In this document: one piece after another, positions 1 to 64,000 of the stretch
How the letters are laid out: every line of letters begins with the position of its first letter
How positions within the stretch are numbered: position 1 is the stretch's first letter
From: a virus
IMG/VR virus record: IMGVR_UViG_3300025889_000088
Span: 1 to 64,000 of that record
Direction: 5' to 3' (one strand)
Length of the DNA: 64,000 bases
Position numbers and translations under genes: made by a program
The notes under the pieces: generated by a model
What the model saw: only the letters and a program-made list of their open reading frames with translations
Told to the model about the DNA's origin: nothing
Database searches by the model: none

Positions 1-277
1 TGACATAGAGTTTGCAACCATCTAAGTCAGTGCCGTGTTTAGCAGCATTGTAGATGGCGTTGCGCTCACCGTGTTCCATATAGAAATATTTGTGAGGACG
101 CTCTTGTGGAACATCGCCAATGTTCATGCCACGTGGTGGACTGTTGTAGCCCGTGCTTACCACGCTATTGTCTTGTCGAACGATAACTGCGCCAGCGTGG
201 GTTGAACTATCCTGTGAACGACTTGCTGCAAGATAACACATGGTCATAAAGTATTGGTCCCAATCAGGTCTGTTCAT
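1..277 (-). CDS. dCMP deaminase, C-terminus outside window
   Basis: Deoxycytidylate deaminase (dCMP to dUMP), feeding the thymidylate synthase encoded at 32184-33104. The reading frame starts at ATG 277 and runs off the left edge. About 92 residues are visible, including the THAGAVIV strand and the zinc-binding/catalytic motif EHGERNAIYNAA (H-x-E). The PCxxC half of the zinc site should lie beyond the edge and cannot be checked. The start overlaps the stop of the next upstream gene as ATGA. The HGE variant of the usual HAE motif occurs in this family. The family call is firm; substrate preference (dCMP rather than cytidine) is inferred from the phage context. Confidence 0.85.
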   Translation of the reverse strand, partial: MNRPDWDQYFMTMCYLAASRSQDSSTHAGAVIVRQDNSVVSTGYNSPPRGMNIGDVPQERPHKYFYMEHGERNAIYNAAKHGTDLDGCKLYV

Positions 278-477
278 AATAATCCTGCCTTTCTGATTTT
301 ATCAACCATTTCTTCATTCATTTCTTTTTCGGCGGCTTTCGTTTCGTCCGTTTCATGTTGCATATCCAAATCAGACGCAATCGCAAATAGGTTCATATTA
401 TCCCATTGCATTGATAATCTTGCTTGTGAATGTTTGTTACCACGAAGGGCACTAACAATCCTTTTCAGTAGTTTCAT
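274..477 (-). CDS. small protein, unknown (67 aa)
   Basis: Not recognised. A basic N-terminus (MKLLKRIVSALRGNKH) is followed by an acidic, probably helical C-terminus rich in Glu, Lys and Asp. It is linked to both neighbours by 4-nt ATGA overlaps (with the 474-740 gene upstream and dCMP deaminase downstream), which supports translation as part of the same operon. Confidence 0.6.
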   Translation of the reverse strand: MKLLKRIVSALRGNKHSQARLSMQWDNMNLFAIASDLDMQHETDETKAAEKEMNEEMVDKIRKAGLL

Positions 478-740
478 AAAAGTTCTTTCTTCATTCGTTG
501 AATATCTTTGTAGCTACATTCATCTTCGATAACAATATCAGCCTCAGTCTCAATCCAGAGTTTAGCACCACATTTCAGTGGATTATCTGGATCGTATACC
601 ATTTTAGAAGGACCGAGAATATCTACTGTTCGTCCGTATTTAGTATCCTTACCTTCACTCACTCTACAAACTGGTAAGTTCACATTGTGCTTGGCATTGT
701 ACTGAATGATATTACGGTTGATGTGGATTAGTTTTTTCAC
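474..740 (-). CDS. unknown phage protein (88 aa)
   Basis: Not recognised. It has a compact beta-rich appearance, with a central VDILGPSKMVYDPDN segment and an acidic region containing two cysteines (C-G-A-K and D-E-C-S-Y). Start and stop overlap the flanking genes by 4 nt, so it belongs to the operon that ends in dCMP deaminase. Confidence 0.6.
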   Translation of the reverse strand: MKKLIHINRNIIQYNAKHNVNLPVCRVSEGKDTKYGRTVDILGPSKMVYDPDNPLKCGAKLWIETEADIVIEDECSYKDIQRMKKELL

Positions 741-1387
741 TCCCCACTATCCTCTTCTTCCCAAACATTGAAGTAACTGCCTTTACCAACAGTATCGCCA
801 CCATCGCTGTCAATATAATACTCATTATCGCCGTCAACATAACGAATGTCTGAAATCAGTTCTTCACCTTCATAATCGCATTCATTGAAAATAAGATTAG
901 ACGGATCAAATGTCATATTGTCGGGTAGTGTTAGAATACCATCCCAAAAGCAACCTTTTTCAATACTCATTCCTTTGAAGTAATACCCTGGTCCATTCTG
1001 ATCGGCAACATACATTTCGGAATATTGAATCTCAATATCATTTTCATCAATGAGGTCTTCAAGATTGCCTTCATAAATCGTATTGATAACCTCTGCGTTA
1101 TATGAATCGGGGTTTTCTTTATCCTCTGGATCAATCTCATTGATAGAAATCCAGCCACTACTGATACCGCAAGAGGTTACATGCTCAATATCATCGTTTT
1201 CATACCATTCACCGAGAACAGCATCTTCTGGAATATCTGGATCGTCTTCTTCATTGTAGCACCAAACGTGTTCTGGTAGATCATCGTCTTTGTCTTTCCA
1301 GTACTCGTATTGTGCTTTGGTGATGGTTCCAAGAACCAGTTCGCCGCCATAGCCACGAACTACAATGTTATAGTATTTGTTACTCAT
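737..1387 (-). CDS. very acidic unknown protein (216 aa)
   Basis: Not recognised. The protein is strongly acidic (runs of D and E, with an EEEDSGE tail) and starts with a short beta-strand-like segment, MSNKYYNIVVRGYGGEL. No catalytic motif is visible. Phage proteins of this composition can be DNA mimics or inhibitors, but nothing in the sequence proves that role. The start codon overlaps the stop of the 58-aa gene at 1380-1556. Confidence 0.6.
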   Translation of the reverse strand: MSNKYYNIVVRGYGGELVLGTITKAQYEYWKDKDDDLPEHVWCYNEEDDPDIPEDAVLGEWYENDDIEHVTSCGISSGWISINEIDPEDKENPDSYNAEVINTIYEGNLEDLIDENDIEIQYSEMYVADQNGPGYYFKGMSIEKGCFWDGILTLPDNMTFDPSNLIFNECDYEGEELISDIRYVDGDNEYYIDSDGGDTVGKGSYFNVWEEEDSGE

Positions 1388-1556
1388 CTTCTTTATCTCC
1401 GTTACAAGGTGGGCATTTGATAGTTGGGTTTTTTCCGTCTAGTTTCTGTGTCCAAGATGTGCTGATGGTAGGAAAGAAAATCACTTTCTTATCCTTCGCC
1501 GCTCGTTCAGTCAGTATCTTTTTCTTCTCTTTGTTGAAATCTATAAGTTTAGTCAT
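1380..1556 (-). CDS. small CPPC protein (58 aa)
   Basis: A short ORF that closes the gap between two operon genes. It shares ATGA with the stop of the 101-aa gene upstream (start at 1556) and overlaps the start of the 216-aa gene by 8 nt. The N-terminal half is Lys-rich; the C-terminal part carries KCPPCNGDKEDE. The CxxC pair could bind a metal or be redox active, but one pair alone is weak evidence. The tight tiling is the main support for a real gene. Confidence 0.55.
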   Translation of the reverse strand: MTKLIDFNKEKKKILTERAAKDKKVIFFPTISTSWTQKLDGKNPTIKCPPCNGDKEDE

Positions 1557-1858
1557 GAGTAGTTTATGTAATATTCAGTTGCGAAGAAGAAACCTGGGGC
1601 ATCGTTTTTCTCAATGGTCTTGGCTACCTGGTGTGGAATAAGCATTGCGTATATACCATCAAGTTCACTTGCTGGCATAATCTCTGCACCGCCAGCCAGA
1701 AAGCCACCGAACTTCTCAGTAAACTTTTCTAATATGACCTCTTCTGCGGTATCGGGATGACAACGCATGATAACCATAGATATCGTCATACCCTCGCCTG
1801 TTCCACCATAGTTAGCACAACACGCATACATCACTGGCGGTTTATAATCTGGACCCAA
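1553..1858 (-). CDS. unknown protein (101 aa)
   Basis: Not recognised. It has a Gly-rich N-terminus with a vicinal cysteine pair (YACCANYGGTGEG) and a helical C-terminal half. It is the first gene of a minus-strand operon that runs down to dCMP deaminase at the left edge. The sigma70-like promoter at 1884-1913 lies directly upstream, and a GAGGTAAC-type ribosome site precedes the ATG. Confidence 0.6.
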   Translation of the reverse strand: MGPDYKPPVMYACCANYGGTGEGMTISMVIMRCHPDTAEEVILEKFTEKFGGFLAGGAEIMPASELDGIYAMLIPHQVAKTIEKNDAPGFFFATEYYINYS

Positions 1859-1883
1859 AGTTACCTCTTACTATTGTATAACT

Positions 1884-1913
1884 ATTATACAAAAAGTTAG
1901 GCGGCTTTGTCAA
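1884..1913 (-). promoter_or_regulatory. sigma70-like promoter
   Basis: On the minus strand, -35 TTGACA (1908-1913) and -10 TATAAT (1884-1889) are separated by 18 bp. Both hexamers are perfect consensus. The -35 lies inside the last codons of the 1897-2514 gene (I-I-D-K-A-A-stop). It would drive the operon from 1858 down to the left edge of the window. Confidence 0.75.
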
Positions 1914-2514
1914 TAATTAAAATGTCTGGATTTTCATCTGCTTCGGCTGTAACCCATTCCCATGCTTGGTCATCAAGTCTGCCGACAAGGATTTTGGTTT
2001 TGATTTCACCGCCGAGTTCACGATTGTAATGATAACCATCTTCCAATGGTTCTACATCTTTCCCTAAAATCTTGGAAGCGTATTTTGCTGAAATAGGTTT
2101 GGCTCCAAGTTCGTCAATAAGCATTTGCTCCATACGGTCAGAAACTTCGGCATACATACGACCTTGAGTGATATCTTCTCCTTTGATTTGGTAAACACCG
2201 TCTTTACCACGAAGGTCATCTTTATCTTTGCGATAGGTTCCAGTGGCTAATGCTTTGCGTCCCATATTGGTGAACTTATAAATGGATGCGGTAACAATCT
2301 CGCCATCTTTCCTGATAAGTTTCCAAATATTGTCTTTTTGAGCAAGTTTCTCAACTTCTCTACGCAAGTCTTCTCTATCGGCAAGGTTTTTGTAACCGCC
2401 AATCTTCGCATATGACTTATGTAGGATATCAGTAACCGTGTCAATATACGGTTCTTTATCTTCTGGTTTGAGTAGATTGACTACTCGTTCTATAAGGAAC
2501 TGCTTTGCTCTCAT
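1897..2514 (-). CDS. CTS-like N-terminus protein, GNAT-like core (205 aa)
   Basis: The function is not established. Residues 1-9, MRAKQFLIE, end in L-I-E and resemble the T4 capsid-targeting sequence removed by the prohead protease ([L/I]-x-E cleavage); the same start type recurs in the next two genes. The core (IVTASIYKF..., then a conserved KALATGT stretch and a YAEVSDRME helix) is reminiscent of acetyltransferase-like folds, but no acetyl-CoA loop can be proven. The C-terminal IKTKILVGRLDDQAW...DILIID looks like a beta strand pair. It is operonic with 2511-2969 (ATGA overlap). Confidence 0.65.
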   Translation of the reverse strand: MRAKQFLIERVVNLLKPEDKEPYIDTVTDILHKSYAKIGGYKNLADREDLRREVEKLAQKDNIWKLIRKDGEIVTASIYKFTNMGRKALATGTYRKDKDDLRGKDGVYQIKGEDITQGRMYAEVSDRMEQMLIDELGAKPISAKYASKILGKDVEPLEDGYHYNRELGGEIKTKILVGRLDDQAWEWVTAEADENPDILIIDKAA

Positions 2515-2969
2515 TCTTCACCCACCCACATTTTTTGTTTATATCCATCGGGCCAAAGTAACAACGACTGAATGGTTCTGTGCCATCCTTCTTGGAGTTC
2601 ATAACCTTCGTTATGCTTCGTTACAATGATTGGTTCATTTGACGGACCCCGTTTTTTTAGTAACTCCAACTGTGTGTTATGTCTTTCATCATCATTTTTA
2701 ACAAAGTTAAGGCGTTCCCCCTTCATCCTTGACATAAGCATCTGTTGTGTGTCTTTGTCAAAGAAAGACAAGGTAACTGTATGTGTCTGTAAGGACCATT
2801 TCAAATCATTCAAGTATAGCCCAAATTCAATATCAAATGATCCTGGTTCATCTTTGTAGTTTTTATACATAAAGTCCTGAACTACGTACTCTGGTACATT
2901 AGGATATTGTTGCTTGAAATAGTCAAGCATTGATTTTCTCACTTCTACAAGGAACTCTCTACTTCTCAT
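2511..2969 (-). CDS. CTS-like protein with ParB/Srx-like motif (152 aa)
   Basis: It begins MRSREFLVE (L-V-E), a possible capsid-targeting peptide. Near the C-terminus, PIIVTKHNEGYELQEGWHRT matches the pattern of ParB/sulfiredoxin-fold proteins (strand, then x-E-G-x-H-R-x). That motif binds nucleotide or phosphate in the fold. The remainder is unrecognised. ParB-like motifs recur in the 940-aa protein at 26216-29038. A role in the virion or early host takeover is inference from the N-terminus only. Confidence 0.6.
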   Translation of the reverse strand: MRSREFLVEVRKSMLDYFKQQYPNVPEYVVQDFMYKNYKDEPGSFDIEFGLYLNDLKWSLQTHTVTLSFFDKDTQQMLMSRMKGERLNFVKNDDERHNTQLELLKKRGPSNEPIIVTKHNEGYELQEGWHRTIQSLLLWPDGYKQKMWVGEE

Positions 2970-4672
2970 TACTTCATACCAAGTTCTTGTTGTAGATCGT
3001 ATAATCTCATATCAGAGAAATCTTCATAGGCGGCGTCTTCATCATAACCAGACCATCCGTAATATGGTTCCTCTACATTAACCTCGCTTGTTAGCCATCC
3101 GCCTTCATACTCAACTTCATCCATAAAGCCTTCATCGGATAGAAGGTCAATCATAATACTGTTATCGGCAACGAGTGAGATAGGTTCGCCAAAACGCCAT
3201 TCCCCACCAGTTTCATCACTCATTAGACGCAGACCGTTTTGTAGGTTTTCTGTTGTACTCTTGAATGCTTTCCACATTTCCTGTTCAGCGCCAGCCTCAA
3301 TCCCACGTAGGATAGCGTATTCGGCAGCAGTCTTGATTTCGTCAAGTTCATTCTCATTGATAAACTCGTAGAAGTCATATACATCTTCTGGTGAAACCTG
3401 TATACGGTCAGGGTCAGTCTTGGCGATATGTTGAATAACTTCTTTTACTTCGCCTTTTAGCTTATCATTCATACCATTGAAAAAATCTTCAAGATGATAG
3501 CTTGTATCTGAACCCCACATATCAAGTGTATCGTTACCATTGAAGTATTTTATATAGTGGTCCATATTGCCGTTTGTTGTTTCACAGAACTGCTCGATAT
3601 CTTTCCAATGGTCAAGTTGATGAACTTTATTCTTTTCATCATAACCATAGTATCTAACACCATTATCCTCTAATGCTTCAAGTTTAGCAGAGATTGCTTT
3701 GGTAACTTCATCACTATCTTTGCCGAACTTTTTAGCAAGGTCTTTGACTGTTCCGAGGGATGGTTTCTTATCAATCAACTTTTCGCGGGTTTCTTCATCT
3801 AAGTCACTTAGTGAAAAGTTATTCTCTGGTGCGTATCCGCCGCCCTTGATACCTTTTACCATTTCATGCTCTAATAGTTTGATGATATATGGGTGATATT
3901 TTGGCTTTGGTTTCTCGTTTGCTCTACCCTTCATTTCTCCAAGATAACCATTCTTATCAATGATGAATGTAAGGTGAGGACGGTATAATCCGTTTGGTAG
4001 TTTTGTTCTTAGGGATAGGATGGTTGTGCCGTCATAGTCTCTCCAACCAACATTACCACAGTGCCCCATAGCATTTGCTTCATCACTGCACCCGCCTCGT
4101 GGTAGATGCCACCAAGCAAGGTTCTCGTTGAACTTGATGATAGGTTTATCGCCTTCCTGTGGCTCAAGTGTGCCTTCTCGTTCTTCTTTCCATTCGTTTT
4201 CATAGTCGTTGAATACATTGACTAACTCTTGGAATGTTTCATTGCCGAATGTATGTTGTTGGATTTTTGGGATTGGTAGAGAAAGTGAGTGTTCAAGCTG
4301 TGAACGCAAGAAGTTGATTTGCGGTACAGCCGCATTTGGTTTCATTTTCTTACGGGTTTTCTGGCTTTCTTTTTGTAGAGCGTCAAGAATAGGCTTTATT
4401 TGTTCACTCTTCTTTGCAGCGTCAGCGGCTGTTGGACCGGACGCTTGTAACTGTGCCTTGTTGATCATTAGGTCAATAATAGAAAGTTTCACATAGCGAA
4501 GGAACCATACTATTCTATCATTCTTTTGTAGGGTTCGCTTTGCCCAAGAAATATTTGGATTGGTCATGGCCCGAATATCATCGTCGTTACCCATTTCCTG
4601 ACCGATCTTTCTTAGACCGTCAAACATAGCCTCATAGTTCTGTGCTTCAAGTAAAAACTCTTTTGCTCTCAT
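2969..4672 (-). CDS. CTS-like protein with PcfJ-like core (567 aa)
   Basis: A large protein starting MRAKEFLLE (L-L-E, possible T4-type capsid-targeting cleavage site). Around residues 187-290 it carries a conserved block: WWHLPRGGC, AMGHCGN (Cys205), ILSLR, a P-x-LTFI strand, GEMKGRANEKP and YHPYI. The GHC...SLR...P-x-x-T...KGR-x-N pattern is reminiscent of the PcfJ-like family core. The same block occurs in the 631-aa protein at 55629-57524, so the two are paralogues. The C-terminal half is acidic and unrecognised. The ATG is preceded by a hairpin containing its AGAGGA ribosome site. Confidence 0.75.
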   Translation of the reverse strand: MRAKEFLLEAQNYEAMFDGLRKIGQEMGNDDDIRAMTNPNISWAKRTLQKNDRIVWFLRYVKLSIIDLMINKAQLQASGPTAADAAKKSEQIKPILDALQKESQKTRKKMKPNAAVPQINFLRSQLEHSLSLPIPKIQQHTFGNETFQELVNVFNDYENEWKEEREGTLEPQEGDKPIIKFNENLAWWHLPRGGCSDEANAMGHCGNVGWRDYDGTTILSLRTKLPNGLYRPHLTFIIDKNGYLGEMKGRANEKPKPKYHPYIIKLLEHEMVKGIKGGGYAPENNFSLSDLDEETREKLIDKKPSLGTVKDLAKKFGKDSDEVTKAISAKLEALEDNGVRYYGYDEKNKVHQLDHWKDIEQFCETTNGNMDHYIKYFNGNDTLDMWGSDTSYHLEDFFNGMNDKLKGEVKEVIQHIAKTDPDRIQVSPEDVYDFYEFINENELDEIKTAAEYAILRGIEAGAEQEMWKAFKSTTENLQNGLRLMSDETGGEWRFGEPISLVADNSIMIDLLSDEGFMDEVEYEGGWLTSEVNVEEPYYGWSGYDEDAAYEDFSDMRLYDLQQELGMK

Positions 4673-4679
4673 AAAAAAA

Positions 4680-4703
4680 TCCTCTGCTGTATTTAGCGGA
4701 GGA
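4680..4703 (-). promoter_or_regulatory. hairpin holding the ribosome site of the 567-aa gene
   Basis: Read on the minus strand, TCCTCCGC - TAAATACA - GCAGAGGA forms an 8-bp stem (one mismatch) and is followed by seven T residues and ATG 4672. The 3' arm contains AGAGGA, the only plausible Shine-Dalgarno sequence, so it would be paired. The loop TAAATACA also resembles a late-promoter octamer. Confidence 0.4.
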
Positions 4704-4761
4704 TGAAAGTTTGTTACGAAAGGAACTTGGTGGGTCTATTTGGCGACCAACCCTATTTTAT

Positions 4762-4769
4762 GATAAATA
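4762..4769 (+). promoter_or_regulatory. late-promoter-like octamer GATAAATA
   Basis: A plus-strand GATAAATA about 60 bp upstream of the homing-endonuclease gene, one base from the T4 late consensus TATAAATA. The 160-nt stretch 4673-4831 holds this octamer, the hairpin at 4680-4703 and the AAGGAG ribosome site before ATG 4832; no other gene is seen in it. Confidence 0.4.
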
Positions 4770-4831
4770 AAAGTGTAAGCCACGATACTGGTAATATCTG
4801 CTTACCCTATAACTGACAAGGAGTTACAGCA

Positions 4832-5269
4832 ATGTACTATTATACTATTTATAGAACCATAAATCAAGTCAATGGAAAGTCGTATATCGGCATGCATAAA
4901 ACTAAAAATCCTAACGATTACTATCTCGGGAGTGGCATACATTTGAAAAAAGCCATAGAGAAGTATGGCAAAGAAAACTTCAAAAAAGAAATATTATACA
5001 TTTTTGACACCAATGATGAAATGGTTGCGATGGAAAAGAAGATAGTAACCGAAGAATACATTTCTGATAGAAATAACTATAATGCTAAAGTCGGGGGAAG
5101 AGGCGGTTTTTCTCGTGAGAACGCTCTGAAAGGTAATGCAGCAGCACACGCAGTCGGCGCACATATTAAAGGTGCGATGAAGGCGAGTGAGACATCCTGC
5201 TTCAAAAACAAGGTTTTCGCCAGTGAATGTGCAAAGAAGTCGTGGGCTAAAAGACGTAACAAAGAATGA
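4832..5269 (+). CDS. GIY-YIG homing endonuclease, Seg-like
   Basis: Free-standing homing endonuclease of the GIY-YIG type. Residues 5-20 read TIYRTINQVNGKSYIG (the I-Y and Y-I-G strands), followed by a Lys/His helix, YLGSG, a KYGKENF block and a Glu (E-K-K-I-V-T-E-E) in the place of the metal-binding residue. The short basic C-terminus (SRENALKGN, KKSWAKRR) is the probable DNA-binding tail. It is one of few plus-strand genes and sits between two minus-strand genes, as expected for a mobile intruder. It is probably intact: the full domain is present and a good AAGGAG site precedes the ATG. Confidence 0.88.
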   Translation: MYYYTIYRTINQVNGKSYIGMHKTKNPNDYYLGSGIHLKKAIEKYGKENFKKEILYIFDTNDEMVAMEKKIVTEEYISDRNNYNAKVGGRGGFSRENALKGNAAAHAVGAHIKGAMKASETSCFKNKVFASECAKKSWAKRRNKE

Positions 5270-5272
5270 CCT

Positions 5273-5869
5273 TTATCCGTGTATGCTGTTGATAGCCTCG
5301 TCAATGAAATCCAATACTTCTTCTTTATGTTCACTGAAACGATGGTCAGCATCGCCAATAACCTTGACATCAGCACGACCTTTGTAGTAGTTTACAGTCG
5401 GTTCTGGATCAATGATGTCATCTTTGCCGCCAACCAAGACACTGATTGGCAACCCATGGCGGTCTTCGTCTACCCGAAATGCCCTGTAAGCACTGATATG
5501 GTCTTCGGTAATAACGATATCTTCGCCACCAACGAAACTCTTATTGGCACCCAACCGTTCTTTCAATCGTGGTTCAGCGTCCAACACAGGGTTCAGCATA
5601 ATCAAACCTGATACTGGACGAACCTCTGGTTTGATATAGTTTGCCAACCAACGAGCAAGAAAACCACCAAACGAAATACCAACGATATACAGTGGTTCCA
5701 AAGGACTTTTGTTGATTAGTGACCGCAGTTCAGCAGACAGTTTGAACGGGTTTGTTACATCATACGTTGGAGTGTATACCCGTTGTTCAGTGCCGAAATG
5801 TTCACGGATCATACGACAAGTAGAACTCTTGTCACCAGATGAACCAAATCCGTGCAATGCGATAATCAT
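5273..5869 (-). CDS. alpha/beta hydrolase, YqiA-like esterase
   Basis: Cytoplasmic alpha/beta hydrolase of the small YqiA/UPF0227-like type. The oxyanion turn LHGFGSS is at residues 5-11, the nucleophile elbow G-I-S66-F-G-G at 64-69, the acid in GGKDDIIDP (about 150) and His176 in GDADHRF, so the catalytic triad is complete. The natural substrate in a phage is unknown. Its stop lies 3 nt from the convergent homing-endonuclease stop. It is translationally coupled (ATGA) to the 57-aa gene upstream. Confidence 0.85.
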   Translation of the reverse strand: MIIALHGFGSSGDKSSTCRMIREHFGTEQRVYTPTYDVTNPFKLSAELRSLINKSPLEPLYIVGISFGGFLARWLANYIKPEVRPVSGLIMLNPVLDAEPRLKERLGANKSFVGGEDIVITEDHISAYRAFRVDEDRHGLPISVLVGGKDDIIDPEPTVNYYKGRADVKVIGDADHRFSEHKEEVLDFIDEAINSIHG

Positions 5870-6039
5870 TTCACTGCTACCACTTCAAAGTCTTCCAGAT
5901 TCACGCCGGTAAGTTTAGAACCAATGCTCTTGGAATGTTTGTATGGTTTGGCTTCATACCATTGACCGAGAATATCCATCGGGGATACAAGCTCAATCGT
6001 GTAAAGCAAGCCATTATTTTTTGAACGAAAAATAGTCAT
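5866..6039 (-). CDS. small unknown protein (57 aa)
   Basis: A short ORF starting MTIFRSKNNGLLYTIEL and ending FEVVAVK. It fills the gap between neighbours with 4-nt ATGA overlaps at both ends (start 6039 with the stop at 6036; stop 5866 with the hydrolase start). No family recognised; the strand-rich pattern suggests a small beta barrel. Confidence 0.6.
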   Translation of the reverse strand: MTIFRSKNNGLLYTIELVSPMDILGQWYEAKPYKHSKSIGSKLTGVNLEDFEVVAVK

Positions 6040-6224
6040 TTCTTATACCTCAATACAACTTTCATTTCACCCGCATCCGTGATTTCCAAGGATGCTTTGC
6101 GATTGCCATGAACCACTTTCAGCGTTTCTAAGAAACCTTTGACGCCTTCATCTTTAGTTTCAAAGTATGCGGCAGTAAGGGCACGGCGGATGGTTCCAAC
6201 AGTCAAGTTAGGTTCATACATCAC
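6036..6224 (-). CDS. small unknown protein (62 aa)
   Basis: Not recognised. Mixed helix then strand (SLEITDAGEMKVVLRY), similar in composition to its neighbours. 4-nt overlaps on both sides place it in the same operon. Confidence 0.6.
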   Translation of the reverse strand: MMYEPNLTVGTIRRALTAAYFETKDEGVKGFLETLKVVHGNRKASLEITDAGEMKVVLRYKK

Positions 6225-6436
6225 AGTTTCTCCGCACGAAAGTCATAGAGGTCAAACATACCGAAATCGTGTGCTTCGGACTTGGCTTTCATAATGCCGA
6301 ACTCCGGCGAACCACGCCAAGTGAAAAGAGCGATTTCAGTACCAGTACCAGTTTTCGCATAGATACCATAGCGGGGAACATCTTCGCTACGCATACGGGC
6401 CAGTTCTTCACGCATCTTCGTAAAAGCTTCGCTCAT
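6221..6436 (-). CDS. small unknown protein (71 aa)
   Basis: Not recognised. A helical N-terminus (EAFTKMREELARMRSED) is followed by strands (IALFTWRGSPEFG). The start overlaps the stop of the 51-aa gene as TAATG. Confidence 0.6.
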   Translation of the reverse strand: MSEAFTKMREELARMRSEDVPRYGIYAKTGTGTEIALFTWRGSPEFGIMKAKSEAHDFGMFDLYDFRAEKL

Positions 6437-6591
6437 TATTCACTCTCCATTCTTTCAAGGCGTTCTTTTTCGCCAGCAGTGTAACCATTGTGATAAAATG
6501 AATGCTGACCATCTTTACACGGACGGCCTTCAAGACCATCTACGAAACCGTCAATCATAGCGGCTTCTGCTTCAAAAGTCAAATCAACCAT
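6436..6591 (-). CDS. small unknown protein (51 aa)
   Basis: A short ORF, MVDLTFEAEAAMIDG...ERMESE, mostly helical and acidic. It tiles the gap 6437-6590 with TAATG overlaps on both sides, which is the main evidence that it is translated. Confidence 0.6.
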   Translation of the reverse strand: MVDLTFEAEAAMIDGFVDGLEGRPCKDGQHSFYHNGYTAGEKERLERMESE

Positions 6592-6875
6592 TATTCAGCA
6601 CCTTCCAGAACAGTTACACGCTCGTCGTATTCCATCATTGAAACTTCCATCGGGACGAAGACTTCTTCACCAAGGCGTGAATATTCATCCAGTTCAACTT
6701 CTTCACCGGAGAAAACTTCACGGGTAACTTTGATGGTGTAGGCTTTGTAGCCCTCGCCGACGATACCAGCATCCGTGATGATGCCTTCAATGAAGCACTC
6801 GCCACGATCAGGCATAGGCTCGAAGTCGTAGGCTTTGATTTTAGAACCGATTGCGATACCTTCAAATTTCAACAT
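6591..6875 (-). CDS. unknown protein (94 aa), promoter-proximal
   Basis: First gene of the operon 6875-5273. The N-terminus MLKFEGIAIGSKIKAYDFEP and the alternating strand pattern suggest a small beta-barrel domain; no family is recognised. A sigma70-like promoter (6907-6934) lies directly upstream. Confidence 0.6.
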   Translation of the reverse strand: MLKFEGIAIGSKIKAYDFEPMPDRGECFIEGIITDAGIVGEGYKAYTIKVTREVFSGEEVELDEYSRLGEEVFVPMEVSMMEYDERVTVLEGAE

Positions 6876-6906
6876 TGTGTAACTCCATCTATCAACTTAT
6901 ATATAG

Positions 6907-6934
6907 AGTATACCACAAAATGAGAGTTTGTCAA
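6907..6934 (-). promoter_or_regulatory. sigma70-like promoter
   Basis: Minus strand: TTGACA (6929-6934), 16 bp, TATACT (6907-6912). The upstream gene (Dam-like) ends 4 bp before the -35 box, giving the recurring GCTTGACA context. It should drive the 6875-5273 operon. Confidence 0.75.
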
Positions 6935-6938
6935 GCGT

Positions 6939-7808
6939 TTATTCAAAGAAATCTTCAAAATTAATGATATTTTTTGATGGATTGAAAAGAAGAATCTCTA
7001 AGGCTTTCTTCGCTTCAAATCCTTCTTCGGTTTTCTTGCGCCGACCAGCAGTGTAAGTGATATCAAATGTTTTCATCATGGCGTTGCGGTTGTCAAAAAA
7101 ACCATCGCCAGCGTCACGATTACACAACCAAACATCTTTGTTTTTCTCAACAATATCGATAACTTTCTCAAGTTCACTATCTGGAAATGCTTGGTTATAA
7201 TCAGCGAAACTATCTCTGTATGGTGGATCGTAGAATGTGAAATCGGATACTGGAACGGCAGACCAATCTCCGCAGGTTATCACTACATTCTTATTGGTTA
7301 GTATTGTATGCCACGTTTCCAACACATCAAGATCATACACAGAATCTTTTTGGTTCAACAGACCGCAAGGTGTTCCATAACGGTTATTGGTATTCTGGTT
7401 GATTTGCCAGATACCATTAAATCCTGTCTTCATCAGAAAGTATAGGGTTGCCGCTTCTTCCGGCATAGACCATTTCTGATAATGGTATGCGTGTTCGTTA
7501 CGAAGACCGTAGTAGTATTTCTTGCGGTCTTCTTTGGATAGCGGAATGTACTTTTCTTGATACCTATCCAGAGTTTTCTTGAACAGATCATAGTCGTTCT
7601 TTATAGCCAGATAGATATTGATAAGTGGCTGATTGATATCGTTAATGTAACTGGTTGTCGGATTATATTTCTCCATAACGTGAAGAAACATAGCGCCACC
7701 ACCAAAGAACGGTTCGGAATATGTTTTAGCAGTTTCGGGGAAGTAAGGCTGGTAGTTTTTCAACATCTTGTTCTTACCACCAGCCCAAATGTATAACGGT
7801 TTAGTCAT
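6939..7808 (-). CDS. dam: DNA adenine methyltransferase, Dam/D12 class
   Basis: N6-adenine DNA methyltransferase of the D12 (Dam-like) class. The AdoMet-binding motif SEPFFGGGAMF is at residues 31-41, the N-terminal LYIWAGGKNKML matches the usual GGK turn, and the catalytic motif D-P-P-Y is at 194-197. Length (289 aa) is normal for the family. Recognition sequence cannot be read. Upstream lies a possible restriction-like nuclease (7844-8707). Alternatives are an orphan methylase that protects phage DNA from host enzymes, or the modification half of a pair. Confidence 0.9.
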   Translation of the reverse strand: MTKPLYIWAGGKNKMLKNYQPYFPETAKTYSEPFFGGGAMFLHVMEKYNPTTSYINDINQPLINIYLAIKNDYDLFKKTLDRYQEKYIPLSKEDRKKYYYGLRNEHAYHYQKWSMPEEAATLYFLMKTGFNGIWQINQNTNNRYGTPCGLLNQKDSVYDLDVLETWHTILTNKNVVITCGDWSAVPVSDFTFYDPPYRDSFADYNQAFPDSELEKVIDIVEKNKDVWLCNRDAGDGFFDNRNAMMKTFDITYTAGRRKKTEEGFEAKKALEILLFNPSKNIINFEDFFE

Positions 7809-7813
7809 ATACT

Positions 7814-7842
7814 ATTATACTATTTTCCTTTTTATGTTGCAA
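7814..7842 (-). promoter_or_regulatory. probable promoter of the Dam gene
   Basis: Minus strand: TTGCAA (7837-7842), 17 bp, TATAAT (7814-7819), then 5 nt to the ATG. The -10 is perfect and the -35 matches 4 of 6. There is almost no leader, and no clear Shine-Dalgarno sequence precedes ATG 7808. Confidence 0.5.
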
Positions 7843-7843
7843 C

Positions 7844-8707
7844 TTAAATCACAACATTGACATAACCATCTGCGATAGCTTGTGTATCACGCCCACGGCG
7901 CATCACAGGGCTAAACTTCAAGTTAAGATCGTCAACATCATCAACATTAGCGATATTAACAACAATACGCTTGTCACCGTTGATATACATAATGTTGTTC
8001 CAACCGTCTACCTCTTTGTACTCACGCAAGGCAAACTTGCCAAGTGCAGTGTTGAAAGCGATAGGATCAGAATAGACTTTTTCAACTTCGTCAGAAAGCG
8101 ATTCAACATCACAGCCGACATACAGTTCTTTGAAGTAGTCACGATACTTGGAAGGATCGGTAACAGAAGCAATATGTTCTTCAAAAAGCTTATGGCTACG
8201 CTTACCAGGAACAGTGCCGTTCCAATACTTGGCGTTAAGGCGATCAATAAGACCCTTTTCAGTCTCACCAGTTTTCACAGGCTTGAGGCTTGCGCCGTCT
8301 TTTTTGATTTCAACCTTTTTGTTATCGTCGCCAAACTCCCCATCGGAAGTGTTGGAAAAACGATAGTTAGAAAGAATAAGAGGCAATGCAAGTTCGCCAG
8401 CCCCAACACCTTTGCCGTTGTTACTCAACAGAATGCCAAACAGCTTCATGAAAATCGTATCCGTTTTCAGCACAGGGCTGATCAGATCATCGATCTTGCA
8501 ACGAAAGTTTGTGTTGAGTATATCACTATCGGTGAGGTTACTGTCATCTTCAAGTATTGCGATTGTTTTCTCTGCACTGCCATAGCCAAGTGCTTCGAAG
8601 TAGATAAGATAAGCCTTGAAATCACTCACAAAACGATCTGCGGCAACGTGACCGCAGATACCTCGTTTGATAAGTAGTTCATCGGCTCTGTTTAAAAGTT
8701 CTTTCAT
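7844..8707 (-). CDS. putative PD-(D/E)xK nuclease (287 aa)
   Basis: Residues 100-140 read G-V-G-A-G-E105, a loop with D127/D128, then V-E133-I-K135-K and DGASLKP. A glycine-rich turn with Glu, an Asp, and E-x-K is the active-site layout of PD-(D/E)xK nucleases, and similar G-x-G-E...E-x-K blocks occur in phage proteins. The rest is helical and unrecognised. It is adjacent to and upstream of the Dam-like methylase, on the same strand but with its own promoter. The nuclease call is an inference from the motif; no assay-level evidence is visible. Confidence 0.55.
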   Translation of the reverse strand: MKELLNRADELLIKRGICGHVAADRFVSDFKAYLIYFEALGYGSAEKTIAILEDDSNLTDSDILNTNFRCKIDDLISPVLKTDTIFMKLFGILLSNNGKGVGAGELALPLILSNYRFSNTSDGEFGDDNKKVEIKKDGASLKPVKTGETEKGLIDRLNAKYWNGTVPGKRSHKLFEEHIASVTDPSKYRDYFKELYVGCDVESLSDEVEKVYSDPIAFNTALGKFALREYKEVDGWNNIMYINGDKRIVVNIANVDDVDDLNLKFSPVMRRGRDTQAIADGYVNVVI

Positions 8708-8755
8708 AATGAATCTCCTCTGTTAAGAACCTGATGTTTTACCATCATAAGTACT

Positions 8756-8784
8756 ATTATATAGTATTATCTTTTGTATATCAA
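8756..8784 (-). promoter_or_regulatory. sigma70-like promoter
   Basis: Minus strand: TTGATA (8779-8784), 17 bp, TATAAT (8756-8761). The TGA stop of the 8781-9053 gene lies inside the -35 box. It drives the putative nuclease gene; an AGAGGAG ribosome site follows. Confidence 0.7.
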
Positions 8785-9053
8785 GTATTTTCTGGTACAA
8801 AAATCGGGAACTCTGCGTACCTATTATGTTTGCCTTTTTCGTTACGAGTCTCACGAAAACCGACATAGGCACCGTTCCAGAGTTTCACAAAGTACTGGAC
8901 CCCTTCTTCTGGTCCCGGCCAGAGTTTACCGCTGGAATCAGCAATACGCTCACGAACTTCCTCGTCACCGAAACGGTCACGAGCTTCAATATCACGTTTC
9001 TTGTACTTCGGTAGAATAGTCCACCATACGAAATCTTCACGAAGTGTAGTCAT
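8781..9053 (-). CDS. unknown protein (90 aa)
   Basis: Not recognised. Aromatic and charged, with FVWWTILPKYKKRDIEARDRFG and a VKLWNGAYVGFRETRN strand pair. Its stop codon is part of the -35 box of the next promoter. Confidence 0.6.
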   Translation of the reverse strand: MTTLREDFVWWTILPKYKKRDIEARDRFGDEEVRERIADSSGKLWPGPEEGVQYFVKLWNGAYVGFRETRNEKGKHNRYAEFPIFVPENT

Positions 9054-9065
9054 AGTTCTGTTTCC

Positions 9066-9305
9066 TTACCTTGCAGTTTCAAGTTCAAATTTAGCTTCGT
9101 CTTTAGTCAAACCTTTTTCACATAACATATTGAAAGCATCGTTTTTCTCAATATGATCAGGACTAGAATAAGCAGCGTATTTTTCCAAGATGTACAGTAT
9201 TTCATCAACTTCTTCATCGGTGAACCGACTTACCCATTGATATTTTTCAACACCTCCTGGAATCTGCTTCTTTCTATGTCTTTCTCGCCGTTCTTTCCTA
9301 TCCAT
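9066..9305 (-). CDS. unknown protein (79 aa)
   Basis: Not recognised. A strongly basic N-terminus (MDRKERRERHRKKQ) is followed by a helical domain (DEEVDEILYILEKYA). The basic tail could contact nucleic acid; this is composition only. It overlaps the 51-aa gene start region by 8 nt. Confidence 0.55.
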   Translation of the reverse strand: MDRKERRERHRKKQIPGGVEKYQWVSRFTDEEVDEILYILEKYAAYSSPDHIEKNDAFNMLCEKGLTKDEAKFELETAR

Positions 9306-9453
9306 TTTTCAAGTATTCTTCGAAGTATTTGGCGGCTTCGATTGTTTTGTGGTTACTCATATTCACAGACAAACCTTTTCCTTCAAAAATCTTTGCAGCA
9401 GCACGAAGGGCTTCCGCACGGATTTCGTATTCTTCCCAATCCTTATCTTCCAT
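9298..9453 (-). CDS. small helical protein (51 aa)
   Basis: A short ORF MEDKDWEEYEIRAEALRAAA...YLKNG, probably two helices. It fills the gap 9306-9452, starts on the TAATG shared with the 157-aa gene and overlaps the next gene by 8 nt. Confidence 0.55.
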   Translation of the reverse strand: MEDKDWEEYEIRAEALRAAAKIFEGKGLSVNMSNHKTIEAAKYFEEYLKNG

Positions 9454-9926
9454 TATGCACCCGCCTTCAACGCTTCCAAGAACTCTTCCTTGGATACCTT
9501 GTTGTTCTCTTTCGCTTGAACAACCTTCTCGTCGCTCAAGTCATATTCAGCAATATCGTCGTTATTGATAACGGTTTCTACTTCACCGAACACTTCGTCA
9601 AGAGAGTCACTGATATCCCAAGTATCATAACGCTTCATAGCCATATGCTCAAGCAACCACTCAAAGCTTTCACGGGAGCCTTCGCTAACGATAACTTTAT
9701 CGATGGCATTGGACAAAGAGTTTTTGAAACGGCGTTTACGAGGCAAACCAAAGAACTCTGGCTCATAACTGTTACCATCTTCATCTTCGATGATAAACTC
9801 GTAATCCTCTGCCGCCATAGAACGCATACCATTCAGTTGCTGTACGCCTTCCTTGACCTTATCCTTGTCTTCGAACTCAACAACCTGATCTTCTTTGTCT
9901 TTGATTTTGACGGTAATCTTATACAT
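9453..9926 (-). CDS. acidic unknown protein (157 aa)
   Basis: Not recognised. The N-terminal half has an alternating strand pattern (YKITVKIKDKEDQVVEFED). A short basic patch RKRRFKN near residue 64 is followed by acidic helices. Operonic with the coiled-coil gene 9919-10191 (8-nt overlap). Confidence 0.55.
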   Translation of the reverse strand: MYKITVKIKDKEDQVVEFEDKDKVKEGVQQLNGMRSMAAEDYEFIIEDEDGNSYEPEFFGLPRKRRFKNSLSNAIDKVIVSEGSRESFEWLLEHMAMKRYDTWDISDSLDEVFGEVETVINNDDIAEYDLSDEKVVQAKENNKVSKEEFLEALKAGA

Positions 9927-10191
9927 CTTTCTTTACCTTTTCGATGGTTTCACGAACCTTGTCGATGGCGTTACCCATCAACGGATTGGTGAGCATGGAC
10001 TTGAGAAGTTCTTTGAGTTTTTCATTCTCTGCCGCCATACGCTCATATTCGTTGAGGTAATCTTCCAAAAGTTTCACAAGTTCTTCATTATGACCAAGAT
10101 AGTCATTGACTTCCCGCTCAAGTTTCTCCACTTCCGGTAAAGGTCGTGGAGTAACTTTCACGGTTACTGATGATGATTTTCCTTCACTCAT
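9919..10191 (-). CDS. coiled-coil protein (90 aa)
   Basis: A predominantly helical protein with heptad-like Leu/Glu spacing (EVEKLEREVNDYLGHNEELVKLLEDYLNE and onwards in the same pattern). It overlaps the HEXXH/VWA gene by 4 nt (ATGA) and is probably co-expressed with it; a partner role is possible but unproven. Confidence 0.55.
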   Translation of the reverse strand: MSEGKSSSVTVKVTPRPLPEVEKLEREVNDYLGHNEELVKLLEDYLNEYERMAAENEKLKELLKSMLTNPLMGNAIDKVRETIEKVKKDV

Positions 10192-11501
10192 TTGCTTGCT
10201 TCCTCATAGTTGACCGTTATGCCAAACGGGGCAACGGGAGAGTTATCACCAGCGTATCCGCCAGTATGGACAACGAACACGGTGTCGCAGTAGTCTTCGT
10301 CACCCCAAGTACCGCAAGGATACCCATCGGTGAACATAATGAACCGCTTCGGCTGAATGTCATGAGCCTTCATATGCTCCCAGCAGCACTCAAACATCGT
10401 ACCGCCACCACCGTTGAAAGGATAGTGGTCCATATCATCGGCGTTCATTTCGTCAAAGTCTTCGTCGTTGTAAACTTTCGTATCAAAGGTGAACAACTTC
10501 AACTTGAAGGAAGGATACAGCGTCATAATGCCTTTGATTTCGCTGATGAAGTCACGCATCTGCGTTTCGCCAACCGAACCAGAAAGGTCAATCGCAACTA
10601 CGATATCAATGGTATCGTCGTTGATCATACCCGGCAAACAAGCGCCAGTGTGCCAAGCTTTACGGGACGGACGCATAAATGAGAAGTCCGATTTGATGGT
10701 GGACTGAATATCCATCTGCAAGTACTCACGCCAATCAACCTTCGGCTCTTCCAGTTCTTTCAGAATACGCTGAATACCACCAGGGAGATTACCAGCTTTG
10801 GGATCAGACTTGGCAGCGTTGACTACAGCAGCACGGAGTTCGTCACGAATCTGCTGCTTCTGTTCTTCGCTCAACTTGGGCTTGGACTTTGAAGTTTTGT
10901 TACCGTTTTCATCGGTTTCGATATCACCATCGCCTTCGCCTTCACCATCTTCGCCTTCAAGATGCTCGTCAAGAACCTGTTTCATCAGTTCTTCCAAATC
11001 AATCTTTTCGGCGTTTTCGTAGAGGTAGTTGTAAACCTCGTCAGAAGACCAGCCAGCAAACTTTGCATCATACAGGCAAGGAACAGTGGTGATACGGTCA
11101 CCAAGGCGCTGCTGAATGAGGTCAGCGTTCACAACATAATCTTGTGCGATGTTAGACAACTGCGGGTCATACTGGTGATCCTTGGTGCGGCCCATATGGT
11201 CATACACACAGTGCAGCACTTCGTGACCGAACAAGAACACCAGTTCTTCGTCGGTCAACTGCTCAATGAAACGTGAGTTGTAATAGAAATGGGCACCGTC
11301 AGTAGCAGCAGTCGGGCACCACGCATCCGCATTTACCAGCGGAAGACGGGAGCAAAGCTGACCGAAAAACGGAGACTTGAAAAGCAGCATCGTTTTGGCG
11401 TCCATAAGACGGTCACGGGAACGCTCGTCAAGAATCGGATCGATTTCCAGACCGACCAGTTCACTCTTTTTATCTGCTTGGGTAGTGGTTTCTGCGGACA
11501 T
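10188..11501 (-). CDS. VWA-like protein with HEXXH metallopeptidase domain
   Basis: A DUF2201-like two-domain protein. The N-terminal putative metallopeptidase domain carries H93-E-V-L-H97 and nearby D101-H102. An acidic linker follows (about residues 180-215), then a C-terminal VWA-like domain with the MIDAS-type motif D-L-S-G-S in VVAIDLSGSVG. In bacteria such proteins are usually paired with a MoxR-type AAA ATPase; none is adjacent here. It is the first gene after the promoter at 11529-11556 and has a good GGAGATATC leader. Its role in infection is unknown. Confidence 0.85.
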   Translation of the reverse strand: MSAETTTQADKKSELVGLEIDPILDERSRDRLMDAKTMLLFKSPFFGQLCSRLPLVNADAWCPTAATDGAHFYYNSRFIEQLTDEELVFLFGHEVLHCVYDHMGRTKDHQYDPQLSNIAQDYVVNADLIQQRLGDRITTVPCLYDAKFAGWSSDEVYNYLYENAEKIDLEELMKQVLDEHLEGEDGEGEGDGDIETDENGNKTSKSKPKLSEEQKQQIRDELRAAVVNAAKSDPKAGNLPGGIQRILKELEEPKVDWREYLQMDIQSTIKSDFSFMRPSRKAWHTGACLPGMINDDTIDIVVAIDLSGSVGETQMRDFISEIKGIMTLYPSFKLKLFTFDTKVYNDEDFDEMNADDMDHYPFNGGGGTMFECCWEHMKAHDIQPKRFIMFTDGYPCGTWGDEDYCDTVFVVHTGGYAGDNSPVAPFGITVNYEEASK

Positions 11502-11504
11502 TGA

Positions 11505-11557
11505 TATCTCCTAACTGTCTATAGTATGATTATACACTAATTTCAGCATATGTCAAG
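11505..11557 (-). repeat. 53-bp promoter repeat, copy A
   Basis: Matches copy B (11712-11764) at 51 of 53 positions. The unit contains the whole promoter, the transcribed leader (CATACTATAGACAG) and the ribosome site (TTAGGAGATA). Confidence 0.85.
11529..11556 (-). promoter_or_regulatory. consensus sigma70 promoter of the HEXXH/VWA gene
   Basis: Minus strand: TTGACA (11551-11556), 16 bp, TATAAT (11529-11534). Both hexamers are perfect. The TAA stop of the 58-aa gene lies inside the -10 box. Confidence 0.8.
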
Positions 11558-11706
11558 TACTTTCCGTCACTTTTTTTCACCCGATATAGGCCAAATTTAC
11601 GGTAATAATCTGGCTTGCCACCGTGTTTGAGACAGTATTTCCAAGCACCGCTGCCCGTAGAAAACAACACTTCGTTTGGGTTTTTGATGTATTTTGGATC
11701 AATCAT
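11530..11706 (-). CDS. small basic protein (58 aa)
   Basis: A short ORF, MIDPKYIKNPNEVLFSTGSG...TYAEISV, with a Lys/Tyr-rich middle (CLKHGGKPDYYRKFGLYRVKK). It has its own consensus promoter and TTAGGAGATAA ribosome site in repeat copy B. Its last codons form the promoter of the next gene. No family recognised. Confidence 0.6.
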   Translation of the reverse strand: MIDPKYIKNPNEVLFSTGSGAWKYCLKHGGKPDYYRKFGLYRVKKSDGKYLTYAEISV

Positions 11707-11711
11707 TTTAT

Positions 11712-11764
11712 TATCTCCTAACTGTCTATAGTATGATTATACACTATTCTCAGCATATGTCAAG
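11712..11764 (-). repeat. 53-bp promoter repeat, copy B
   Basis: A near-identical copy of 11505-11557 placed before the 58-aa gene, differing at two positions within the spacer between the hexamers. Confidence 0.85.
11736..11763 (-). promoter_or_regulatory. consensus sigma70 promoter of the 58-aa gene
   Basis: Minus strand: TTGACA (11758-11763), 16 bp, TATAAT (11736-11741). The TGA stop of the 11760-12053 gene is part of the -35 box. Confidence 0.8.
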
Positions 11765-12053
11765 CGTTTTCTGAAAGTTTTTTGATTTTGCTAATCCGAC
11801 TTTCCAAATCACGTATATACTCGTCTTTCTGTGCCAGCTTTTGGCGAAGTTCTTCTTCAATAGCAGATTGTTTCCGTTTGGATTCTTCTTTCATACGGTA
11901 AATCTGGCCTATTTGAGCGTCGGAATGATATTGAGCAAGTTCTTTTTCGGCAATCTTTTTTGCTTCAAGTTTGCTGGTTGCTTCAACAACCATTATAGCC
12001 TCATAGTGAGGACCGTATTCATAACTTACTTCGTATTCTTTGAGCTTAGTCAT
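11760..12053 (-). CDS. unknown protein with C-terminal coiled coil (97 aa)
   Basis: The start is placed at ATG 12053 (MTKLKEYEVSYEYG), preceded by TTAGGAGAGTT; an upstream in-frame extension to 12113 lacks such a site. The N-terminal half is a strand pair plus helix (KLEAKKIAEKELAQYH). The C-terminal half is a coiled coil (EEELRQKLAQKDEYIRDLES). No family recognised. Confidence 0.6.
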   Translation of the reverse strand: MTKLKEYEVSYEYGPHYEAIMVVEATSKLEAKKIAEKELAQYHSDAQIGQIYRMKEESKRKQSAIEEELRQKLAQKDEYIRDLESRISKIKKLSENA

Positions 12054-12124
12054 AGCAACTCTCCTAAGAGTATTACGTCTTTCGCTTATGCAGGGCACGT
12101 GGCATTCCCTCAACTTCTAAATAC

Positions 12125-12152
12125 AGTATAACATAGTTAGATGGTTTGTCAA
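12125..12152 (-). promoter_or_regulatory. sigma70-like promoter
   Basis: Minus strand: TTGACA (12147-12152), 16 bp, TATACT (12125-12130), just after the stop of the 124-aa gene. Drives the 97-aa gene. Confidence 0.75.
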
Positions 12153-12158
12153 GTGTTT

Positions 12159-12533
12159 TTATCCACCTAAGTATACTTTTAATACTGGGATTAGGCTCTG
12201 CATAAAAGCACCAGCCAAGAAAACATTCATCACAATCATAGCACGGTCATTCCACAGAACACCAACGTATGCCCAACCAATCATACTAATAACACCCAAA
12301 ACAACATTCCAAGGTGTGATATCAGCAGCAGTAAGCATTGCACCGACGATACCTATTAATGCCGCCGCCCACTTGACGAACCAAGAGACATCATGAATAG
12401 GAGTTTGAGTTACAACAGTAGCAACGGCAAGCTGTTCTTCATAGTGTTCTACTTGTTGCTGTAGTTCTTCTACTGTTTGCGCTTCTGTGTTAGCTTCACT
12501 TATTAGCTGTTCAACTTCATCTTTAGTCATCAC
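12159..12533 (-). CDS. membrane protein with N-terminal coiled coil (124 aa)
   Basis: Residues 1-40 are a Glu/Gln-rich helix (EVEQLISEANTEAQTVEELQ). Three hydrophobic segments follow at about 52-70, 75-93 and 98-118, so the protein should sit in the host inner membrane with a cytoplasmic N-terminal helix. Function unknown. It overlaps the 131-aa gene by 11 nt. Confidence 0.6.
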   Translation of the reverse strand: MMTKDEVEQLISEANTEAQTVEELQQQVEHYEEQLAVATVVTQTPIHDVSWFVKWAAALIGIVGAMLTAADITPWNVVLGVISMIGWAYVGVLWNDRAMIVMNVFLAGAFMQSLIPVLKVYLGG

Positions 12534-12918
12534 GGGTGCCAGCTAATCTTTCCCAAGTTTTTAGTTTCTCGCTAAGATCCTGGTATTCGTCATATAGTTT
12601 TTTTAGTTTGGCATGCATTTCTAAACGCTCTGGGTCTTCCACGAGTTCTGGTGGGATTTTCAATGCCCGTTCAATGCGCTCAAGCGTTTCACCAATAGAC
12701 TTACCATTTAGTTTTAGGTCACCTTGGATTTCAACATCACCATATGCTGCGTTAGTAGTCCACGGAGATACGTTAAACACTCCTGAACTATCAGCGGTGG
12801 TGAAAGTCAAGTCACTTGTTTTGATAGTCGAATCTCCAACAGTGATAGTACTAGTATCGGTTACCGGGATATAACTGTAGATTATATCGCCGTTATCATT
12901 GTAGTAGTCTTCTGCCAT
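12523..12918 (-). CDS. possible virion-associated protein (131 aa)
   Basis: The first 70 residues are Thr/Ser/Asp-rich strands (TSTITVGDSTIKTSDLTFTT) ending in GDVEIQGDLKLNGKSIGETL, a pattern common in phage fibre-associated proteins. The C-terminal 55 residues form a charged helix (LKKLYDEYQDLSEKLKTWE). A structural role is inferred from this layout and is not proven. Confidence 0.5.
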   Translation of the reverse strand: MAEDYYNDNGDIIYSYIPVTDTSTITVGDSTIKTSDLTFTTADSSGVFNVSPWTTNAAYGDVEIQGDLKLNGKSIGETLERIERALKIPPELVEDPERLEMHAKLKKLYDEYQDLSEKLKTWERLAGTRDD

Positions 12919-12919
12919 T

Positions 12920-13942
12920 TCACTTTCCCATCATATCTTTTACTAGTGCTGAGAAATCATATTCACGTTTCCAGCCAAGCTTTTGTTCTGCTTTGGTTGG
13001 GTCACCAATCAGCAAGTCAACTTCTGCTGGACGATAATACTTTGGATTGACTTTTACTAAAACCTCACCAGACTGTGAACGTCCAACTTCGTCAACACCT
13101 TCGCCTTCCCAAGTAATATCAATATCAATATGCCTGAAAGCGACCTCAACAAACTCACGGACAGTCCGTGTTTCGCCAGTAGCCAATACATAATCGCCTG
13201 GTTTGTCTTGTTGGAGCATAAGCCACATACCATTCACATAATCTTTGGCGTGACCCCAATCTCGTTGAGCATTCATATTACCAAGCTCAAGGGTAGGTAC
13301 GTTCTTCTCATTTCCTACCAATGAGTTTTGCTGATAATCAACAACATGATTGGTGATCTTCTTGGTGACGAAGTTATCACCGCGCCTTGGACTTTCGTGG
13401 TTGAATAGAATACCATTACACCCGAATAGGTTGTATGACTCAATGTAGTTTCTCACAGCCCAAAACGCATATAGCTTGGATACACCATATGGAGAACGTG
13501 GATGGAAAGGTGTTTCTTCGTTCTGCGGAACTGCTTTCACTTCACCATATAGCTCACTGGTTGATGCCTGATAAAACTTGGTTGTCTCAAACATATTCAA
13601 GTGGCGCATACCTTCAAGGATACGCATCGTTCCCAGCGCATTGATATCACAAGTCTGTACTGGAATATCAAATGAGATACGCACGTGAGATTGTGCGGCA
13701 AGATTGTAAATCTCATCTGGGCGTGTTAGTTTTAAGATACCCTCAATAGCAGAACCATCAGTCAAATCTCCCCAATGAAGATTTAGTCTTTCGTGTCCTA
13801 ACAGATGTTTGATATTCTCTGTGTTTTCTGTTGCTGAACGGCGTCTAATACCGTGAACGGTATAACCCTTATCTAGTAATAGTTCTGTTAGGTAGCTTCC
13901 GTCCTGACCAGAAATCCCGGACACCAGGGCTGTCTTACTCAT
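12920..13942 (-). CDS. gmd: GDP-mannose 4,6-dehydratase
   Basis: Converts GDP-mannose to GDP-4-keto-6-deoxymannose, the precursor of GDP-fucose, rhamnose and related sugars. It is an extended SDR fold: NAD(P)-binding G9-I-S-G-Q-D-G15, catalytic S-T-S-E at 127-130 and Y152-x-x-x-K156. At 340 aa it has full family length. The start is set at ATG 13942 because it shares ATGA with the methyltransferase stop and has TGGAG just upstream. No GDP-fucose synthase or reductase is in the window, so the product probably enters host or other phage enzymes. Confidence 0.92.
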   Translation of the reverse strand: MSKTALVSGISGQDGSYLTELLLDKGYTVHGIRRRSATENTENIKHLLGHERLNLHWGDLTDGSAIEGILKLTRPDEIYNLAAQSHVRISFDIPVQTCDINALGTMRILEGMRHLNMFETTKFYQASTSELYGEVKAVPQNEETPFHPRSPYGVSKLYAFWAVRNYIESYNLFGCNGILFNHESPRRGDNFVTKKITNHVVDYQQNSLVGNEKNVPTLELGNMNAQRDWGHAKDYVNGMWLMLQQDKPGDYVLATGETRTVREFVEVAFRHIDIDITWEGEGVDEVGRSQSGEVLVKVNPKYYRPAEVDLLIGDPTKAEQKLGWKREYDFSALVKDMMGK

Positions 13943-15096
13943 TTTTTTCTCCATATCCAAATAGGTTCCGCAAAAGGATTATTCATATCTTTTAGGAACT
14001 CTGAGTTGGGACGCTTACGCATTTCGTATCCCCAACATCCTTCGTATTGTGCGCCATCCAGTGTCGCAATAAAGTCGTTCATCATATCACAACTGCGTAG
14101 GCTATCGTCATACTGCCGTGTAGCATAGGCATCGCTGATATTTACCATCATCACACCACCCTTCTCTAAATGTTCCCAGCATTTGTTTAGGGTCACACAT
14201 AGAAAGTCATTCATCCACGCATCAAACTTCTTATACCTTTTCCACGATTGTGTATCGTCAGTGTTATATCGTTCTGAATCAAAGTATGGTGGGGATGTGA
14301 ATACTGTATCAAACTTACCATCAAGTTCTACCTCTTCGGCGCAACCGTGATGAATGAATGATGTTTTATCGTCACCCTCAATCTCAAATAGACTATTACC
14401 GCCAAGGAAACTGTTCCACTCTGTGTATGCTTCTGCCTGTTTGATATACCCAGGATGAACATTATCGTTGGGATCAATGCCCGTGTATGTCTTCGCTTTG
14501 GAAGCATAGAAACCACATAACCTATCTCCCCATCCTGAACTGAAATCTAATACATTCTCTGATTGGAAATGATTGTAAATAGCCTTTGCTGAACTTGGAC
14601 GAAACTGTGCGGCAATATACTTACGAAGACCGATAATGGTTCGCAATACATCCCTATTCACTTCTTCACATTTCATACTCCATAAAGCATTGAGTAGGGT
14701 ATCACGGATTTTATGAATATACCAAGAACGATGAGGACTTGGATATTTGCGGTGACCGCACATCCATCGTGCTTCTTGCTGAAAGTAATCAGATGCTTTG
14801 TTGCCTACGTTCAGTGACTTTACCAACATATCGTCTTTATGGTATTTGTAGTCGTAGCGTGTATCAAACGGTGACTTGATAATGATATCTTCGTCGCTGA
14901 AATCACATAGTAACTGAAAGTCTTTCATCGCATCTTGTTCTGAAATATTACGCATAGGCATAGGTATTTCATACTCATCGATAGCATCTGAAATAAGTTG
15001 TTTTACTTCCTCTTGTGTGTGTGTTTCGTTTAGTTGTTTCCACTCATACTTTGGAATGAGGATTTCGCCATTACGGACAATATCACTTGTTTTCAT
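13939..15096 (-). CDS. DNA methyltransferase-like protein (385 aa)
   Basis: A SAM-dependent methyltransferase with AdoMet motif VLDFSSGWGDR (182-192) and the amino-MTase motif S-P-P-Y (268-271) in TVFTSPPYFDSERY, followed by GGVMMVNISD. S/N-P-P-Y is typical of N4-cytosine and N6-adenine DNA methylases, so a base-amino target is likely. The start is placed at 15096, where ATGA overlaps the upstream stop. It lies between gmd and the sugar nucleotidyltransferase fusion, so a non-DNA substrate cannot be excluded. Confidence 0.75.
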   Translation of the reverse strand: MKTSDIVRNGEILIPKYEWKQLNETHTQEEVKQLISDAIDEYEIPMPMRNISEQDAMKDFQLLCDFSDEDIIIKSPFDTRYDYKYHKDDMLVKSLNVGNKASDYFQQEARWMCGHRKYPSPHRSWYIHKIRDTLLNALWSMKCEEVNRDVLRTIIGLRKYIAAQFRPSSAKAIYNHFQSENVLDFSSGWGDRLCGFYASKAKTYTGIDPNDNVHPGYIKQAEAYTEWNSFLGGNSLFEIEGDDKTSFIHHGCAEEVELDGKFDTVFTSPPYFDSERYNTDDTQSWKRYKKFDAWMNDFLCVTLNKCWEHLEKGGVMMVNISDAYATRQYDDSLRSCDMMNDFIATLDGAQYEGCWGYEMRKRPNSEFLKDMNNPFAEPIWIWRKK

Positions 15097-15863
15097 TCGC
15101 TCTGAATATCCTCTTCTACGCATTCTTCGCCGTACTGGATTTCATAGATTACCAGATTATCGGTGCGGCTATCGTTGATAAGTTGATGCCAACTGTCTTT
15201 CGTAATACGAAGATAATCATGTTTGCGTAGTGTTTTGATATTATCGCTTTGGTGAGTAGGTCTGCTGTCTTGGTCGTTGAGGATTACTTTGCCATAACCA
15301 TTTGCTACGAACCATAACTCATCACGCTTGGCATGCTTTTGGTAACTAAGGCAACCGCCGGGGGTTACCACGAGTTTCTTCATCTTGGCATCGGTAAACT
15401 CATCGTCAAGAACTTCCCAGTATCCCCACCGAGTTTCTTTGTGTTCTTTTTCCCATTTTTTTAGAATCCAAGACGAACTGTTCTTCTTATCTTCGCCGCC
15501 GACACCAAATACAAACTCAATACCTTCAACAGACATTTCGGGTATATTTTCATTGGTTCTGTCGCCACCGTTAGCAAAGATAATATCGTGTTCTGGATTA
15601 TCCAGTTTGATATTTTGTAGTAGGTCACAGGCAGAACCATCATCATCGTTGAAACCAAATACTGCATCAACGCATTTGAGGTTGTTTATGATTTCGGTGC
15701 GTTCTGTTAAAGGCATAAACTCTCTACCTTTCTTGCGCCGTAACCAATCATCGCTGTTCACACCAACATACAGTAAGTCTCCTAAAAGACTAGCCGCATT
15801 TAGGTAAGCGATGTGTCCACTGTGAATAGGATCGAATCCGCCCGAAACCACTACAATCTTCAT
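15093..15863 (-). CDS. cytidylyltransferase-cupin (type II PMI C-terminal-like) fusion
   Basis: The N-terminal half is a nucleotidyltransferase of the cytidylyltransferase/HldE-like fold: V-S-G-G-F-D-P-I-H-S-G-H with H-x-G-H at 14-17, GVNSDDW and the LTERTEIINNL helix. The C-terminal half (from about 145) matches the cupin of type II mannose-6-phosphate isomerase/ManC: GYWEVLDD, VTPGGCLSYQKHAKRDELWFV and a final IYEIQYGEECVEEDI. The fusion is unusual and suggests a sugar-phosphate activating enzyme coupled to gmd. The exact substrate is unknown. Confidence 0.8.
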   Translation of the reverse strand: MKIVVVSGGFDPIHSGHIAYLNAASLLGDLLYVGVNSDDWLRRKKGREFMPLTERTEIINNLKCVDAVFGFNDDDGSACDLLQNIKLDNPEHDIIFANGGDRTNENIPEMSVEGIEFVFGVGGEDKKNSSSWILKKWEKEHKETRWGYWEVLDDEFTDAKMKKLVVTPGGCLSYQKHAKRDELWFVANGYGKVILNDQDSRPTHQSDNIKTLRKHDYLRITKDSWHQLINDSRTDNLVIYEIQYGEECVEEDIQSE

Positions 15864-16183
15864 AGAGATAGACCTAACATTGTTTTGTATCTCTCGTCTT
15901 TTAGACGGAAAATAACTTTATCACCACTAGCAGTTTCCCAAGTGAAATCTTCGTTGTACCTTAGTCCCATTTCACCACATTTAGCAGACACAATAGCAAT
16001 CGCATCCACTTGTGTGTAGTTGGCGTTCAAGGCACCCCCAGGTTGAGGTAGATGCCCTGCCCGTTGTGTAAGACTTTTACACGGAAATGATACTTGGTGC
16101 CAATCGTCACGTTGTTCTGGAGTCATATTGTTATTCCATTGTCCCGTTGATTCTGTTGGTACTTGGAGATACGAAAGGGACAT
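15860..16183 (-). CDS. unknown protein (107 aa)
   Basis: Not recognised. The polar N-terminal half includes PCKSLTQRAGHLPQPGGALN; a C-terminal strand pair reads FTWETASGDKVIFRLKDERY. It overlaps both neighbours by 1-4 nt, in one operon with the fusion enzyme. Confidence 0.55.
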   Translation of the reverse strand: MSLSYLQVPTESTGQWNNNMTPEQRDDWHQVSFPCKSLTQRAGHLPQPGGALNANYTQVDAIAIVSAKCGEMGLRYNEDFTWETASGDKVIFRLKDERYKTMLGLSL

Positions 16184-16398
16184 TACTTATTCTTGTGATG
16201 AATGCGCCGGCGGAAAATCTTAGCACCTTTTTCCCACTGGTTTTCGATAACCAGCCCATTGCAGCGTTCCCGCTCCATTAGGTTCCAAGGCGTACCTTTA
16301 CGATAAAGGTCTGCCTCGTCATATTTGAAACCGTTCTCACGGGTCCATTCCCTGTACTCATCAAGATCATCGAAAATTTTGGTTAGTTGGTCGTTCAT
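16183..16398 (-). CDS. small unknown protein (71 aa)
   Basis: Not recognised. Acidic helical N-terminus, Trp-containing middle (GTPWNLMERERCNG) and a basic end (KIFRRRIHHKNK). Confidence 0.55.
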   Translation of the reverse strand: MNDQLTKIFDDLDEYREWTRENGFKYDEADLYRKGTPWNLMERERCNGLVIENQWEKGAKIFRRRIHHKNK

Positions 16399-16399
16399 T

Positions 16400-16588
16400 T
16401 TAGGAGTCCTTTTCCATTAGGTTGATTTGATCTTTTACACGTAGTTTCTGTTTTTTTAGTTCGCTTAGATTGACTTTTAGTTCTGGTGAACGGTCATGTT
16501 GCCGTTCTTTTTCTAACTCGTCAACTGCACGAGATAGTCTTTTGTGCTTCGCTTTGAAATACTCTAAATCACGCTCTGCTTCAATCAT
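16400..16588 (-). CDS. coiled-coil protein (62 aa)
   Basis: Nearly all helix with heptad spacing (AERDLEYFKAKHKRLSRAVD, then LSELKKQKLRVKDQINLMEK). No family recognised; lies 1-3 nt from its neighbours in the same operon. Confidence 0.55.
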   Translation of the reverse strand: MIEAERDLEYFKAKHKRLSRAVDELEKERQHDRSPELKVNLSELKKQKLRVKDQINLMEKDS

Positions 16589-16591
16589 ATC

Positions 16592-16837
16592 TCACTCACA
16601 AGGTTTTGCTGTTGATACTTTGCCAACTGTTCCGTCAGCCGATAGTTGCTTGAAGAAGACATATTTGGTATCTACTCCAAAAGGTCCAAAGGCGATCTCG
16701 CCGTTGTCTGCTGGGTTTTGTGTTACCTCATGGCAACCAACCCACTCATACACTGGTTGTCCACCAGCTTTGGTCCAGAGATCACCTGGGGCGCAAGCTC
16801 CAAGTAACAATGCACTCGCTACTACTAATGTTTTCAT
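16592..16837 (-). CDS. small lipoprotein (81 aa)
   Basis: An N-terminal signal with lipobox: MKTLVVASALLLGAC, Cys15 being the lipidated residue. After cleavage a mature domain of about 66 residues with two further cysteines (GCHE and KPCE) would be exported and possibly disulfide-bonded. Could be a surface or periplasmic exclusion factor or a spanin-like protein; the lysis cassette at 39.0-40.4 kb already has an outer-membrane lipoprotein candidate. Function is unknown. Confidence 0.7.
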   Translation of the reverse strand: MKTLVVASALLLGACAPGDLWTKAGGQPVYEWVGCHEVTQNPADNGEIAFGPFGVDTKYVFFKQLSADGTVGKVSTAKPCE

Positions 16838-17121
16838 TAGTCTTCATCCTCTTCTAAAACTTTATGTTCAATGTCGTAACCACCTTTGCGGTCAGTGAAC
16901 CAATCTTCTTCCATGTCTTCGTAGTCAAAGCAACCATCTGACCAATAGACATATTCACCCATTTCTTCGGGGTCAAGTTCCTGAAATTCTTCCCAAGTGC
17001 CTTGGAAATGTTCATCATCACCATCAGTCTCTTTTCTATATTCATTGAAATCTTCTTCTGTGATTTCGTAAGTCTTGTATAGATGGACTTGATGATATTC
17101 CACTCGTTGAAGTTTAATCAT
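16837..17121 (-). CDS. very acidic unknown protein (94 aa)
   Basis: Not recognised. After a short basic start (MIKLQRVEYHQVHLYKTY) the chain is dominated by Asp, Glu, Tyr and Trp, giving a high negative charge. A DNA-mimic or inhibitor role is conceivable from composition alone. It shares its stop (1-nt overlap) with the lipoprotein start. Confidence 0.5.
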   Translation of the reverse strand: MIKLQRVEYHQVHLYKTYEITEEDFNEYRKETDGDDEHFQGTWEEFQELDPEEMGEYVYWSDGCFDYEDMEEDWFTDRKGGYDIEHKVLEEDED

Positions 17122-17130
17122 TTGCTTTCC

Positions 17131-17862
17131 TTATTTTTGTTGTGCTGGCAAGATGTATTCGTATGTTGCCAAGCCACTGTTTACGTTAATTTGAGCGGCA
17201 CCATCGTCGCTGAACTGCATAGTAATCTCACCAGGTAGGTTTAGGATTTTCATTACCTGATCGACAGGCCAGTTCCAACCACGCTTCAACTCGCCTTTTA
17301 CCTCGTGCTGAAATACAAAGTTACCAGCGTGTGAGGAATGATCACCAAAGTAGAACACTAGGTTCTTATCTTCTGTCTTGGCGACGAAGGTATCTTCTTC
17401 ACTGTTGGCTTGCGCTTGGTACTTGAACCGTTCAATACTCGCAGAACTAGGTTCAAAGTCTACATGCCAGTTAGCGCCACGGAACTTGACGTTCTTGATT
17501 TTCTCGTTGATGATTTCACTGGACATGAAACGATAGTCGTTTTTGAAGTCACCATCACTGTTTTCAAAGTGGATTCCAACAGGGGTTTCCTCTCCATTGC
17601 GTTCTTGTGTGGTTAGTTCCAGTTTAGCATCTTCCTGATATGGTGGAAGGTTTAGTAGGGTGTTTAGTTTGCCCAGATTTGGCATGCCAAACACACCTGT
17701 GAATTCTGTGACGGGTTTATGGAATGTTGCTGATACAACAACTGAACGATCATCGGCAATGCCGTTCACAGTTGTGCTTTCATCGTTTCCGTCAATTTTT
17801 ACAAGGTCGATAAATCCCAACCCATATGTATGGGTGACAATATCACGTAATGCGTCTTTCAT
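17131..17862 (-). CDS. 45: DNA polymerase sliding clamp, gp45-like
   Basis: A processivity clamp of the T4 gp45 type (243 aa; T4 gp45 is about 228 aa). It trims to the usual two-domain layout, with VFGMPNLGKLNTLLNLPPY in the first domain. A C-terminal strand pair (QFSDDGAAQINVNSGLATYEYILPA) matches the clamp fold. Partners in the window are the polymerase (18874-21537), whose C-terminus ends in a clamp-binding SLFDF-type tail, and the clamp loader ATPase (51803-52726). In T4 the clamp also activates late transcription. Confidence 0.85.
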   Translation of the reverse strand: MKDALRDIVTHTYGLGFIDLVKIDGNDESTTVNGIADDRSVVVSATFHKPVTEFTGVFGMPNLGKLNTLLNLPPYQEDAKLELTTQERNGEETPVGIHFENSDGDFKNDYRFMSSEIINEKIKNVKFRGANWHVDFEPSSASIERFKYQAQANSEEDTFVAKTEDKNLVFYFGDHSSHAGNFVFQHEVKGELKRGWNWPVDQVMKILNLPGEITMQFSDDGAAQINVNSGLATYEYILPAQQK

Positions 17863-17893
17863 TAAGAAATCTCCGTAATTGTTTATAGATACT

Positions 17894-17923
17894 ATTATAA
17901 TACTTCGAGAAACAAGAAATCAA
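17894..17923 (-). promoter_or_regulatory. sigma70-like promoter of the clamp gene
   Basis: Minus strand: TTGATT (17918-17923), 18 bp, TATAAT (17894-17899). The TGA stop of the methyltransferase gene at 17920 is part of the -35 box. A GGAGATTTC ribosome site follows before ATG 17862. Confidence 0.65.
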
Positions 17924-18852
17924 TATATTTTTTTGATTTTACCTAAAGTTTGTCCATGTCTTTGCGATATAAGTTCGCCAGGTTTTCTAAACTCAATGGT
18001 GCTGATATTTGCTGAAATATCTTCTGTAACAATATCATCAAAGCCCATCCCATAAACAAGTGGTTTCATATAGTGTTCCGTGTTGAACAGACGATAATAA
18101 CGAAAGATAGTCATATCAAGACTGCTTTTCAATAGGCAGTTGTTATAGGTCAACAGAACAACGCCACCTGGACGGAGAAGGTTATAGAACCCTTTTAGAT
18201 ATAACTTGATTGTATCCAGCGGTAAACGTTCAAAGAAACCAAAGCTAAAAATCATACCAAACTGTCCATGTGGGAGATTATCAAAGTTTCCATCACCTAG
18301 CATTTGATATGTTCGTAATCTTTTTTGATAATCGGGGTTGAATATTTTCTCTGTTTGTTTCAAAGTCTTTCTATGTTTGTCTACGATATAAAGTGGGTCA
18401 AGAGCAACCAATGACTTGGTGAAATGATTGATACCGGGGCTTACCTCTAATCCTGGAACTTTCCAAGAGGTCAAAGCACCAATCTTTCCCGTTATTATCT
18501 CTTTTACATCACTGGTCATGTGAATACTTTTGTAATATTCTTGCGTATCTTCAAAGTTATCGTGTTTTACTTCGGTGTCGTAATACTTGTAACTATTCTG
18601 GATAAAATCTACTTCGTATTGGCGAATATTATCTTGGAATGACTTATCAAGTGCTTCAATATTGTCTAGGTTGATACTATTGTGTGCTTGGGTTAGATCG
18701 TTATAAACGGTTGATGCTGCATCCTGTGGATACTTAAAGTTATGAACAGCAGATGAGTATTGACTTACTTGATCTAACAGACCCCTGTAGTCAATCTTCT
18801 TGAATTCATCATAATCAGTAACTAACTTGAAGTATTCATCTGCCTTGCTCAT
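17920..18852 (-). CDS. SAM-dependent methyltransferase-like protein (310 aa)
   Basis: The C-terminal two thirds look like a class I methyltransferase: a motif I-like VPGLEVSPGINHF, an acidic strand ALDPLYIVD, then FSFGFFERLP and a post-motif LLRPGGVVLLTYNN. The N-terminal 130 residues are helical and unrecognised. The target is unknown. A late-type octamer TATAAATA lies only 5 nt before the ATG, and no Shine-Dalgarno sequence is visible, which suggests a leaderless late mRNA. Confidence 0.65.
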   Translation of the reverse strand: MSKADEYFKLVTDYDEFKKIDYRGLLDQVSQYSSAVHNFKYPQDAASTVYNDLTQAHNSINLDNIEALDKSFQDNIRQYEVDFIQNSYKYYDTEVKHDNFEDTQEYYKSIHMTSDVKEIITGKIGALTSWKVPGLEVSPGINHFTKSLVALDPLYIVDKHRKTLKQTEKIFNPDYQKRLRTYQMLGDGNFDNLPHGQFGMIFSFGFFERLPLDTIKLYLKGFYNLLRPGGVVLLTYNNCLLKSSLDMTIFRYYRLFNTEHYMKPLVYGMGFDDIVTEDISANISTIEFRKPGELISQRHGQTLGKIKKIY

Positions 18853-18857
18853 ATGTG

Positions 18858-18865
18858 TATTTATA
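18858..18865 (-). promoter_or_regulatory. late promoter octamer TATAAATA
   Basis: A perfect T4-type late -10 element, ending 5 nt before ATG 18852. It lies between the polymerase stop and the methyltransferase start. The surrounding 26 bp (18858-18883) match 44673-44698 at 24 positions. Confidence 0.7.
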
Positions 18866-18873
18866 TGCGTACA

Positions 18874-21537
18874 TTATTCAAAGTCAAATAACGAACTAAA
18901 TGTGTTAGAAACGTCAGTCTTATGCTTCAAGTCCCACTTCAATACATTCAATAGGTTACCCACTTTCTTGTCTACAATGGCTTTCATCATAGCCTCGTCA
19001 TCAAAGGGAAGCTCCTTGAACCATTCTGGAATTTTATGTTCGTCAATAGGGAACGCTACTTTATTATAACCAAGTTGGTTATCTTTTAGATCACAAACAA
19101 TAGTTTTCTGTCCGTCCAAAATATCCATTGAGTAATGATCATCATAAAACTTCTTCAACTTATTCCAATGAATGGCGGCGGAAACGTGACCGGGGATGGT
19201 TACACCCTTCTGTCCTTTCTTCTCTTCGTAAATCTTGGTGTACTTCGTTAGGTTGTTCACACGCTTCGGTGTGCCTTTCTCCCAAGATGGACGCTCTTTG
19301 AACTCACGCTTGAAGTTCAGAATCTTCTCACAAACTTCGTCTTCGCCTTTCCCCGTGAGAACATCAATCAATAGTTCCATAAGAAAGTCTTGCATATAAC
19401 TAGGCGTATCGCTTCGTTTTAGGTCCATGCCCATAGCTTTGACTTTACCAGGCTTACCGTCTACATCACGGCGGGTGCCCTCATCGTCATAAATCATAAG
19501 ACCATAACGCTTTTTCTTGATGAATAAACCAGTGGATGCAATCAGTTCCAAACCGCCCTCAATGATAGAACCCATTTCGTTCGGGCAATTAAACGCCTGT
19601 TTCATAAAATCAGGGAAACTTTCATTGACTGCTTCTGCTACTTGATTGTATACCTCAATGCACATTTCCTTGGACCAATCTGGCGTGTCTTTTAGAACAG
19701 GCCAACCAGAGAAGTATACACTATCTGTATCACCGTATACCACGCACTTACCAGCGTTATCATATTCACCAGTGAATGCTTCGTTTACAAATGCGCTCAT
19801 ATGTTTGGTGATAAGGCGTCCAGATAGAGTAGTTGACTGTCCAATATCGAACACATAGAAACGGCAATGCTCGTTGAGGATTGCTCCATAAAGAGAATTA
19901 AGATTGATCTTTTTCACCAACTGTCTCTTATCCCAGAATGCTTTTTCTTCTGGGTCAGTAGCTTCTTTCTTCTTGGCTTGTAGTTGCTGGCGTTCTGCAT
20001 ACCATTTCTCAAGGATACCGGGAACGATACCTTTGTGAGTGTAGTCAAAGATAGTTCCATTGCCAGATAGAATCCATTTCTTACCACCGTGGAATACCAG
20101 ATCATAAACCTCATCGGCACTATGAACTGTTGGCTCACCTTTCATCCAATCCAAATGAACCTGTCTTGTTTCATCTTTTTTCATAACATATTGGTATTCT
20201 AAAGAACCAAATACACCTTCCCAAGCACCAGGAAATGTATATTTCGGTCCTTGCGCCATATAATCAGCAATCATCTTTTTAGTGTATGTTGGACGCAACT
20301 GTGCTACCAAAGTCTCTGGACTCATATTCAGCGCACGAATAGCAGATGGATATAGCGAGTTGATATCAATAGCACCAATGTATTCGTGTAATCCTTTCTG
20401 TGGATACGCAACGTGGGCACCAGCGGCACGAGTATCAAAGTCTTCGTCAATCTTCACTTTGTTAGGAACAACCAAGTCCATAGAGTGAGCAAAGTTGATC
20501 AACGCTTGCTCCGTAACACCAACAGCACCAAGTGTCTTCGGTAGTAACACTGTGTTATCGTGCGCCAGTTCGTTAGTTAGGTCAATGAACTTTAGCTTGT
20601 CTTCCAAACGCTTCAGGATCATTGTGTCTTGGATGTTGTATTCTACAAACTTACGGAAGTCATTGTTATACAACTGGTCCAATGTGCCTTCGTACTGAAC
20701 CTTACGCTCGTCTAGTTCATACTCGGCGATAGCATCCAATGAATAGCTGTGCATTTCGTGGTAGGTATATTGCTGATACAGTTCCATACTATCCAAGTGG
20801 ATGCGTCCGTGCAGATCAAACGAAGTCTGCATATTTCCGTATTTGTTCTCAAATACACGCTCTTTTGGTAGTTGGTCAAGCAAACAGAAACGGCGTGTAT
20901 CGTTCTTACTCATAATACGAGTAACACGGTTTACAAGGTATGGAATATCGTATCCCTCTGAGTTCCAGCCAGTTAAAACATCTGCATCTTCGATAATCTC
21001 AAGGAATGTCTCAAGCATATCTATCTCATTTTCGAATAGATATACGTTATCGATATCCTTGACCTCTTCTTTGGCTTCTTCCATAGTCAATGTACGTGGT
21101 GGGATAGCCAAACATATCATTGTCTCTAACCAAGAACAATAAAGACCGATTGCCGTTACTTTGTTAAAGGGGTCAGTGACTTCCGCAAACCCGTGTGTAG
21201 GTGAGAAGTCAACCTCAATATCGAAATAGCAAATATTCAGTTTTGGGGCAATAGCATCTAGATAGTTTTTCTCAAGTGTTTTATTGACGATGTTGATATC
21301 GCTTTCCCAAATCCGTTTATTGGATCGGATAGCAATCTCTTTCTGGTATTGCTTGTAGTCGTTAGTCGTAAACCTAGTCACGTTATTGCGAAAGATAGTT
21401 CTATTCTTACCCTTCGGGTCATCATAATAGAAGGACCACTCACAAGGGTAGTCCTTCACAACTCTCTTTCCGTCTATTCTTTCTATAACATGAACAACAT
21501 TCTTACGTCTGTTATGTATAGCGTCAATATAACTCAT
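18874..21537 (-). CDS. 43: DNA polymerase, B family (gp43-like)
   Basis: Replicative DNA polymerase with a 3'-5' exonuclease. Exo I D106-x-E108 in CYFDIEVDF and Exo III-like YNIQDT (300-305) are present. Polymerase motif A is DINSLYPSAIR (391-401), motif B is KKINLNSLYG (542-551) and motif C is Y-G-D-T-D-S (601-606). The C-terminus NTFSSLFDFE resembles the clamp-binding tail of T4 gp43. At 887 aa it is close to the T4 protein and appears intact, with no intein or intron. It works with gp45 and gp44 in the same window. Confidence 0.96.
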   Translation of the reverse strand: MSYIDAIHNRRKNVVHVIERIDGKRVVKDYPCEWSFYYDDPKGKNRTIFRNNVTRFTTNDYKQYQKEIAIRSNKRIWESDINIVNKTLEKNYLDAIAPKLNICYFDIEVDFSPTHGFAEVTDPFNKVTAIGLYCSWLETMICLAIPPRTLTMEEAKEEVKDIDNVYLFENEIDMLETFLEIIEDADVLTGWNSEGYDIPYLVNRVTRIMSKNDTRRFCLLDQLPKERVFENKYGNMQTSFDLHGRIHLDSMELYQQYTYHEMHSYSLDAIAEYELDERKVQYEGTLDQLYNNDFRKFVEYNIQDTMILKRLEDKLKFIDLTNELAHDNTVLLPKTLGAVGVTEQALINFAHSMDLVVPNKVKIDEDFDTRAAGAHVAYPQKGLHEYIGAIDINSLYPSAIRALNMSPETLVAQLRPTYTKKMIADYMAQGPKYTFPGAWEGVFGSLEYQYVMKKDETRQVHLDWMKGEPTVHSADEVYDLVFHGGKKWILSGNGTIFDYTHKGIVPGILEKWYAERQQLQAKKKEATDPEEKAFWDKRQLVKKINLNSLYGAILNEHCRFYVFDIGQSTTLSGRLITKHMSAFVNEAFTGEYDNAGKCVVYGDTDSVYFSGWPVLKDTPDWSKEMCIEVYNQVAEAVNESFPDFMKQAFNCPNEMGSIIEGGLELIASTGLFIKKKRYGLMIYDDEGTRRDVDGKPGKVKAMGMDLKRSDTPSYMQDFLMELLIDVLTGKGEDEVCEKILNFKREFKERPSWEKGTPKRVNNLTKYTKIYEEKKGQKGVTIPGHVSAAIHWNKLKKFYDDHYSMDILDGQKTIVCDLKDNQLGYNKVAFPIDEHKIPEWFKELPFDDEAMMKAIVDKKVGNLLNVLKWDLKHKTDVSNTFSSLFDFE

Positions 21538-21546
21538 TTATTCTCC

Positions 21547-21825
21547 TTATAGGGCATTCCATAGTCCCAGAATATTCATACCAGTATACCATGCCATCAA
21601 TGAAAAAAGCCATATCATTTTTCGTACCCACATAGTATACATAAGAAGAACACTACCAACCAAGTATCCGCTGAATACAAAGATAAGTGGCGGGGTAGGG
21701 GATAGGAAAGCAAAAGCAAAACTTGCGATAACACTTGCGATAGTTGCGATTGCCTCACACCAGAAAAGCACCTTGCTTTCTTCCCAAGAATGCTTCCAGT
21801 AATCCAGTATTTGTTGTAGCATCAA
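21547..21825 (-). CDS. small membrane protein (92 aa)
   Basis: Three hydrophobic segments (about 20-41, 46-65, 70-88) follow a polar N-terminus, MMLQQILDYWKHSWEESKV. A Pro-rich turn SPTPPL lies between the first two. Probably an inner-membrane protein; function not recognised. ATGA overlap with the 216-aa gene. Confidence 0.6.
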   Translation of the reverse strand: MMLQQILDYWKHSWEESKVLFWCEAIATIASVIASFAFAFLSPTPPLIFVFSGYLVGSVLLMYTMWVRKMIWLFSLMAWYTGMNILGLWNAL

Positions 21826-22472
21826 TGCCTCTTGAATAAGATTGGAAACCCATTACCGCCGATATTGGTATGGCTTTCGCTGTTTAGGATTTCACCAGCA
21901 TATCTATCGGCACTATGTGTGTAATCTGCGCTGGTAATCTTTCCTGATGGGTCTGGTTTCTGGTCTTCCATACCAAACTTCTTTTTGAGTTCATCGTTCT
22001 TATAGATGGTATATTCTTCTGGCGTCATTCTGCCGATACTTTCACTTCGTTGCTGAATGTATCCCATCTGTTGTTTATCAACGCCAACGAATGCTGTTCC
22101 CCAACGGACACCATTTTCAGCAATAACCATAAACACATCGCCAGCATTTATCTCAATCTGTGATTTGTTATCTGGTCCAAGCCAACGGGTATCGCCATCA
22201 TACTTACGAACCTCAAACTTCTGTGTCTTCTTTAGCCCAAGAGGATTATCAAGTTTTGCTTGGAGAATCATTCGTTGGGCTTCTTGTTCTGCTGTAGGGA
22301 ACTTTTCATCACGATAGCGTTTTAGATGCGGCTTAGTCCATTTGGGAACCATAGCCACATCTATTTCCGCATCGGTCATTCCTTCAAGTCTATCCAATAC
22401 TTCTTGGATATTCTTTTTTGGCTTCTTTAGTGTAGCCAGAAAGAATGGGTATGAACCTCTACCAGCAACCAT
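21822..22472 (-). CDS. unknown protein (216 aa)
   Basis: Not recognised. Basic N-terminal third with Lys/Pro-rich segments (ATLKKPKKNIQEVLDRLEGM). A middle beta region (INAGDVFMVIAENGVRWGTAFVGVD) resembles a small barrel. The C-terminus is low-complexity and polar. Overlaps neighbours as TAATG and ATGA. Confidence 0.55.
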   Translation of the reverse strand: MVAGRGSYPFFLATLKKPKKNIQEVLDRLEGMTDAEIDVAMVPKWTKPHLKRYRDEKFPTAEQEAQRMILQAKLDNPLGLKKTQKFEVRKYDGDTRWLGPDNKSQIEINAGDVFMVIAENGVRWGTAFVGVDKQQMGYIQQRSESIGRMTPEEYTIYKNDELKKKFGMEDQKPDPSGKITSADYTHSADRYAGEILNSESHTNIGGNGFPILFKRH

Positions 22473-22738
22473 TAGATTTTATTGACTGTAGCCAATAGGG
22501 TTTCCATCATTTCATGGTCTTCGGATTTATTACCAAAGTCATTCTTATGTGCTGTCTTCACAGCTTTCTTTAAGACGCTTGGCTTGATTTGCATTTCTTC
22601 TGCAATAGCCTTGATAGTATCATTTAGACCTTCGGTTAGGTCTTCGATTTCTTGGAAGGTTGTAATTCCATCACGGAATAACATATCTAGTTTAGCCTTT
22701 TCCTCTTGGGAGAAGACACGATTAGTCGCTGAGTTCAT
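22472..22738 (-). CDS. DsbA-like dsDNA-binding protein candidate (88 aa)
   Basis: A small helical protein, VFSQEEKAKLDMLFRDGITTFQEIEDLTEGLNDT and onward, with a turn KPSVLKKAVKTAHKN that looks like a recognition helix. Size and helix pattern resemble the T4 DsbA double-stranded DNA-binding/late-transcription accessory protein, but residue identity cannot be established by eye. It follows a sigma70-like promoter and is well placed to be made before late transcription. Confidence 0.45.
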   Translation of the reverse strand: MNSATNRVFSQEEKAKLDMLFRDGITTFQEIEDLTEGLNDTIKAIAEEMQIKPSVLKKAVKTAHKNDFGNKSEDHEMMETLLATVNKI

Positions 22739-22763
22739 TATATACTCCTATGTTGATTTAGTT

Positions 22764-22793
22764 ATTATACCACAATGTTGATGTGTTTGCCAA
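22764..22793 (-). promoter_or_regulatory. sigma70-like promoter
   Basis: Minus strand: TTGGCA (22788-22793), 18 bp, TATAAT (22764-22769). The TAA stop of the 57-aa gene lies inside the -10 box. Confidence 0.6.
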
Positions 22794-22938
22794 GATGTTT
22801 TTCTGGTTTCTTCTCATATTCTAATGAGTTTTTAGTTTTATCTTCTTCTTTCTTTGGTGACTTGCGATCATCTATAAAGTTTTTGTCACGTTCATATGCG
22901 TAACGAATATACTTTGTTTTTGCTGGTGTTATTTTCAT
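22765..22938 (-). CDS. small Lys-rich protein (57 aa)
   Basis: A short ORF, MKITPAKTKYIRYAYERDKN...KHINIVV, highly charged and Lys/Glu-rich. It shares ATGA with the 354-aa gene upstream, and its stop forms part of the next -10 box. No family recognised. Confidence 0.55.
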   Translation of the reverse strand: MKITPAKTKYIRYAYERDKNFIDDRKSPKKEEDKTKNSLEYEKKPEKHLGKHINIVV

Positions 22939-23999
22939 CGTTTCGATATACGGGAAATCCAGTTTTTCTCTGGTCTGCGAACACTTTCAAAGTGAAATGC
23001 TCTACCACGAATACGGGAATAACCTTCTTCGGCAGTTCCAACAGAAAAGTTTCCAAGATTGATTTCTTCGCCATCATTCAGTAGAAGATATACATCAGTA
23101 TCACCTTCTGGTTTTAGAAGGGCACCATCTTGGTCATACTGTTTTATCCACTGTCTTAACAATCCCTTTAGGCGACCATTATCTGCTGGGCGTCCAACGA
23201 TAAAGATAGTATCTTCTTCAACAGCTACTTCTTCTGGTGTTCCTTGGTTCTCAATCCATCCACCATCAATAAAGAAATATCCATAACCAGCTTTCTTTAC
23301 TTGTGCGGCAAGATGCTTGTTACGACGAACATTTTCTTCGTAGTTCTCTTGACCACCACGGAATGCTGTGATGAAGGCAACAGGGATTTCATCATTACTC
23401 AGATGCTGGTATGCACGACCAATAGATGCTTCGGTCAATAAGTCATAATCCCCCATAAAGTCAGCGGCACTTTCTACAATACGGATTTTGATATTGGAGT
23501 TACGTTCTAGGCCAATAGCTTCCATAATATTACCTTCGGCATAGTCACGAATGCTATTGCTTTTCTTGGTAACCATATTTTCATCCCATCCAATAGATAG
23601 TTTGATATCACCGAACTTACCTGACTTTACATCTTCACGCCCAATATGGTATTCAGCCCATTTTTGTAGTAGGTCATAGGTTTTATTAGTCATGCGACCA
23701 ATGTTGATTGACCAAGTATCTTCACGACGATAAAGACGGGTTCTAATCCAACCTTTACGGAAAAGGTTTTTCATAATCTCTTCACGGGCTTGACCTTCTG
23801 AACCGACAGTTTCGCCATACTTATCGTATAGTTCTTTGATTTGTTCTTCGGTATATCCAAACTTTTCTGGGTGTTCTACTACTGCTGTAATATGAATACC
23901 GGGTGTTACATCTAAGATTTCGCCACGGGGGGAAACCCAGTATGCCATACCGGGAGCAAAGTTTGGGTTAGTTGGTGCAGTCATTTCACTCAATCTCAT
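22935..23999 (-). CDS. unknown two-domain protein (354 aa)
   Basis: Not assigned. The middle (about 190-250) reads IPVAFITAFRGGQENYEENVRRNK and then HLAAQVKKAGYGYFFIDGGW. This is reminiscent of DUF3293-like proteins, where an N-x-x-R-N-x-x-L helix is followed by a G-Y strand. The N-terminal half has TWSINIGRMTNKTYDLLQKW. It begins MRLSEM, similar to the other MR-starting proteins but with no [L/I]-x-E site in the first residues. Own consensus promoter upstream. Confidence 0.55.
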   Translation of the reverse strand: MRLSEMTAPTNPNFAPGMAYWVSPRGEILDVTPGIHITAVVEHPEKFGYTEEQIKELYDKYGETVGSEGQAREEIMKNLFRKGWIRTRLYRREDTWSINIGRMTNKTYDLLQKWAEYHIGREDVKSGKFGDIKLSIGWDENMVTKKSNSIRDYAEGNIMEAIGLERNSNIKIRIVESAADFMGDYDLLTEASIGRAYQHLSNDEIPVAFITAFRGGQENYEENVRRNKHLAAQVKKAGYGYFFIDGGWIENQGTPEEVAVEEDTIFIVGRPADNGRLKGLLRQWIKQYDQDGALLKPEGDTDVYLLLNDGEEINLGNFSVGTAEEGYSRIRGRAFHFESVRRPEKNWISRISKR

Positions 24000-24016
24000 A
24001 ACAATCTCCGTTCCCT

Positions 24017-24044
24017 ATTATAGCATATTATTTGCTGTTGTCAA
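24017..24044 (-). promoter_or_regulatory. consensus sigma70 promoter
   Basis: Minus strand: TTGACA (24039-24044), 16 bp, TATAAT (24017-24022). It sits inside and just after the end of the 480-aa gene and drives the 354-aa gene; GGAGATTGTT precedes its ATG. Confidence 0.8.
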
Positions 24045-25470
24045 GTGCTTTTTTGCGCTGCTCTCTAACAAACTCAATGGCATTATTTTCGTCAACACCA
24101 TGTTTCACAAGTGTATCAACACACTCTTGGAAGTATGCCATATCGTCCATTGACTCTTCTGGTACTTTACTCTCCACAGGATGTTCTGTTTTGTGTTCCA
24201 TATAATGATAGACTTTTGATAGATAATCATTGGCGATGGTTAGTTTTGACTGAACCCAAGCTTGTAGTTGGTCGTTATCATCCATCGGCATAAGCAATTC
24301 TTCAATCTCTTTTGCATGATGCATTACTGATTGGATTTGAGAATGAGCCATAGAGATTTCGTGATCGCCTTCACTATCCATTAGTTCGGAAGGGTGAACG
24401 TCACGGACTGTTACGCCATTCTTCTTCATTTTCTTCTTAGCACGATGTTTAGTATAGGCACGATCTGTTGCTTCGCGTTCTTTACGCTCGTCATCAGTTT
24501 CGTCCCAACCTACAAGGTCTTTGGCTTTATCAAGGATGCCTTCGTTCATGCCACTATAATGAGCAATGATTTCGTCTTGTGAATCAAATACATTACCATC
24601 AATAAAGAATGATCCAGCGTGTCTATCGTAGTCACCTTGACCGACAACTACGCCATCTTTGATTACATCAACCATACTACCATCTTCGTCAGCACTATGA
24701 ATGTGTAACTCTACGCCTCTTGGCTTATGACGAGAGTGGTAAGCGTCTTGTTGTGCGTGTGCCGCATCCATCTGGCTCATATATGCCTGTGCTGATGCTG
24801 ATGGTTTTAGTCCAGCTTCCTCAACTTTGGCTAAACGGTCATAGTAATCTGGTTTTTCAGCAATATGGTCACGAGCAATCTCATCAGCCATTGCCTCATC
24901 ATCAGTATGTTCTTTTTCAATCTTTACACCTTTAGCAATCTGCTTTTCAATAAAGTCAAGTGGCTTGTTATGCTTCTTGGCTAGTTCTTCGGCAGATGGT
25001 GTCTTTGGTCCCATCATATCTTTCTTAGGAAACATTTTTTCCTTGTCTGTAATAGGCTTCATAGCTTTACGCACTAGACGGTCACGGACTGAGTTTTCTT
25101 CAACATTCTCATCATCAGTAAGCATACCATCTTCTTTGGATGTAATAGTCTTCACACCTTTTGGCTTCTGGATATCTTTACCTATTTTTGGAGTGTGATT
25201 GAATGGCTTTGGCTTGGAACCTTCTTCCTCAACGTCTTTACGGGATTTCAAATAGTTGCCCATCTCTTTCTTCATTTGAGAAACTAGGTCTTCTTCAAGT
25301 TCTTCCTCTGCTACATACTTGGATAGGAAACCATAGTCGCCGTTTTCTTCGCCAACAAACTGATCTTTCTTAGGCTTTCCTTTATCGGTGCCTTTCCAAT
25401 GTTTTGGCTTTTTGCCTTCTTCTAGGTTGTTGATACTTTCAACTAACTGTCTGAAACTATTGTCATCCAT
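24028..25470 (-). CDS. large charged protein, possible internal virion protein (480 aa)
   Basis: Starts MDDNSFRQLVES (L-V-E), compatible with a T4-type prohead-protease site. The chain is low complexity and highly charged (Lys/Glu/Asp), with many short repeats of the GKPK/EEG type. A small ordered block (VELHIHSADEDGSMVDVIKD) and a C-terminal helix bundle (ATDRAYTKHRAKKKMKKNG, then AHSQIQSVMHHAKEIEELL) are visible. Composition fits a scaffold/core or internal head protein better than an enzyme; this is inference. Confidence 0.55.
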   Translation of the reverse strand: MDDNSFRQLVESINNLEEGKKPKHWKGTDKGKPKKDQFVGEENGDYGFLSKYVAEEELEEDLVSQMKKEMGNYLKSRKDVEEEGSKPKPFNHTPKIGKDIQKPKGVKTITSKEDGMLTDDENVEENSVRDRLVRKAMKPITDKEKMFPKKDMMGPKTPSAEELAKKHNKPLDFIEKQIAKGVKIEKEHTDDEAMADEIARDHIAEKPDYYDRLAKVEEAGLKPSASAQAYMSQMDAAHAQQDAYHSRHKPRGVELHIHSADEDGSMVDVIKDGVVVGQGDYDRHAGSFFIDGNVFDSQDEIIAHYSGMNEGILDKAKDLVGWDETDDERKEREATDRAYTKHRAKKKMKKNGVTVRDVHPSELMDSEGDHEISMAHSQIQSVMHHAKEIEELLMPMDDNDQLQAWVQSKLTIANDYLSKVYHYMEHKTEHPVESKVPEESMDDMAYFQECVDTLVKHGVDENNAIEFVREQRKKALDNSK

Positions 25471-25482
25471 TACAAATATTCC

Positions 25483-25947
25483 TTAACTAACTGTGTCACC
25501 CGGGTAATAAGTTTTTCCACGGACGATAATAGGAAATGGTAGGTCTTCTGAAAGATGCCAAAAGATATCGTCGATATCACCTGTATGACGGTTTGCATCA
25601 TACTCTTTCGTTACCCAACCGAAATCTCGTAGGTCACCAATAGAAAGATTACCACGGGACCAACTGGCATCGACTAGTTCTAGTGGCTCACCCGATGCGG
25701 CGTGTTGCTTTACTTTCCATTCAATCCATTCTTTAGTATGTGGTTGTGGAAACTCTGCCCATTGCTCATCTGTCCAGTTGTTTGGTGTTGGACCACGATC
25801 TTGAAACTTTTGTGGTTCATCACTCTCGCCGTAAATGCCTTTACGCTTACGTGTTTTACCAAGAGGTTTTGCTACTGGTGCCATAGCTCCTGCTGTGGTT
25901 GTTTCGTTAATGCTATCTAATTTATCAAGTAAGTCTCTAATCTTCAT
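25483..25947 (-). CDS. CTS-like protein, unknown (154 aa)
   Basis: Starts MKIRDLLDKLDSINET, with I-N-E as a possible prohead-protease site. This is very similar in style to MRDLLNKLDMLQES of the 55629-57524 protein. A Lys/Arg-rich stretch (LGKTRKRKGIYGES) follows. The C-terminal part, with WVTKEYDANRHTGDIDDIFW and LPFPIIVRGKTYYPGD, is unrecognised. Operonic with 25944-26219. Confidence 0.55.
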   Translation of the reverse strand: MKIRDLLDKLDSINETTTAGAMAPVAKPLGKTRKRKGIYGESDEPQKFQDRGPTPNNWTDEQWAEFPQPHTKEWIEWKVKQHAASGEPLELVDASWSRGNLSIGDLRDFGWVTKEYDANRHTGDIDDIFWHLSEDLPFPIIVRGKTYYPGDTVS

Positions 25948-26219
25948 AGTCTAAATTCCCGTCCATTATAAAGTGTTGTAATCACTCCATTTAGCCTTAT
26001 GGTATTTATGCTAAACTCCCCATTATCGGGATTTAGATTTTCTACTTTGATAGTGTGGGTGCCGGGTTCTATATCTAACGGGACTATTTCAGTAAGATAA
26101 TGTGTCTTATTATCCCAAATGTAATCCCGTTCAGTCATTAGCTCGTCGTTTACATATAGTCTGTAAGCAACTTTATCACGATGGATGTTGCAGAATAAAT
26201 CAATCTCTAGTTTTGTCAT
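25944..26219 (-). CDS. small beta-sandwich-like protein (91 aa)
   Basis: An alternating strand pattern: YRLYVNDELMTERDYIWDN, then YLTEIVPLDIEPGTHTIKVE. Together with the 140-aa protein at 29426-29848 it resembles carbohydrate-binding-module-like beta sandwiches found in phage accessory proteins. No binding residues can be assigned. 4-nt overlaps with both neighbours. Confidence 0.5.
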   Translation of the reverse strand: MTKLEIDLFCNIHRDKVAYRLYVNDELMTERDYIWDNKTHYLTEIVPLDIEPGTHTIKVENLNPDNGEFSINTIRLNGVITTLYNGREFRL

Positions 26220-29038
26220 TTCTGTAGGCTCTTGAATACCTGACTTGGTTTATCGTAATATTTTACTTTGGAAAATGGTTCTAGTTCTGCTGGGTTCCAA
26301 GTGATATCGTGGGTCATATCGTGTCTGTGCTGACCACGCTCACCTTTACCGTGGACTTCACTTTGCATATATACTCTGGCTGGGAGTGAATAGATACCAG
26401 CAAGTTTAGCAGCAGCAATACGATGGTTTCCTTCGCCAACATATGCCCAGCCATCTTTCATACCAACAACAATCATTACAGGCTCTTGGATACCACGTTC
26501 TTTCATAGACTTAGCAAGGTCTTCTAGATTGCCCATATCCCAATCGTCTGTATCTGGGTTATAGCCGATATTTTGGTATGCGCCGCCATCATATGTGCGT
26601 AAATCATTACCAACCAGTTTTTCTAACCATGCCACGGGAACCATTTCAGCAGTTTTAGCGTATGGTTTGTTTGGGGCATTCCAGTGATGCTTTGACCAAT
26701 CTACATCTTCATGAAAGAAACTATAATCACTTTCACCAACCATCTTTACCACTTCTTCTTTGGCTTTTGGATAATCGGGATGTACTGGATTTAGAGAAAC
26801 TTTTGTGCCGTTCATTAGATCACTAAAGTTTGCCACCTTACCAATCTTATCTAGTAGTTGGTGTAGTGGATCATTTGGATCGTAGCCATCAATCTCGTAA
26901 CCAGCCTTGCCACGAACTTCTGTGCGGTGTCCTGTCTTACTTTGTGTGATATGTAGGATCATCATATCATCATCACGCTCAAGTTGTAGGACATAGTTGC
27001 TTTTCTTTTCTGTGCTTTCGCGGAATGCGGCCATCTTACTTGCTTCTTTTTTAGTCTGACCTTTCTTCACATCGTGTGTGGAGTTATAGTCAGTAATACG
27101 ACCAACGCCTTCTGTTAACGTACTCGCATCCACGAACCAAACTTGCGCTTCGCCCTGTGTGGAAATAAGTCCAATTAACCTAGTGTTTCCGGCAATTAAC
27201 TCTAGTGAACCGTCTGGTTGTTTAACAACTATAGGCATTTCAACTGTGCCTGAGTCCATTGCCTGTTTAAGTCTAGCAACTTTTTCTGGCTCTAAGTCAT
27301 CTAATGACTCACTGCCGTCAGCACCAGTGTTTCCTATCTTCTTTACACTGTCTGTGGTAACTCTAACTACTCTGCCAGTTTTAGCAAGTTCTTCCCAGCC
27401 TTCAGGCCCAAGTTTCTCTAAATATGGATAGCGGTTTGCTTCTTCCCACTCCACATCAAACTGTGGATTAGCATAACTAACTCCCACGTTTGTAATGCCG
27501 CCAACACCTTCTTTCACGACATAGCTATCGTATTCTTTTTCAGTGTGTTCAATCTTGGTGCGGGTACGCTTTTGTTTAGAACCATTCATCAACGGTGGAT
27601 AACCATCAGCGTCAGTTTCAAATCCCCACTTTTTTGCCTGTGTAGCAACCTCTGGTGCCGATACATCGTCAGTCTGTACAAAATCGGATACTCTGCCCAT
27701 TTCATTCAACTTGCTTTCATATGTTTCCTTGAAAGACTTCTTGGAACGACCAACCCACATAAAGTAGATCAACCTATCTGGGCTACCACCAAACTCGTTA
27801 TCTTGCATCTCATGACCATAATCTTGTTCATACTTGGAGATGGTGTCTGTTACTCTTTTTTGTAGTTTCTTTAGACTAGCGTGATATTCTTTCTTACTAA
27901 TCTCGCCAGCCTTATACATAGCTTCGTATGCATCTTCAGCTTCGTTTTGTTGGTCTATAAGTTCATGTATAATACCGTCGAGTTCGTCTTCTAAGTGATA
28001 GTATTCATCGCTGCTACCGTAAACAGACTCAAGTCCTTCTAGTTCGCCAGTTTCTTTGTCAATGTAGAGTTCGTGTTTCTTACCGTCAGTTTCTGTCTCT
28101 GTCCATGCCATAACAGAAGGGTTAGCAACAATACGCTTCCACATCTTCTGGGCACCAGGAGATTGACTGTCGCCAGAAGCAATGACCCAGCCGAACTTCT
28201 TGGATAGCATCAAGTAAACCTGTCCCATAATACCTTTGCCTTGCATCAACTTGGCACCCTTAGTTTCGTATGTCTGGTAGACAGGAGAATCGCCTTCTGT
28301 GCCTTGGTATTGTAGATCAATCTCGCCCGTGTGCCAGATGCCTCTGTCGGTGGCTTTATAGACATTCGCATAGATGTCATCTCTGCCGATCTCGTCACCA
28401 TATCCGTCCAAGGTAACAATGAAATCACCAATCTTACCAACGATGGTTATTTGTTTCTGGTCTACTAGTGTACGAAATGTTTTTATAGGAACACGCTCAG
28501 AATCCATTGCGTCCTTTGAATAACTGTTGTCTGCAATCTCACTTAGTGGTTCTTCTTCACGAATGAAGTCATAGCCTTCCTGTGTTGGTTGTTGTGACAT
28601 TTGCTCAACATTCTTTTCTAGAGCGTCAATACGTGTCATGATAGTATTGATAAGGTTTCTGTTGGAACGAGTTAGTTCGGTGTCTTTGGATAGTTCACCA
28701 TCAAGACCTTCGATATCGTCATCCTGTACATCATTCTCTTTGTCAAGGCGGGTGATGTCATTTTGTTCTTTTTTCATTTCGTCTTGGACTAGTTTGACAA
28801 GAGCTTCCAAATCGTTTTTGGCAGTTGGATAACGAATCATCGCTTTCCTAATCATTGGGAAAACGGTTGGATCAATATCTTTTAGAGAGATACCGTCATC
28901 TTTATCCTTTTTCTCAGAGATGAAACGCATAATGCTCTCAGTCTTCTCGGGACCGTAGCCTTCTTTGGACAAGAACGTATCAACGTAATCTTCGACTAAA
29001 GAAATATCAGAGGTTGTTATCTGACTGCCGTACATCAT
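26216..29038 (-). CDS. multidomain protein with two ParB/Srx-like domains (940 aa)
   Basis: An N-terminal helical region with coiled-coil Glu/Asp/Lys segments (to about 150). A possible GNAT-like segment follows at about 260-330 (MQGKGIMGQVYLMLSKKFGW). A first ParB/Srx-like motif lies near 615 (PIVVKQPDGSLELIAGNTRL) and a second near 865 (EPVMIVVG...VGEGNHRIAAAKLAG). G-x-N/H-R is the phosphate-binding turn of that fold. The combination is uncommon. Role unknown; possible NTPase, phosphotransfer or DNA-cleaving activity is speculative. Confidence 0.65.
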   Translation of the reverse strand: MMYGSQITTSDISLVEDYVDTFLSKEGYGPEKTESIMRFISEKKDKDDGISLKDIDPTVFPMIRKAMIRYPTAKNDLEALVKLVQDEMKKEQNDITRLDKENDVQDDDIEGLDGELSKDTELTRSNRNLINTIMTRIDALEKNVEQMSQQPTQEGYDFIREEEPLSEIADNSYSKDAMDSERVPIKTFRTLVDQKQITIVGKIGDFIVTLDGYGDEIGRDDIYANVYKATDRGIWHTGEIDLQYQGTEGDSPVYQTYETKGAKLMQGKGIMGQVYLMLSKKFGWVIASGDSQSPGAQKMWKRIVANPSVMAWTETETDGKKHELYIDKETGELEGLESVYGSSDEYYHLEDELDGIIHELIDQQNEAEDAYEAMYKAGEISKKEYHASLKKLQKRVTDTISKYEQDYGHEMQDNEFGGSPDRLIYFMWVGRSKKSFKETYESKLNEMGRVSDFVQTDDVSAPEVATQAKKWGFETDADGYPPLMNGSKQKRTRTKIEHTEKEYDSYVVKEGVGGITNVGVSYANPQFDVEWEEANRYPYLEKLGPEGWEELAKTGRVVRVTTDSVKKIGNTGADGSESLDDLEPEKVARLKQAMDSGTVEMPIVVKQPDGSLELIAGNTRLIGLISTQGEAQVWFVDASTLTEGVGRITDYNSTHDVKKGQTKKEASKMAAFRESTEKKSNYVLQLERDDDMMILHITQSKTGHRTEVRGKAGYEIDGYDPNDPLHQLLDKIGKVANFSDLMNGTKVSLNPVHPDYPKAKEEVVKMVGESDYSFFHEDVDWSKHHWNAPNKPYAKTAEMVPVAWLEKLVGNDLRTYDGGAYQNIGYNPDTDDWDMGNLEDLAKSMKERGIQEPVMIVVGMKDGWAYVGEGNHRIAAAKLAGIYSLPARVYMQSEVHGKGERGQHRHDMTHDITWNPAELEPFSKVKYYDKPSQVFKSLQK

Positions 29039-29394
29039 TATGCCTTAGACCCTTTATACTGCTGAAGAATATCTTTAATTCTTCGTATAATCTGCACTAC
29101 TTCTTGGTAAAACTCGTGGTTGTGATCTTTTTTAGGGTCTAGTGCGGATATTTTCTCCTGTGCTTTTTCTAGGTGATACTTAGTACGTTTCAGTACACCG
29201 TCATTACCGGGATGCATTGTTACTGCTTTTTTTCTAATATGAGAGGTAGGGTCTTTTTCTCTTTCTGGCGCTTGATAATAACCAGCAGAACCAGAGAAAC
29301 TTCTTTGTGGCGCAAGAGAGATAATCTCCTGAACTAAGTCAATACTTTCTTGGATTTCATCTTTATCTTTTTTATATAAGTCTGAGAGAAACAT
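29038..29394 (-). CDS. helical protein (118 aa)
   Basis: The start is placed at ATG 29394 (MFLSDLYKKDKDEIQES), after AAAGGTG and the GATAAATA octamer at 29414-29421. An upstream in-frame start at 29487 would lie inside the previous gene. I-Q-E at residues 14-16 could be a prohead-protease site. The C-terminal half is a coiled coil (HLEKAEKISALDPK-type spacing, FYQEVVQIIRRIKDILQQYK). No family recognised. Confidence 0.55.
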   Translation of the reverse strand: MFLSDLYKKDKDEIQESIDLVQEIISLAPQRSFSGSAGYYQAPEREKDPTSHIRKKAVTMHPGNDGVLKRTKYHLEKAQEKISALDPKKDHNHEFYQEVVQIIRRIKDILQQYKGSKA

Positions 29395-29413
29395 TGTTAT
29401 ACACCTTTTTATG

Positions 29414-29421
29414 TATTTATC
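29414..29421 (-). promoter_or_regulatory. late promoter octamer GATAAATA
   Basis: Minus-strand GATAAATACATAA, one base from the T4 late consensus, 19 nt upstream of ATG 29394 and followed by an AAAAGGTG ribosome site. Confidence 0.6.
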
Positions 29422-29425
29422 AGTT

Positions 29426-29848
29426 TTATAATGTTTCCAAAAGCCAGATGTAGAATGGTGTATCGAACTCAAGTTTCCAAGTTCCATTCCAGCCCAAGTT
29501 CATACAGTTACGGTGTATACCAAACTCACCAGCATCGTACTCGCTGTGAATATGTCCGGTATTAGTAATGTCGATGTCATCTACCTCAATCTTTAGAATA
29601 TGAAGTAGTCTATCTTTTATAATATTACCATCAACGTCTAGTTCAACATCATTCGGTGTTTTATTCAGTAACGAAATACTTAACACATTTTCTCCTGAAC
29701 AATCCACATCAAAATCAAGCGTCTTTTCCTCAGTGATAAAGTCTTTTATCGTGTGTTCATTTACGGATATAGAAAACTCGGTTTCTGTTTCATGAAAATC
29801 GGGATCATAACTGGTGTCAAGGGTGATTTTAAAGTTTAGTCTTTCCAT
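29426..29848 (-). CDS. beta-sandwich-like protein (140 aa)
   Basis: Strand-rich: LNFKITLDTSYDPDFHETET, ENVLSISLLNKTPNDVELD and HILKIEVDDIDI, ending in GIHRNCMNLGWNGTWKLEFD. Similar in style to the 91-aa protein at 25944-26219 and to carbohydrate-binding-like domains. Function not established; it sits between the GT-like protein and the 118-aa protein. Confidence 0.5.
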   Translation of the reverse strand: MERLNFKITLDTSYDPDFHETETEFSISVNEHTIKDFITEEKTLDFDVDCSGENVLSISLLNKTPNDVELDVDGNIIKDRLLHILKIEVDDIDITNTGHIHSEYDAGEFGIHRNCMNLGWNGTWKLEFDTPFYIWLLETL

Positions 29849-29849
29849 C

Positions 29850-31064
29850 TTATACCTTTATATTGTCTATCAGGGTATTTAGACGGTACTTTTTAGAGGC
29901 GAGAAAAACACGTTGGTTGTATTCAAGCGTGTCTTTGAGATTATACATAACTTTCAAATGGGATTCGTGTGTATAGTTCGTCACCTGATAACATTCGGTA
30001 AAGCAACGATGTAGTCTCTTTTCGTTATCAACAACGCTGTCATAATCCTCATATATATATTCGTCAAATGTTTTATATCCAAGCTCTTCCAGTAACGATA
30101 GGCTTCCTGGGTTACCAATAATGATAAATGGTTGCATATTCAAGATACATTTGAACGTTTTCTCCGTCAGGAAAATAGTGTCGTTGGTGAAATGTGTCTC
30201 TGGAATAAACTGCCAGTACGCATTTTCAAAGAATGGTTTATGGATGATACTGTGGTCATTTCTTTCGGCATCACTGAACTCATCACAAAATATCGGTGTA
30301 TATAATTCAAACTGTGCAACTAATCGGACTAGATCATTCCAGTAAGTTTCCCATTCGAAAATGTTATCACGGGTTTCATTCTCTGCGTAGTCGGTTGTGT
30401 ATTTTTTATCGCAATAGCTGAAATATCCCAGATTTTGCATACCATGTTGCCACATACTAGCAGCAAATACTCTGCGCCAATCCTTATCAATGCGATTTAG
30501 GAAGGTGAATTTTTTATCACGCTTATTGAGATTTACCTTCATTACATAATCTTGTTTATGTATATGGAGGTAACGGTAATAAAGCTCATCGTCTGGGAAG
30601 TAGATGTAGTTGTCGCCATAATCTGGGGCAAGAGCATTAGCACATACAAACTTGACGAAGTTAGGGTCTATATCATGTTTATCCGTGAGGTATTCTAATC
30701 GTGGGGCAATATGTTCGTCAATCCAATCACCTTCGCTATAGTAAAAAACGAATACCAGTTTTCTTTCTTTTAGCCGCTTGTAACTGGACGGTTCCATCAA
30801 CTCAAAGTAATCTATAACGGGGTCAAAGAAGTTGATATTGACCATATAGTGACCAACCTCATCATCGTCAAGTTCATCAACCAATGTTTCCTTATGGGGA
30901 ACAACATCAAGACGTAAGTATTTTATTAGACGATTTTCTTGTGAGAATGGGAACTTTAGAGCAAGATCATACCATTCTTTAGACTTTGGTTTGAGGGTGG
31001 TGTCTTTGACTAGATTTGGGATATATCCGTATTTGTTTTTGAGGTCATAGACAAATTTTATCAT
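29850..31064 (-). CDS. glycosyltransferase-like protein (404 aa), copy 1
   Basis: The C-terminal third carries FLTEKTFKCILNMQPFIIIG, NPGSLSLLEELGYKTFDEYI and DSVVDNEKRLHR. The T-E-K-x-x-K...P-F-I-I-x-G...G-S-L...G-[YF]-x-T-F order is like the nucleotide-sugar-binding end of fucosyltransferase/exostosin-type glycosyltransferases. The same block is found in 46907-48181 and, as a fragment, at 51113-51403. The N-terminal two thirds are unrecognised. Target (virion glycan or host surface) unknown. Confidence 0.6.
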   Translation of the reverse strand: MIKFVYDLKNKYGYIPNLVKDTTLKPKSKEWYDLALKFPFSQENRLIKYLRLDVVPHKETLVDELDDDEVGHYMVNINFFDPVIDYFELMEPSSYKRLKERKLVFVFYYSEGDWIDEHIAPRLEYLTDKHDIDPNFVKFVCANALAPDYGDNYIYFPDDELYYRYLHIHKQDYVMKVNLNKRDKKFTFLNRIDKDWRRVFAASMWQHGMQNLGYFSYCDKKYTTDYAENETRDNIFEWETYWNDLVRLVAQFELYTPIFCDEFSDAERNDHSIIHKPFFENAYWQFIPETHFTNDTIFLTEKTFKCILNMQPFIIIGNPGSLSLLEELGYKTFDEYIYEDYDSVVDNEKRLHRCFTECYQVTNYTHESHLKVMYNLKDTLEYNQRVFLASKKYRLNTLIDNIKV

Positions 31065-31439
31065 TTAGTAGTTCAACTGCACCTTATCAATAGTGCCTTC
31101 GGTAAAGCCGGACACTGCAACCCGCACCCATACAAAGTTGCCTGTGAAATTATATGTTACAGCGGTAGAACCAGCAGATGCATTGGTCATAGTTGTTCCG
31201 TCAATATCGAACCAATCTGTTGAGGATGGTGTTGTAGCAAGGGAGCCTTGCATCTTGATTGTGCCTACGAAGTTATTTGGGAAGTAAGCAACTGTATGTA
31301 GACCATCCGTGTAACCGTAAAAGCCATCGCCTTTCGTTTTATCTGTTTGGAACGCAGCACTTGACCCGTCATAGTTGACGTTATCGTTAGGTGTGCCTTG
31401 TGTGACTGATGGTAATAGTGTTACTGATGTTGACGGCAT
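31065..31439 (-). CDS. probable virion structural protein (124 aa)
   Basis: A Thr/Ser/Gly-rich, strand-rich chain without cysteine: TSVTLLPSVTQGTPND and TIKMQGSLATTPSSTDWFDI, ending VWVRVAVSGFTEGTIDKVQL. This matches beta-sandwich decoration or tail/neck proteins of large phages in composition. No specific family can be assigned by eye. Confidence 0.55.
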   Translation of the reverse strand: MPSTSVTLLPSVTQGTPNDNVNYDGSSAAFQTDKTKGDGFYGYTDGLHTVAYFPNNFVGTIKMQGSLATTPSSTDWFDIDGTTMTNASAGSTAVTYNFTGNFVWVRVAVSGFTEGTIDKVQLNY

Positions 31440-31441
31440 TT

Positions 31442-31606
31442 TTATTCCTTAATTAGTTCTACGAGTTTGCTTTCGCCCACTAGTTCTTGGATGACTTCTT
31501 CTAGTGAAGCAAGCATGTCATCATCAAGAATTCCTGCTGCATCGGCATCATCTTTTAGTAGTTCACTTACTTTGATTACTACCATTTCTTCATTGAGTTT
31601 AGCCAT
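31442..31606 (-). CDS. small acidic helical protein (54 aa)
   Basis: A short ORF, MAKLNEEMVVIKVSELLKDD...LVELIKE, two or three amphipathic helices. AAGGAGATTTATC precedes its ATG and a GATAAATA octamer lies at 31628-31635. Ends 3 nt before the structural gene start. Confidence 0.6.
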   Translation of the reverse strand: MAKLNEEMVVIKVSELLKDDADAAGILDDDMLASLEEVIQELVGESKLVELIKE

Positions 31607-31627
31607 TTGATAAATCTCCTTATAGTA

Positions 31628-31635
31628 TATTTATC
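31628..31635 (-). promoter_or_regulatory. late promoter octamer GATAAATA
   Basis: Minus strand, just after the TAA of the 54-aa gene at 31636-31800 and 21 nt before ATG 31606; followed by AAGGAG. Confidence 0.55.
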
Positions 31636-31800
31636 TTATGGCTTCATAAAGGTATTATAAAAATCTTTCACATTTTCACTACCAAGTTCCTCAATAACCC
31701 AATCAGTAAATTCAGTTGGGGGAACGGATAATGATACTTGATGAACCATTTGGCGAAGAAGTCTTACTTCATCTTCGGTCAGAACGACTGTGTATTCCAT
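31636..31800 (-). CDS. small unknown protein (54 aa)
   Basis: A short ORF, MEYTVVLTEDEVRLLRQMVH...FMKP. A strand is followed by two helices, a ribbon-helix-helix-like size and order, but no family can be assigned. It overlaps the 112-aa gene end by 32 nt. Confidence 0.5.
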   Translation of the reverse strand: MEYTVVLTEDEVRLLRQMVHQVSLSVPPTEFTDWVIEELGSENVKDFYNTFMKP

Positions 31801-32107
31801 AGGCTATTATTTCCTCGTTTATATGACTTCTCTGAAGTCTTCCACTCGCAAACTGTATAGTTACTACATACGACATTGTTTGGTAGTCTTTAGCAATACT
31901 AACACGATGTAATCCATAGTGTTTCGCAATTTGTTCTTCCATAACATGGAACCCTTGTGTTCGTTCCGCTGTTACTATGAGGTCTGGTCTGCTATGAAGG
32001 TTTTCCATTATTTCGGACATAATCTTTCGCTCGTGGTATTCTTCCATATCGGAAGTGAGCATATCCCAAAAGTCTTTTTGTTCCTCGGTTAGCTGTTTCT
32101 TGCCCAT
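31769..32107 (-). CDS. unknown protein (112 aa)
   Basis: Not recognised. Polar helices ([21 protein letters not shown]) precede a mixed region (MEEQIAKHYGLHRVSIAKDY) and a strand with a basic tail (GIHSRSDRR). It overlaps both neighbours (32 nt and 19 nt), unusually long for this genome, so one of the flanking small ORFs may be weakly expressed. Confidence 0.55.
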   Translation of the reverse strand: MGKKQLTEEQKDFWDMLTSDMEEYHERKIMSEIMENLHSRPDLIVTAERTQGFHVMEEQIAKHYGLHRVSIAKDYQTMSYVVTIQFASGRLQRSHINEEIIAYGIHSRSDRR

Positions 32108-32187
32108 TTCTTTATGTAATAAAACCTTATCTCATTTAGTAGTTGTAATCCAACTAGACATACAACTATTAGCTCAAATGTTGTCAT
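32089..32187 (-). CDS. single-span membrane microprotein (32 aa)
   Basis: A short [23 protein letters not shown] followed by a basic tail ([12 protein letters not shown]): one hydrophobic helix, then positive residues, so N-out/C-in by the positive-inside rule. It shares ATGA with the thyA stop and fills the gap to the next gene. Translational coupling is the main support; function unknown. Confidence 0.45.
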
Positions 32188-33104
32188 ACTGCCATATCCG
32201 CTTTAATCGTGTCGTGTGGATCATAACCATCCAAACGAATATCATCCATTGTGAATGAGTCGATGTCTTTGATGTCAGGGTTCAACCATAGTGTCGGTAG
32301 TGGTCTTGGTTCTCGCTTCAACTGCTCATTGACCTGATCAAAATGATTGTGATAGATATGAGCATCGCCAAGCGTCAATACCAGTTCGCCTACATCCAGA
32401 TCGGTTACTTGAGCAATCATGTGTGTTAGCAGTGCATACGATGCGATGTTGAACGGCACACCCAAGAACATATCACAACTGCGTTGGAACATATGACAGG
32501 ATAGTTTGCCATCTGCCACATAAAACTGGAAGATCATATGGCAAGGTGGTAATGCCATCTGGTCAAGCTCGCCGGGATTCCATGCTGTAACAACATGGCG
32601 GCGACTATCTGGATCATTCTTGATACTGTCAATCACATTGGCGATTTGGTCTATGTAATGTGTTCTCCAATCGCCCATCATACACGCCCCTTTTTCATTG
32701 GGGTCTTCAAATCCAGTTCCCTTATAGGCAATATCAAACTTGCCACCGTGGAACTTATGAGTTGCCCAACGCCGCCATTGGACACCGTACACTGCGCCAA
32801 GGTCACCTTCAAATTGTGCTTTGGGTTTCCAGTAGTCAGCATTAGCATTAGCAGTCCAAATGGTCTTGTCTTTACCAAGGATTTCAGCCAAGCGTCTTTC
32901 ATCGCTGGAACCTTCTAGGAACCATAGCAACTCGCTCACTACTGCCGACCAAGCCAGACGCTTTGTGGTCATTGCTGGAAAGCCTTGTTGTAAATCAAAT
33001 CGCATTTGATGTGCGAAGATAGAACGTGTTCCAGTACCTGTCCTGTCGCCACGGTCAACGCCAGCGTTCATAATGATTTCAAGTGTCGTTAGGTAGTTTT
33101 GCAT
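32184..33104 (-). CDS. thyA: thymidylate synthase
   Basis: Converts dUMP to dTMP with methylene-tetrahydrofolate. Hallmarks visible: R-G-D-R-T-G-T-G-T near residue 20, the active-site Cys in [31 protein letters not shown] and [12 protein letters not shown]. Full length (306 aa) and uninterrupted: no intron like that of T4 td. It works with DHFR (33326-33853) and dCMP deaminase (left edge) in dTTP supply. Confidence 0.97.
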
Positions 33105-33342
33105 TTTTCAACATCTTTCGTGTAAAGTCTTTTATTCTTCTTGGTGTTTTATCTGTCCAATGAAACTTATATCTATCAACGATGTTGAAGAATGCCTGAA
33201 CAGATATTTTGTCTTTGACACCACCCAATGGTGTTTTGGTCATTAGTGTTTCATAAACGCCAGGCTGACAGTTCTGTAATAGAATGTCCTCTACCACTTC
33301 AATAGTTAGTTCAGTTTGTGCCAGTTTAGATTTTGGGTCCAT
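33079..33342 (-). CDS. unknown protein between thyA and DHFR (87 aa)
   Basis: Start chosen at ATG 33342 ([19 protein letters not shown]); a longer form from 33378 would overlap DHFR by 53 nt. Overlaps thyA by 26 nt. Helical, with a basic C-terminus ([15 protein letters not shown]). Not recognised. Confidence 0.55.
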
Positions 33343-33853
33343 TATCTCGTTTCCATATCTCAAACTTACATTTACCATGGACTTCTTCTTCGTATGTTAG
33401 GTGGAAGTCACCAAGAGCAAGTCCTAGTTCCGGTAGGAAAGTATCGCCTTCATACTCACCATAAACATTCGTTAGATATATTGTATCAACTATTGGTAGG
33501 GCTTGTCTATATATTTCTGCGCCACCAATGATGAAACATTGGAAACATTGTTTATCGCTATTATCACGCCAGTAAGCATTGAGCTTTGGTAAAAAGTCTG
33601 CACCAAGACGACCATACATTCCTTCTGATTCCACTGTCCATTCTTTTGGATGACTACGGGAAATAACGTAGTTTTGACGGGATGGCAACGGACGGCTTGG
33701 CAATGAGTCCCAAGTCTTCCTTCCCATAACAACTGCATGGCCTTTGGTGTGCTTACGAAACCACGCCATATCTTCATCGATACGAGGCCAAGGAAGAGCG
33801 TTACCGTTTCCGATAACGCCATTCTCCGCAACCGCCACGATTAGATTGATCAT
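33326..33853 (-). CDS. frd: dihydrofolate reductase
   Basis: Reduces dihydrofolate to tetrahydrofolate, regenerating the cofactor used by ThyA. Family features: INLIVAVAENGVIGNGNALPW (Met20-loop region), VMGRKTWDSLP, NYVISRS, then CFIIGGAEIYRQAL and the TIYLTNV strand. 175 aa, normal length. ATGA overlap with the upstream 146-aa gene. Confidence 0.95.
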   Translation of the reverse strand: MINLIVAVAENGVIGNGNALPWPRIDEDMAWFRKHTKGHAVVMGRKTWDSLPSRPLPSRQNYVISRSHPKEWTVESEGMYGRLGADFLPKLNAYWRDNSDKQCFQCFIIGGAEIYRQALPIVDTIYLTNVYGEYEGDTFLPELGLALGDFHLTYEEEVHGKCKFEIWKRDNGPKI

Positions 33854-34290
33854 TGAAAGGGGTCAGCCCATCCTACTAGTTCATCTTGTGTATCAGTGTC
33901 TTTCCAGATAATAATATTCATAATATCTGCTTCAAACTTGGTGCGACTTCGTAGTGCTTCCAATAGACGATCCTGGTCAACTACTTCATAGATTTTCATA
34001 TTATGCATATCGTGGTCTGGATTATTGAGGATACGGGATTTCCCCACGTACCAAGTAGCATCCTTTTCACGATAAACCAGCATTGCGTCAGATGGTTCTT
34101 CACCAGTGCGATGAAGTTTTCCTTTACCGCTCAGAACCTTTTTACCTTTACCCTGTTCGGCAGCATCAATGATGGATTGATTCTTTAGCTTTCTATTGAT
34201 TGTTTCAACATCGTCTTTGGTGAGTTTCATGTCTTCTTGTTCTGATTCGCTAGGTTTATTGTTACCCTTACCTTTACTAACTTTTACCAT
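33850..34290 (-). CDS. unknown basic/mixed protein (146 aa)
   Basis: Not recognised. The Lys/Gly-rich N-terminus (VKVSKGKGNNKPSESEQED and KGKKVLSGKGKLHRTGEEP) looks disordered. The C-terminal half has strands and helices (DATWYVGKSRILNNPDHDMH). Operonic between clpP and DHFR with 1-4-nt overlaps. Confidence 0.5.
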   Translation of the reverse strand: MVKVSKGKGNNKPSESEQEDMKLTKDDVETINRKLKNQSIIDAAEQGKGKKVLSGKGKLHRTGEEPSDAMLVYREKDATWYVGKSRILNNPDHDMHNMKIYEVVDQDRLLEALRSRTKFEADIMNIIIWKDTDTQDELVGWADPFQ

Positions 34291-34847
34291 CAGTATGTCT
34301 CCTTGATTTTATCACAGATGTTTAGTTTCTTTGCTTCTTTTGCGTCTAACCATACATCCGTTGCTGGTAGAAGCTTCTCACGGATTTGCTTATCGGATAA
34401 TCCAGTACATTTCTTATAATGGTCAACCATCCGCTTGCTTGTTAGTTCGTATTCTTTTACCACACCGTATAACTCGTGTTCCTTTCCGAATGAACCCCAA
34501 GAATACTGATGGGATAGGATAGATGTATTTGGCGTAAGAACACGATGCCCTTTCTCGCCAGCAATAAATGTAAGCAACCCACAAGAAGCAATCATACCAA
34601 CACCAACGGTTCGTACAGGAATAGATGAACCTTTCATCGTATCAATCAGGGCGAAACATGCATTCACATCACCACCTGGAGAACAGATGATTAGGGTCAG
34701 ATGTGATTTCTTTTTAGGTGCTAGGTTTTCATTGATAATCCACTCAACGATTGGTTTGACTGTATCTTGTGAAAACTCACTCATCATAAGATACATGCCT
34801 TTTTCACCCATTGGTGGACCTTGGTTTTGATTTTCTTGATTGCTCAT
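34290..34847 (-). CDS. clpP: ClpP-like serine protease
   Basis: Proteolytic subunit of a Clp-type protease. The catalytic triad is visible: Ser88 in M-I-A-S-C-G, His113 in SILSHQ and Asp164 in ATDVW; oxyanion SPGGD at 56-60. Length 185 aa is typical. The Ser is followed by Cys instead of the usual Met/Ala, a minor variation. It is near clpA (35829-38132) with only two small genes between. T4-like phages use a different protease for head maturation, so this is more likely partnered with the phage ClpA; use as a prohead protease is an alternative. Confidence 0.9.
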   Translation of the reverse strand: MSNQENQNQGPPMGEKGMYLMMSEFSQDTVKPIVEWIINENLAPKKKSHLTLIICSPGGDVNACFALIDTMKGSSIPVRTVGVGMIASCGLLTFIAGEKGHRVLTPNTSILSHQYSWGSFGKEHELYGVVKEYELTSKRMVDHYKKCTGLSDKQIREKLLPATDVWLDAKEAKKLNICDKIKETY

Positions 34848-34848
34848 A

Positions 34849-35178
34849 TTATACCTTTTCTACTTTTGGTTTTCTTCCAGGCTTTTTGCCTACTTTGCGT
34901 GGTGTACCGTCTTCATTTAGATTGAACGCTTTAGAAATACGATCCAAGTTCATTCCACCAACATGAGTAATATCTTCATGAGTAAACGAGAAGAAGATAT
35001 TTGGTTCACGCATATTATAGCCTTTGAACTTAGATGTATTTACCCCAGTGAGAATCAGTTCCTTAGAAACTCGCACAGGGTCACCACCAATACCACGGGA
35101 TGTAACAACGGCAGTGACTTTGGTTTCTTCTTGAATCACGTTTAGTTCAATAAGTTTATTCGCTAATGTTAAGTTCAT
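34849..35178 (-). CDS. unknown protein with AT-hook-like tail (109 aa)
   Basis: Start placed at ATG 35178 (MNLTLANKLIELNVIQ), preceded by AGGAC; an upstream start would lie inside the previous gene. The central strand pattern reads VTAVVTSRGIGGDPVRVSKE and ends NIFFSFTHEDITHVGG. The C-terminus RKVGKKPGRKPKVEK resembles an AT-hook/basic DNA-binding tail. Function unknown. Confidence 0.55.
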   Translation of the reverse strand: MNLTLANKLIELNVIQEETKVTAVVTSRGIGGDPVRVSKELILTGVNTSKFKGYNMREPNIFFSFTHEDITHVGGMNLDRISKAFNLNEDGTPRKVGKKPGRKPKVEKV

Positions 35179-35860
35179 TTTTTGTCCTATATTCATCGAT
35201 TTTTTTAACAGATTGGGCTGCATAGAACCCAAGGATGGTCATTTGCTTTTCGTCTTCAACATAAAGATATGGTCGTGAACCATACCAGAAACGCCCTCGC
35301 CTGATGGCGTTTTGCCATTCACCAGTAAACCTAAATGGTTCCTTGCCATCTTTACACTGGCTTTCGAAGTAATCCACAAAATGTTTTACATCATCAATCT
35401 CCCTATGGTCAATGAATACCTTGAAACGATACTTTTTGAAAGGTAAGTTATTACACACAACAATATTACGCTCTGAATCTTCGGTCAATGGAACAGGGTA
35501 ATATTCAAGTTCAGTAATATACACTGGTTTTGAGCTTACGACTTGGTGCCTATCATTATAGTCTTCCATCTTTCCAAGAAACCGCTGTAAGTCCTCTTCA
35601 CTCCTAAAGTAAGCGTACAACGAATACCACTCATATCTTGTTTTCACATCATCGAACTCAGCAGCAGTACGGCGTATATCTGCCACTATACTGTTGCTTC
35701 TATTCCAACGGGGATGATCCTCGTTTATTCTGATTCTCAGTTTGAATGCATACTTACGCCACCATAGTTTCTTTGCTTCGGTGATAACACATCCATAACT
35801 TCTAACAGTATTGATAACAGCCGTTTTCTCATGAATCGACTGTAATGATTCCTTGTTCAT
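35156..35860 (-). CDS. unknown protein (234 aa)
   Basis: Start set at ATG 35860 ([17 protein letters not shown]), with AGAGG upstream, overlapping the clpA end by 32 nt. Rich in aromatic and basic residues (TEAKKLWWRKYAFKLRIRIN and FWYGSRPYLYVEDEKQMTIL). Two similar strand-helix units (around 30-100 and 140-220) hint at an internal duplication, unproven. Not recognised. Confidence 0.55.
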   Translation of the reverse strand: MNKESLQSIHEKTAVINTVRSYGCVITEAKKLWWRKYAFKLRIRINEDHPRWNRSNSIVADIRRTAAEFDDVKTRYEWYSLYAYFRSEEDLQRFLGKMEDYNDRHQVVSSKPVYITELEYYPVPLTEDSERNIVVCNNLPFKKYRFKVFIDHREIDDVKHFVDYFESQCKDGKEPFRFTGEWQNAIRRGRFWYGSRPYLYVEDEKQMTILGFYAAQSVKKIDEYRTKNELNISE

Positions 35861-38132
35861 CAATAACCTCTTTTTCATTGATTTCCACTGGTAATGGTTT
35901 GGTAAACTCAAATACAACTTCGTTATCCTTATAGTCTACCACAACAATGCTACCCTTGTCAACCTTTTCGAACAGTAGTTTCTTGGACAGGGGAACCTTG
36001 ATTTCTTGGTCAATGGTACGAGCCAATGGACGAGCGCCCATCTTTGGATCGAAACCAGTATCCACAAGATACTCTACTAACGCATCTGTGGTACGGATTT
36101 TCATACCACGTTCACGGAGTAGATCGTTCACATCGTTCATAAACTTGGCAACAATCTTCTTCATAGAAAGTTTGTTCAGTTTACCGAACTTACATACCGC
36201 ATCTACACGGTTACGGAACTCTGGTGCAAAGAAGATTTCATATGCTTTATCATCTTCCCCTTCTTTCTCAAGGGAACCGAACCCAATAGAGTTTTTCTCC
36301 ATTTCGGCAGAGCCAAGGTTACTGGTCATAATGATAACACAGTTACGAGCATCGGCACGTTTGCCGTTGGCGGAAGTTACATACCCTTCATCCATCAACT
36401 GTAGAAGGACATTCATTACGTCAGGGTGTGCTTTCTCAACTTCGTCAAATAGGACAACAGCGTGTGGGTTCTGTTCAATCTGCTTGACCAACAGACCACC
36501 ACCGATATTACCGTCATCGTGCCCGACATAGCCAGGAGGGGCACCAATGAAACGGGCTACAGTATGCTTCTCTTGGTATTCACTCATATCAAAGCGTAGC
36601 AGTTTCATCGTTAGTTCACGGGACAACTGTTTAGCAAGTTCAGTCTTACCAACACCCGTTGGACCCATAAACATAAAGGTGCCGATTGGTTTATCGTGTG
36701 CTTTTAGACCAGCCTTGGCGACAAAGATTTTATCCAAGATGGTATCAACCACATTATCTTGACCGAACACATTGGTTTTGATATTTGGCTCAATATCAGC
36801 AAGATTTTCACTCTTTTCCTTTTCATCCATAGATGATACAGGAACACCAGTGATACGACTTAGTTCTCGTAGGATATCTGCTTTGCGGATAACAAAGTTC
36901 TTACGACCAAGTAGGCGTTGTTTAGCACAGGCACTATCAATAAGGTCAAGTGCCTTATCTGGTAGTTTCTTATCAGTCTGATAACGGACACTATAATCCA
37001 CCGCAGCGTGAATAGCATCCTGTTTGATAGCCTTGGCACTATGGAACTTTTTGAAATATCCAGCAAGACCATTCAAGATTTCTTTCGCAACTTCGGGGGA
37101 TGGTTCATCCACAGTTAGACGATAGAAACGGCGCATCAACGCACGGTCTTTCTCAAAACTATTGGAATATTCTTCCCAAGTAGTTGAAGCAATAACCTTC
37201 AAGTCACCACGGGAAAGAGCGGGTTTAATCATATTGGCGAAGTCTGGACCCCCAGCACTACCACCAGCACCCGCGCCACGCATCGTATGTGCTTCGTCAA
37301 TGAAAAGGATTGCCTTACCTTTGGCTTCCATAGCCTCAATAACTTCCTTGAGTTTTTCTTCAAACTCACCACGGAACTTTGAACCAGCGACCAGCGAACC
37401 AATATCAAGGTTCCATACAGTCCAACCTTCAAGGTAGTCTGGAACTTCACCTTTATTGATTTTTAGGGCAAGACCTTCGGCAATAGCAGTTTTACCAACG
37501 CCAGGGTCACCGACCATTAGAACATTTGACTTGGTGCGTCGAGCCAAGACTTGAGCAATATCATCAAGTTCTTCTTGGCGACCAATAACAGGGTCAATCT
37601 TACCCTTGGTGGCACGGTCATTTAGATTGGTACAGTATTCATCAAGGATATCATCTGCTTGTCGGTCGTTCATTTTGCCTTTCCTGGCACCTTTTTTGCC
37701 ACCGCCTACTTTTTTCTGTAGGGCATTCACAACTTCTTCTTTGGAGTTTACATATTTCAAAAGGAAATAGCAAGCGTGTGAGTTTGTTTCAGCAAGCATA
37801 CTTAGATATAGGTCAACAGCATCCATTTTGGTTCTACCGCTGAATAGAACCTGTGTATAAGCACGATTGAACACACGTTCAAGGGCGTGTGTCTTTTGTG
37901 GATTATTTGTAGTAACTTTGGGGATGTCATCGCGGTTTTGTAGATAAGTTTCAAGTTCTTCCCGTAGTCCATCAATATCTATATCTAGTTCAGTAAGTGC
38001 GGCAATGAAATCTTTGTCTTGAAGAACTCCGTGAAGAAGATGCTCAAGGGTTACATATTGGTGTTTTAGTTTGGATGCTTTGACAAGCGCCTTATCAATA
38101 ATATTATTGATTTCTGGACTTTCTTCAATCAT
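35829..38132 (-). CDS. clpA: ClpA-like AAA+ unfoldase
   Basis: Class I Clp ATPase of 767 aa. N-terminal Clp repeats lie at 1-150 ([14 protein letters not shown]). AAA-1 has Walker A G-D-P-G-V-G-K-T at 208-215 and Walker B LFIDEAH at 276-282. AAA-2 has G-P-T-G-V-G-K-T at 490-497 and [13 protein letters not shown] from 560. The tripeptide I-G-F at 616-618 ([11 protein letters not shown]) is at the position of the ClpP-docking IGF/IGL loop, and no ClpB-type middle domain is present. So it should thread substrates into ClpP. Overlaps dnaJ by 4 nt (ATGA). Confidence 0.93.
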
Positions 38133-38972
38133 GATTTTGCCTTTCTGATGTAGTCTAACTGTTCTGTTGATAGGTCAGTTGGTGTCTTGACGATAATCTG
38201 AACTAGAATATCGCCTGTGTTATTTCTGAAACGAAGACCCTCATTTTTCATTTTGAGGATTGCTCCGTATTGTGTTCCCTCTGGTATCTTGAGTTTTAGA
38301 TTCTTACCCGATAATGTTTGAATGATTTTTTCGGTGCCAAGTATAGCATCAATACTGTCTATAGTAATATTAGTTAGAAGGTCAAGTCCTTTCTTGACGA
38401 AACTCTCGTTATTCTTGATGTTTATTGTAACAAATAAATCGCCTCTTGTCAAGTCTTTATTTACATTGTCGCCAAGACCAGAATACTTGATGGTTTGCCC
38501 ATTTTCTATGTGGGCTGGAATGTTTATCTTTACTAGTTCTCTATCGCCATTACTCATACGCACACTTAAATGCTTCTCAATATCTCCGTCACCCTGTGCT
38601 AGTTCTTGTAGGTCTATGGCAAGGTTGATATTTAGATTATGGTTTCTTGCGTGTCTATGGCGTGTTCTAAATCCACCAGCGTTTTGACGAAACAGTTGTT
38701 CTTCCATTTGAGCAAATATATCTTGCATACCCATATGGTCTGAACGGAAATGAAATGAGTTCCCATTCATATCACCAAACGGATTAGGTGTGTCGTATTC
38801 TCTGCGTGTTTCTGGGTTTTTTAGGGTTTCATACGCTTCATTGATTTGTTTGAACTTTTCTTCATCGCCGCCCAAGTCAGGGTGATGCTGTTTAGCCAAC
38901 TTTTTATATGCTTCTTTGATTGTATTATCAGAAGCGTTCTTTTCAACGCCCAGAACTTTGTAATAGTCCATA
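38129..38972 (-). CDS. DnaJ/CbpA-like J-domain co-chaperone
   Basis: Start set at ATG 38972 (M-D-Y-Y-K-V-L-G-V, the usual J-domain opening) rather than the GTG at 38986. The J domain has HPD at 30-32. It is followed by a G/F-like linker and two C-terminal substrate-binding domains (GDIEKHLSVRMSNGDRELVKI and LRFRNNTGDILVQIIV), without zinc-finger CxxCxGxG repeats. That is the type II/CbpA layout. It should stimulate host DnaK. First gene of an operon with clpA; sigma70-like promoter at 39007-39035. Confidence 0.9.
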
Positions 38973-39006
38973 CTACTATTTACCACATAATATTATTCAC
39001 AGTAGT

Positions 39007-39035
39007 ATTATAGCATAAAGTGAAGGGGCTGTAAA
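39007..39035 (-). promoter_or_regulatory. sigma70-like promoter of the dnaJ-clpA operon
   Basis: Minus strand: TTTACA (39030-39035), 17 bp, TATAAT (39007-39012). The -35 lies in the loop and arm of the hairpin 39023-39042. This separates the J protein/ClpA unit from the lysis genes. Confidence 0.6.
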
Positions 39036-39042
39036 GCCCCTT
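39023..39042 (-). terminator. hairpin after the lysis cassette, possible terminator
   Basis: AAGGGGCT - 4-nt loop - AGCCCCTT, an 8-bp stem with strong GC pairing, 6 nt after the spanin-like stop (39049). On the minus strand it is followed by CACTTTA, a weak U tract, so termination may be partial. Confidence 0.5.
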
Positions 39043-39048
39043 TATAAG

Positions 39049-39285
39049 TTATTTTTTATTTTCTTCGCAGTTCTTAAACCACAATATATCGTGTTTGACG
39101 ATTTTCTCGCGGTCTTGCCGAACCTCTGGGTGTGTTTTTTGTGCTTCCCGCAATGCTTCAATAGACGCATCTGATAGAAGTAATGGTCTTACCCATGCAC
39201 ATCCATCTGATTTCACATCAGCAATATTTGCTTGAACGCATCCAGACAGAAGGACAACAGCACAAATAGCTAATACTTGTTTCAT
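39049..39285 (-). CDS. outer-membrane lipoprotein, o-spanin candidate (78 aa)
   Basis: A signal with lipobox MKQVLAICAVVLLSGC (Cys16). The short mature part has three further features: a Cys (DGCAW), a Pro/Leu segment and NC near the end. Size and position after the lysozyme, holin-like and i-spanin-like genes fit an Rz1-type outer-membrane spanin. Its start overlaps the 89-aa gene by 4 nt. Confidence 0.65.
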   Translation of the reverse strand: MKQVLAICAVVLLSGCVQANIADVKSDGCAWVRPLLLSDASIEALREAQKTHPEVRQDREKIVKHDILWFKNCEENKK

Positions 39286-39551
39286 CCTTCTTTCCTTTCT
39301 TTTCTTTCTGCCCTACGTTTAGCACGAAGCTCCCGCATCTTGGCGTCGAGATCGTCATCGGACATTTCCGAAACCTTTTCTGAAACAACTATAGATTCTT
39401 TGGCTTTTTCTGTTTCATCTTTTAGGGTTTCTTTTGTAACAATGTCGGCACCCTTTTCAATATTGGCAGCATCACGCTTATTGGACTCCCACATTTTGAT
39501 GAGTCCACCAATAATCTTTTCAAAAAGAACACCGGCTAGTTTTCCCCACAT
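39282..39551 (-). CDS. i-spanin-like or lysis-associated protein (89 aa)
   Basis: A short N-terminal hydrophobic/amphipathic segment (WGKLAGVLFEKIIGGLIKMW) is followed by a long charged coiled coil (ETEKAKESIVVSEKVSEMS) and a basic end (RAKRRAERKERKEG). That resembles inner-membrane spanin/Rz-like proteins: membrane anchor plus coiled coil. The N-terminal segment is weakly hydrophobic, so membrane anchoring is uncertain. Positioned between the holin-like and lipoprotein genes. Confidence 0.5.
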   Translation of the reverse strand: MWGKLAGVLFEKIIGGLIKMWESNKRDAANIEKGADIVTKETLKDETEKAKESIVVSEKVSEMSDDDLDAKMRELRAKRRAERKERKEG

Positions 39552-39553
39552 TG

Positions 39554-39757
39554 TTACTTGTCTTCTGCTTTATCTTTGGCTTTTCCGATGTTTAGGGCAA
39601 GCCAATCAACGACTTTATAAGCCTTGGCTACCCACTTATCATCTGTCGGTGTTGGGGTAACCGCAGCAATAGCTGATGCTGCTGTTACAATGGCAGTTGC
39701 CCAAGCTAGATATGTTGCTAGTGAGTCACCTGTCATTAGTGCGATAATACTTTCCAT
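39554..39757 (-). CDS. holin candidate (67 aa)
   Basis: A hydrophobic N-terminal two thirds (TYLAWATAIVTAASAIAAV) is followed by a Pro/Thr turn (TPTPTDDK) and a second amphipathic helix (VAKAYKVVDWLALNIGKAK). Size and location directly downstream of the lysozyme fit a small holin. A late-type octamer (39792-39799) precedes it, and GGAGATATC is the ribosome site. Function inferred from size and context. Confidence 0.55.
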   Translation of the reverse strand: MESIIALMTGDSLATYLAWATAIVTAASAIAAVTPTPTDDKWVAKAYKVVDWLALNIGKAKDKAEDK

Positions 39758-39791
39758 TTTTCGATATCTCCTTATGGTTTATGTACGTATA

Positions 39792-39799
39792 TATTTATA
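39792..39799 (-). promoter_or_regulatory. late promoter octamer TATAAATA
   Basis: A perfect octamer on the minus strand. The TAA stop of the lysozyme gene (39795-39797) lies inside it. It drives the holin-like and spanin-like genes. Confidence 0.65.
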
Positions 39800-40370
39800 C
39801 GTTTAGCATACGTTGGCGTAATCTTTCTGCACGGTTTGTGACTTGATTATACCAACGGCTATCTTTCATTTCTGCGGCAGCGGTTTTCCAGTTTCCTTCA
39901 TTCACCGCCGCTCTAAAGTTTTTAAACCTTGATAATCTGCGTCTTCCAAGGTTGAAGGACATATTTACTGTAATAAGTCTTACATCTTCTGGTAAGTTCC
40001 AAAAATCATCAAATAGTGTTTCAGCATCTTTTATGGAAATAGATACATCTTCTTCAAATGACGCTTGAACTCTTTGTTTTGATACTTTTGTTCCAACTTT
40101 CATACCCCATTCAGGATCGTGTTCTTTAATCAAATGACCAATCCCAAACGTTTCAAGACCAAGATGATCTAGATAGATTTCGTACTTTACACCTTCGTCA
40201 CGTTCAAGTTCCTTACGAAGTTTACCCATGAATGTGTCTTTTTTCTCTACTGTTTCTTCACGTTTCTTTGCTGCTTCTACTTTTCGCTGCGTTTTGGAAA
40301 TCTTTTTCTGCTTTACTGGTTCTTCTTTTACTGGTGAAAAAATACTTTTAATCCATCTGAAAAAACTCAT
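39795..40370 (-). CDS. endolysin, T4-lysozyme type, with N-terminal extension
   Basis: Muramidase cleaving the peptidoglycan sugar chain. The catalytic triad Glu59 (RDEG), Asp68 (YLDHLG) and Thr74 (ETFGIGH) has the T4 lysozyme spacing (9 and 6 residues), and a C-terminal helical lobe (NMSFNLGRRRLSRFKNFRAA) follows. The first 50 residues form an extra basic/amphipathic segment (FFRWIKSIFSPVKEEPVKQK), absent from T4 lysozyme, that could bind membrane or wall. No signal peptide, so release probably needs the holin. ATGA overlap with the 208-aa gene. Confidence 0.92.
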   Translation of the reverse strand: MSFFRWIKSIFSPVKEEPVKQKKISKTQRKVEAAKKREETVEKKDTFMGKLRKELERDEGVKYEIYLDHLGLETFGIGHLIKEHDPEWGMKVGTKVSKQRVQASFEEDVSISIKDAETLFDDFWNLPEDVRLITVNMSFNLGRRRLSRFKNFRAAVNEGNWKTAAAEMKDSRWYNQVTNRAERLRQRMLNV

Positions 40371-40993
40371 CTTTTATCCCTTACTCTGTTCACCTTGTAT
40401 CCGTCAACAGGTAGACCGGCTAGTGTTCTAATCTCATATTGACTTTCAGTGATTTCTTTATTTTTTACGGATGGAACAGCACTAGCCATCAATAGACCTT
40501 CAAGTTCATCCGCATCTTTCTTATTTTGATCCTGTAAATCACGATATTTCTTTGGACTTAGAGGAACAATGCGTTTCAAATCTTTTACGGTTAGGGGCCA
40601 TTCTGGTGTATTACGCTTACGGCTGGCACCATACTTGAACTTCCAATCTTTCGTGTTGGTAATGTTCTTCATATCCTTGATGATTTCAAGTAATCTTTCT
40701 GGGAAATCTAATCTACGCTCAAACTCAACAAATACCAAATACCAACTATCTTCATATTCTGATTGACTTGCTTCGGCGTCAAGAACATACTTATAACCTT
40801 TCTCAAGAAAACTTTCTAGGTCTGCTGCTGCTGCGCGATACTTTACCTTGAAAGATACAACGATAATCTGGTCATCATCGCCCATCTTCGCTTGGAACTC
40901 GTCAAGATGAACTTCATTGTGAACTAAATCTCTTAGTTCTTGTTTTTGTAGTCCCTCAAATAGTTGTGGTTTTTTATTGATGAAACTGTACAT
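40367..40993 (-). CDS. unknown protein, possibly virion-associated (208 aa)
   Basis: Starts MYSFINKKPQLFEG, where L-F-E at 11-13 could be a prohead-protease site. The body is mixed alpha/beta (DQIIVVSFKVKYRAAAADLE, SWYLVFVEFERRLDFPERL). No family recognised. It is coupled (1-nt overlap) to the 181-aa gene. Confidence 0.5.
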   Translation of the reverse strand: MYSFINKKPQLFEGLQKQELRDLVHNEVHLDEFQAKMGDDDQIIVVSFKVKYRAAAADLESFLEKGYKYVLDAEASQSEYEDSWYLVFVEFERRLDFPERLLEIIKDMKNITNTKDWKFKYGASRKRNTPEWPLTVKDLKRIVPLSPKKYRDLQDQNKKDADELEGLLMASAVPSVKNKEITESQYEIRTLAGLPVDGYKVNRVRDKR

Positions 40994-41538
40994 TATAATC
41001 CTAAGTCTAAATCTAGATCGTCTTCGGCGGCATCTGCTACATCGCCCATTGCAGCACCTTCTTCATCCAAATCCTGTTCCCAAGCTTGGTCAATATCTTC
41101 CATGTTGATATTCTTGCCTTCAATCTCAATAAACCCTTGGCGGATATCGCTAATCAAATCCTTGGGCATACGAATAGTAACCAACCAAATCTTCTTTCGC
41201 ATTTTCTTAGGTTTCTTGGTGCCAGGTTCAAAATCCTCTGGTGTCTCCACCTTCACAGGATACGTCATTTCTGTTTGCTGAAAGTGGATTTTGCAGTTAT
41301 AGTCCAAAAGACGGGTTGCGCCCTTTGGATCAGGCATCATTTTATAAGGATACATAAACTGGCAAGTAACCCAATACTTCTCAACTTCTGGTCCCTTTAC
41401 CAACTCACCGTTAATCCAGTTTTTGAAAGCATACATATCAACATTATCCATTACGCGCTCAAAATCGAGCAATGTGGATAGCATACTGTCTGTCATAAAG
41501 ATATCTTTGGTGTTTTCAATGACGGTTTTGAGTTCCAT
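40993..41538 (-). CDS. unknown protein (181 aa), late operon
   Basis: Central strand-rich domain (VEKYWVTCQFMYPYKMMPDP, IWLVTIRMPKDLISDI) and a very acidic C-terminus (DQAWEQDLDEEGAAMGDVAD). No family recognised. A CATAAATACTATA late-type element at 41560-41567 lies just upstream, so it is likely expressed late with the lysis cassette and may be structural. Confidence 0.5.
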   Translation of the reverse strand: MELKTVIENTKDIFMTDSMLSTLLDFERVMDNVDMYAFKNWINGELVKGPEVEKYWVTCQFMYPYKMMPDPKGATRLLDYNCKIHFQQTEMTYPVKVETPEDFEPGTKKPKKMRKKIWLVTIRMPKDLISDIRQGFIEIEGKNINMEDIDQAWEQDLDEEGAAMGDVADAAEDDLDLDLGL

Positions 41539-41559
41539 ACATAAATCCTTTGTCTATAG

Positions 41560-41567
41560 TATTTATG
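41560..41567 (-). promoter_or_regulatory. late promoter octamer CATAAATA
   Basis: Minus strand, followed by CTATAGAC; 21 nt before ATG 41538. One base from TATAAATA, with the CTAT extension of the T4 consensus present. Confidence 0.6.
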
Positions 41568-41595
41568 CTCTGAGTATCTTTATGTAGAGAATGAA

Positions 41596-41630
41596 GGGTG
41601 GCTATAGTGTAATATTGATTATAGCCACCC
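41596..41630 (-). terminator. strong hairpin after the transporter genes
   Basis: GGGTGGCTATA - 13-nt loop - TATAGCCACCC, an uninterrupted 11-bp stem. On the minus strand it follows the tctC-like stop (41671) by about 40 nt and precedes the late element of the next unit. The following TTCATTCTC is only a weak U tract. It probably bounds the tctA-tctC transcript. Confidence 0.6.
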
Positions 41631-41646
41631 CAAAACGTAACCGCCA

Positions 41647-41662
41647 CTGCTAAAAATAGCAG
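41647..41662 (-). terminator. small hairpin in the tctC 3' region
   Basis: CTGCTA - AAAA - TAGCAG (plus-strand reading), a 6-bp stem just after the tctC-like stop, upstream of the larger hairpin. May add to mRNA stability or termination. Confidence 0.35.
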
Positions 41663-41670
41663 TATTATTC

Positions 41671-42726
41671 TCATTCAACCAGTTCTGGTTTGTATACGCT
41701 GCTCAATCCAAGAGCTTTTTTGTTGAAATCAATCAATGTTTTCAACGCATCTTCTGTGATAAATGTCATTAGTGTATCACGGTGCTTGTTTCCTTCTTCA
41801 CCAATAATCCATTCATATTGTCCAACTTTCTTTTGGATAGCAGCAATACTCTTTGGGTCATTAGCCATATCAGTCAATGCCTGACGTAGTTTCGCTAGAT
41901 TTGGGTTACCTTTACGTACCCACAACGCTTTCTGTAAACCATCGCGGAAAGATTTAACAAGCTTATACGCATCATACAATGAACCAGATGGTTCGGAACC
42001 GTATGTTTCTTTAAATAAGATTTCCATTTGAAACCCTGGATAGTTAGGATCATCACTATGGGTGCCTGTCGCTGGATTTAGGATACCATGATGAAACCAC
42101 ACTTCACTATCGCCAGTATCAATACTTGGCTGTACGTGCTTTTTAAATGCTGCTGGATTTTCCCGTGTGCCATTTAGTTCACCACGCTTATATGCTAGGC
42201 GGCGTTGACCACCAGACATACCGTGAACCCAAGTAACATTATCCTTGAAGCATTGGACATATTCAGCAGTTGTTTTTCCACCGCCGCATAATAGTAGTGT
42301 CATAGCAATACCTTCTGGAACCATACCGGAGCCAGCGGCAAACTTTACTTTCTCGCCTTTCACATATTTTGTCTTATGACCCACAATGATGTTAAGGTTC
42401 ATTAACCCAACACTATCGTAGTCAGCATAGTTATAATCTACTTTCTCTTGAAGGAAAGAAACACCATTACCACCATGGGAAACCATGACAGTCTTATCGT
42501 CGTGTTGCAGTTCATTGTGGAACTTATTAAACCCTGGAATGTCTCTTGCTCCAGGAATATGTTTCAATACAATCCTTTCTCCAAGTTTCTTTTCGAGTTC
42601 AGCAGCAACAATTTGTGCCCAAACACTGGTGCCGCCGCCTGGTTTTTGTGGAATGACAAATGTATAATCTGCCAATACGGGTGTAGCGAATAAAGCAATA
42701 AATGCTACTAATAGTAATTTACGCAT
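41671..42726 (-). CDS. tctC: TctC/Bug-type periplasmic substrate-binding protein
   Basis: Periplasmic binding protein of a tripartite tricarboxylate transporter. A signal peptide, MRKLLLVAFIALFATPVLA, cuts before DY. The mature start FVIPQKPGGGTSVWAQIVAA matches the P-x-x-P-G-G-x-x-D/V-x-x-A-R/Q family opening, followed by the substrate-lobe pattern. Length (351 aa) fits the family. It overlaps the TctA-like gene by 8 nt, so they form one transport unit. The ligand cannot be predicted. Confidence 0.8.
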   Translation of the reverse strand: MRKLLLVAFIALFATPVLADYTFVIPQKPGGGTSVWAQIVAAELEKKLGERIVLKHIPGARDIPGFNKFHNELQHDDKTVMVSHGGNGVSFLQEKVDYNYADYDSVGLMNLNIIVGHKTKYVKGEKVKFAAGSGMVPEGIAMTLLLCGGGKTTAEYVQCFKDNVTWVHGMSGGQRRLAYKRGELNGTRENPAAFKKHVQPSIDTGDSEVWFHHGILNPATGTHSDDPNYPGFQMEILFKETYGSEPSGSLYDAYKLVKSFRDGLQKALWVRKGNPNLAKLRQALTDMANDPKSIAAIQKKVGQYEWIIGEEGNKHRDTLMTFITEDALKTLIDFNKKALGLSSVYKPELVE

Positions 42727-44143
42727 AGTTTGTTTTTCCTTTCATAATGCTATAAATGAATGTAATAATAGTCAAAGTAATAAGAGCAATAAAAAGATAT
42801 CTGTCGCCCAACATATCCCAGTTATATATGGTGAATAACTGTATGGATAAATTTTCTACTTTGTCTGCTAAGATGAATGCGACCAAGAATGCTGGTCTAC
42901 TGTATTTATAAGACTTCATCGTAAAACCAAGTACACTAAAGATGCCTAATACAACCAAGTCTTCCCAACCACCCGTATATTGCATACTTGCCCAAACAAT
43001 CATCGCAAGCAATAAGGGGAAATAATATACATACGGTACAGATGTAATCTTGCATACCAGATTTACGAATAATAACGAAAAGATACCAACAAATAATGTT
43101 GCTGTAAGGAAACCAATACTCAGACTTTGGAAGAACTTATCATCATACATCAAATCTGGTGATCCAAGATCGAAACCCATATATAAGAATAGTCCCATTA
43201 GAACTGCGGCAAATGGTGCGCCAGGGATACCAAATATAACGGTTGGAAGCATACTGGTTGCTTTCTGTGCGTTGTTGCTACCCTCTGGACCAATCACGCC
43301 CTTGATATTACCATTACCAAACTGTTCATTCTTATTCAACGCAACGGTCTGACCGTATGCCAACCAATCGCTAACTGCCCCGCCAAGTCCAGGTAATAGG
43401 CCAACAATCGCACCAATAAATCCGCCTCGCAACGATAGCCAACGATTCTGCCATACCGCTCGCATACCTTCTATGCGCTCGCTCCTAACAACATGACTCG
43501 TTGCCTGTCGTTTTTTGAAACCTTCAATCAACTCTGGTACAGCAAATAATCCAGCAACAACTGGAATAAGTTGGATACCATCTTGTAGATAAAACCATCC
43601 AGCCGTAAAACGTGGGTCATTTGTAGTCGGGTCAACACCAACCAACCCAACGAATATACCAGCCCCAATCGCTACAATACTTCGGACAGGTTTATCGGTT
43701 GACAAAAACCCAACTGTAGCCAACGCTAGAACAGTAAATGCCCATAGCTCTGGTATACCAAAGAATAGCACAAGTTCGGTATAGTATGGTAAGAATAGGA
43801 ATACGATGCCGCCCCATAGCAATCCATTCACCGTTGAGGTTGTTACTGCTGCTGATATGGCATATGATGCTCTACCCTGTTGAGCAAGCGGGAAACCGTC
43901 TACCATCGTTGCTGCTGAACTGTTAGCACCAGGAATACCAAGTAATATACTTGTGAAGCTATCTGCTGTGGTGGATGCTGCTACCACTGCCATTAGGAAT
44001 ATGACACCAGCATATGGGTCAGCAATAAACACAGGCAAAACTGCGTATGTTGCTACTAGTCCTGTAGTTGCTCCTGCTGCTGGTATAATACCAATCACCA
44101 GCCCATATAGGATGCCAGCGATTAGTGCTGTTATTTCTATCAT
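42719..44143 (-). CDS. tctA: TctA-type transporter membrane subunit
   Basis: Large membrane subunit of a tripartite tricarboxylate transporter (474 aa; 10-12 hydrophobic segments). Family signatures: GILYGLVIGIIPAAGATTGL near the N-terminus, SILLGIPGANSSAATMVDG, GAIVGLLPGLGGAVSDWLAY and PTVIFGIPGAPFAAVLMG; the repeated G-I-P-G motifs mark TctA. No TctB-like 4-TM gene is adjacent, so the phage version would borrow the host subunit or work without it. A rare type of gene for a phage; part of a late unit with the sulfotransferase-like gene. Confidence 0.88.
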   Translation of the reverse strand: MIEITALIAGILYGLVIGIIPAAGATTGLVATYAVLPVFIADPYAGVIFLMAVVAASTTADSFTSILLGIPGANSSAATMVDGFPLAQQGRASYAISAAVTTSTVNGLLWGGIVFLFLPYYTELVLFFGIPELWAFTVLALATVGFLSTDKPVRSIVAIGAGIFVGLVGVDPTTNDPRFTAGWFYLQDGIQLIPVVAGLFAVPELIEGFKKRQATSHVVRSERIEGMRAVWQNRWLSLRGGFIGAIVGLLPGLGGAVSDWLAYGQTVALNKNEQFGNGNIKGVIGPEGSNNAQKATSMLPTVIFGIPGAPFAAVLMGLFLYMGFDLGSPDLMYDDKFFQSLSIGFLTATLFVGIFSLLFVNLVCKITSVPYVYYFPLLLAMIVWASMQYTGGWEDLVVLGIFSVLGFTMKSYKYSRPAFLVAFILADKVENLSIQLFTIYNWDMLGDRYLFIALITLTIITFIYSIMKGKTNYA

Positions 44144-44667
44144 TATGGTTTATATGTGGCGATACTTATATCGTCCTTATGAGTCCATTGTAACCCAAAT
44201 CGCTCAACAAAGTCAACTATTAGTTTATTTTGTGCCTGGATTTTTTCAATCATAACGTAATCGTCTTCATACCAATCGTAGTTTGGATATGTGATATCCC
44301 ATCCGCCAGCTTCCTTCCACCAGTTATAGCATTTCCTATTATTACGATAAACAACTGTAATCCAATCTTTTGGAAACTTTTCTATAATCTCGTCAAACTT
44401 ATAACACCATTCGTGGGATTTGAGTAAAGGTATTCCGTATCCTTTATATGGACTACAAAGATTATCATAGTCAAGGTCTGCTGGAAACTCCATTCCAGTT
44501 CCAAAGTATGCGCCGATATGACCACCGAAATCATGATGTGTGTACTTTCTTTCGGGTGTTCTATCTGATATATCTATTGCTGGGTGTTTTTCAATCTCTT
44601 GTGCTACACCACTCCACCTACTACCGGGGGCACCACAAAAGAATATTTTATCTGGTAATCCTATCAT
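44143..44667 (-). CDS. sulfotransferase-like P-loop protein (174 aa)
   Basis: The N-terminal KIFFCGAPGSRWSGVAQEIE resembles the PAPS-binding loop of small sulfotransferases. The middle LLKSHEWCYKFDEI and WITVVYRNNRKCYNWWKEAG, then a Tyr/Trp-rich block, fit the same family pattern. Substrate unknown. It is coupled to tctA (1-nt overlap), and its ATG is 5 nt from a TATAAATA octamer, with no ribosome site. Confidence 0.6.
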   Translation of the reverse strand: MIGLPDKIFFCGAPGSRWSGVAQEIEKHPAIDISDRTPERKYTHHDFGGHIGAYFGTGMEFPADLDYDNLCSPYKGYGIPLLKSHEWCYKFDEIIEKFPKDWITVVYRNNRKCYNWWKEAGGWDITYPNYDWYEDDYVMIEKIQAQNKLIVDFVERFGLQWTHKDDISIATYKP

Positions 44668-44680
44668 CTAAATATTTATA
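44668..44680. promoter_or_regulatory. bidirectional late promoter element
   Basis: CTAAATATTTATA contains the palindrome TAAATATTTA. Minus strand: TATAAATA at 44673-44680, 5 nt before ATG 44667. Plus strand: CTAAATA at 44668-44674, 5 nt before ATG 44680. The two start codons are separated by only 12 nt and neither has a Shine-Dalgarno sequence. Confidence 0.65.
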
Positions 44681-45201
44681 TGCGTACATTACTTAAAGAA
44701 TATTTCTCCACAACCTGGCTTGAACGTGATCGATCTTTAGATCAGTATACGTACACTGGATGGGCATTATTGGATAAGATCGGACCACATGAAAATGTGT
44801 TGGATGTTGGTTGTGGTACAAACCCTTTTAAGCCATATCTTGGTGATCGTGTTTATGGTATCGATATTACAGACGTAGGTGCTGACGAGGTTGTAGCGAT
44901 TGAAGACTTCTATACCACTAATAAGTTTGATGTTGCGTTTTGTTTAGGGTCAATAAATTTTGGTAACCAAGATACTATCAATAACCAACTAGATAAAATC
45001 GACAAGTGCTTGAACAGTGGTAGGATTTACTGGCGTTGTAATCCCGGGAGATATGATCACGGAAACGACCACTTCAATAATATAGATGTATTTGATTGGG
45101 ACGAAGGGAAATTATATATGTTCGCTGATATGTACGGATACGAGGTTGCAGATATGCAGAAAGACGGGAATCGTATATATTCGGAATGGATTAAAATATG
45201 A
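44680..45201 (+). CDS. SAM-dependent methyltransferase (173 aa)
   Basis: A class I methyltransferase with AdoMet-binding motif N-V-L-D-V-G-C-G-T-N-P-F and an acidic strand VYGIDITD. Short (173 aa) but apparently complete. Plus-strand gene without Shine-Dalgarno; the ATG lies 5 nt after a late-type octamer. Followed by the 289-aa gene with a 4-nt overlap. Target unknown. Confidence 0.75.
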   Translation: MRTLLKEYFSTTWLERDRSLDQYTYTGWALLDKIGPHENVLDVGCGTNPFKPYLGDRVYGIDITDVGADEVVAIEDFYTTNKFDVAFCLGSINFGNQDTINNQLDKIDKCLNSGRIYWRCNPGRYDHGNDHFNNIDVFDWDEGKLYMFADMYGYEVADMQKDGNRIYSEWIKI

Positions 45202-46067
45202 TTGTACCCATTATATTTCCAGGAGGATGCCAAGGAACTTTCTTACAGTACATACTTGACACTTACAGTACAATTGGGGTTAATAAAAACAGAGACTTTT
45301 TATCTGTTGGTGGTAGCGCCCATAACTATCAAGGTTCTACTGCAAAGTCCTGTCAGGATTTCGTTACTAGTCACAAGTATGCAGCATCGCCTTTTATTAA
45401 GACTCATCCGAAAAGCGATCCTAATGATAGCATTGAAGAAAATATAAAACTTCTTTTAGAATATGCAGATAAAGTAGTATACGTGTACCCATTCGCAGAA
45501 GATACACATATTATTGTGTTGAATAACTTATTTTCTAAACTAGACATGACGTTTGAGAGATACCTTAAAAGAAATAACATTGACGTACAAAGTAAGATTT
45601 ATAATCCATGGGGAATTTCGTATAGTGTAGAAGTAAATGACATCGACAGGTGGGTGCAGCGTGAATTTTTAAGTCTATATATGTTTGACTCGTTCATTGA
45701 TGAGATTGAATATCATAACAAGGATATCTTTATGAATATGGATGGTGTCGTTTGCATAGACTACTCGTGGGTGTTAAATGACTTTAATAAAGTTATGTCT
45801 AGTTTATCCAAAATCGTAACATTCAACGATTACGATCACATATGCAACGATTATAACCTAATGCTCGATCACCAAGAACATATTAACAAATATAATATGA
45901 TACAGAGATATATTAATGGGGATGGTACATTGGTTAATCCGTCAGTCATTGACGAAGCGTATATACAGCACAATTTGCGAAAGTCTGGATATGAAATTAA
46001 ATGCGATGGTTTAAACGAGTTTCCTACCTTGATGAAAGATTTAGTGCCCCTTTTATCCAGTATATAA
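45198..46067 (+). CDS. unknown P-loop-like protein (289 aa)
   Basis: The N-terminal VPIIFPGGCQGTFLQYIL resembles a phosphate/PAPS-binding turn; together with FIKTHP and the DSFIDEIEY region it suggests a divergent sulfotransferase-like fold. Aromatic and Asn-rich. The evidence is weak and no catalytic residue can be named. The TAA stop lies inside TATAAATTTATA, an element upstream of phoH. Confidence 0.45.
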   Translation: MIVPIIFPGGCQGTFLQYILDTYSTIGVNKNRDFLSVGGSAHNYQGSTAKSCQDFVTSHKYAASPFIKTHPKSDPNDSIEENIKLLLEYADKVVYVYPFAEDTHIIVLNNLFSKLDMTFERYLKRNNIDVQSKIYNPWGISYSVEVNDIDRWVQREFLSLYMFDSFIDEIEYHNKDIFMNMDGVVCIDYSWVLNDFNKVMSSLSKIVTFNDYDHICNDYNLMLDHQEHINKYNMIQRYINGDGTLVNPSVIDEAYIQHNLRKSGYEIKCDGLNEFPTLMKDLVPLLSSI

Positions 46068-46115
46068 ATTTATAATATACCAACATCTAAAAAAAAGTTT
46101 AGAAGTAAATACAAT

Positions 46116-46172
46116 GTGAGCCGAGGTAGACACGGTTCGCAATAAAAGCATAGAGTGTTTACCTTCGCTCAC
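46116..46172 (+). promoter_or_regulatory. long stem-loop in the phoH 5' leader
   Basis: Arms 46116-46133 and 46155-46172 pair at 17 of 18 positions (two of them G-U) around a 21-nt loop. The ribosome site GGAGAAGG (46183-46190) and ATG 46197 follow 10-24 nt downstream. The leader has no other gene; a smaller TCTAAA/TTTAGA hairpin lies at about 46086-46103. Possible regulatory RNA element or mRNA stabiliser. Confidence 0.6.
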
Positions 46173-46196
46173 CATATAAAATGGAGAAGGAAACAT

Positions 46197-46925
46197 ATGT
46201 CCAGAAAACAACGTGCTATGAAGCGTGAAAGAAAAGATAACACAATTCAATTCAACGAATATGTGCAGAGAAAGCAAAATGTTCAACTAATTCCAAGGTC
46301 ATTAAATCAAGAAGAATATATTGACCACCTACTAAATCCAGAAAAACTTATGGTATTTGCAACAGGCCCAGCGGGTACTGGTAAAACCATGTTGGCCGTT
46401 TTGGCAGCACTAAAAGCATTCAAACAAGGAGATATAGAAAAGATTATTGTAACACGCCCAGCCGTTGGTGTGGATGATGAAAAACACGGCTTCCTTCCAG
46501 GTGACCTAAATGCTAAAATGGAACCTTGGACCAAACCTATCTTTGATGTGATGGAAGAATATTATTCACCAAAGACTATTAAGCAATACCTAGAAGAAGG
46601 TGTTATTGAGATTTCACCGCTTGCGTTCATGAGGGGGCGCACGTTCAAGAAAGCCTTCATTATTGCTGATGAAATGCAAAACGCTACACCGAATCAAATG
46701 AAGATGCTACTAACCCGTTTGGGTGAAGGTAGCCAGATGGTTATCACTGGTGATATTAAACAAGCAGACCGCAAAGATAAGGATAATGGTCTTCTAGACT
46801 TTAAACAACTATTGGCTAAGTTCAAGAACAGCGAATACATCGCTCTAACTGAGTTTATCAATCAGGATATTGAACGACACCCAGCAGTCAAAGAAGTACT
46901 TGACATTTATGGTGATGTAGCCTGA
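46197..46925 (+). CDS. phoH: PhoH-like ATPase
   Basis: A P-loop NTPase of the PhoH family (242 aa). Walker A G-P-A-G-T-G-K-T at 57-64 and a Walker B-type IIADEMQNATPNQMK are visible, followed by GDIKQADRKD, matching the family. The start was chosen at ATG 46197 because GGAGAAGG lies 6 nt upstream; the GTG at 46155 lies in the hairpin arm. PhoH is widespread in marine viruses; its role is unclear (phosphate stress or RNA metabolism proposed). The stop overlaps the convergent GT-like gene by 19 nt. Confidence 0.93.
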   Translation: MSRKQRAMKRERKDNTIQFNEYVQRKQNVQLIPRSLNQEEYIDHLLNPEKLMVFATGPAGTGKTMLAVLAALKAFKQGDIEKIIVTRPAVGVDDEKHGFLPGDLNAKMEPWTKPIFDVMEEYYSPKTIKQYLEEGVIEISPLAFMRGRTFKKAFIIADEMQNATPNQMKMLLTRLGEGSQMVITGDIKQADRKDKDNGLLDFKQLLAKFKNSEYIALTEFINQDIERHPAVKEVLDIYGDVA

Positions 46926-48181
46926 TAATTATCTTGTAATTGTTCTAGAAACTCTGAAATCATCTTATCTTTATATGATTTCAGAGTTTTGTAATTATGA
47001 TCTAATACCTCGTTAATATCACCACAAGCATCAAACCACAGTTTTCTTTCTGACGGAGATTTTTTAGCAAGTTTTTTTAGTACATAAATGACAAATTCTA
47101 TTTTCCGATTATCATCATAATAATCGTAATCTTCGTTCCACCACTTATCAAATGTTCTAAATCCCATATCACGTAATTTTGCTAAACTGCCATTATCACC
47201 AATTATGAAAAATGGTTTCTTATGTAATATTGCCTTCCATGTCTTTTCCGTGATATAACACACATTACCTTCAAGATGTGTTTCGCACGATATATAGATG
47301 AACGTATCATCTAATAGTTCTTTTTCGGTGTGAATTATTAAATTATTATCAAAAGAATAATGATGATTTACCTTGCCATCTAATTTTAATGGAAGAAGTT
47401 TAGTAAATTCAACATCATAATCACCGAGCGTTTCTTTTAAACTCACATTTCCATATTCTAATAAATCGTTTTTCCATAATTGATACACCATTTCACTTCT
47501 ATGTTTCTTTGGTATTCCATAATTCAAACAAGAATAGAGTTTTGTTGTTTTTACGTCAATGGGTGAATCAATGGATGGATTATAGTAATTGCACAAGTCA
47601 CTATATTGGTTAATAAACGAATCATACATATAAAAGTTAAAATTATTTGATACCCCCATCGTCTTTAGTTTGTGTATATTTTCATTTATCATGGGTTTAT
47701 ATAATGGCGATGCGTAATGAAAATGTTTTGTTGGTATATTGTATTTGTTCAAATGGCATTCTATTAACCCAATAGGGGTATGTTCATAAAAGTTTCTTAC
47801 ATCATGCCTTGGCACTCCAACATAATCTAAATTAAAAATATTAAATTCTTCCAGACCCAATAATACTAATATCTGGATTTCACCTGTTTGTAAGTAAGAT
47901 ATTATGTCTTTATTATCTATATAATCCAATATATTGAAGTCAGCATGAAAAGCAATATAAGGATCACGGATTTGAAATATATAAAAAAAAGAATCCTCTG
48001 GTGTTTTAGTCAAGGATAGATATTCTTGAAATGAAATAATATTTATCAGGTCTTCTATGTATTCATCACCGTGGGCAGAAAACGGATGATAACGATTAGG
48101 ATTATTGATATATTCAAGCCATTTCTTCTCTAAGCTATATCCATTTAATTTATCTTTATGTTCACGAATAAAATAAATCAT
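46907..48181 (-). CDS. glycosyltransferase-like protein (424 aa), copy 2
   Basis: C-terminal block: YITEKTWKAILHKKPFFIIG, NGSLAKLRDMGFRTFDKWW and NEDYDYYDDNRKI. It is the same as in 29850-31064 and the fragment 51113-51403. The N-terminal two thirds are AT-rich, Asn/Tyr-rich and unrecognised. Asn/Ile-rich composition differs from the neighbouring replication genes, so recent acquisition is possible. Confidence 0.6.
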   Translation of the reverse strand: MIYFIREHKDKLNGYSLEKKWLEYINNPNRYHPFSAHGDEYIEDLINIISFQEYLSLTKTPEDSFFYIFQIRDPYIAFHADFNILDYIDNKDIISYLQTGEIQILVLLGLEEFNIFNLDYVGVPRHDVRNFYEHTPIGLIECHLNKYNIPTKHFHYASPLYKPMINENIHKLKTMGVSNNFNFYMYDSFINQYSDLCNYYNPSIDSPIDVKTTKLYSCLNYGIPKKHRSEMVYQLWKNDLLEYGNVSLKETLGDYDVEFTKLLPLKLDGKVNHHYSFDNNLIIHTEKELLDDTFIYISCETHLEGNVCYITEKTWKAILHKKPFFIIGDNGSLAKLRDMGFRTFDKWWNEDYDYYDDNRKIEFVIYVLKKLAKKSPSERKLWFDACGDINEVLDHNYKTLKSYKDKMISEFLEQLQDNYQATSP

Positions 48182-48188
48182 CCACTAT

Positions 48189-48524
48189 TTACCAAGAAAG
48201 ATTGAAGAATGTCAAGTCTTTCTCTTCCTCAAAGTAGATATTATATGACTTTGATTTGTTATCCGCAATCAATAGAAAATAACCAGTACATCTACTCGCC
48301 AGCCAATCTTCAAGATAATAATACCTACATTCCGCAATCGCTTGTACGCTTGTGTTACACTCCATTGATAGATTGAATGATTCTTCATCTGGTTCCCAAA
48401 ATCCTGGCCTATATTTAAGTTTAATGTCTTTATGGGGAAACTCGCCTTTACACAACTCCCAAACAGTTAGAGTGCGACGATGCCAAGTATCTAAGATGTT
48501 ACCCTTGACTTTTGATGATTTCAT
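48189..48524 (-). CDS. unknown protein (111 aa)
   Basis: Not recognised. Basic N-terminus (MKSSKVKGNILDTWHRRTL), a Cys-containing central part and a Trp-ended C-terminus. Overlaps the nucleotidase by 26 nt. Confidence 0.5.
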   Translation of the reverse strand: MKSSKVKGNILDTWHRRTLTVWELCKGEFPHKDIKLKYRPGFWEPDEESFNLSMECNTSVQAIAECRYYYLEDWLASRCTGYFLLIADNKSKSYNIYFEEEKDLTFFNLSW

Positions 48525-49089
48525 AGATTTCTTCCCAAGTATCTACTGGATGAATATCATCGTGTGTGAAATCAACTGTATGGCTATGCTTTACCAGAAT
48601 GGTTTCTAATCCAAGTTCGTGTCCATCCTTCGCATTATCCACGCTATCCTCAATCCAGAAACGACCAGTATTGCGATACTTCGTCAAGTGATGGATTTTG
48701 TTAGGCATATCGCCAGTGAGTGTAAGTTTATCAACTGCTGGACCGAACAAGTCTTTCAAGTTCTGCCATCGGCGTTCATAGATTTCTGGACTATCCTCAA
48801 TAGCAGTGATACACTGGAAGGTATATCCTTCATCATATAACTTTTGGACATACTTTTGACTATCGCGGAATGGGGAAAGATTCCTAATGTATTCTGTGCG
48901 GTTGAACTCATGCACAAGTTCGTGGGCTTCTACACTTGTGAAACCACTTACACGATGCTCAACTTTGTAAATCCCAGGTTGCTCTGGCTCAAGTTCTTTA
49001 CCATAGGCTTCCTTGAGCCATACCTCAAAACTCTCAATCCAGTTTCCAAGAACTCCATCAAAATCTGTTAGTATTCGTTTATCTTTCAT
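48499..49089 (-). CDS. HAD-family 5'(3')-deoxyribonucleotidase-like
   Basis: A HAD phosphatase with the nucleophile pair D9-x-D11 in ILTDFDGVLG, a Thr/Ser motif II region (CITAIED) and the acidic motif IEDSVDNAKDGHELGL near 145. 196 aa, no cap insertion beyond normal. Best match by eye is the 5'(3')-deoxyribonucleotidase type that dephosphorylates dNMPs, consistent with other nucleotide-metabolism genes; phosphatase substrate unproven. Confidence 0.8.
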   Translation of the reverse strand: MKDKRILTDFDGVLGNWIESFEVWLKEAYGKELEPEQPGIYKVEHRVSGFTSVEAHELVHEFNRTEYIRNLSPFRDSQKYVQKLYDEGYTFQCITAIEDSPEIYERRWQNLKDLFGPAVDKLTLTGDMPNKIHHLTKYRNTGRFWIEDSVDNAKDGHELGLETILVKHSHTVDFTHDDIHPVDTWEEIYEIIKSQG

Positions 49090-49101
49090 ATCTTTCCTTT
49101 C

Positions 49102-49932
49102 TTACTCTTCCATCAAATCCACAACTTTTACATAGTTCAACACAGTTTCTTTGGCGTTGGTGTAGTTGCTTACATCGGTGCGCTTCACCTTACCAGTAAC
49201 ACGGCACTTTTTACCAAAGGCGGCGGGTTCTTTCTGCGTGAAGAACGAAACCGCATTCTGGTCATTCTCAACCGCATTATATACATAGCAACCAAACTTT
49301 TCAATCCACTTGCTATTGGTGATTTCAATAACCACATCAATCTTCTGACCAACGTTGCCGATATAGTTGCTGACTTTAGCAATCTCACGCTCTGCTTTCT
49401 TGCGCTCTTCGGCAGCAATGTCATTCAAGTATGCGCTGGGAACACAGGCAGTCAACCCGAAATCACGGGAAATGATTTTACCATCTTCCTTGTTGAACAG
49501 TTCATACAGGGCAGACTTGAAACCGTTATCATCAAGATTACCAGCCAACGCATCAAACATCAGTTTATTGAAGTGCTTGATAATCTTATCGGCTTCGGCA
49601 CGATGCTCGTCGGTAATCTCAAAGGCGGGAATGTTGTTCTTTTCGGGATGCCATTTGTTCAGCGTACCCATACCGAAATGTTCTTTGACCAAATCACGAT
49701 TGCTGAAAACGAACAGTTCTTCATCGTATTTGAAGTCATAACCTTCGGGAACAGCAACTTTCTCTGTTTCCGAACCAAATACACGGGTGATAACAGGATA
49801 GGACGATTTGATATAACCGTTGGTTTCGGGAGAAACTTGGATATTCAGTTCATTCACAGCAACGGCAACCGCCAGAACTTCACGGAGTTCGTAGGTTTCT
49901 TTGTTCATCGGTTGCTTATTGAAACGAGCCAT
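49102..49932 (-). CDS. OB-fold-like protein (276 aa)
   Basis: The C-terminal 100 residues (IGNVGQKIDVVIEITNSKWI, then CYVYNAVENDQNAVSFFTQ, and CRVTGKVKRTD) look like an OB-fold strand order. The N-terminal half is mixed, with a Lys-rich central helix (AAEERKKAEREIAKVS). A single-stranded DNA-binding or replication accessory role is plausible from fold and position near the clamp loader, but unproven. Confidence 0.5.
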   Translation of the reverse strand: MARFNKQPMNKETYELREVLAVAVAVNELNIQVSPETNGYIKSSYPVITRVFGSETEKVAVPEGYDFKYDEELFVFSNRDLVKEHFGMGTLNKWHPEKNNIPAFEITDEHRAEADKIIKHFNKLMFDALAGNLDDNGFKSALYELFNKEDGKIISRDFGLTACVPSAYLNDIAAEERKKAEREIAKVSNYIGNVGQKIDVVIEITNSKWIEKFGCYVYNAVENDQNAVSFFTQKEPAAFGKKCRVTGKVKRTDVSNYTNAKETVLNYVKVVDLMEE

Positions 49933-49961
49933 TCTGTATCTCCATCATTTGATTATGTCTT

Positions 49962-49989
49962 AGTATAGCACAGATTGGCTATTTGTCAA
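49962..49989 (-). promoter_or_regulatory. sigma70-like promoter
   Basis: Minus strand: TTGACA (49984-49989), 16 bp, TATACT (49962-49967). The TGA stop of the 78-aa gene is within the -35 box. It drives the OB-like gene. The spacer shares CCAATCTGTGC with the promoter at 50254-50281. Confidence 0.8.
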
Positions 49990-50222
49990 GCGAAAAGTTT
50001 GCTGAAACCTTCCCAAATAACGTTGTATGCGTTGGCTTCGTATCCCCAGCATTCGAAGAATTCGTCATCGGTAATAATGTCTTGCTTGCAGTGATGGTTC
50101 CAGCGATTCTGGAAGCCTTCCATCCCGGCCAGAAGGTCGCCATTCAGCGACTGACGGGTGATGGTTTCACGCGCATCGTTGAAGTCCATTTCTACACGAT
50201 AAAAAGACGGGATGCTGATCAT
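49986..50222 (-). CDS. unknown protein (78 aa)
   Basis: Not recognised. Acidic/aromatic (DDEFFECWGYEANAYNVIW) and helical, with its own consensus-like promoter upstream. Its stop forms part of the next promoter. Confidence 0.6.
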   Translation of the reverse strand: MISIPSFYRVEMDFNDARETITRQSLNGDLLAGMEGFQNRWNHHCKQDIITDDEFFECWGYEANAYNVIWEGFSKLFA

Positions 50223-50253
50223 TTGGAAACTCCTTTTCTCAACTTACAAATAT

Positions 50254-50281
50254 AGTATAGCACAGATTGGGAGATTGTCAA
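50254..50281 (-). promoter_or_regulatory. sigma70-like promoter
   Basis: Minus strand: TTGACA (50276-50281), 16 bp, TATACT (50254-50259). The stop of the 92-aa gene is inside the -35 box. Related in sequence to 49962-49989. Confidence 0.8.
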
Positions 50282-50556
50282 GCACTTTTTTTCAGATTTT
50301 CCACGGCATATTTTACCCTGTCAGGGTAATCTTTTAGAAGTAATGAACCAGCCTCAAGATCGTCCGTGGTGATAAGGTCTTTGTGCCAATGCTCTATGGT
50401 ATCCCACTTTTCCAACATAGCCTTCGCCATACCATCAAACATACCATCAGAAAGGATAGGTTCATCTTGTTCGTAATAAGCATACGCCGCCATCAAATAC
50501 CAAGGAACCATCATATTTGAATTGGAAATGGCTTCCATGCATTTCTCGTCAAACAT
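50278..50556 (-). CDS. DNA-ligase-Ia-like small protein (92 aa)
   Basis: WYLMAAYAYYEQDEPILSDG, then MFDGMAKAMLEKWDTIEHW, resembles the N-terminal Ia helix pair of NAD-dependent DNA ligases (Y-Y-x-x-D-x-P-x-I-S-D-x-x-[YF]-D). In LigA this region binds NMN. Here it stands alone, so a ligase activity is not expected. Alternative: coincidence of a helical hairpin. Confidence 0.5.
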   Translation of the reverse strand: MFDEKCMEAISNSNMMVPWYLMAAYAYYEQDEPILSDGMFDGMAKAMLEKWDTIEHWHKDLITTDDLEAGSLLLKDYPDRVKYAVENLKKSA

Positions 50557-51116
50557 TATTTTTCCTCAAAAAACTTGTCGTATTTTGTGTTTTTTTTCTT
50601 TGGAATATCCAACGACTTCATAATAATCTGCTTGGGTAAAAAGTTCCAGCAGTAATAACTGGACGAAAATGTGATTTTATCGTTGTCCTTGCCATTAGCC
50701 ATATGAAACTTCATACGCTGTTCAAACATCAACAACTGTAAATCCTTATCACGAAATAACTGTTTTGGAGCAGAATCATTTAGCCAAGTATTAGCCATAA
50801 TCAAAGCAAATGGTTTCTCAAACGCCAGCGCCCTCTCAAAGAACTTACGCTTATTGGTGAATGGGGGATTAGACACCATCACATCCCAATGTGTCGGTTC
50901 ATACTCAAAGAAATCTTGCCCGTTATCAATATGAGAATACGTAACAGGATTTTGTTTTGATATCTGTTTGACAAACTCGCTTTCTGGTTTATCAAACGGA
51001 CACCACACCATCGCTCCTTCTGGTATATATTCTAGAATAGGTTTTACTGCGTAATCGGGTGTATAACATTCATCATTATTCCCCGCAGAATATAAAACCT
51101 CTTTACTATCAATCAT
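50556..51116 (-). CDS. DNA methyltransferase-like protein, NPPF motif (186 aa)
   Basis: A short class I methyltransferase-like chain: N-terminal Y-T-P-D-Y, an acidic turn, and motif IV V-S-N-P-P-F (residues about 102-107) followed by KPFALIMANTW. N-P-P-F/Y is typical of N6-adenine methylases and of phage dam-like proteins. The AdoMet motif I is not a classical G-x-G, so assignment is moderate. ATGA overlap with the GT fragment region. Confidence 0.65.
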   Translation of the reverse strand: MIDSKEVLYSAGNNDECYTPDYAVKPILEYIPEGAMVWCPFDKPESEFVKQISKQNPVTYSHIDNGQDFFEYEPTHWDVMVSNPPFTNKRKFFERALAFEKPFALIMANTWLNDSAPKQLFRDKDLQLLMFEQRMKFHMANGKDNDKITFSSSYYCWNFLPKQIIMKSLDIPKKKNTKYDKFFEEK

Positions 51117-51403
51117 TCTAAAATCTCTCGTAATGGATTTATGATTTCTTCTTCGGCACGTTTTACCACCTGTGCCTCGTCATAAAAATGATAATGATTA
51201 TGTTCCATTTTTTGTATTGTCAAATCATCGTACTCAATATGGTGAATATTGTCAAGAACTTTCTTCAATCTTTTTTCATCATCAAGTTCATCATCATAAC
51301 TTTCATCAAATAGATTACTGTATGTTTCAAACCCTTGTTCTTTTATCCATTTCAAAGAACCTGGTTTATTTACAGTGATAAATGGATGGAAAATCGTAGT
51401 GGT
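51113..51403 (-). pseudogene. C-terminal remnant of a glycosyltransferase-like gene
   Basis: The open frame from 51403 to 51113 reads HPFITVNKPGSLKWIKEQGF, then ETYSNLFDESYDDELDD and EKRLKKVL. This aligns with the last block of the 404-aa and 424-aa proteins (PFIIIG-NPGSL, GYKTFDEY, DNEKRL). Upstream an in-frame stop precedes it and the conserved T-E-K-x-x-K part is missing. The only start in frame is TTG 51355. It is best read as a truncated third copy; a short expressed protein from TTG is possible. Confidence 0.6.
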
Positions 51404-51447
51404 TCATATATCTCAAGAAAAGCTTATCGACGCCTTCCTTGAAAAGA

Positions 51448-51801
51448 TTAGTCCACTTTTTCTTCGGTCTGAATATTCGTATCACGATGTTTATTACTTG
51501 CTTTCATACCGTCTTCAATATACCTACTATAGTTCTTTTCGTAATATTCATAAAGTGTATTGAAATCCATGCCACCTTCGCCATCATCGGCTTTCCAGTT
51601 TTTCATAACCTTTTTATCATCAAGGTCAAGAACAACTTGTGCTTCAATCATGTCATTCTTCTTTAGACCTTCACGGAACATAACTCGCTCGTCCCATTGA
51701 ACATTACGGTCATCATTCATCCAACCCTTTAGGTGGGTAGGCGCACCTTTGCGTGGTTTCATAGCGTAATACGCAAGGAAGTATCTATTCTTTTGTTTCA
51801 T
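51448..51801 (-). CDS. unknown protein after the clamp loader (117 aa)
   Basis: Starts MKQKNRYFLAYYAMKPRKGA, with a central MIEAQVVLDLDDKKVMKNWK strand-helix and FNTLYEYYEKNYSRYIED. It lies immediately downstream of gp44, where T4 encodes other replication genes (gp45, RegA, gp62), but shows no clear similarity to them. The gap 51404-51447 holds nothing recognisable. Confidence 0.55.
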   Translation of the reverse strand: MKQKNRYFLAYYAMKPRKGAPTHLKGWMNDDRNVQWDERVMFREGLKKNDMIEAQVVLDLDDKKVMKNWKADDGEGGMDFNTLYEYYEKNYSRYIEDGMKASNKHRDTNIQTEEKVD

Positions 51802-51802
51802 T

Positions 51803-52726
51803 TTATCCTCTCAGTCTCAATAGTTCAATAACAGTTGCCGCCAGATGAATGTCGGCGTGGGGAATACTCGGTAGATCAACGATTGCCTTGCGAATAATAA
51901 GAATAGCATCGTCAATCTGCTCGTCGGTATCTCCCCATAGTTCCAGATTGTTATACATCCATACGAACATATCATCCATTTCATCTGGACGGGTATTTTC
52001 TGAAATCAACTTTCGTGCTTCCGTGAACTTGTTTGCTTTCAACAGTTCAACGAACTTGATTTTGACTTCGGTTGTGCTTTCGGCAATATCTTGTTGGATA
52101 AGTTTACCGCCAATAGTATTCTGTTGAACCAAGTTCAACGCTTTGCGAAGACTTGGATATGTTGCCTTCACATATGTATCAAGCATATCAATATCAAAGT
52201 CAACCTGTTCAGCAAGCAATACTTCGGCAACCTTCGCCGTAAACTCCGTATGGTCTTGCTTCTCAATCTTGAATACTTGGCACCTATCCTGTAGTGCTGG
52301 AATAACTTTGTGGATATAGTTACAGGTAAGAATGAACCTACACGTACCCGCATATGTTTCCATAAGATTACGAAGTGATGGCTGAACAGACTGTGCGTTT
52401 AGAAAGTCTGCCTCGTCAACGAGAACAATCTTGAACTCACCAAATGGAAGTGTCTGTGTAAAGCCTTCTAGTTTAGCGTAGAACTCGTCAATCTTACGAC
52501 CTTCTTTGGAACCGTTCATTACAAGAACATCAAAAGAATCGATATCCAGTTCGTTGATTAGAACTTTAGCAAGAGTTGTTTTACCAGTGCCAGGAGGACC
52601 GTGGAATAATAGGTGTGGAATAGACTTGTTTTTAATCCATTCTTCCACTTGTGCTTTCTGGTCTTCGTTATGAAAAACATATTCATCTACCGTTTTCGGA
52701 CGGTATTTCTCAACCCATAAACTCAT
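51803..52726 (-). CDS. 44: clamp loader ATPase, gp44-like
   Basis: AAA+ clamp-loader large subunit (307 aa). It starts MSLWVEKYRPKTVDEYVFH, with Walker A G-P-P-G-T-G-K-T at 43-50, Walker B LVDEADFLN, a sensor 1 region FILTCNY and an arginine-finger-like QDRCQ (S-R-C variant). It opens the gp45 ring (17131-17862) and hands it to the polymerase. Small subunit gp62 is not identified. Confidence 0.92.
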   Translation of the reverse strand: MSLWVEKYRPKTVDEYVFHNEDQKAQVEEWIKNKSIPHLLFHGPPGTGKTTLAKVLINELDIDSFDVLVMNGSKEGRKIDEFYAKLEGFTQTLPFGEFKIVLVDEADFLNAQSVQPSLRNLMETYAGTCRFILTCNYIHKVIPALQDRCQVFKIEKQDHTEFTAKVAEVLLAEQVDFDIDMLDTYVKATYPSLRKALNLVQQNTIGGKLIQQDIAESTTEVKIKFVELLKANKFTEARKLISENTRPDEMDDMFVWMYNNLELWGDTDEQIDDAILIIRKAIVDLPSIPHADIHLAATVIELLRLRG

Positions 52727-52759
52727 CTTTACCTCGTATGTTAGGGTTTATTATAACAG

Positions 52760-52906
52760 TTATTCTTCTTCGTCGTCAATATCTTCTTCGTCGTTTTCGT
52801 CATCAACGACTTCATCTTCAAGATACCAATCGGGCGGTTTCCCATAGCCAACTTCACGAAACCACGAGCGTTCAGAGCCTTTGCGACGAATAATCTTTTT
52901 AGCCAT
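52760..52906 (-). CDS. small acidic-tailed protein (48 aa)
   Basis: A short ORF: basic N-terminus (MAKKIIRRKGSERSWFREVG) and a run of Asp/Glu at the end (DDENDEEDIDDEEE). TAATG overlap with the GroES-like gene. No family recognised. Confidence 0.55.
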   Translation of the reverse strand: MAKKIIRRKGSERSWFREVGYGKPPDWYLEDEVVDDENDEEDIDDEEE

Positions 52907-53277
52907 TAGAAAATCGCCGTTTGTGAATCCGCTACATAATCATCTTCTGGCTCTTCCCATTGCGTACCAAGAATATCATTGTTATCTGCCCTGCGAAGTT
53001 CAACAAGTTCCTTACCGTCAATCTCATACTTGACTGAACGAGTCCAACGTCCGTGGGCAACCAATACCCACTGTCCTGGCTCAATATCCTTCTGCTCTGG
53101 GCCAACGGCATAGACCTTTGCCCAACGAGGACGAAGACCACGCTCACGCCCATCGTCACCTGGAAGAATAAGTCCAGCTTTTGTCTTACGCTCACCAAAG
53201 TTCATTTCATATACCAATACATGGTCCTTGATTGGTCGGATTTTTTGACCACGGATAATAGTGTTATTTACAGGCAT
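52906..53277 (-). CDS. GroES-like co-chaperonin
   Basis: A co-chaperonin fold (123 aa): IRPIKDHVLVYEMNFGERKT, AGLILPGDD, a variable loop, then WAKVYAVGPEQKDIEPGQWV and VKYEIDGKELVELRRADNND. The layout R-P-x-x-D-x-V-L-V...G-x-x-x-P-G...V-x-A-V-G-P-G is that of GroES/phage gp31-type rings. It should cap host GroEL to fold phage proteins. The segment between the first two strands, which forms the mobile GroEL-binding loop, reads FGERKTKAGLILPG. Confidence 0.85.
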   Translation of the reverse strand: MPVNNTIIRGQKIRPIKDHVLVYEMNFGERKTKAGLILPGDDGRERGLRPRWAKVYAVGPEQKDIEPGQWVLVAHGRWTRSVKYEIDGKELVELRRADNNDILGTQWEEPEDDYVADSQTAIF

Positions 53278-53519
53278 TATTCTTCCTCGTCATCTGTATC
53301 CACTTGTAAAGCAGATTGTTTCTTTGGTTGATCACCGTGTAGTTTATTTGCTTCCTTCATAATCTCTGCTCTGGTTTTGATAATATTACCTTTAGCATCA
53401 ATCTGGTCGCCACGAGCATTTACGCTAATATTTCCTACTGCCCGTACCTTTTCGTTCTTTAGAATAAGAGCATCCATATCAAGTGCCCTACCCTGTGCTG
53501 TTCTATGTTGTCTCGCCAT
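53277..53519 (-). CDS. conserved T4-like phage protein, unknown (80 aa)
   Basis: MARQHRTAQGRALDMDALIL, then KNEKVRAVGNISVNARGD, is a pattern I associate with T4-like marine phage genomes, where it sits near replication/late genes. Basic N-terminus and an acidic tail (VDTDDEEE). Function unknown. Confidence 0.65.
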   Translation of the reverse strand: MARQHRTAQGRALDMDALILKNEKVRAVGNISVNARGDQIDAKGNIIKTRAEIMKEANKLHGDQPKKQSALQVDTDDEEE

Positions 53520-54057
53520 CGCGCAAAAACTCCTTTATTGATAAATCATAGTACATGCTATTTACTTTATGTACTCCTATGAGGTATAGAACATAACTCG
53601 CAACACTGCTGCCTCGTCCTACCCCCCATACTATTTTATGCTCACGCATTGTGTCCACGAAATATTTTAGATAGCATAATAATCCAAACATATCTCGTTC
53701 TTGGAAAAGCAATAGTTCTTCTCCGCATCGCTGTAGTTCCGCATCTGTCTTACATTGACCAAGAACCCAATCGGCAATATCTAATGTTCTATAGTAATCG
53801 GGCATTCTCCAAGCTCGTTGTAATGTCCTATCAACGTAGTTTATAGTTCCAGAAACTTGGAATGGTGTTGATGTATCTAAAACAGGATATTCATCGTAGT
53901 TTTTCGATATTGCGTCATGATACTTCTGTGCGGCTTCTGTCCCTACATCATCGGCAAGAAACATAAACTTTGAAATATCGACATCTGGGTTCTTATATAT
54001 TTCTTCCAGAATGTCTTCTTCTTCGAAATATAGGAAACCTACATCATCTTTCAACAT
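53503..54057 (-). CDS. Pol III alpha-like fragment (184 aa)
   Basis: VWGVGRGSSVASYVLYLIGV (residues 143-162), then a Y-D-L-S-I-K-E-F-L-R segment, matches the C-family (bacterial Pol III alpha) palm motif G-x-G-R-G-S...Y-x-L-G-I and the following F-E-R-F-L-N. The rest shows no PHP domain or fingers, so it is not a full polymerase. It overlaps its neighbours by 14-17 nt. Such orphan Pol III-like proteins in T4-like phages have no known role that I can state. Confidence 0.6.
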   Translation of the reverse strand: MLKDDVGFLYFEEEDILEEIYKNPDVDISKFMFLADDVGTEAAQKYHDAISKNYDEYPVLDTSTPFQVSGTINYVDRTLQRAWRMPDYYRTLDIADWVLGQCKTDAELQRCGEELLLFQERDMFGLLCYLKYFVDTMREHKIVWGVGRGSSVASYVLYLIGVHKVNSMYYDLSIKEFLRDGETT

Positions 54058-54241
54058 TATCGATTACCATCTGCTTTTCTAACTCTCTTCTTAGTGTAGC
54101 ATATTTGGCTTCTTTCTGTCTATAAAAATCAACAGCATAAATGTAACCTTTAGCATAGTATTCGTCAAAGTCTGCTACCAGAACCCAAACAACAGGATTT
54201 ACAAACTCATCACTGTTCTTTATCATTGGAACTTTTTTCAT
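54044..54241 (-). CDS. small unknown protein (65 aa)
   Basis: Not recognised. Aromatic N-terminal half (VWVLVADFDEYYAKGYIYAV) and a charged helix. Overlaps both neighbours. Confidence 0.5.
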   Translation of the reverse strand: MKKVPMIKNSDEFVNPVVWVLVADFDEYYAKGYIYAVDFYRQKEAKYATLRRELEKQMVIDNVER

Positions 54242-54869
54242 TTGGTTTTCCTTCCACTACTTCTGGTTTAAACTTTTTTATTTGAATAATCTTGCCTTCT
54301 TTCTCAACATCACTATCCCAGCCTAACTCAATATCAGGCCAATCAATCTCTTGTAGATGAAGTTCTCGTTTCCCATCTTTCTCTGTAATGATATCCATCG
54401 TAGACATATCAGGTCTTGCCCACCACGCCTTATGTTTCTCAACAATCTCAGCAGTAATGATAGGTGGATAATCCAATACCGCCGAATCATAAATGTATTC
54501 TAAGTCGCCACCAAGATAACTACACACAGAAATATAGTCAATGAAAAACCTTTCTTCAAGGATACAAGATAACTTGCTATGTAGAACGATAGCCAATAGT
54601 TGGTCGTATGGTTCGTCAGGTAAGAAAACAACTTTGTTATCAGTTTTTTCTAGTAATGTTTCAAGGATTGGGTTTTCAATACCGCATAGCAAACTCATAC
54701 CAAGAATGCCTTCCACCATAGTTTTTAGGCGTTCAAGGGCAATGTTCTGCTGCATGATATCGGCAGTATTTGGAACAAGATCAACTTTCACTTTATATAG
54801 ATTTGGTACAATCTCATTCTCATATACCGCATTAGCCATAAACTCCGACTTCCAAATAATACTCGTCAT
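54210..54869 (-). CDS. unknown protein (219 aa)
   Basis: Not recognised. Helical N-terminal half (NAVYENEIVPNLYKVKVDLV; MVEGILGMSLLCGIENPIL) and an acidic C-terminus (EKSSNDKEQ). Operonic, no promoter directly upstream except the late element at 55111-55118. Confidence 0.5.
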   Translation of the reverse strand: MTSIIWKSEFMANAVYENEIVPNLYKVKVDLVPNTADIMQQNIALERLKTMVEGILGMSLLCGIENPILETLLEKTDNKVVFLPDEPYDQLLAIVLHSKLSCILEERFFIDYISVCSYLGGDLEYIYDSAVLDYPPIITAEIVEKHKAWWARPDMSTMDIITEKDGKRELHLQEIDWPDIELGWDSDVEKEGKIIQIKKFKPEVVEGKPNEKSSNDKEQ

Positions 54870-55105
54870 GAAATGTCGATCTTATCGCTATAAAAGTCTT
54901 CGTCACCAAGTTCTTCCATTGCTTCTTTCTCACGTTGGATATACCGTCCGTGAAGCTCTCCTTGGTAGTGTTCAATCATCATTTGCACTTGCCCAAGAAG
55001 ATTATAGTTCCCTCTTGCGCGAGTTGCTTTTCTGTGTAGTTCGTTAATTTTGTTTACCAGTTCATCGTCTGATAGATTTTTGATATTAGGTGCTAGTGGA
55101 TGCAT
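54866..55105 (-). CDS. small helical phage protein (79 aa)
   Basis: Helical hairpin (DDELVNKINELHRKATRARG, then MMIEHYQGELHGRYIQREK). The ATG lies 5 nt after a TATAAATA octamer and no Shine-Dalgarno sequence is seen. Function unknown. Confidence 0.55.
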   Translation of the reverse strand: MHPLAPNIKNLSDDELVNKINELHRKATRARGNYNLLGQVQMMIEHYQGELHGRYIQREKEAMEELGDEDFYSDKIDIS

Positions 55106-55110
55106 AATAT

Positions 55111-55118
55111 TATTTATA
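55111..55118 (-). promoter_or_regulatory. late promoter octamer TATAAATA
   Basis: Perfect octamer, exactly 5 nt from ATG 55105, the same spacing as at 18858-18865 and 44673-44680. Confidence 0.65.
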
Positions 55119-55173
55119 ACACAATTTTTACAGTTGTGCCCTTTCCTTTAATAGGCATTCTATCATATGACTA

Positions 55174-55578
55174 TTACAAGTCACCCTCTTTTCTATTTTC
55201 AGACAAGAATGCGTCAAATCCGCCGGGATAACGGGCTTCAAGTTTCTCTACATTCATTTTGATAATCTCTTGTGGGTCAGCATCCAGCGCCATACACGCT
55301 TGCATCCAATACCATAATACATCGCCCAACTCACGCTTCATATGAAAGATTTCATCGTCGTTGAGTGGTTTGCCTTGGAACAATAGTTTCTTTACAATCT
55401 CTGTAAACTCACCGCCTTCGGCTGTAAGTCCCATAGCCGCTGTGGTTAGTCGTGGAATATCAACGGTGCGGTGATTTTGTAGCGAAGCAATACGAGCCAT
55501 ATAAGCATCATTACTCTTACTTGGTTCGCTGGTGACTTCATTTACAAAGTTCTTATAATCGTTTAGGTCAATAGACAT
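55174..55578 (-). CDS. mazG: MazG-like nucleotide pyrophosphohydrolase
   Basis: Hydrolyses (d)NTPs or similar nucleotides to monophosphate and pyrophosphate. The metal-binding E-x-x-E/E-x-x-D arrangement is visible in LTAEGGEFTE and KRELGDVLWYWMQA. 134 aa, single MazG domain. Has its own TTGACA-TATAAT promoter (55599-55627). Role in phage: dNTP pool clean-up or interfering with (p)ppGpp signalling has been proposed for phage MazG. Confidence 0.88.
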   Translation of the reverse strand: MSIDLNDYKNFVNEVTSEPSKSNDAYMARIASLQNHRTVDIPRLTTAAMGLTAEGGEFTEIVKKLLFQGKPLNDDEIFHMKRELGDVLWYWMQACMALDADPQEIIKMNVEKLEARYPGGFDAFLSENRKEGDL

Positions 55579-55598
55579 TTACAATACTCCTTTCGCCT

Positions 55599-55627
55599 AT
55601 TATACAACGAACAGAATATCATGTCAA
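55599..55627 (-). promoter_or_regulatory. consensus sigma70 promoter of mazG
   Basis: Minus strand: TTGACA (55622-55627), 17 bp, TATAAT (55599-55604). Both hexamers are perfect. Confidence 0.8.
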
Positions 55628-55628
55628 T

Positions 55629-57524
55629 CTATATTTTTGCTAAACGGATGATATCTTTGAGCATATCGTCTGCGGGTTCTTTTTCTTCACGCATATCGAA
55701 CTGACGCTCAAATGCGTCAAGTGCATCAATCATCTTAATAGAACCAGCATTACCAGAAATCTCATTGATAAGTTTATCGTTATCGTTATCATCAATGAGT
55801 GGTTTGTCTAAATGACCGTGTTCACCGAATACTTCATTATAAGAGTAACGGTCTACGTTTTCTTGATATCCCCAACCATGCTCCATAATATCGTAGATAT
55901 TACCATTTTCGAAATACTCATATGCGTATTCATCATCACTGGCGGCTTGGTAAGCGTCAAGTAATAAATGATGATCGTTGAGATACAAGGTTACTTCGTC
56001 ATTTAGTCCTGTGATTTCGGCACCGAGATCATATGGATTTAGAGGTGTATAATCTACATACTTCATAATGCGGCGTTCAATGGCTCCACGATAAGTCATA
56101 CCCTCGTATTCTTCCATATCACCTTTGTATTCATCGTCAAGTTGGAACACATGCGCTTTATTAAACGCATCAACCATATACTCCCAATAACGATGGCGTT
56201 CACGCTGTAGTTTCCACAATGCTCGTTCTGGGTCAGTGCTATCACCTTCGGCAAAAATCTTATCTTGATACCAGTTAGGTAGGCGACGAATAAGTTCCAC
56301 GAAATACTGGTCATCAAGGTCTTCTGCCTCAAAGTCAGTTATTTCAGAAATATCTTCGGGGTCATTTAGAATCTTGAATAGTTTATGAACAGGATGATGA
56401 TACTCAAACTTATCATTACAGAATGTCTCAACATCACCGAATGTTTCCAAAACGATTCTGTTCTCTTCTTTCTGCATTTCATATGGCGCAATATTTTTTT
56501 CACGCATTTTCTCATATATCTTATCAAGATCATCTTGTGTGATATCAGCAAACTCTTTTTCACGAAAACCAGCCAGTGCGCTTTTCAGTTCTGGTTTCTC
56601 GTCTTCTAACTCTTCTCTCTCGTCATCGTCCAAGTCATTCATAGAGAAGTTGTTTTGTGCGAGATAACCACCGCCCTCAATACCTTTGATAGCATCGTGT
56701 TTGAGTAGAGCTACAATATATGGATGAAACTCTGACTGTGGTTTCTCGTTGAAACGACCTTTCATTTCTCCAAGTGTTCCATCACTTTGCAGAATGAATG
56801 TTAGGTATGGTTGGTAATATGTTTTGCCCTTCTGCTGAACTTCTTTACGAAGTGAAAGAACTGTATCATCACTATATGAGCGAGGGGAGTTACCACAATG
56901 CCCCATAGCATTACCTTCAATGGAGCAAGAAGGTCTGGCTAAATCCCACCACGCAAAGCCATCACCAAAGTCAATGAGTTTTTCTGGCTTGCCCATATGA
57001 TGATCATCGCTTCTATCGTATTGGTCCAATGAGATATTGAACCTGGCGTTTTCTTTCCAGCGTTCCTCAATGGTTTCCATAGCATCTAAAATCTTTTGTG
57101 ATGGGTTCCATCCAAACTCTAAGGTATCAATGTTTTCAAGTTCAAGTGACTTGAAGTGTTCAATCTTATTCTTGAACCAGTTGGACAATACCATCTGCTT
57201 CGCTACAGAGACAAGCTCGCCGCCGTCTTCGCCCATCTTATTGGACATTTTTGTTTTTTCTTTATCAAATACCGATTGATATTCTGGAACAGCGCCAGCC
57301 AAATGACTTAGAATGAACAGACGGACGTAGCGCATATACCATAGGATTTGTGCGCTATTTGGTTTGCCGTTTGTTTGGAATGTTTTGTATGCCCAATCAA
57401 AGTTTTCTTTGGCGATACCAAGTGTCTCTACATTTTCCTTTGGGTCCAGAAACTGAAACATCTGCTTGAAATCAGATTTTGGGCTTTCTTGTAGCATGTC
57501 CAGTTTATTCAATAGGTCACGCAT
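55629..57524 (-). CDS. CTS-like protein with PcfJ-like core (631 aa)
   Basis: Paralogue of the 567-aa protein. It starts MRDLLNKLDMLQES (L-Q-E possible prohead-protease site), a start type also seen in the 154-aa protein at 25483-25947. At about 190-290 it shares AWWDLARPSC, NAMGHCGN (Cys210), VLSLR, YLTFIL, GEMKGRFNEKP and FHPYI with the other copy. The C-terminal part is acidic, aromatic and unrecognised. Two copies about 51 kb apart argue for a function important to the phage. Confidence 0.75.
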   Translation of the reverse strand: MRDLLNKLDMLQESPKSDFKQMFQFLDPKENVETLGIAKENFDWAYKTFQTNGKPNSAQILWYMRYVRLFILSHLAGAVPEYQSVFDKEKTKMSNKMGEDGGELVSVAKQMVLSNWFKNKIEHFKSLELENIDTLEFGWNPSQKILDAMETIEERWKENARFNISLDQYDRSDDHHMGKPEKLIDFGDGFAWWDLARPSCSIEGNAMGHCGNSPRSYSDDTVLSLRKEVQQKGKTYYQPYLTFILQSDGTLGEMKGRFNEKPQSEFHPYIVALLKHDAIKGIEGGGYLAQNNFSMNDLDDDEREELEDEKPELKSALAGFREKEFADITQDDLDKIYEKMREKNIAPYEMQKEENRIVLETFGDVETFCNDKFEYHHPVHKLFKILNDPEDISEITDFEAEDLDDQYFVELIRRLPNWYQDKIFAEGDSTDPERALWKLQRERHRYWEYMVDAFNKAHVFQLDDEYKGDMEEYEGMTYRGAIERRIMKYVDYTPLNPYDLGAEITGLNDEVTLYLNDHHLLLDAYQAASDDEYAYEYFENGNIYDIMEHGWGYQENVDRYSYNEVFGEHGHLDKPLIDDNDNDKLINEISGNAGSIKMIDALDAFERQFDMREEKEPADDMLKDIIRLAKI

Positions 57525-57818
57525 CTACCACTCCTTGCTTGCTGCTAACTTTGCATACATTGTATGGTCATATGTATTTGCTTGCATACGCTGGGCAAGT
57601 TCTTCTACGCTATCCCAATCCGGTTCTCTATTCCACTTCGCTGGTGGATTGATACCGTTTACCATATTTGCTAAAAACTTCCAATATGAGTTAGGGTCTT
57701 TACGGGCAAGCTCGCTCACGAAACCTCTTTCCTCATATGGTTTATGTGCGAAATCCCATACACGATTGGCGAGAGTTTGGAAGTCAATCATTCCTTCGTA
57801 TAGTTGAGATAAACGCAT
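57525..57818 (-). CDS. CTS-like protein, unknown (97 aa)
   Basis: Starts MRLSQLYEG, with L-Y-E as a possible prohead-protease site (residues 6-8). Trp/Asn-rich body (NSYWKFLANMVNGINPPAKW). It abuts the 631-aa gene with no gap, so both could be co-expressed and co-packaged. Confidence 0.55.
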   Translation of the reverse strand: MRLSQLYEGMIDFQTLANRVWDFAHKPYEERGFVSELARKDPNSYWKFLANMVNGINPPAKWNREPDWDSVEELAQRMQANTYDHTMYAKLAASKEW

Positions 57819-57828
57819 TATTCATTCC

Positions 57829-58560
57829 TTAGAATGTGCTAATAGCAACACGTTTCCATACTGCGGTACTTCCGTCATAAGTCCCTGTGCAGATGTAGAT
57901 GTATGAGGCATCTACCACAATCATTCCAGCAACATCGCCAGATTGTCCAGCACTTGTCGCTGGTGTACGTTGATCTAATGAAAGCCCACCACCACGAGTT
58001 AGGTCTTGAATGGAGATAACTGAACCAGCATCGTGTGTTGTGAACTCAAAGATATATGTACCTGTAGTATCAAAAGTGATGATGTTACTTGCGTAACCCT
58101 GAATGCTTCCCGTACCAACAGTTACTGCCGCTGGTAGGGTAACGGTATGGGCTGTATTAGTGATATCTACCTCAACTCTAATACGACCTAACTTACCAGA
58201 TGCTGGGAAGTTGGTGAAAGCAAGAGTGATAGAACCGCTTGTTGAAACAGTTTGGTATGAACCTTCGCTGTAACTGCAAGTAACTGTACCAGATGTAGAA
58301 CCTTTTGCTACACGGGTTTCCGCAAAGTCACGAGTTTCAAAGTCTTTTAGTAGGGCACCACCACCGCTGTTATCAAGTGTTGTTCCAGTTAGTGCGGATT
58401 TTAGGATAACTTTACTCTGTAAGTCTTCAATCTCGGTCTTCGCTTCCGTGAAGTTTGTCTTGATGTTGGTGAAGTTGTCTCTAAAACCCTGGCTATCATT
58501 GTCTTGTCCAGCCACTGGATATGTGCCGTCAATATTGTTTGGATTCACATTTGAGGTCAT
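57829..58560 (-). CDS. tail-fibre-like structural protein (243 aa)
   Basis: The N-terminus NVNPNNIDGTYPVAGQDNDS and the helical RDNFTNIKTNFTEAKTEIED are typical of phage fibre/virion proteins. The remainder is a Thr/Ser/Gly-rich beta region ending GTYDGSTAVWKRVAI. Predicted to be a virion surface component. Tandem late octamers (58586-58603) are directly upstream. Confidence 0.65.
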   Translation of the reverse strand: MTSNVNPNNIDGTYPVAGQDNDSQGFRDNFTNIKTNFTEAKTEIEDLQSKVILKSALTGTTLDNSGGGALLKDFETRDFAETRVAKGSTSGTVTCSYSEGSYQTVSTSGSITLAFTNFPASGKLGRIRVEVDITNTAHTVTLPAAVTVGTGSIQGYASNIITFDTTGTYIFEFTTHDAGSVISIQDLTRGGGLSLDQRTPATSAGQSGDVAGMIVVDASYIYICTGTYDGSTAVWKRVAISTF

Positions 58561-58585
58561 TTATAATATCTCCATTTGTATAATG

Positions 58586-58603
58586 TATTTATACATATTT
58601 ATC
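58586..58603 (-). promoter_or_regulatory. tandem late promoter octamers
   Basis: TATAAATA (58586-58593) and GATAAATA (58596-58603) on the minus strand, 10 bp apart. The stop of the 810-aa gene (58599-58601) is inside the upstream one. They drive the 243-aa fibre-like gene. Confidence 0.65.
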
Positions 58604-61031
58604 GTTCTATTGTTTCTTGTGGAAACTTTAGGAATGTGTCTCCATCATCTTTCTCGTCTTTATATAGGAATGAGTTGGCCAAGAATCGTGTTCCATCGCC
58701 GTCAAATAGCGTTTGTTCATCAATGCCGTCATCCAAATCAAATGTTGTTTCAGATGTTTCGTTCCATTCGTCGTTATCTTTATCGTAGTTTACACTCATA
58801 TCATAATCCCAGATATATCGGTCAACGATAAACTCGATTTTCTTCAAATCAATATCTGTTCTACGGTTGATATTGAAAATGATTCTATCGGCATAACCAG
58901 GATTTACATAAGCGACAACAACGGCTGGGGTAAATCCTAAAATAGTTCCGTCATCTTGTTTGCTACGCATCCATAATGGGAGACTTTCAAGTTCAAGTTG
59001 CCCAATTTCATTTAGGAAGCGTTGATTCATGTTTTTGAATGAGTTTGGATAAAATACGTGTTGATCTGTATCGCCGGCACTTATAGCATCACTATCCCCC
59101 GTGAACCCATTTGTATCATTTACAAGAACTGGATTTGCCCATTGATTGTTATGATTATTGTAAAAGTCAATACTTATTGAGGTGGACTTCCTTTGTGTAT
59201 TTTCTTCACGATCAATAATTTCAGCGTAAACCACTTCATATTGAACTACACCATTACGAACAGCACGAGCTTTTTTGAGTGGACCAAGAGCAACGCGCTT
59301 GTTATAGTGGTTCTTAGCCATTGTCGCAATCATCTCAGTCGCAGTACTTGGGTTTAGACCAGTAGTAGCAATAAACCTGATATCTGATTGGATACCATAC
59401 CAATAATCTGTTTTGCGGTAGATCGCTTCATTTGGAAAATCATCAGGTGATTGAATGAGGCTTTCCCAGATTTCACGCTGTGAAACTTTTGGATATGCTT
59501 TGAACCATAGATTTTCATGAGGAACGAACTTACCAGGATCAATAGTTATAGTGAACGTTCTAAATGCACTGATATCACCATCAGCATCGTAAGCCTCAAC
59601 TGTAAATGTGAATATTCTCTCAAAAGTTGTTTCATTGATGATCAGGCTATTACCATCAAATGTTGTTGTTCCACCATCAAACATAAAGGTTTTGAATGAT
59701 GGTCTTCCAACAATAAGACCATCAGCACTTAGACGCAAACCTTGCGGTATTCTACTTGCTGAACCAGGTTTAAAACGATAGGAAAGGTTTTTACCTAATG
59801 TGTTATTAGCCTTGACCGATAGTGTGCTGATTTCACCTACACGAATACTTCCCATATCTGCATCAGTAACCCAACTGATAATCTTTCGTATATCACCAAC
59901 GATAGTCATGGTGAAGAATACCCAATCACTCTTATAATCGTTGTTGTTCTTTTTCAGTACACGGACGGCAAATGTATAATCAGTTTGTGTTGCTGCTTGG
60001 TTTGGAATATAACCATATAGCCATCCTGTATCGGGGTCAATAGTCAAACCAGGCGGCAACTCTAGGTCACCTTGGTCAAATCCATTTATCTCACTATCAA
60101 ACCCACTATCATTATCAAAGCCTTCGCTATCACCAACGCCGAAACTGTACTCAATCGGATCACCGTCAAAATCTTTGCCTTCAAACTGGAATGCAAAGTA
60201 GTTATCATGTGTAACAATACCGATATCACTCGGTTGAGTTAGAAGAACAGGAATACGCAATGCTGTCATATCCGCAGTCAATGGATATCCAGACATATCA
60301 GCAGTTAGAATATCTGTATCAGCAGTAAATGTATCACCCGCATATACGAATAGTGAATATGTTTCTGCGACAGTTGATTTGCCATCGGTTACAACTACTG
60401 TAAATTCATAGTTTTTATTTACTGATCGTGTTCTGAAATCAAATCCAAACATATCAAATCCATTATCGTCGTTATCAAAACCAGGTGTCCCGCCGATAAC
60501 TGGAACAGGCTCAATATAACCAGATAGTAACCCATCGGAACTTATAGATACACCGTCTGGAACATCGCCGCTTAGAATACTAAATGTTAGTTCATCATCT
60601 GGATCATAATCGATGGCAGATATTTGGTGGCTAACATAATCGCCATCACGGTATGTCCCTAACAAACCGCCATCTGTAAGAATAATAGGATCGTCCTGAC
60701 CAACAACCGTTAGTTCAAATGTTCGGTCATCAACAATATTATCACTTGATACGGCACGAACAACAAATCGTGAAGTCACATCTTTCCCAACATTAGTTGG
60801 AACACCAGCAACGAATGTTTCGCAACTTGGAAAACCTTCGCATCTCCCATCTCTGGTAAGACGAAGACCTGATGGAAGGGTGCCTGATTGTAAATAAAAT
60901 GTGATACCAGGGTTTACAGAACCGGGAACATCCACATCGGGGTCACGGCAAGCAAGTTGGAAGTCATAAAACTCCGCTTCTTGGATTTTACCCAAGTCTC
61001 CTGCTGGGGTTAACCATACTGGTGCTGCCAT
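58599..61031 (-). CDS. virion protein with Ig/cadherin-like repeats (810 aa)
   Basis: At least four repeats of the He_PIG/cadherin-like type: L-P-S-G-L-R-L-T-R-D-G, V-P-D-G-V-S-I-S-S-D-G-L-L-S-G, L-P-P-G-L-T-I-D-P-D-T-G-W-L-Y-G and I-P-Q-G-L-R-L-S-A-D-G-L-I-V-G. Each is preceded by a strand such as D-D-E-L-T-F-S-I or P-I-E-Y-S-F. These are extended beta domains, often in adhesins and phage fibres. The C-terminal quarter contains a separate Asn/Asp-rich block. Most likely a tail-associated adhesin. Confidence 0.7.
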   Translation of the reverse strand: MAAPVWLTPAGDLGKIQEAEFYDFQLACRDPDVDVPGSVNPGITFYLQSGTLPSGLRLTRDGRCEGFPSCETFVAGVPTNVGKDVTSRFVVRAVSSDNIVDDRTFELTVVGQDDPIILTDGGLLGTYRDGDYVSHQISAIDYDPDDELTFSILSGDVPDGVSISSDGLLSGYIEPVPVIGGTPGFDNDDNGFDMFGFDFRTRSVNKNYEFTVVVTDGKSTVAETYSLFVYAGDTFTADTDILTADMSGYPLTADMTALRIPVLLTQPSDIGIVTHDNYFAFQFEGKDFDGDPIEYSFGVGDSEGFDNDSGFDSEINGFDQGDLELPPGLTIDPDTGWLYGYIPNQAATQTDYTFAVRVLKKNNNDYKSDWVFFTMTIVGDIRKIISWVTDADMGSIRVGEISTLSVKANNTLGKNLSYRFKPGSASRIPQGLRLSADGLIVGRPSFKTFMFDGGTTTFDGNSLIINETTFERIFTFTVEAYDADGDISAFRTFTITIDPGKFVPHENLWFKAYPKVSQREIWESLIQSPDDFPNEAIYRKTDYWYGIQSDIRFIATTGLNPSTATEMIATMAKNHYNKRVALGPLKKARAVRNGVVQYEVVYAEIIDREENTQRKSTSISIDFYNNHNNQWANPVLVNDTNGFTGDSDAISAGDTDQHVFYPNSFKNMNQRFLNEIGQLELESLPLWMRSKQDDGTILGFTPAVVVAYVNPGYADRIIFNINRRTDIDLKKIEFIVDRYIWDYDMSVNYDKDNDEWNETSETTFDLDDGIDEQTLFDGDGTRFLANSFLYKDEKDDGDTFLKFPQETIER

Positions 61032-61049
61032 AATAATACCTCTTTATGG

Positions 61050-61057
61050 TATTTATC
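61050..61057 (-). promoter_or_regulatory. late promoter octamer GATAAATA
   Basis: Minus strand, 19 nt before ATG 61031, followed by AGAGGTATT as ribosome site; the TGA stop of the 400-aa gene (61056-61058) overlaps its first bases. Confidence 0.6.
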
Positions 61058-62258
61058 AAGATACGGCGTAGTAAGGAATGACGTATTCTGTACCAGAAAC
61101 CTCTATTTTTACATACCCAGAAGGGTTTGCTGGTAATGCTGATGCTCCACCCGCTGAACCAACTGTCGATTGCGAACCACCTGTAATATTTACACGCTCA
61201 AAGTGACCTTGGAAAGCGTAGATGTTTGTCCATTGGTCAGCAGCAGCACCAATGCTCTGTACAGCAGAGTCTGCTAATGGGAGAATGTTACCCGCTACTG
61301 TAAGTGATGTTAGAGTACCGACAGATGTAATCGTTGGCTGTGCAGCAGTGGTTACTGTTCCGGCAGTAGTAGCAGTAGATGCATTACCTGTTAAGGCACC
61401 AATAAAGGTAGTTGCGGTGATCGTTCCGCCGTTTGTGATATCATTTGAGTTTAGGTCAAGGTTTGCCAGTGTACGCACAACACCCGTTCCTGATGGATCA
61501 ATCTCAACATCTGAGTTGGTGTTTAGTGAAACAAGCTTGTTACCGTTTAGACCTAATTCTGTACCGTTGATATCAGATGATGCAGTGATAGCGCCAGATG
61601 TAACGGCACCAGATACTGCTAGGCTTGTCAATGTGCCAACTGACGTAATAGTTGGTTGTGCGGCTGTAGTTACAGTTCCAGCGGTAGTTGCTGTATCCGC
61701 ATTTCCAGTTACATTACCTGTTAGGTTACCGACAAATGCTGTTGATGTGATTGATGTGGCACCTGTAACAACGCCAGCGGCAACATTGATTGTACCTTCT
61801 AATGTAAGAGTACCAGATGACGAAATATCGTCACCGTCGATAGTGATGTTGTCAACAGTTACTGAGGTGAACGCACCTGTTGATGGAGTAGTGGCACCAA
61901 TGGTGGTATTATTGATAGCAGTTAGCACCATAGAATCTACGTGCATCTGTGCGGCATAGATGTTAGTCCATTTATCAGTTGGGCTACCTAGATTCTGAAT
62001 GGCTGAATCGCTTGCTGGTAAGAAGTTACCGCTTGAAATAACCGTGTTTCCTGTACCATTTGGATCAAAGTTAATGTCGCCGTTGGAGTTGTCAGATGAA
62101 ATGGTATTACCGGAGAAAGATAGGTTGCTGAGACTTGTTCCGCCAAGTTCCGTGTAAACTTCCGTGAAATTATCATTAATTTTGTCAAATGCGTCCCTGA
62201 GATTATCCCCAGTACCATCGTTTGCACTTGCCCCGATATTGATCGTTTGTTTAGCCAT
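61056..62258 (-). CDS. tail-fibre-like protein with internal repeats (400 aa)
   Basis: Starts MAKQTINIGASANDGTGDNL, RDAFDKINDNFTEVYTELGG, the usual opening of long-fibre proteins. Two internal repeats are visible at protein level. GTVTTAAQPTITSVGTLTSL occurs twice, and a FLPASDSAIQNLG...WTNIYA block recurs as ILPLADSAVQSIG...WTNIYA. Beta-rich, Thr/Ala-rich. Predicted receptor-binding or fibre shaft; host range determinant is possible. Confidence 0.75.
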   Translation of the reverse strand: MAKQTINIGASANDGTGDNLRDAFDKINDNFTEVYTELGGTSLSNLSFSGNTISSDNSNGDINFDPNGTGNTVISSGNFLPASDSAIQNLGSPTDKWTNIYAAQMHVDSMVLTAINNTTIGATTPSTGAFTSVTVDNITIDGDDISSSGTLTLEGTINVAAGVVTGATSITSTAFVGNLTGNVTGNADTATTAGTVTTAAQPTITSVGTLTSLAVSGAVTSGAITASSDINGTELGLNGNKLVSLNTNSDVEIDPSGTGVVRTLANLDLNSNDITNGGTITATTFIGALTGNASTATTAGTVTTAAQPTITSVGTLTSLTVAGNILPLADSAVQSIGAAADQWTNIYAFQGHFERVNITGGSQSTVGSAGGASALPANPSGYVKIEVSGTEYVIPYYAVS

Positions 62259-62279
62259 TCAAGCAACTCCTGTTTTATG

Positions 62280-62287
62280 TATTTATC
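62280..62287 (-). promoter_or_regulatory. late promoter octamer GATAAATA
   Basis: Minus strand, 22 nt before ATG 62258, followed by AAACAGGAG ribosome site. Confidence 0.55.
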
Positions 62288-62309
62288 TTCGTGGAAATAT
62301 TTTTTATTG

Positions 62310-62316
62310 CTAAATA
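62310..62316 (+). promoter_or_regulatory. late-type element before the HtrA gene
   Basis: A plus-strand CTAAATA ending 4 nt before ATG 62321 in the context GCTAAATATTATATGCGTA. This resembles the element at 44668-44680. No Shine-Dalgarno is seen before the ATG, suggesting a leaderless late mRNA. Confidence 0.5.
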
Positions 62317-62320
62317 TTAT

Positions 62321-63394
62321 ATGCGTATATTTATTGTACTGGCACTTCTGCTTATTCCCATCGCATCATTCGCTCATTCGAATGAAGAGTTTCTAGACAC
62401 AGTTGATGTTGTAAGAAAATCGATTGTTGTTGTCGAGGTTAGTCAAGAACAACCTACATTGTCTGGAATGACACCAGGATCGCTACTTGATAACTACCTA
62501 AAGAAAAACAAGCCTGAGAAGACAGGTTTAGGTACTGGGTTTATTATAAACGGTAAAGTTCCCTCAAAACACAAGTATATCATAACGAATAACCACGTAA
62601 TCGACGGAGCAAAGAAAATAAAGATTTACTTCGAAGAAGATTCAACCCCTCACATTGCTACTTTAGTAGGTACTGACCCACTCAGTGATATTGCTGTTCT
62701 AAAAATCGATGAGAAGGTATTGGAGAGCGTAGAACCAATGTCGTGGGGAGATAGTAATAAGTTACGCCCCGGACAAGAAGTTTGGGCTATCGGGCATCCG
62801 CAAGGATTAGCTTGGACAGTCAGTAAGGGTGTTGTAAGTCACAAGAAAAGACGCATTTCCAATGGTTGGCAGACAGTGGTACAAAGCGATGTATCTATCA
62901 ACCAAGGGAACAGCGGTGGTCCCTTGATGACAATGGATGGTAAGATTGTCGCTATCAATACATTTATTCTATCCAAGTCTGGCGGAAGTATCGGATTGAG
63001 CATGAGTGTTGATAGTGAAAATGCTCAGTATGTCGTAGCCAAGCTTATTGAGAATGGCAGAATTGATCGCCCTAGAATGGGAACCCATCTTCACTATGAT
63101 CCCGAAACACAACAGGTGTCCATTGAGAAAGTTGAAGAAGGTAGTGCAGCGGAAGAAGCTGGGATAGAGCCAAAAGACGTAATCCTAGCAGCAGACGGTA
63201 AAGAAATCCATCACGTAAATGATCTCTTCGATATCCTTCAATATAAATCACCATACGAAGATATGGATATTACTCTGTTAAGAGAAGGGACAACTATTGA
63301 GTTGACCATTACACTTGGTTTATTAGGGAAGGAAGAAGCTAAAGAGCAGGCAGACGAACTCTCAAATCCGAAAACTGAACCTAAGTCAGATTGA
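62321..63394 (+). CDS. HtrA/DegP-like serine protease with PDZ domain
   Basis: A secreted or periplasmic trypsin-like protease. Start chosen at ATG 62321: the N-terminus MRIFIVLALLLIPIASFAHS is a signal peptide, and the upstream in-frame start at 62291 would disrupt it. Catalytic His92 (TNNHVID), Asp123 (PLSDIAVLK) and Ser198 (NQGNSGGPL), then one PDZ domain (VEEGSAAEEAGIEPKDVIL). A Lys/Glu/Asp-rich C-terminal tail follows. Degrades or chaperones misfolded periplasmic proteins; a phage-coded copy could protect the envelope or act on host proteins. Confidence 0.92.
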   Translation: MRIFIVLALLLIPIASFAHSNEEFLDTVDVVRKSIVVVEVSQEQPTLSGMTPGSLLDNYLKKNKPEKTGLGTGFIINGKVPSKHKYIITNNHVIDGAKKIKIYFEEDSTPHIATLVGTDPLSDIAVLKIDEKVLESVEPMSWGDSNKLRPGQEVWAIGHPQGLAWTVSKGVVSHKKRRISNGWQTVVQSDVSINQGNSGGPLMTMDGKIVAINTFILSKSGGSIGLSMSVDSENAQYVVAKLIENGRIDRPRMGTHLHYDPETQQVSIEKVEEGSAAEEAGIEPKDVILAADGKEIHHVNDLFDILQYKSPYEDMDITLLREGTTIELTITLGLLGKEEAKEQADELSNPKTEPKSD

Positions 63395-63709
63395 GAAACT
63401 TGTACCGCAACCACAACCAGATTGCGCCAAAGGATTAGAAAAGTCAAAACGTGAACCCATTAGGTCAGTTTTCCAATCGATTTGAGTGCCAGCAATAGCA
63501 AACATACTGGCACCATCAACCACGATTTTTACACCGTCAAAGTCCAATACTTCATCATCTTCTTGGACTTCATCCAAAGATATTTCTTTTAGAAGATAGT
63601 TGAAACCAGCACACCCGCCACCAGATACTCCGAATACAAATGCTTCGTGCCCATAATCTTCCATTAGTTGGGAAAAATGCTTCGTCGCAGATTCAGTCAA
63701 TGTTATCAT
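63386..63709 (-). CDS. A-type iron-sulfur carrier (IscA/ErpA-like)
   Basis: HesB/IscA-family carrier (107 aa). The three conserved cysteines are present: Cys33 in GGGCAGFNY, and Cys99/Cys101 in SGCGCGT. It receives and delivers Fe-S clusters. Convergent with HtrA, overlapping by 9 nt, and it overlaps the partial methyltransferase by 1 nt. Fe-S carriers occur in large marine phages and may support phage or host metalloenzymes. Confidence 0.9.
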   Translation of the reverse strand: MITLTESATKHFSQLMEDYGHEAFVFGVSGGGCAGFNYLLKEISLDEVQEDDEVLDFDGVKIVVDGASMFAIAGTQIDWKTDLMGSRFDFSNPLAQSGCGCGTSFSI

Positions 63710-64000
63710 TATACTCTCCCGTAAAACTTTGTTTCTTCTTTATTATTTACATCAAACAGATGCCAAGCACAGTTGTCTTTTCCGGTCATTTTAGAATCTT
63801 CGATCCACTTGACCCTACCAATACTCACAATCTTTTTCAACCTCGGCATATATTCTGCGCTCTGTTTGGTATGAACCCAATCAGCATCAAATAACAACCA
63901 TGTTGGGGCAATATCACTCAAATGTATAATAAGAGGATGTAAGATTTTTCTGTCCCAAGGGGGATTAGTGATAAACATATCGGCACCACTAGTCCACTGT
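63709..64000 (-). CDS. methyltransferase-like protein, N-terminus outside window
   Basis: The frame is open to the right edge; visible residues begin QWTSGADMFITNPPWDRK. N-P-P-W is the motif IV of N6-adenine/N4-cytosine methylases, followed by LHPLIIHLSDIAPTWLLFD and the end KMTGKDNCAWHLFD. The start and AdoMet motif lie beyond 64000. A DNA or other SAM-dependent methyltransferase; the ATG at 63978 is internal. Confidence 0.65.
   Translation of the reverse strand, partial: QWTSGADMFITNPPWDRKILHPLIIHLSDIAPTWLLFDADWVHTKQSAEYMPRLKKIVSIGRVKWIEDSKMTGKDNCAWHLFDVNNKEETKFYGRV

Follow-up and report, generated by a model that had tools for sequence, protein, structure and literature searches.

A nuclease-like gene and a methylase gene on the minus strand

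The window analysed here, a stretch of 64,000 nucleotides, belongs to a 94,519-bp virus record (IMGVR_UViG_3300025889_000088) and is a piece of a marine giant phage. Its phage DNA polymerase is nearest to those of the jumbo phages Phosso (45%) and Atu_ph07 (44%), so that the record probably covers only part of a larger, myovirus-like genome. Both open reading frames picked out by an earlier note, a possible nuclease gene (NUC) and a Dam-like methylase gene (DAM), are present on the minus strand (Table 1), with DAM downstream of NUC at a spacing of 35 bp. The separate promoter that was claimed for each gene could not be established, as the window contains 7 sigma70-like matches against 5.1 ± 2.4 in shuffles, i.e., no excess, and the weak match in the intergenic gap stops 5 bases short of the methylase ATG. 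A second putative DNA methylase lies about 5 kb from the pair (13939-15123; Eco57I and N6_N4_Mtase profiles, E about 1e-6). Elsewhere in the window, a TctA-family tricarboxylate transporter permease (42719-44143; PF01970, E=4e-94) provides an example of a transporter gene in a phage, adjoined by a gene (41671-42726) whose product resembles a TctC-type binding protein by eye and has no Pfam match.

Table 1. Features of the NUC-DAM locus, in window coordinates.
Feature	Position	Strand	Basis
NUC, 287 aa, putative PD-(D/E)xK restriction endonuclease of an unnamed family	7844-8707	-	invariant residues, AlphaFold2 model
Putative catalytic stretch of NUC, E105 to K135	8303-8395	-	residues invariant in 11 of 11 clusters
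NUC E105	8393-8395	-	
NUC D122	8342-8344	-	
NUC E133	8309-8311	-	
NUC K135	8303-8305	-	
DAM, 289 aa, D12/Dam-family adenine-N6 DNA methyltransferase	6939-7808	-	PF02086, TIGR00571, DpnM 2dpm
DPPY catalytic motif of DAM, residues 194-197	7218-7229	-	sequence and alignment
Target-recognition region of DAM, residues 122-165, FNGI(W/Y/F)Q...TPxGLxNQ	7314-7445	-	alignment
Sigma70-like promoter match upstream of NUC, TTGATA-17-TATAAT, 11/12	8756-8784	-	matches in window not above shuffles
Weak sigma70-like promoter match between NUC and DAM, within the 35-bp gap, 10/12	7814-7842	-	

Scans of IMG/VR identified NUC in 27 phage records, window record included and one contig with an identical NUC (L001) left out, which form 11 divergent clusters at 90% identity, all from uncultured phages; the NUC of the window shares 45-75% identity with those of the other ten. 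The protein carries the motifs G98-x3-G-x-G-E105, S121-D122-G123 and V132-E133-I134-K135-K136. Since none of the 11 clusters deviates at E105, D122, E133 or K135, the layout of glycine, acidic and lysine residues that had been read from the single protein is real and not due to chance; among the cluster representatives, position 134 is I or L and G104 is replaced once by A. In one record (L078, about position 4683) NUC is split over two frames, by either a frameshift or an assembly error. No useful family match was obtained in Pfam, PHROGs, NCBIfam or PADLOC, and no usable sequence match in the PDB; tblastn searches of 50,697 phage and 72,556 plasmid records gave no match, and the GTDB genomes scanned contained no relative.

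An AlphaFold2 model of NUC (pLDDT 81.8, pTM 0.77; alignment of 5 sequences) places E133-I-K135 within a predicted strand (residues 130-136), which together with a conserved acidic residue is the hallmark of PD-(D/E)xK nucleases. Foldseek returned no match at E<=0.001, and in a VIA-align comparison confined to the 275 chains from Foldseek, 10 reached Z>=2; the eight entries listed comprise six Type II restriction enzymes and two fragments of Lon protease. The top match is HhaI (Z 4.9 over 139 residues, below the trust level of the tool), and the other scores are all low (MspI 3.8, PvuII 3.1 and 2.6, HinP1I 3.0 and 2.8). A PD-(D/E)xK fold is thus putative for NUC, the low Z values supporting it without proving it. 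The nuclease assignment made earlier is supported by the invariant acidic residues and the ExK in a strand, while the match to a known fold is weak; the comparison with profiles and predicted structures that had been proposed as a check yielded the resemblance to HhaI and neither a profile match nor a significant Foldseek match.

The assignment of the second gene to the N6-adenine methylases with a D-P-P-Y motif is confirmed by matches to PF02086 (E=2e-27), to TIGR00571 'dam' (125.8 bits, above the cut-off of 114.85), to PHROG 56 'DNA methyltransferase' (E=8e-50) and to the PADLOC profile MTase_II (E=1e-41), the nearest solved chain being DpnM (2dpm, E=2.5e-21). The recognition loop FNGI(W/Y/F)Q is present in 18 of 18 aligned methylases of the same type, DAM of the window included and the divergent methylase of Synechococcus phage S-CREM2 set apart, and has Gln at the position where DpnM and T4 Dam carry Arg. 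In Dam enzymes this Arg position (and the residue before WAGGK) reads guanine; a literature search on Dam residue numbers gave nothing relevant to the recognition position. Of the traits of GATC-specific Dam methylases, DAM shows the match to the family profile but not the Arg, which is replaced by Gln.

Conservation of the gene pair and exchange of the nuclease partner

In 10 of the 11 NUC lineages a DAM-type gene follows NUC in the same orientation, so that separate nuclease-type and methylase genes are kept together, a trait of Type II restriction-modification systems. The gap between the two genes ranges from -4 to +219 bp in nine lineages (that of L075, printed as -7, starts one codon ahead of its ATG); the tenth, L046, has an EcoRI-like gene between NUC and the methylase. 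The remaining lineage (L005, in the 236,751-bp record G001) has NUC alone, with a methylase 47% identical to DAM about 89 kb away. Within 4 kb on each side of the window pair, no gene has a match in the surroundings of the pair in the nine other lineages that were compared. Both flanks are common to L019 and L065, and a few other lineages share one flank. Beside the pair of L009, a C5-cytosine methylase followed by a TET/JBP-like oxygenase (2484-4650; PF12851, E=2e-10) lies just upstream and may possibly add a cytosine modification. ParB-like genes, recognised from weak profile matches, are found next to the pair in L007 (4846-5925) and next to the methylase in S-RIM2 (L036, 2946-3989).

The same type of methylase is also found behind a gene with an EcoRI-like motif, both in searches started from DAM (L049-L051, L052-L054 and L056) and in searches started from the EcoRI-like protein P0001 (L026 and L027). 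Among isolates, the EcoRI-like gene overlaps the methylase by 4 bp in S-BM1 and is separated from it by one ParB-like gene in S-RIM2; both cultured phages are annotated as having a 'DNA adenine methylase plus hypothetical protein'. In S-CREM2 the depositors labelled the homologue 'restriction endonuclease EcoRI', the methylase lies three genes on, and a Cas9-like virion protein and a SAM hydrolase virion protein are annotated beside them (L080, 799-7275). The accessible portion of the S-CREM2 paper places the methylase under nucleotide metabolism and does not discuss a restriction pair. Homologues of the EcoRI-like protein are present in 65 phage records, all of them Synechococcus phages.

The motif of these proteins consists of P-D-G-G, (E)-x-K-x-Q and (G)-N-A-x-(E)-R. 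Five sequences show no change at P, D, the second G, K, Q, N-A or R, but one of them lacks the E of ExK. We take PDGG...ExK...GNAxER to be the signature that EcoRI, MunI and RsrI share and that goes with an AATT core; a literature search for it gave no match. The Pfam family EcoRI (PF02963) does not match the EcoRI-like proteins of three records or three further proteins, PDB sequence searches gave no match, and the AlphaFold2 model of P0001 reaches a pLDDT of 35 only; the proteins are consequently named by their motif and the depositors' label alone. Among characterised enzymes, LraI, EcoRI and RsrI cut G/AATTC and MunI recognises CAATTG, according to the portion of the source available (PMC5896346). 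Taken together, the Gln in place of Arg and the EcoRI-like partner suggest AATT as the target of DAM.

NUC and the EcoRI-like proteins are unrelated in sequence and occupy the same place upstream of the methylase. Because methylases of this type stand behind an EcoRI-motif gene in other phages, the presumed nuclease partner of the methylase is exchangeable. L010 and L012 each carry an EcoRI-like gene, then the initial 30 bases of a methylase gene, then NUC and a full-length methylase, whereas L009, from another sample, lacks the EcoRI-like insert. A repeated leader occurs around the NUC start (L010 3351-4873, L012 382-1904, L009 4960-5921) and, together with the remnant of the methylase start, brackets the EcoRI-like gene in L010 and L012. 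This arrangement looks like recombination between NUC and EcoRI-like versions, i.e., a trace of exchange.

Depletion of AATT in carrier genomes

AATT was compared with a maximal-order Markov expectation on both strands, with one entry per NUC cluster and with only part of the long records counted (30-50 kb of the isolates; 60-80 kb of G001, G003 and G010). Strong depletion, defined as a ratio below 0.4 after the values had been seen, characterises seven NUC lineages: the window phage (0.26), G001 (0.24), G003 (0.22) and G017 (0.18), joined by G015 (0.28), G013 (0.32) and G014 (0.23). Four lineages are not strongly depleted, namely L075/G018 (0.61), L009 (0.72), the L002 cluster (0.77) and L039 (0.78), the last three ratios coming from 4.8-9 kb only. 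G013 represents the L065 cluster, whose members G012, G019 and G020 gave 0.26-0.27, and L003 represents the L002 cluster, L002 itself giving 0.92. The EcoRI-like carriers are divided in the same manner, with depletion in G011 (0.16), S-BM1 (0.22) and S-RIM2 (0.23) and no strong depletion in G010 (0.81), L026 (0.82) and S-CREM2 (0.78, with its divergent methylase). Overall, 10 of 17 NUC or EcoRI-like entries are strongly depleted, the near relatives S-BM1 and S-RIM2 making up two of the six EcoRI-like ones. Same-type methylases lacking an adjacent partner gave 0.98 (G016) and 0.71 (L040).

By comparison, 17 phage sets without the system range from 0.68 to 1.02. They comprise 13 isolates, whose entire genomes were searched with the NUC and EcoRI-like profiles (0.68-0.99), and four IMG/VR contigs from relatives of the window phage by polymerase (54-59% identical), in which no system was detected (0.92-1.02). 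These contigs may be fragments, so that a system missing from them may still exist in the virus. Strong depletion thus occurs in 7 of 11 NUC lineages and in none of these 17 sets (Fisher p=0.0003; the sets are interrelated and mostly fragments). The EcoRI-like partners had raised the suspicion of AATT, but the first count already listed every palindrome, so its choice is partly after the fact. In a contrast of 8 NUC lineages with 9 controls, AATT ranks first of 136 4-mer classes (median 0.25 vs 0.91, t-like -9.3; next class -5.4) and is the only 4-mer with a strong and consistent difference. AATT is depleted in each of its ten flank contexts (0.11-0.36 in a pool of seven NUC lineages that excludes G018), and a 4-bp site hence fits better than GAATTC or CAATTG. 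When proteins and codon use were held fixed by synonymous-codon shuffles, AATT remained at 0.16-0.18 (z -29 to -31) in G000, G001 and G014 and at 0.17 in S-RIM2, versus 0.87 in S-PM2 and 1.02 in Atu_ph07.

In the window phage itself (window 1-64000 together with L082 and L083) most palindromes are low by the Markov measure: 15 of the 16 four-base palindromes fall below 0.72 of expectation, the lowest including CGCG (0.24), GGCC (0.25), CATG (0.32) and TTAA (0.38), and AATT ranks third. The bias is weaker in the polymerase relative L124 (lowest TGCA, 0.50). A general palindrome bias was considered as the explanation and holds in part for the window phage; the only word that sets carriers apart from controls is AATT, however, and the polymerase relatives show no AATT bias. 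GATC was likewise considered as the site; it is low in the window phage (0.44), G003 (0.41) and G015 (0.00) but near expectation in most carriers (0.83-1.08 in the others counted); in T4, which is annotated as methylating GATC, it is the rarest palindrome (0.35). Within the window, 28 of the 75 AATT sites fall in 44680-48181 (ratio 0.83, versus 0.16 in the rest), a region including a gene with a GC content of 0.29 (46907-48181), which may consist of recently acquired genes not yet purged of AATT.

As far as the available part of their report indicates, Rusinov and colleagues found the sites of orthodox Type II systems to be avoided in about half of the cases studied, with recently acquired systems often lacking avoidance (PMC4687349). 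The depletion in 7 of 11 lineages and the recombination in the L009 group fit this pattern; the four lineages that retain AATT may instead use a different site.

A candidate phage-borne restriction-modification module

With the pair kept together, the nuclease exchanged and AATT purged in many carriers, the restriction-modification-like pairing suggested in the earlier note is well supported, and NUC and DAM probably represent a phage-borne orthodox Type II system, in which NUC would be a nuclease family that has no name. AATT is favoured as the site of the pair, if with some reserve. DAM would methylate the adenine of AATT in the replicating DNA of the phage, and NUC would cut unmethylated AATT through a PD-(D/E)xK metal site, either in the host chromosome, freeing nucleotides, or in the DNA of co-infecting phages, or in both. 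Since an AT-rich host chromosome would be full of AATT sites, cleavage would lead to decay of host DNA or to exclusion of other phages, and self-damage would be lowered by methylation of the few AATT that remain and by the purge of the others.

Three other readings have to be weighed. The methylase could serve as protection against restriction, with AATT purged because hosts or competitors cut it and with NUC being some other DNA enzyme (e.g., of recombination, or resolvase-like) that is merely adjacent. Site avoidance is indeed a known anti-restriction strategy of phages, as stated in the part of that survey consulted (PMC4687349), same-type methylases without a NUC or EcoRI-like neighbour exist (L040 and L042), and NUC bears no sequence resemblance to known restriction endonucleases. 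However, NUC accompanies the methylase in all but one of the 11 lineages, mostly in different surroundings, EcoRI-like proteins replace it at the same place, the contig with an orphan methylase (G016) has no AATT depletion and neither have the four polymerase relatives without a detected system, all of which makes this reading quite unlikely. Also unlikely is a restriction-modification system with another site, such as GATC or a longer word, and an AATT loss of different cause. It would agree with the Dam-family profile TIGR00571, with DpnM as nearest solved chain, with the four NUC lineages that keep AATT and with the low GATC of the window phage and G003, but it has to account for the near-expected GATC of the other carriers counted except G015, for AATT being alone among 4-mers in its contrast, and for the Gln in all 18 methylases aligned.

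A selfish addiction cassette, persisting by killing hosts or phages that lose it and having no role in infection, would be consistent with a mobile two-gene unit, partner exchange and mosaic junctions, whereas the prolonged loss of AATT from many carriers points to a long stay in these genomes; it appears distinctly improbable as the explanation, and it is not exclusive of a Type II pair that acts during infection.

On the favoured reading as a Type II pair, the evidence could be combined into a broader picture that we put forward tentatively and about which we are close to undecided: an exchangeable AATT-specific restriction-modification module common to marine T4-like and jumbo phages, with a methylase reading AATT instead of GATC (Arg to Gln) and at least two unrelated isoschizomer endonucleases (the NUC family and the EcoRI-like proteins), which would shred AT-rich host chromosomes or rivals in phages purged of about three quarters of their own AATT.

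Among known systems, the closest in organisation are those of the DpnII/MboI kind, orthodox Type II systems with a Dam-like methylase, which likewise have an adjacent, separate nuclease of about 290 aa and a D12-class N6-adenine methylase; NUC differs from them in matching no Pfam profile, DAM in its Gln at the Arg position of DpnM and T4 Dam, and the unit in residing in phage genomes. HhaI, HinP1I, MspI and PvuII, the best structural resemblances of the NUC model, have the D-x10-E-x-K spacing in common with it, but at 7-11% identity, low Z and no profile match. The EcoRI-motif proteins of S-BM1 and S-RIM2, and of S-CREM2 with its divergent methylase, share with NUC the place upstream of the methylase and, in the first two, the depletion of AATT in the genome, but are unrelated to NUC and have no Pfam EcoRI match. 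The Chlorella viruses provide a precedent for a lytic virus with its own nuclease and methylase (CviAI and CviAII), proposed to degrade host DNA; they resemble NUC/DAM in this respect and differ in being algal viruses with other recognition sites. In the portion available of a jumbo-phage survey, phage-encoded restriction-modification systems are mentioned, and Mom-REase fusions are proposed to modify the phage's own adenines, with the attached nuclease attacking host or superinfecting DNA (PMC7824862); these involve momylation and fused domains, as opposed to predicted methylation and two separate genes. Phage-borne restriction is itself therefore not a new idea. A literature search by title and start of abstract found no description of the NUC-DAM pair or of AATT avoidance in such phages, which is weak evidence of novelty.

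If the proposed reading is true, what is annotated in S-BM1 and S-RIM2 as a methylase and a hypothetical protein would become complete restriction systems carried as viral weapons, an unnamed nuclease family would be gained with its cutting site predicted ahead of biochemistry, and a strong genome-wide word bias would find its cause. The cultured cyanophages make the key tests directly possible.

Follow-up and report, generated by a model that had tools for sequence, protein, structure and literature searches.

A phage-encoded pair of TctA and TctC proteins without detectable TctB in a large marine phage and its relatives

Organization of the locus

The window analysed here covers the first 64,000 of the 94,519 bases in a virus record, and carries two genes of the tripartite tricarboxylate transporter (TTT) family on its minus strand. 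The first is tctA (42719-44143), encoding the TTT large membrane subunit, a protein of 474 aa that matches PF01970. The second is a divergent tctC (41671-42726), which encodes a predicted secreted solute-binding protein of 351 aa, assigned by its fold. The genes overlap by exactly 8 nt (42719-42726), as was described in an initial annotation made from the sequence alone. That annotation also took the pair to be a separate two-gene unit, which proves not to be so. A gene for a sulfotransferase-like (ST) P-loop protein (44143-44667, minus strand) overlaps tctA by 1 nt (TAATG), and the unit is therefore ST-tctA-tctC, with at least three genes, ST being the first. The ST relative in another viral locus, L004, matches Sulfotransfer_3 with E=3.5e-5, just under the cut-off, and in 23 of 54 eligible loci an ST-like gene is no more than 50 nt away from tctAC.

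The putative T4 late-promoter-like octamer TATAAATA is found on the minus strand at 44673-44680, 6 nt before the ATG at 44667. The late octamer reported upstream of the pair thus exists, and it precedes the start of the ST-like gene, not tctA. It is not enriched in the window (7 copies against 4.55 expected, with at least 7 in 19 of 100 shuffles), and was therefore rejected as proof of late expression. The octamer is also present in L002, L004 and L005. Since it partly coincides with, or directly adjoins, the beginning of the divergent gene, its conservation is not independent evidence. On the 3' side of tctC there are two hairpins on the same strand, a small one of 8 bp just past the stop codon (41645-41664), and a larger one at 41595-41631 with 11 Watson-Crick pairs and one GU pair, in agreement with the 11-bp hairpin noted originally. 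The region containing both folds with -31.3 kcal/mol (z = -5.25 against shuffles), and the larger hairpin is a possible terminator or mRNA 3' stabiliser.

The DNA polymerase is T4-like and closest to that of the large Sinorhizobium phage Phosso (45%), followed by Agrobacterium phage Atu_ph07, which is why the record may be a piece of a larger genome. In this large marine phage, tctA and tctC lie with lysozyme and virion genes on one side and PhoH on the other, consistent with the earlier placement between a lysis cassette and PhoH. The order PhoH, divergent methyltransferase, ST, tctA, tctC, two virion proteins and lysozyme is identical in the window, L002 and L004, is kept with small additions in L005, and recurs in large part in L010, L015 and L095. 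An assembly chimera with host DNA, an artefact foreseen in the initial annotation, is excluded because the same flanking phage genes occur in the same order in several independent viral contigs; the phage-specific TctA clade (100% support, see below) also speaks against it. The pair thus has the location in a phage genome, with conserved synteny, that is characteristic of an auxiliary metabolic gene.

It is worth adding that the window also holds a sizeable set of protein-quality genes, namely ClpP-, ClpA/B-, DnaJ-, GroES- and Fe-S-assembly genes (34293-38986, 52909-53277 and 63389-63709, all on the minus strand). The Fe-S-assembly protein is of the A-type (PF01521, 61.8 bits). Further along the record there is another inner-membrane transporter, an SbmA/BacA-like peptide transporter (83180-84226, plus strand; L022:3180-4226), which matches PF05992 with 379 bits.

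Identity of TctA and TctC

The reading of the 474-aa protein as TctA is confirmed by its match to PF01970, with 316 bits against a cut-off of 28.9 and residues 5-420 aligned to profile positions 2-422. No significant match was found among PDB folds, and therefore no solved structural relative. TTT proteins of this type have the motif G-x3-G-x3-G-x2-P-G-x-G in both TM1 and TM7 (PMC5812351). The TM7 motif is intact in the phage protein, as is the region E287-N290-N291. The TM1 motif is incomplete: its glycines and proline are kept and the G following the P is replaced. Every phage or phage-like MAG row that covers the position has another residue there (one phage row has a gap), while the glycine is present in 38 of 39 fused and 32 of 32 unfused cellular TctAs, fused here meaning joined to TctB. 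Its loss could mean an altered TctA function. D61, D259 and W260 are common to phage and fused TctA, and absent from unfused TctA.

The 351-aa protein has a Sec-like N-terminus, MRKLLLVAFIALFATPVLA, read as a signal peptide of about residues 1-19 (42670-42726, minus strand), with low model confidence for residues 1-20, and it has the opening PGGGT. It is missed by the family models of Pfam, NCBIfam and PHROGs, and has no match to PF03401, the Pfam model for TctC, even at E=10; nearly the same holds for the cellular TctC of the fused type. A profile built on phage TctC reaches the TctC-type protein BugD with E=1.2e-4. AlphaFold2 gives a confident model (pLDDT 92.9), which in Foldseek matches the solved TTT binding proteins MatC, BugD, TphC, Rpa4515 and 2dvz with TM scores of 0.5-0.65, the best being 2dvz (E 8e-12) and MatC 6hke (E 2e-11). 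On the basis of this predicted TctC/Bug fold we take the protein to be a divergent TctC. The original assignment as TctC is accordingly upheld by fold (E about 1e-11) and by the BugD profile match, and not by the Pfam and NCBIfam models. The possibility that both proteins belong to unrelated families, also raised in the initial annotation, does not apply, given the PF01970 match and the TctC fold match.

Absence of TctB

A TTT system also has a small subunit with four TM segments, TctB, either separate or fused, and none was found in the phage. The phage TctA stops at profile position 479 of 479, with no tail where a TctB domain would start. A search with PF07331 found no TctB in 40 viral records. 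A profile for the fused type of TctB found none in 31 viral records, and in three cellular controls it picked up TctB both as a fusion and as a separate protein. The records searched, 31-40 in number, extend up to 316 kb, and all of them are possible fragments. TctB is poorly conserved, and a very divergent TctB or an unrelated substitute could escape profile searches.

Some loci have an insert between tctA and tctC. These were considered as TctB and rejected, the inserts being other proteins: barrel-like, 2OG-oxygenase-like, methyltransferase-like and other soluble proteins. A 117-aa protein encoded near the pair in some phages, c31, was rejected as TctB for want of profile similarity.

Cellular relatives

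The phage TctA profile was searched against two proteobacterial classes, represented by 369 and 372 genomes. Nearly all of the best matches are proteins of 570-750 aa, with C-terminal tails of 165-215 aa that contain four predicted TM segments. The TctB model PF07331 is matched by 26 of 28 of these tails (best E 5e-14), from which it is clear that the nearest cellular relatives are TctA-TctB fusions. Both phage proteins are kin to this type. A GGxxxW signature is common to phage TctC and the neighbouring cellular fused-type TctC, which scores 55-118 bits against the phage TctC profile.

The phylogeny suggested at the outset was calculated. All phage TctAs, together with a few phage-like MAG contigs, form one clade (100%), nested within the clade of fused proteins (99%). 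Constraining the phages to be the sister group of the fused proteins as a whole gives a tree that is not rejected either (p-AU 0.53), so that the phage TctA may have lost TctB or may have branched off before the fusion. Recent capture from a SAR11-like host was rejected, since in genomes related to a SAR11 MAG that has a phage-like contig the TctA is for the most part of the ordinary, unfused kind. One alphaproteobacterial-class genome has three tandem TctC-type genes before a single fused TctAB (L147/L229; G074:C62:6805-9590).

Distribution among viruses and selection

In two scans of viral sequences TctA was detected at 19 loci and TctC at 94, and 80 of the latter were retained. After dereplication there were 77 loci with TctC, the window included, and 71 of them also have TctA, the two genes being nearly always adjacent or in one operon. 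Four of the six loci without TctA look cut by a contig edge near tctC; the other two, L061 and L062, have no tctA anywhere in records of 71 kb and 205 kb. In these two the phage-type tctC lies beside glutamine-amidotransferase-like and ferritin/RNR-small-chain-like genes.

Across the viral loci, identity to the window proteins falls to about 44%. Median dN/dS values, for pairs at 75-99% identity, are 0.079 for TctA and 0.091 for TctC. The genes are thus under purifying selection and, as is characteristic of auxiliary metabolic genes, maintained by it; a neutral passenger is rejected by dN/dS values below 0.1. Among annotated phage records, the TctA copies are just 25-29% identical and some of the records are clearly bacterial; no TctC was found in these records.

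One 316-kb virus record (L269, G014) has, besides a pair of the window type, a second and different TctA (L269:5488-6828; PF01970, 234 bits), after which comes a further secreted protein that matches no family (L269:6893-7810). This is possibly a second TctB-less type. Phage-type tctA-tctC genes are also found in a Marine bacterium B5-7 MAG (L103) and an Omnitrophota MAG (L105), on contigs whose genes mostly look cellular (YcaO, Fe-S, radical SAM), for which phage-to-cell transfer and binning error are both possible explanations.

Clues to the substrate and accessory genes

Cellular loci of the fused type often carry a homologue of the 4-oxalomesaconate-tautomerase (OMA tautomerase)/PrpF family, found in 15 of 20 fused loci against 1 of 20 unfused (Fisher p about 1e-5). 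A homologue of the tricarballylate dehydrogenase TcuA is present in 6 of 20 against 0 of 20 (p about 0.02), both p values being uncorrected for relatedness of the loci. The name 4-oxalomesaconate tautomerase comes from NCBIfam in L109, the protein being a PrpF relative. These neighbours suggest C6 tricarboxylates as the substrate of the cellular fused type. By analogy, a C6 substrate (aconitate-, tricarballylate- or citrate-like) may carry over to the phage type, whose relatives here share 35-37% identity with it and are separated from it by a long stem branch.

Two phage lineages have a gene for a secreted, porin-like beta-barrel between tctA and tctC (L076:4129-4686, L077, L081:9374-9964, L098). 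The barrel of L076 matches Porin_4 over the cut-off (E=1.1e-9), and that of L081 matches OMP_b-brl under it (3.5e-5). L017 has a weak barrel-like match (DUF2490, E=0.003) just upstream of tctA, and L018 likewise has a weak barrel-like gene. In 23 of 46 loci a putative 2OG-Fe(II) oxygenase, with an HxD...H...R pattern, weak profile support and one annotated phage homologue, is encoded no more than 1.5 kb from the pair; its relative in the window record (88115-88648) is far from tctAC. Small DUF6552 membrane proteins, relatives of one encoded in the window (12162-12533, minus strand), are encoded immediately after tctC, or not far from it, in several phages.

Possible function

Our preferred reading, which we consider reasonably probable, is that the window phage and a wide set of its relatives encode a reduced TTT system of TctA and TctC alone, acting as an importer during infection. 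Transport itself, its inward direction, function without TctB and action during infection are what we infer. In the periplasm of the infected cell, secreted TctC would capture a carboxylate and pass it on to TctA, for transport through the inner membrane driven by an ion gradient. Once imported, a C6 acid would feed into the TCA cycle at aconitate and give 2-oxoglutarate, which would supply energy and amino acid synthesis as well as the putative 2OG-dependent oxygenases of the phage itself. An extended version, more speculative and put forward tentatively, is that phages shed the TctB part of a fused TctAB system and so obtained a working importer of two proteins, a change in the TM1 motif of TctA compensating for the loss, and that some lineages added an outer-membrane barrel, so that one operon would provide a path for C6 acids across the whole envelope to the 2-oxoglutarate pool.

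The initial annotation proposed that the phage uses the host TctB or none. The finding of no TctB in the phage fits this, and use of the host protein is without positive evidence. We regard it as unlikely that the pair is not autonomous, with phage TctA (or TctC) joining a TctB or TctAB of the host. Cyanophage PstS, thought to feed the host Pst system, offers a parallel; two viral records have tctC without tctA; and ordinary TctA is present in 16 of 61 genomes related to the SAR11 MAG that has a phage-like contig. TTT systems are moreover described as tripartite, and the small subunit of the related TRAP transporters is essential (PMC5812351). Set against this, the cellular relatives have TctB fused to TctA and so offer no free TctB of that kind, and most of the phages retain a TctA of their own, which is strongly constrained.

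That a small membrane protein of the phage stands in for TctB is much less probable. The candidates are c11, a DUF6552 protein of the family present in the window record, and c31, which lies next to tctC in some loci; c11 adjoins the pair in 6 loci and c31 in 5. Neither is general, no such gene is near tctAC in the window, and c31 lacks similarity to TctB profiles. Scarcely more credit is due to a role other than import, such as sensing, blocking of a competitor's receptor or export of acids during infection. The TM1 PG motif is altered in all phage copies, and TTT binding proteins can join signalling, as BctC does with BctDE (PMC5812351), but the TM7 motif and E287-N290-N291 are intact, tctA and tctC are kept together, and the outer-membrane barrels that join the cassette in some phages suit uptake. 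Misassembled host DNA or a neutral passenger is hardly conceivable, in view of the shared phage flanks in independent contigs, the phage-only clade and the low dN/dS.

Comparison with known systems

In most known cases of phages altering nutrient uptake, what the phage supplies is a binding protein that serves a transporter of the host; in this one it supplies a binding protein together with a permease, and for organic carbon. Phage PstS relies on the host permease, whereas in the present system the permease is phage-encoded as well. The phage may in this way tap the surroundings of the infected cell for carboxylates. The pstS gene of marine cyanophages is likewise a phage gene for a periplasmic nutrient-binding protein (PMC6359870). 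For viral tctA, a literature search outside subscription papers and bioRxiv found one earlier report, on SUP05 viral contigs (PMC4164917), and a review citing it. The passage on tctA in that report gives a domain match only, on contigs identified without a reference, and describes no tctC, TctB or pairing (PMC4164917).

The function of TctB has been called unknown, a TctAB fusion has been reported in one case, and the idea of TctA as core and TctB as accessory is still argued (PMC5812351). A recurrent and selected combination of TctA and TctC without detectable TctB is thus a natural test of the need for TctB. The archaeal stand-alone TctA (arCOG04469) resembles the phage protein as a TctA that may work without TctB, but is cellular and mostly without TctC too, unlike the phage pair (PMC5898192). 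The classical TctCBA systems (TC 2.A.80; Salmonella TctCBA, Bordetella BctCBA) also encode a PF01970 TctA together with a secreted protein of TctC/Bug fold. The phage system differs from them in being phage-encoded, in lacking TctB, in having a TctC outside PF03401 and in the loss of the TM1 P-G motif. Among the searches run, the nearest cellular TctA is that of the fused TctAB and TctC systems of Rhodobacteraceae and other proteobacteria (L109, L113, L187, L222). Their TctA has a C-terminal 4-TM TctB domain, which the phage protein is without, and their loci are often beside OMA tautomerase/PrpF and sometimes tricarballylate genes, which the phage loci do not have; the diagnostic TctA residues and the GGxxxW type of TctC are the same in both.
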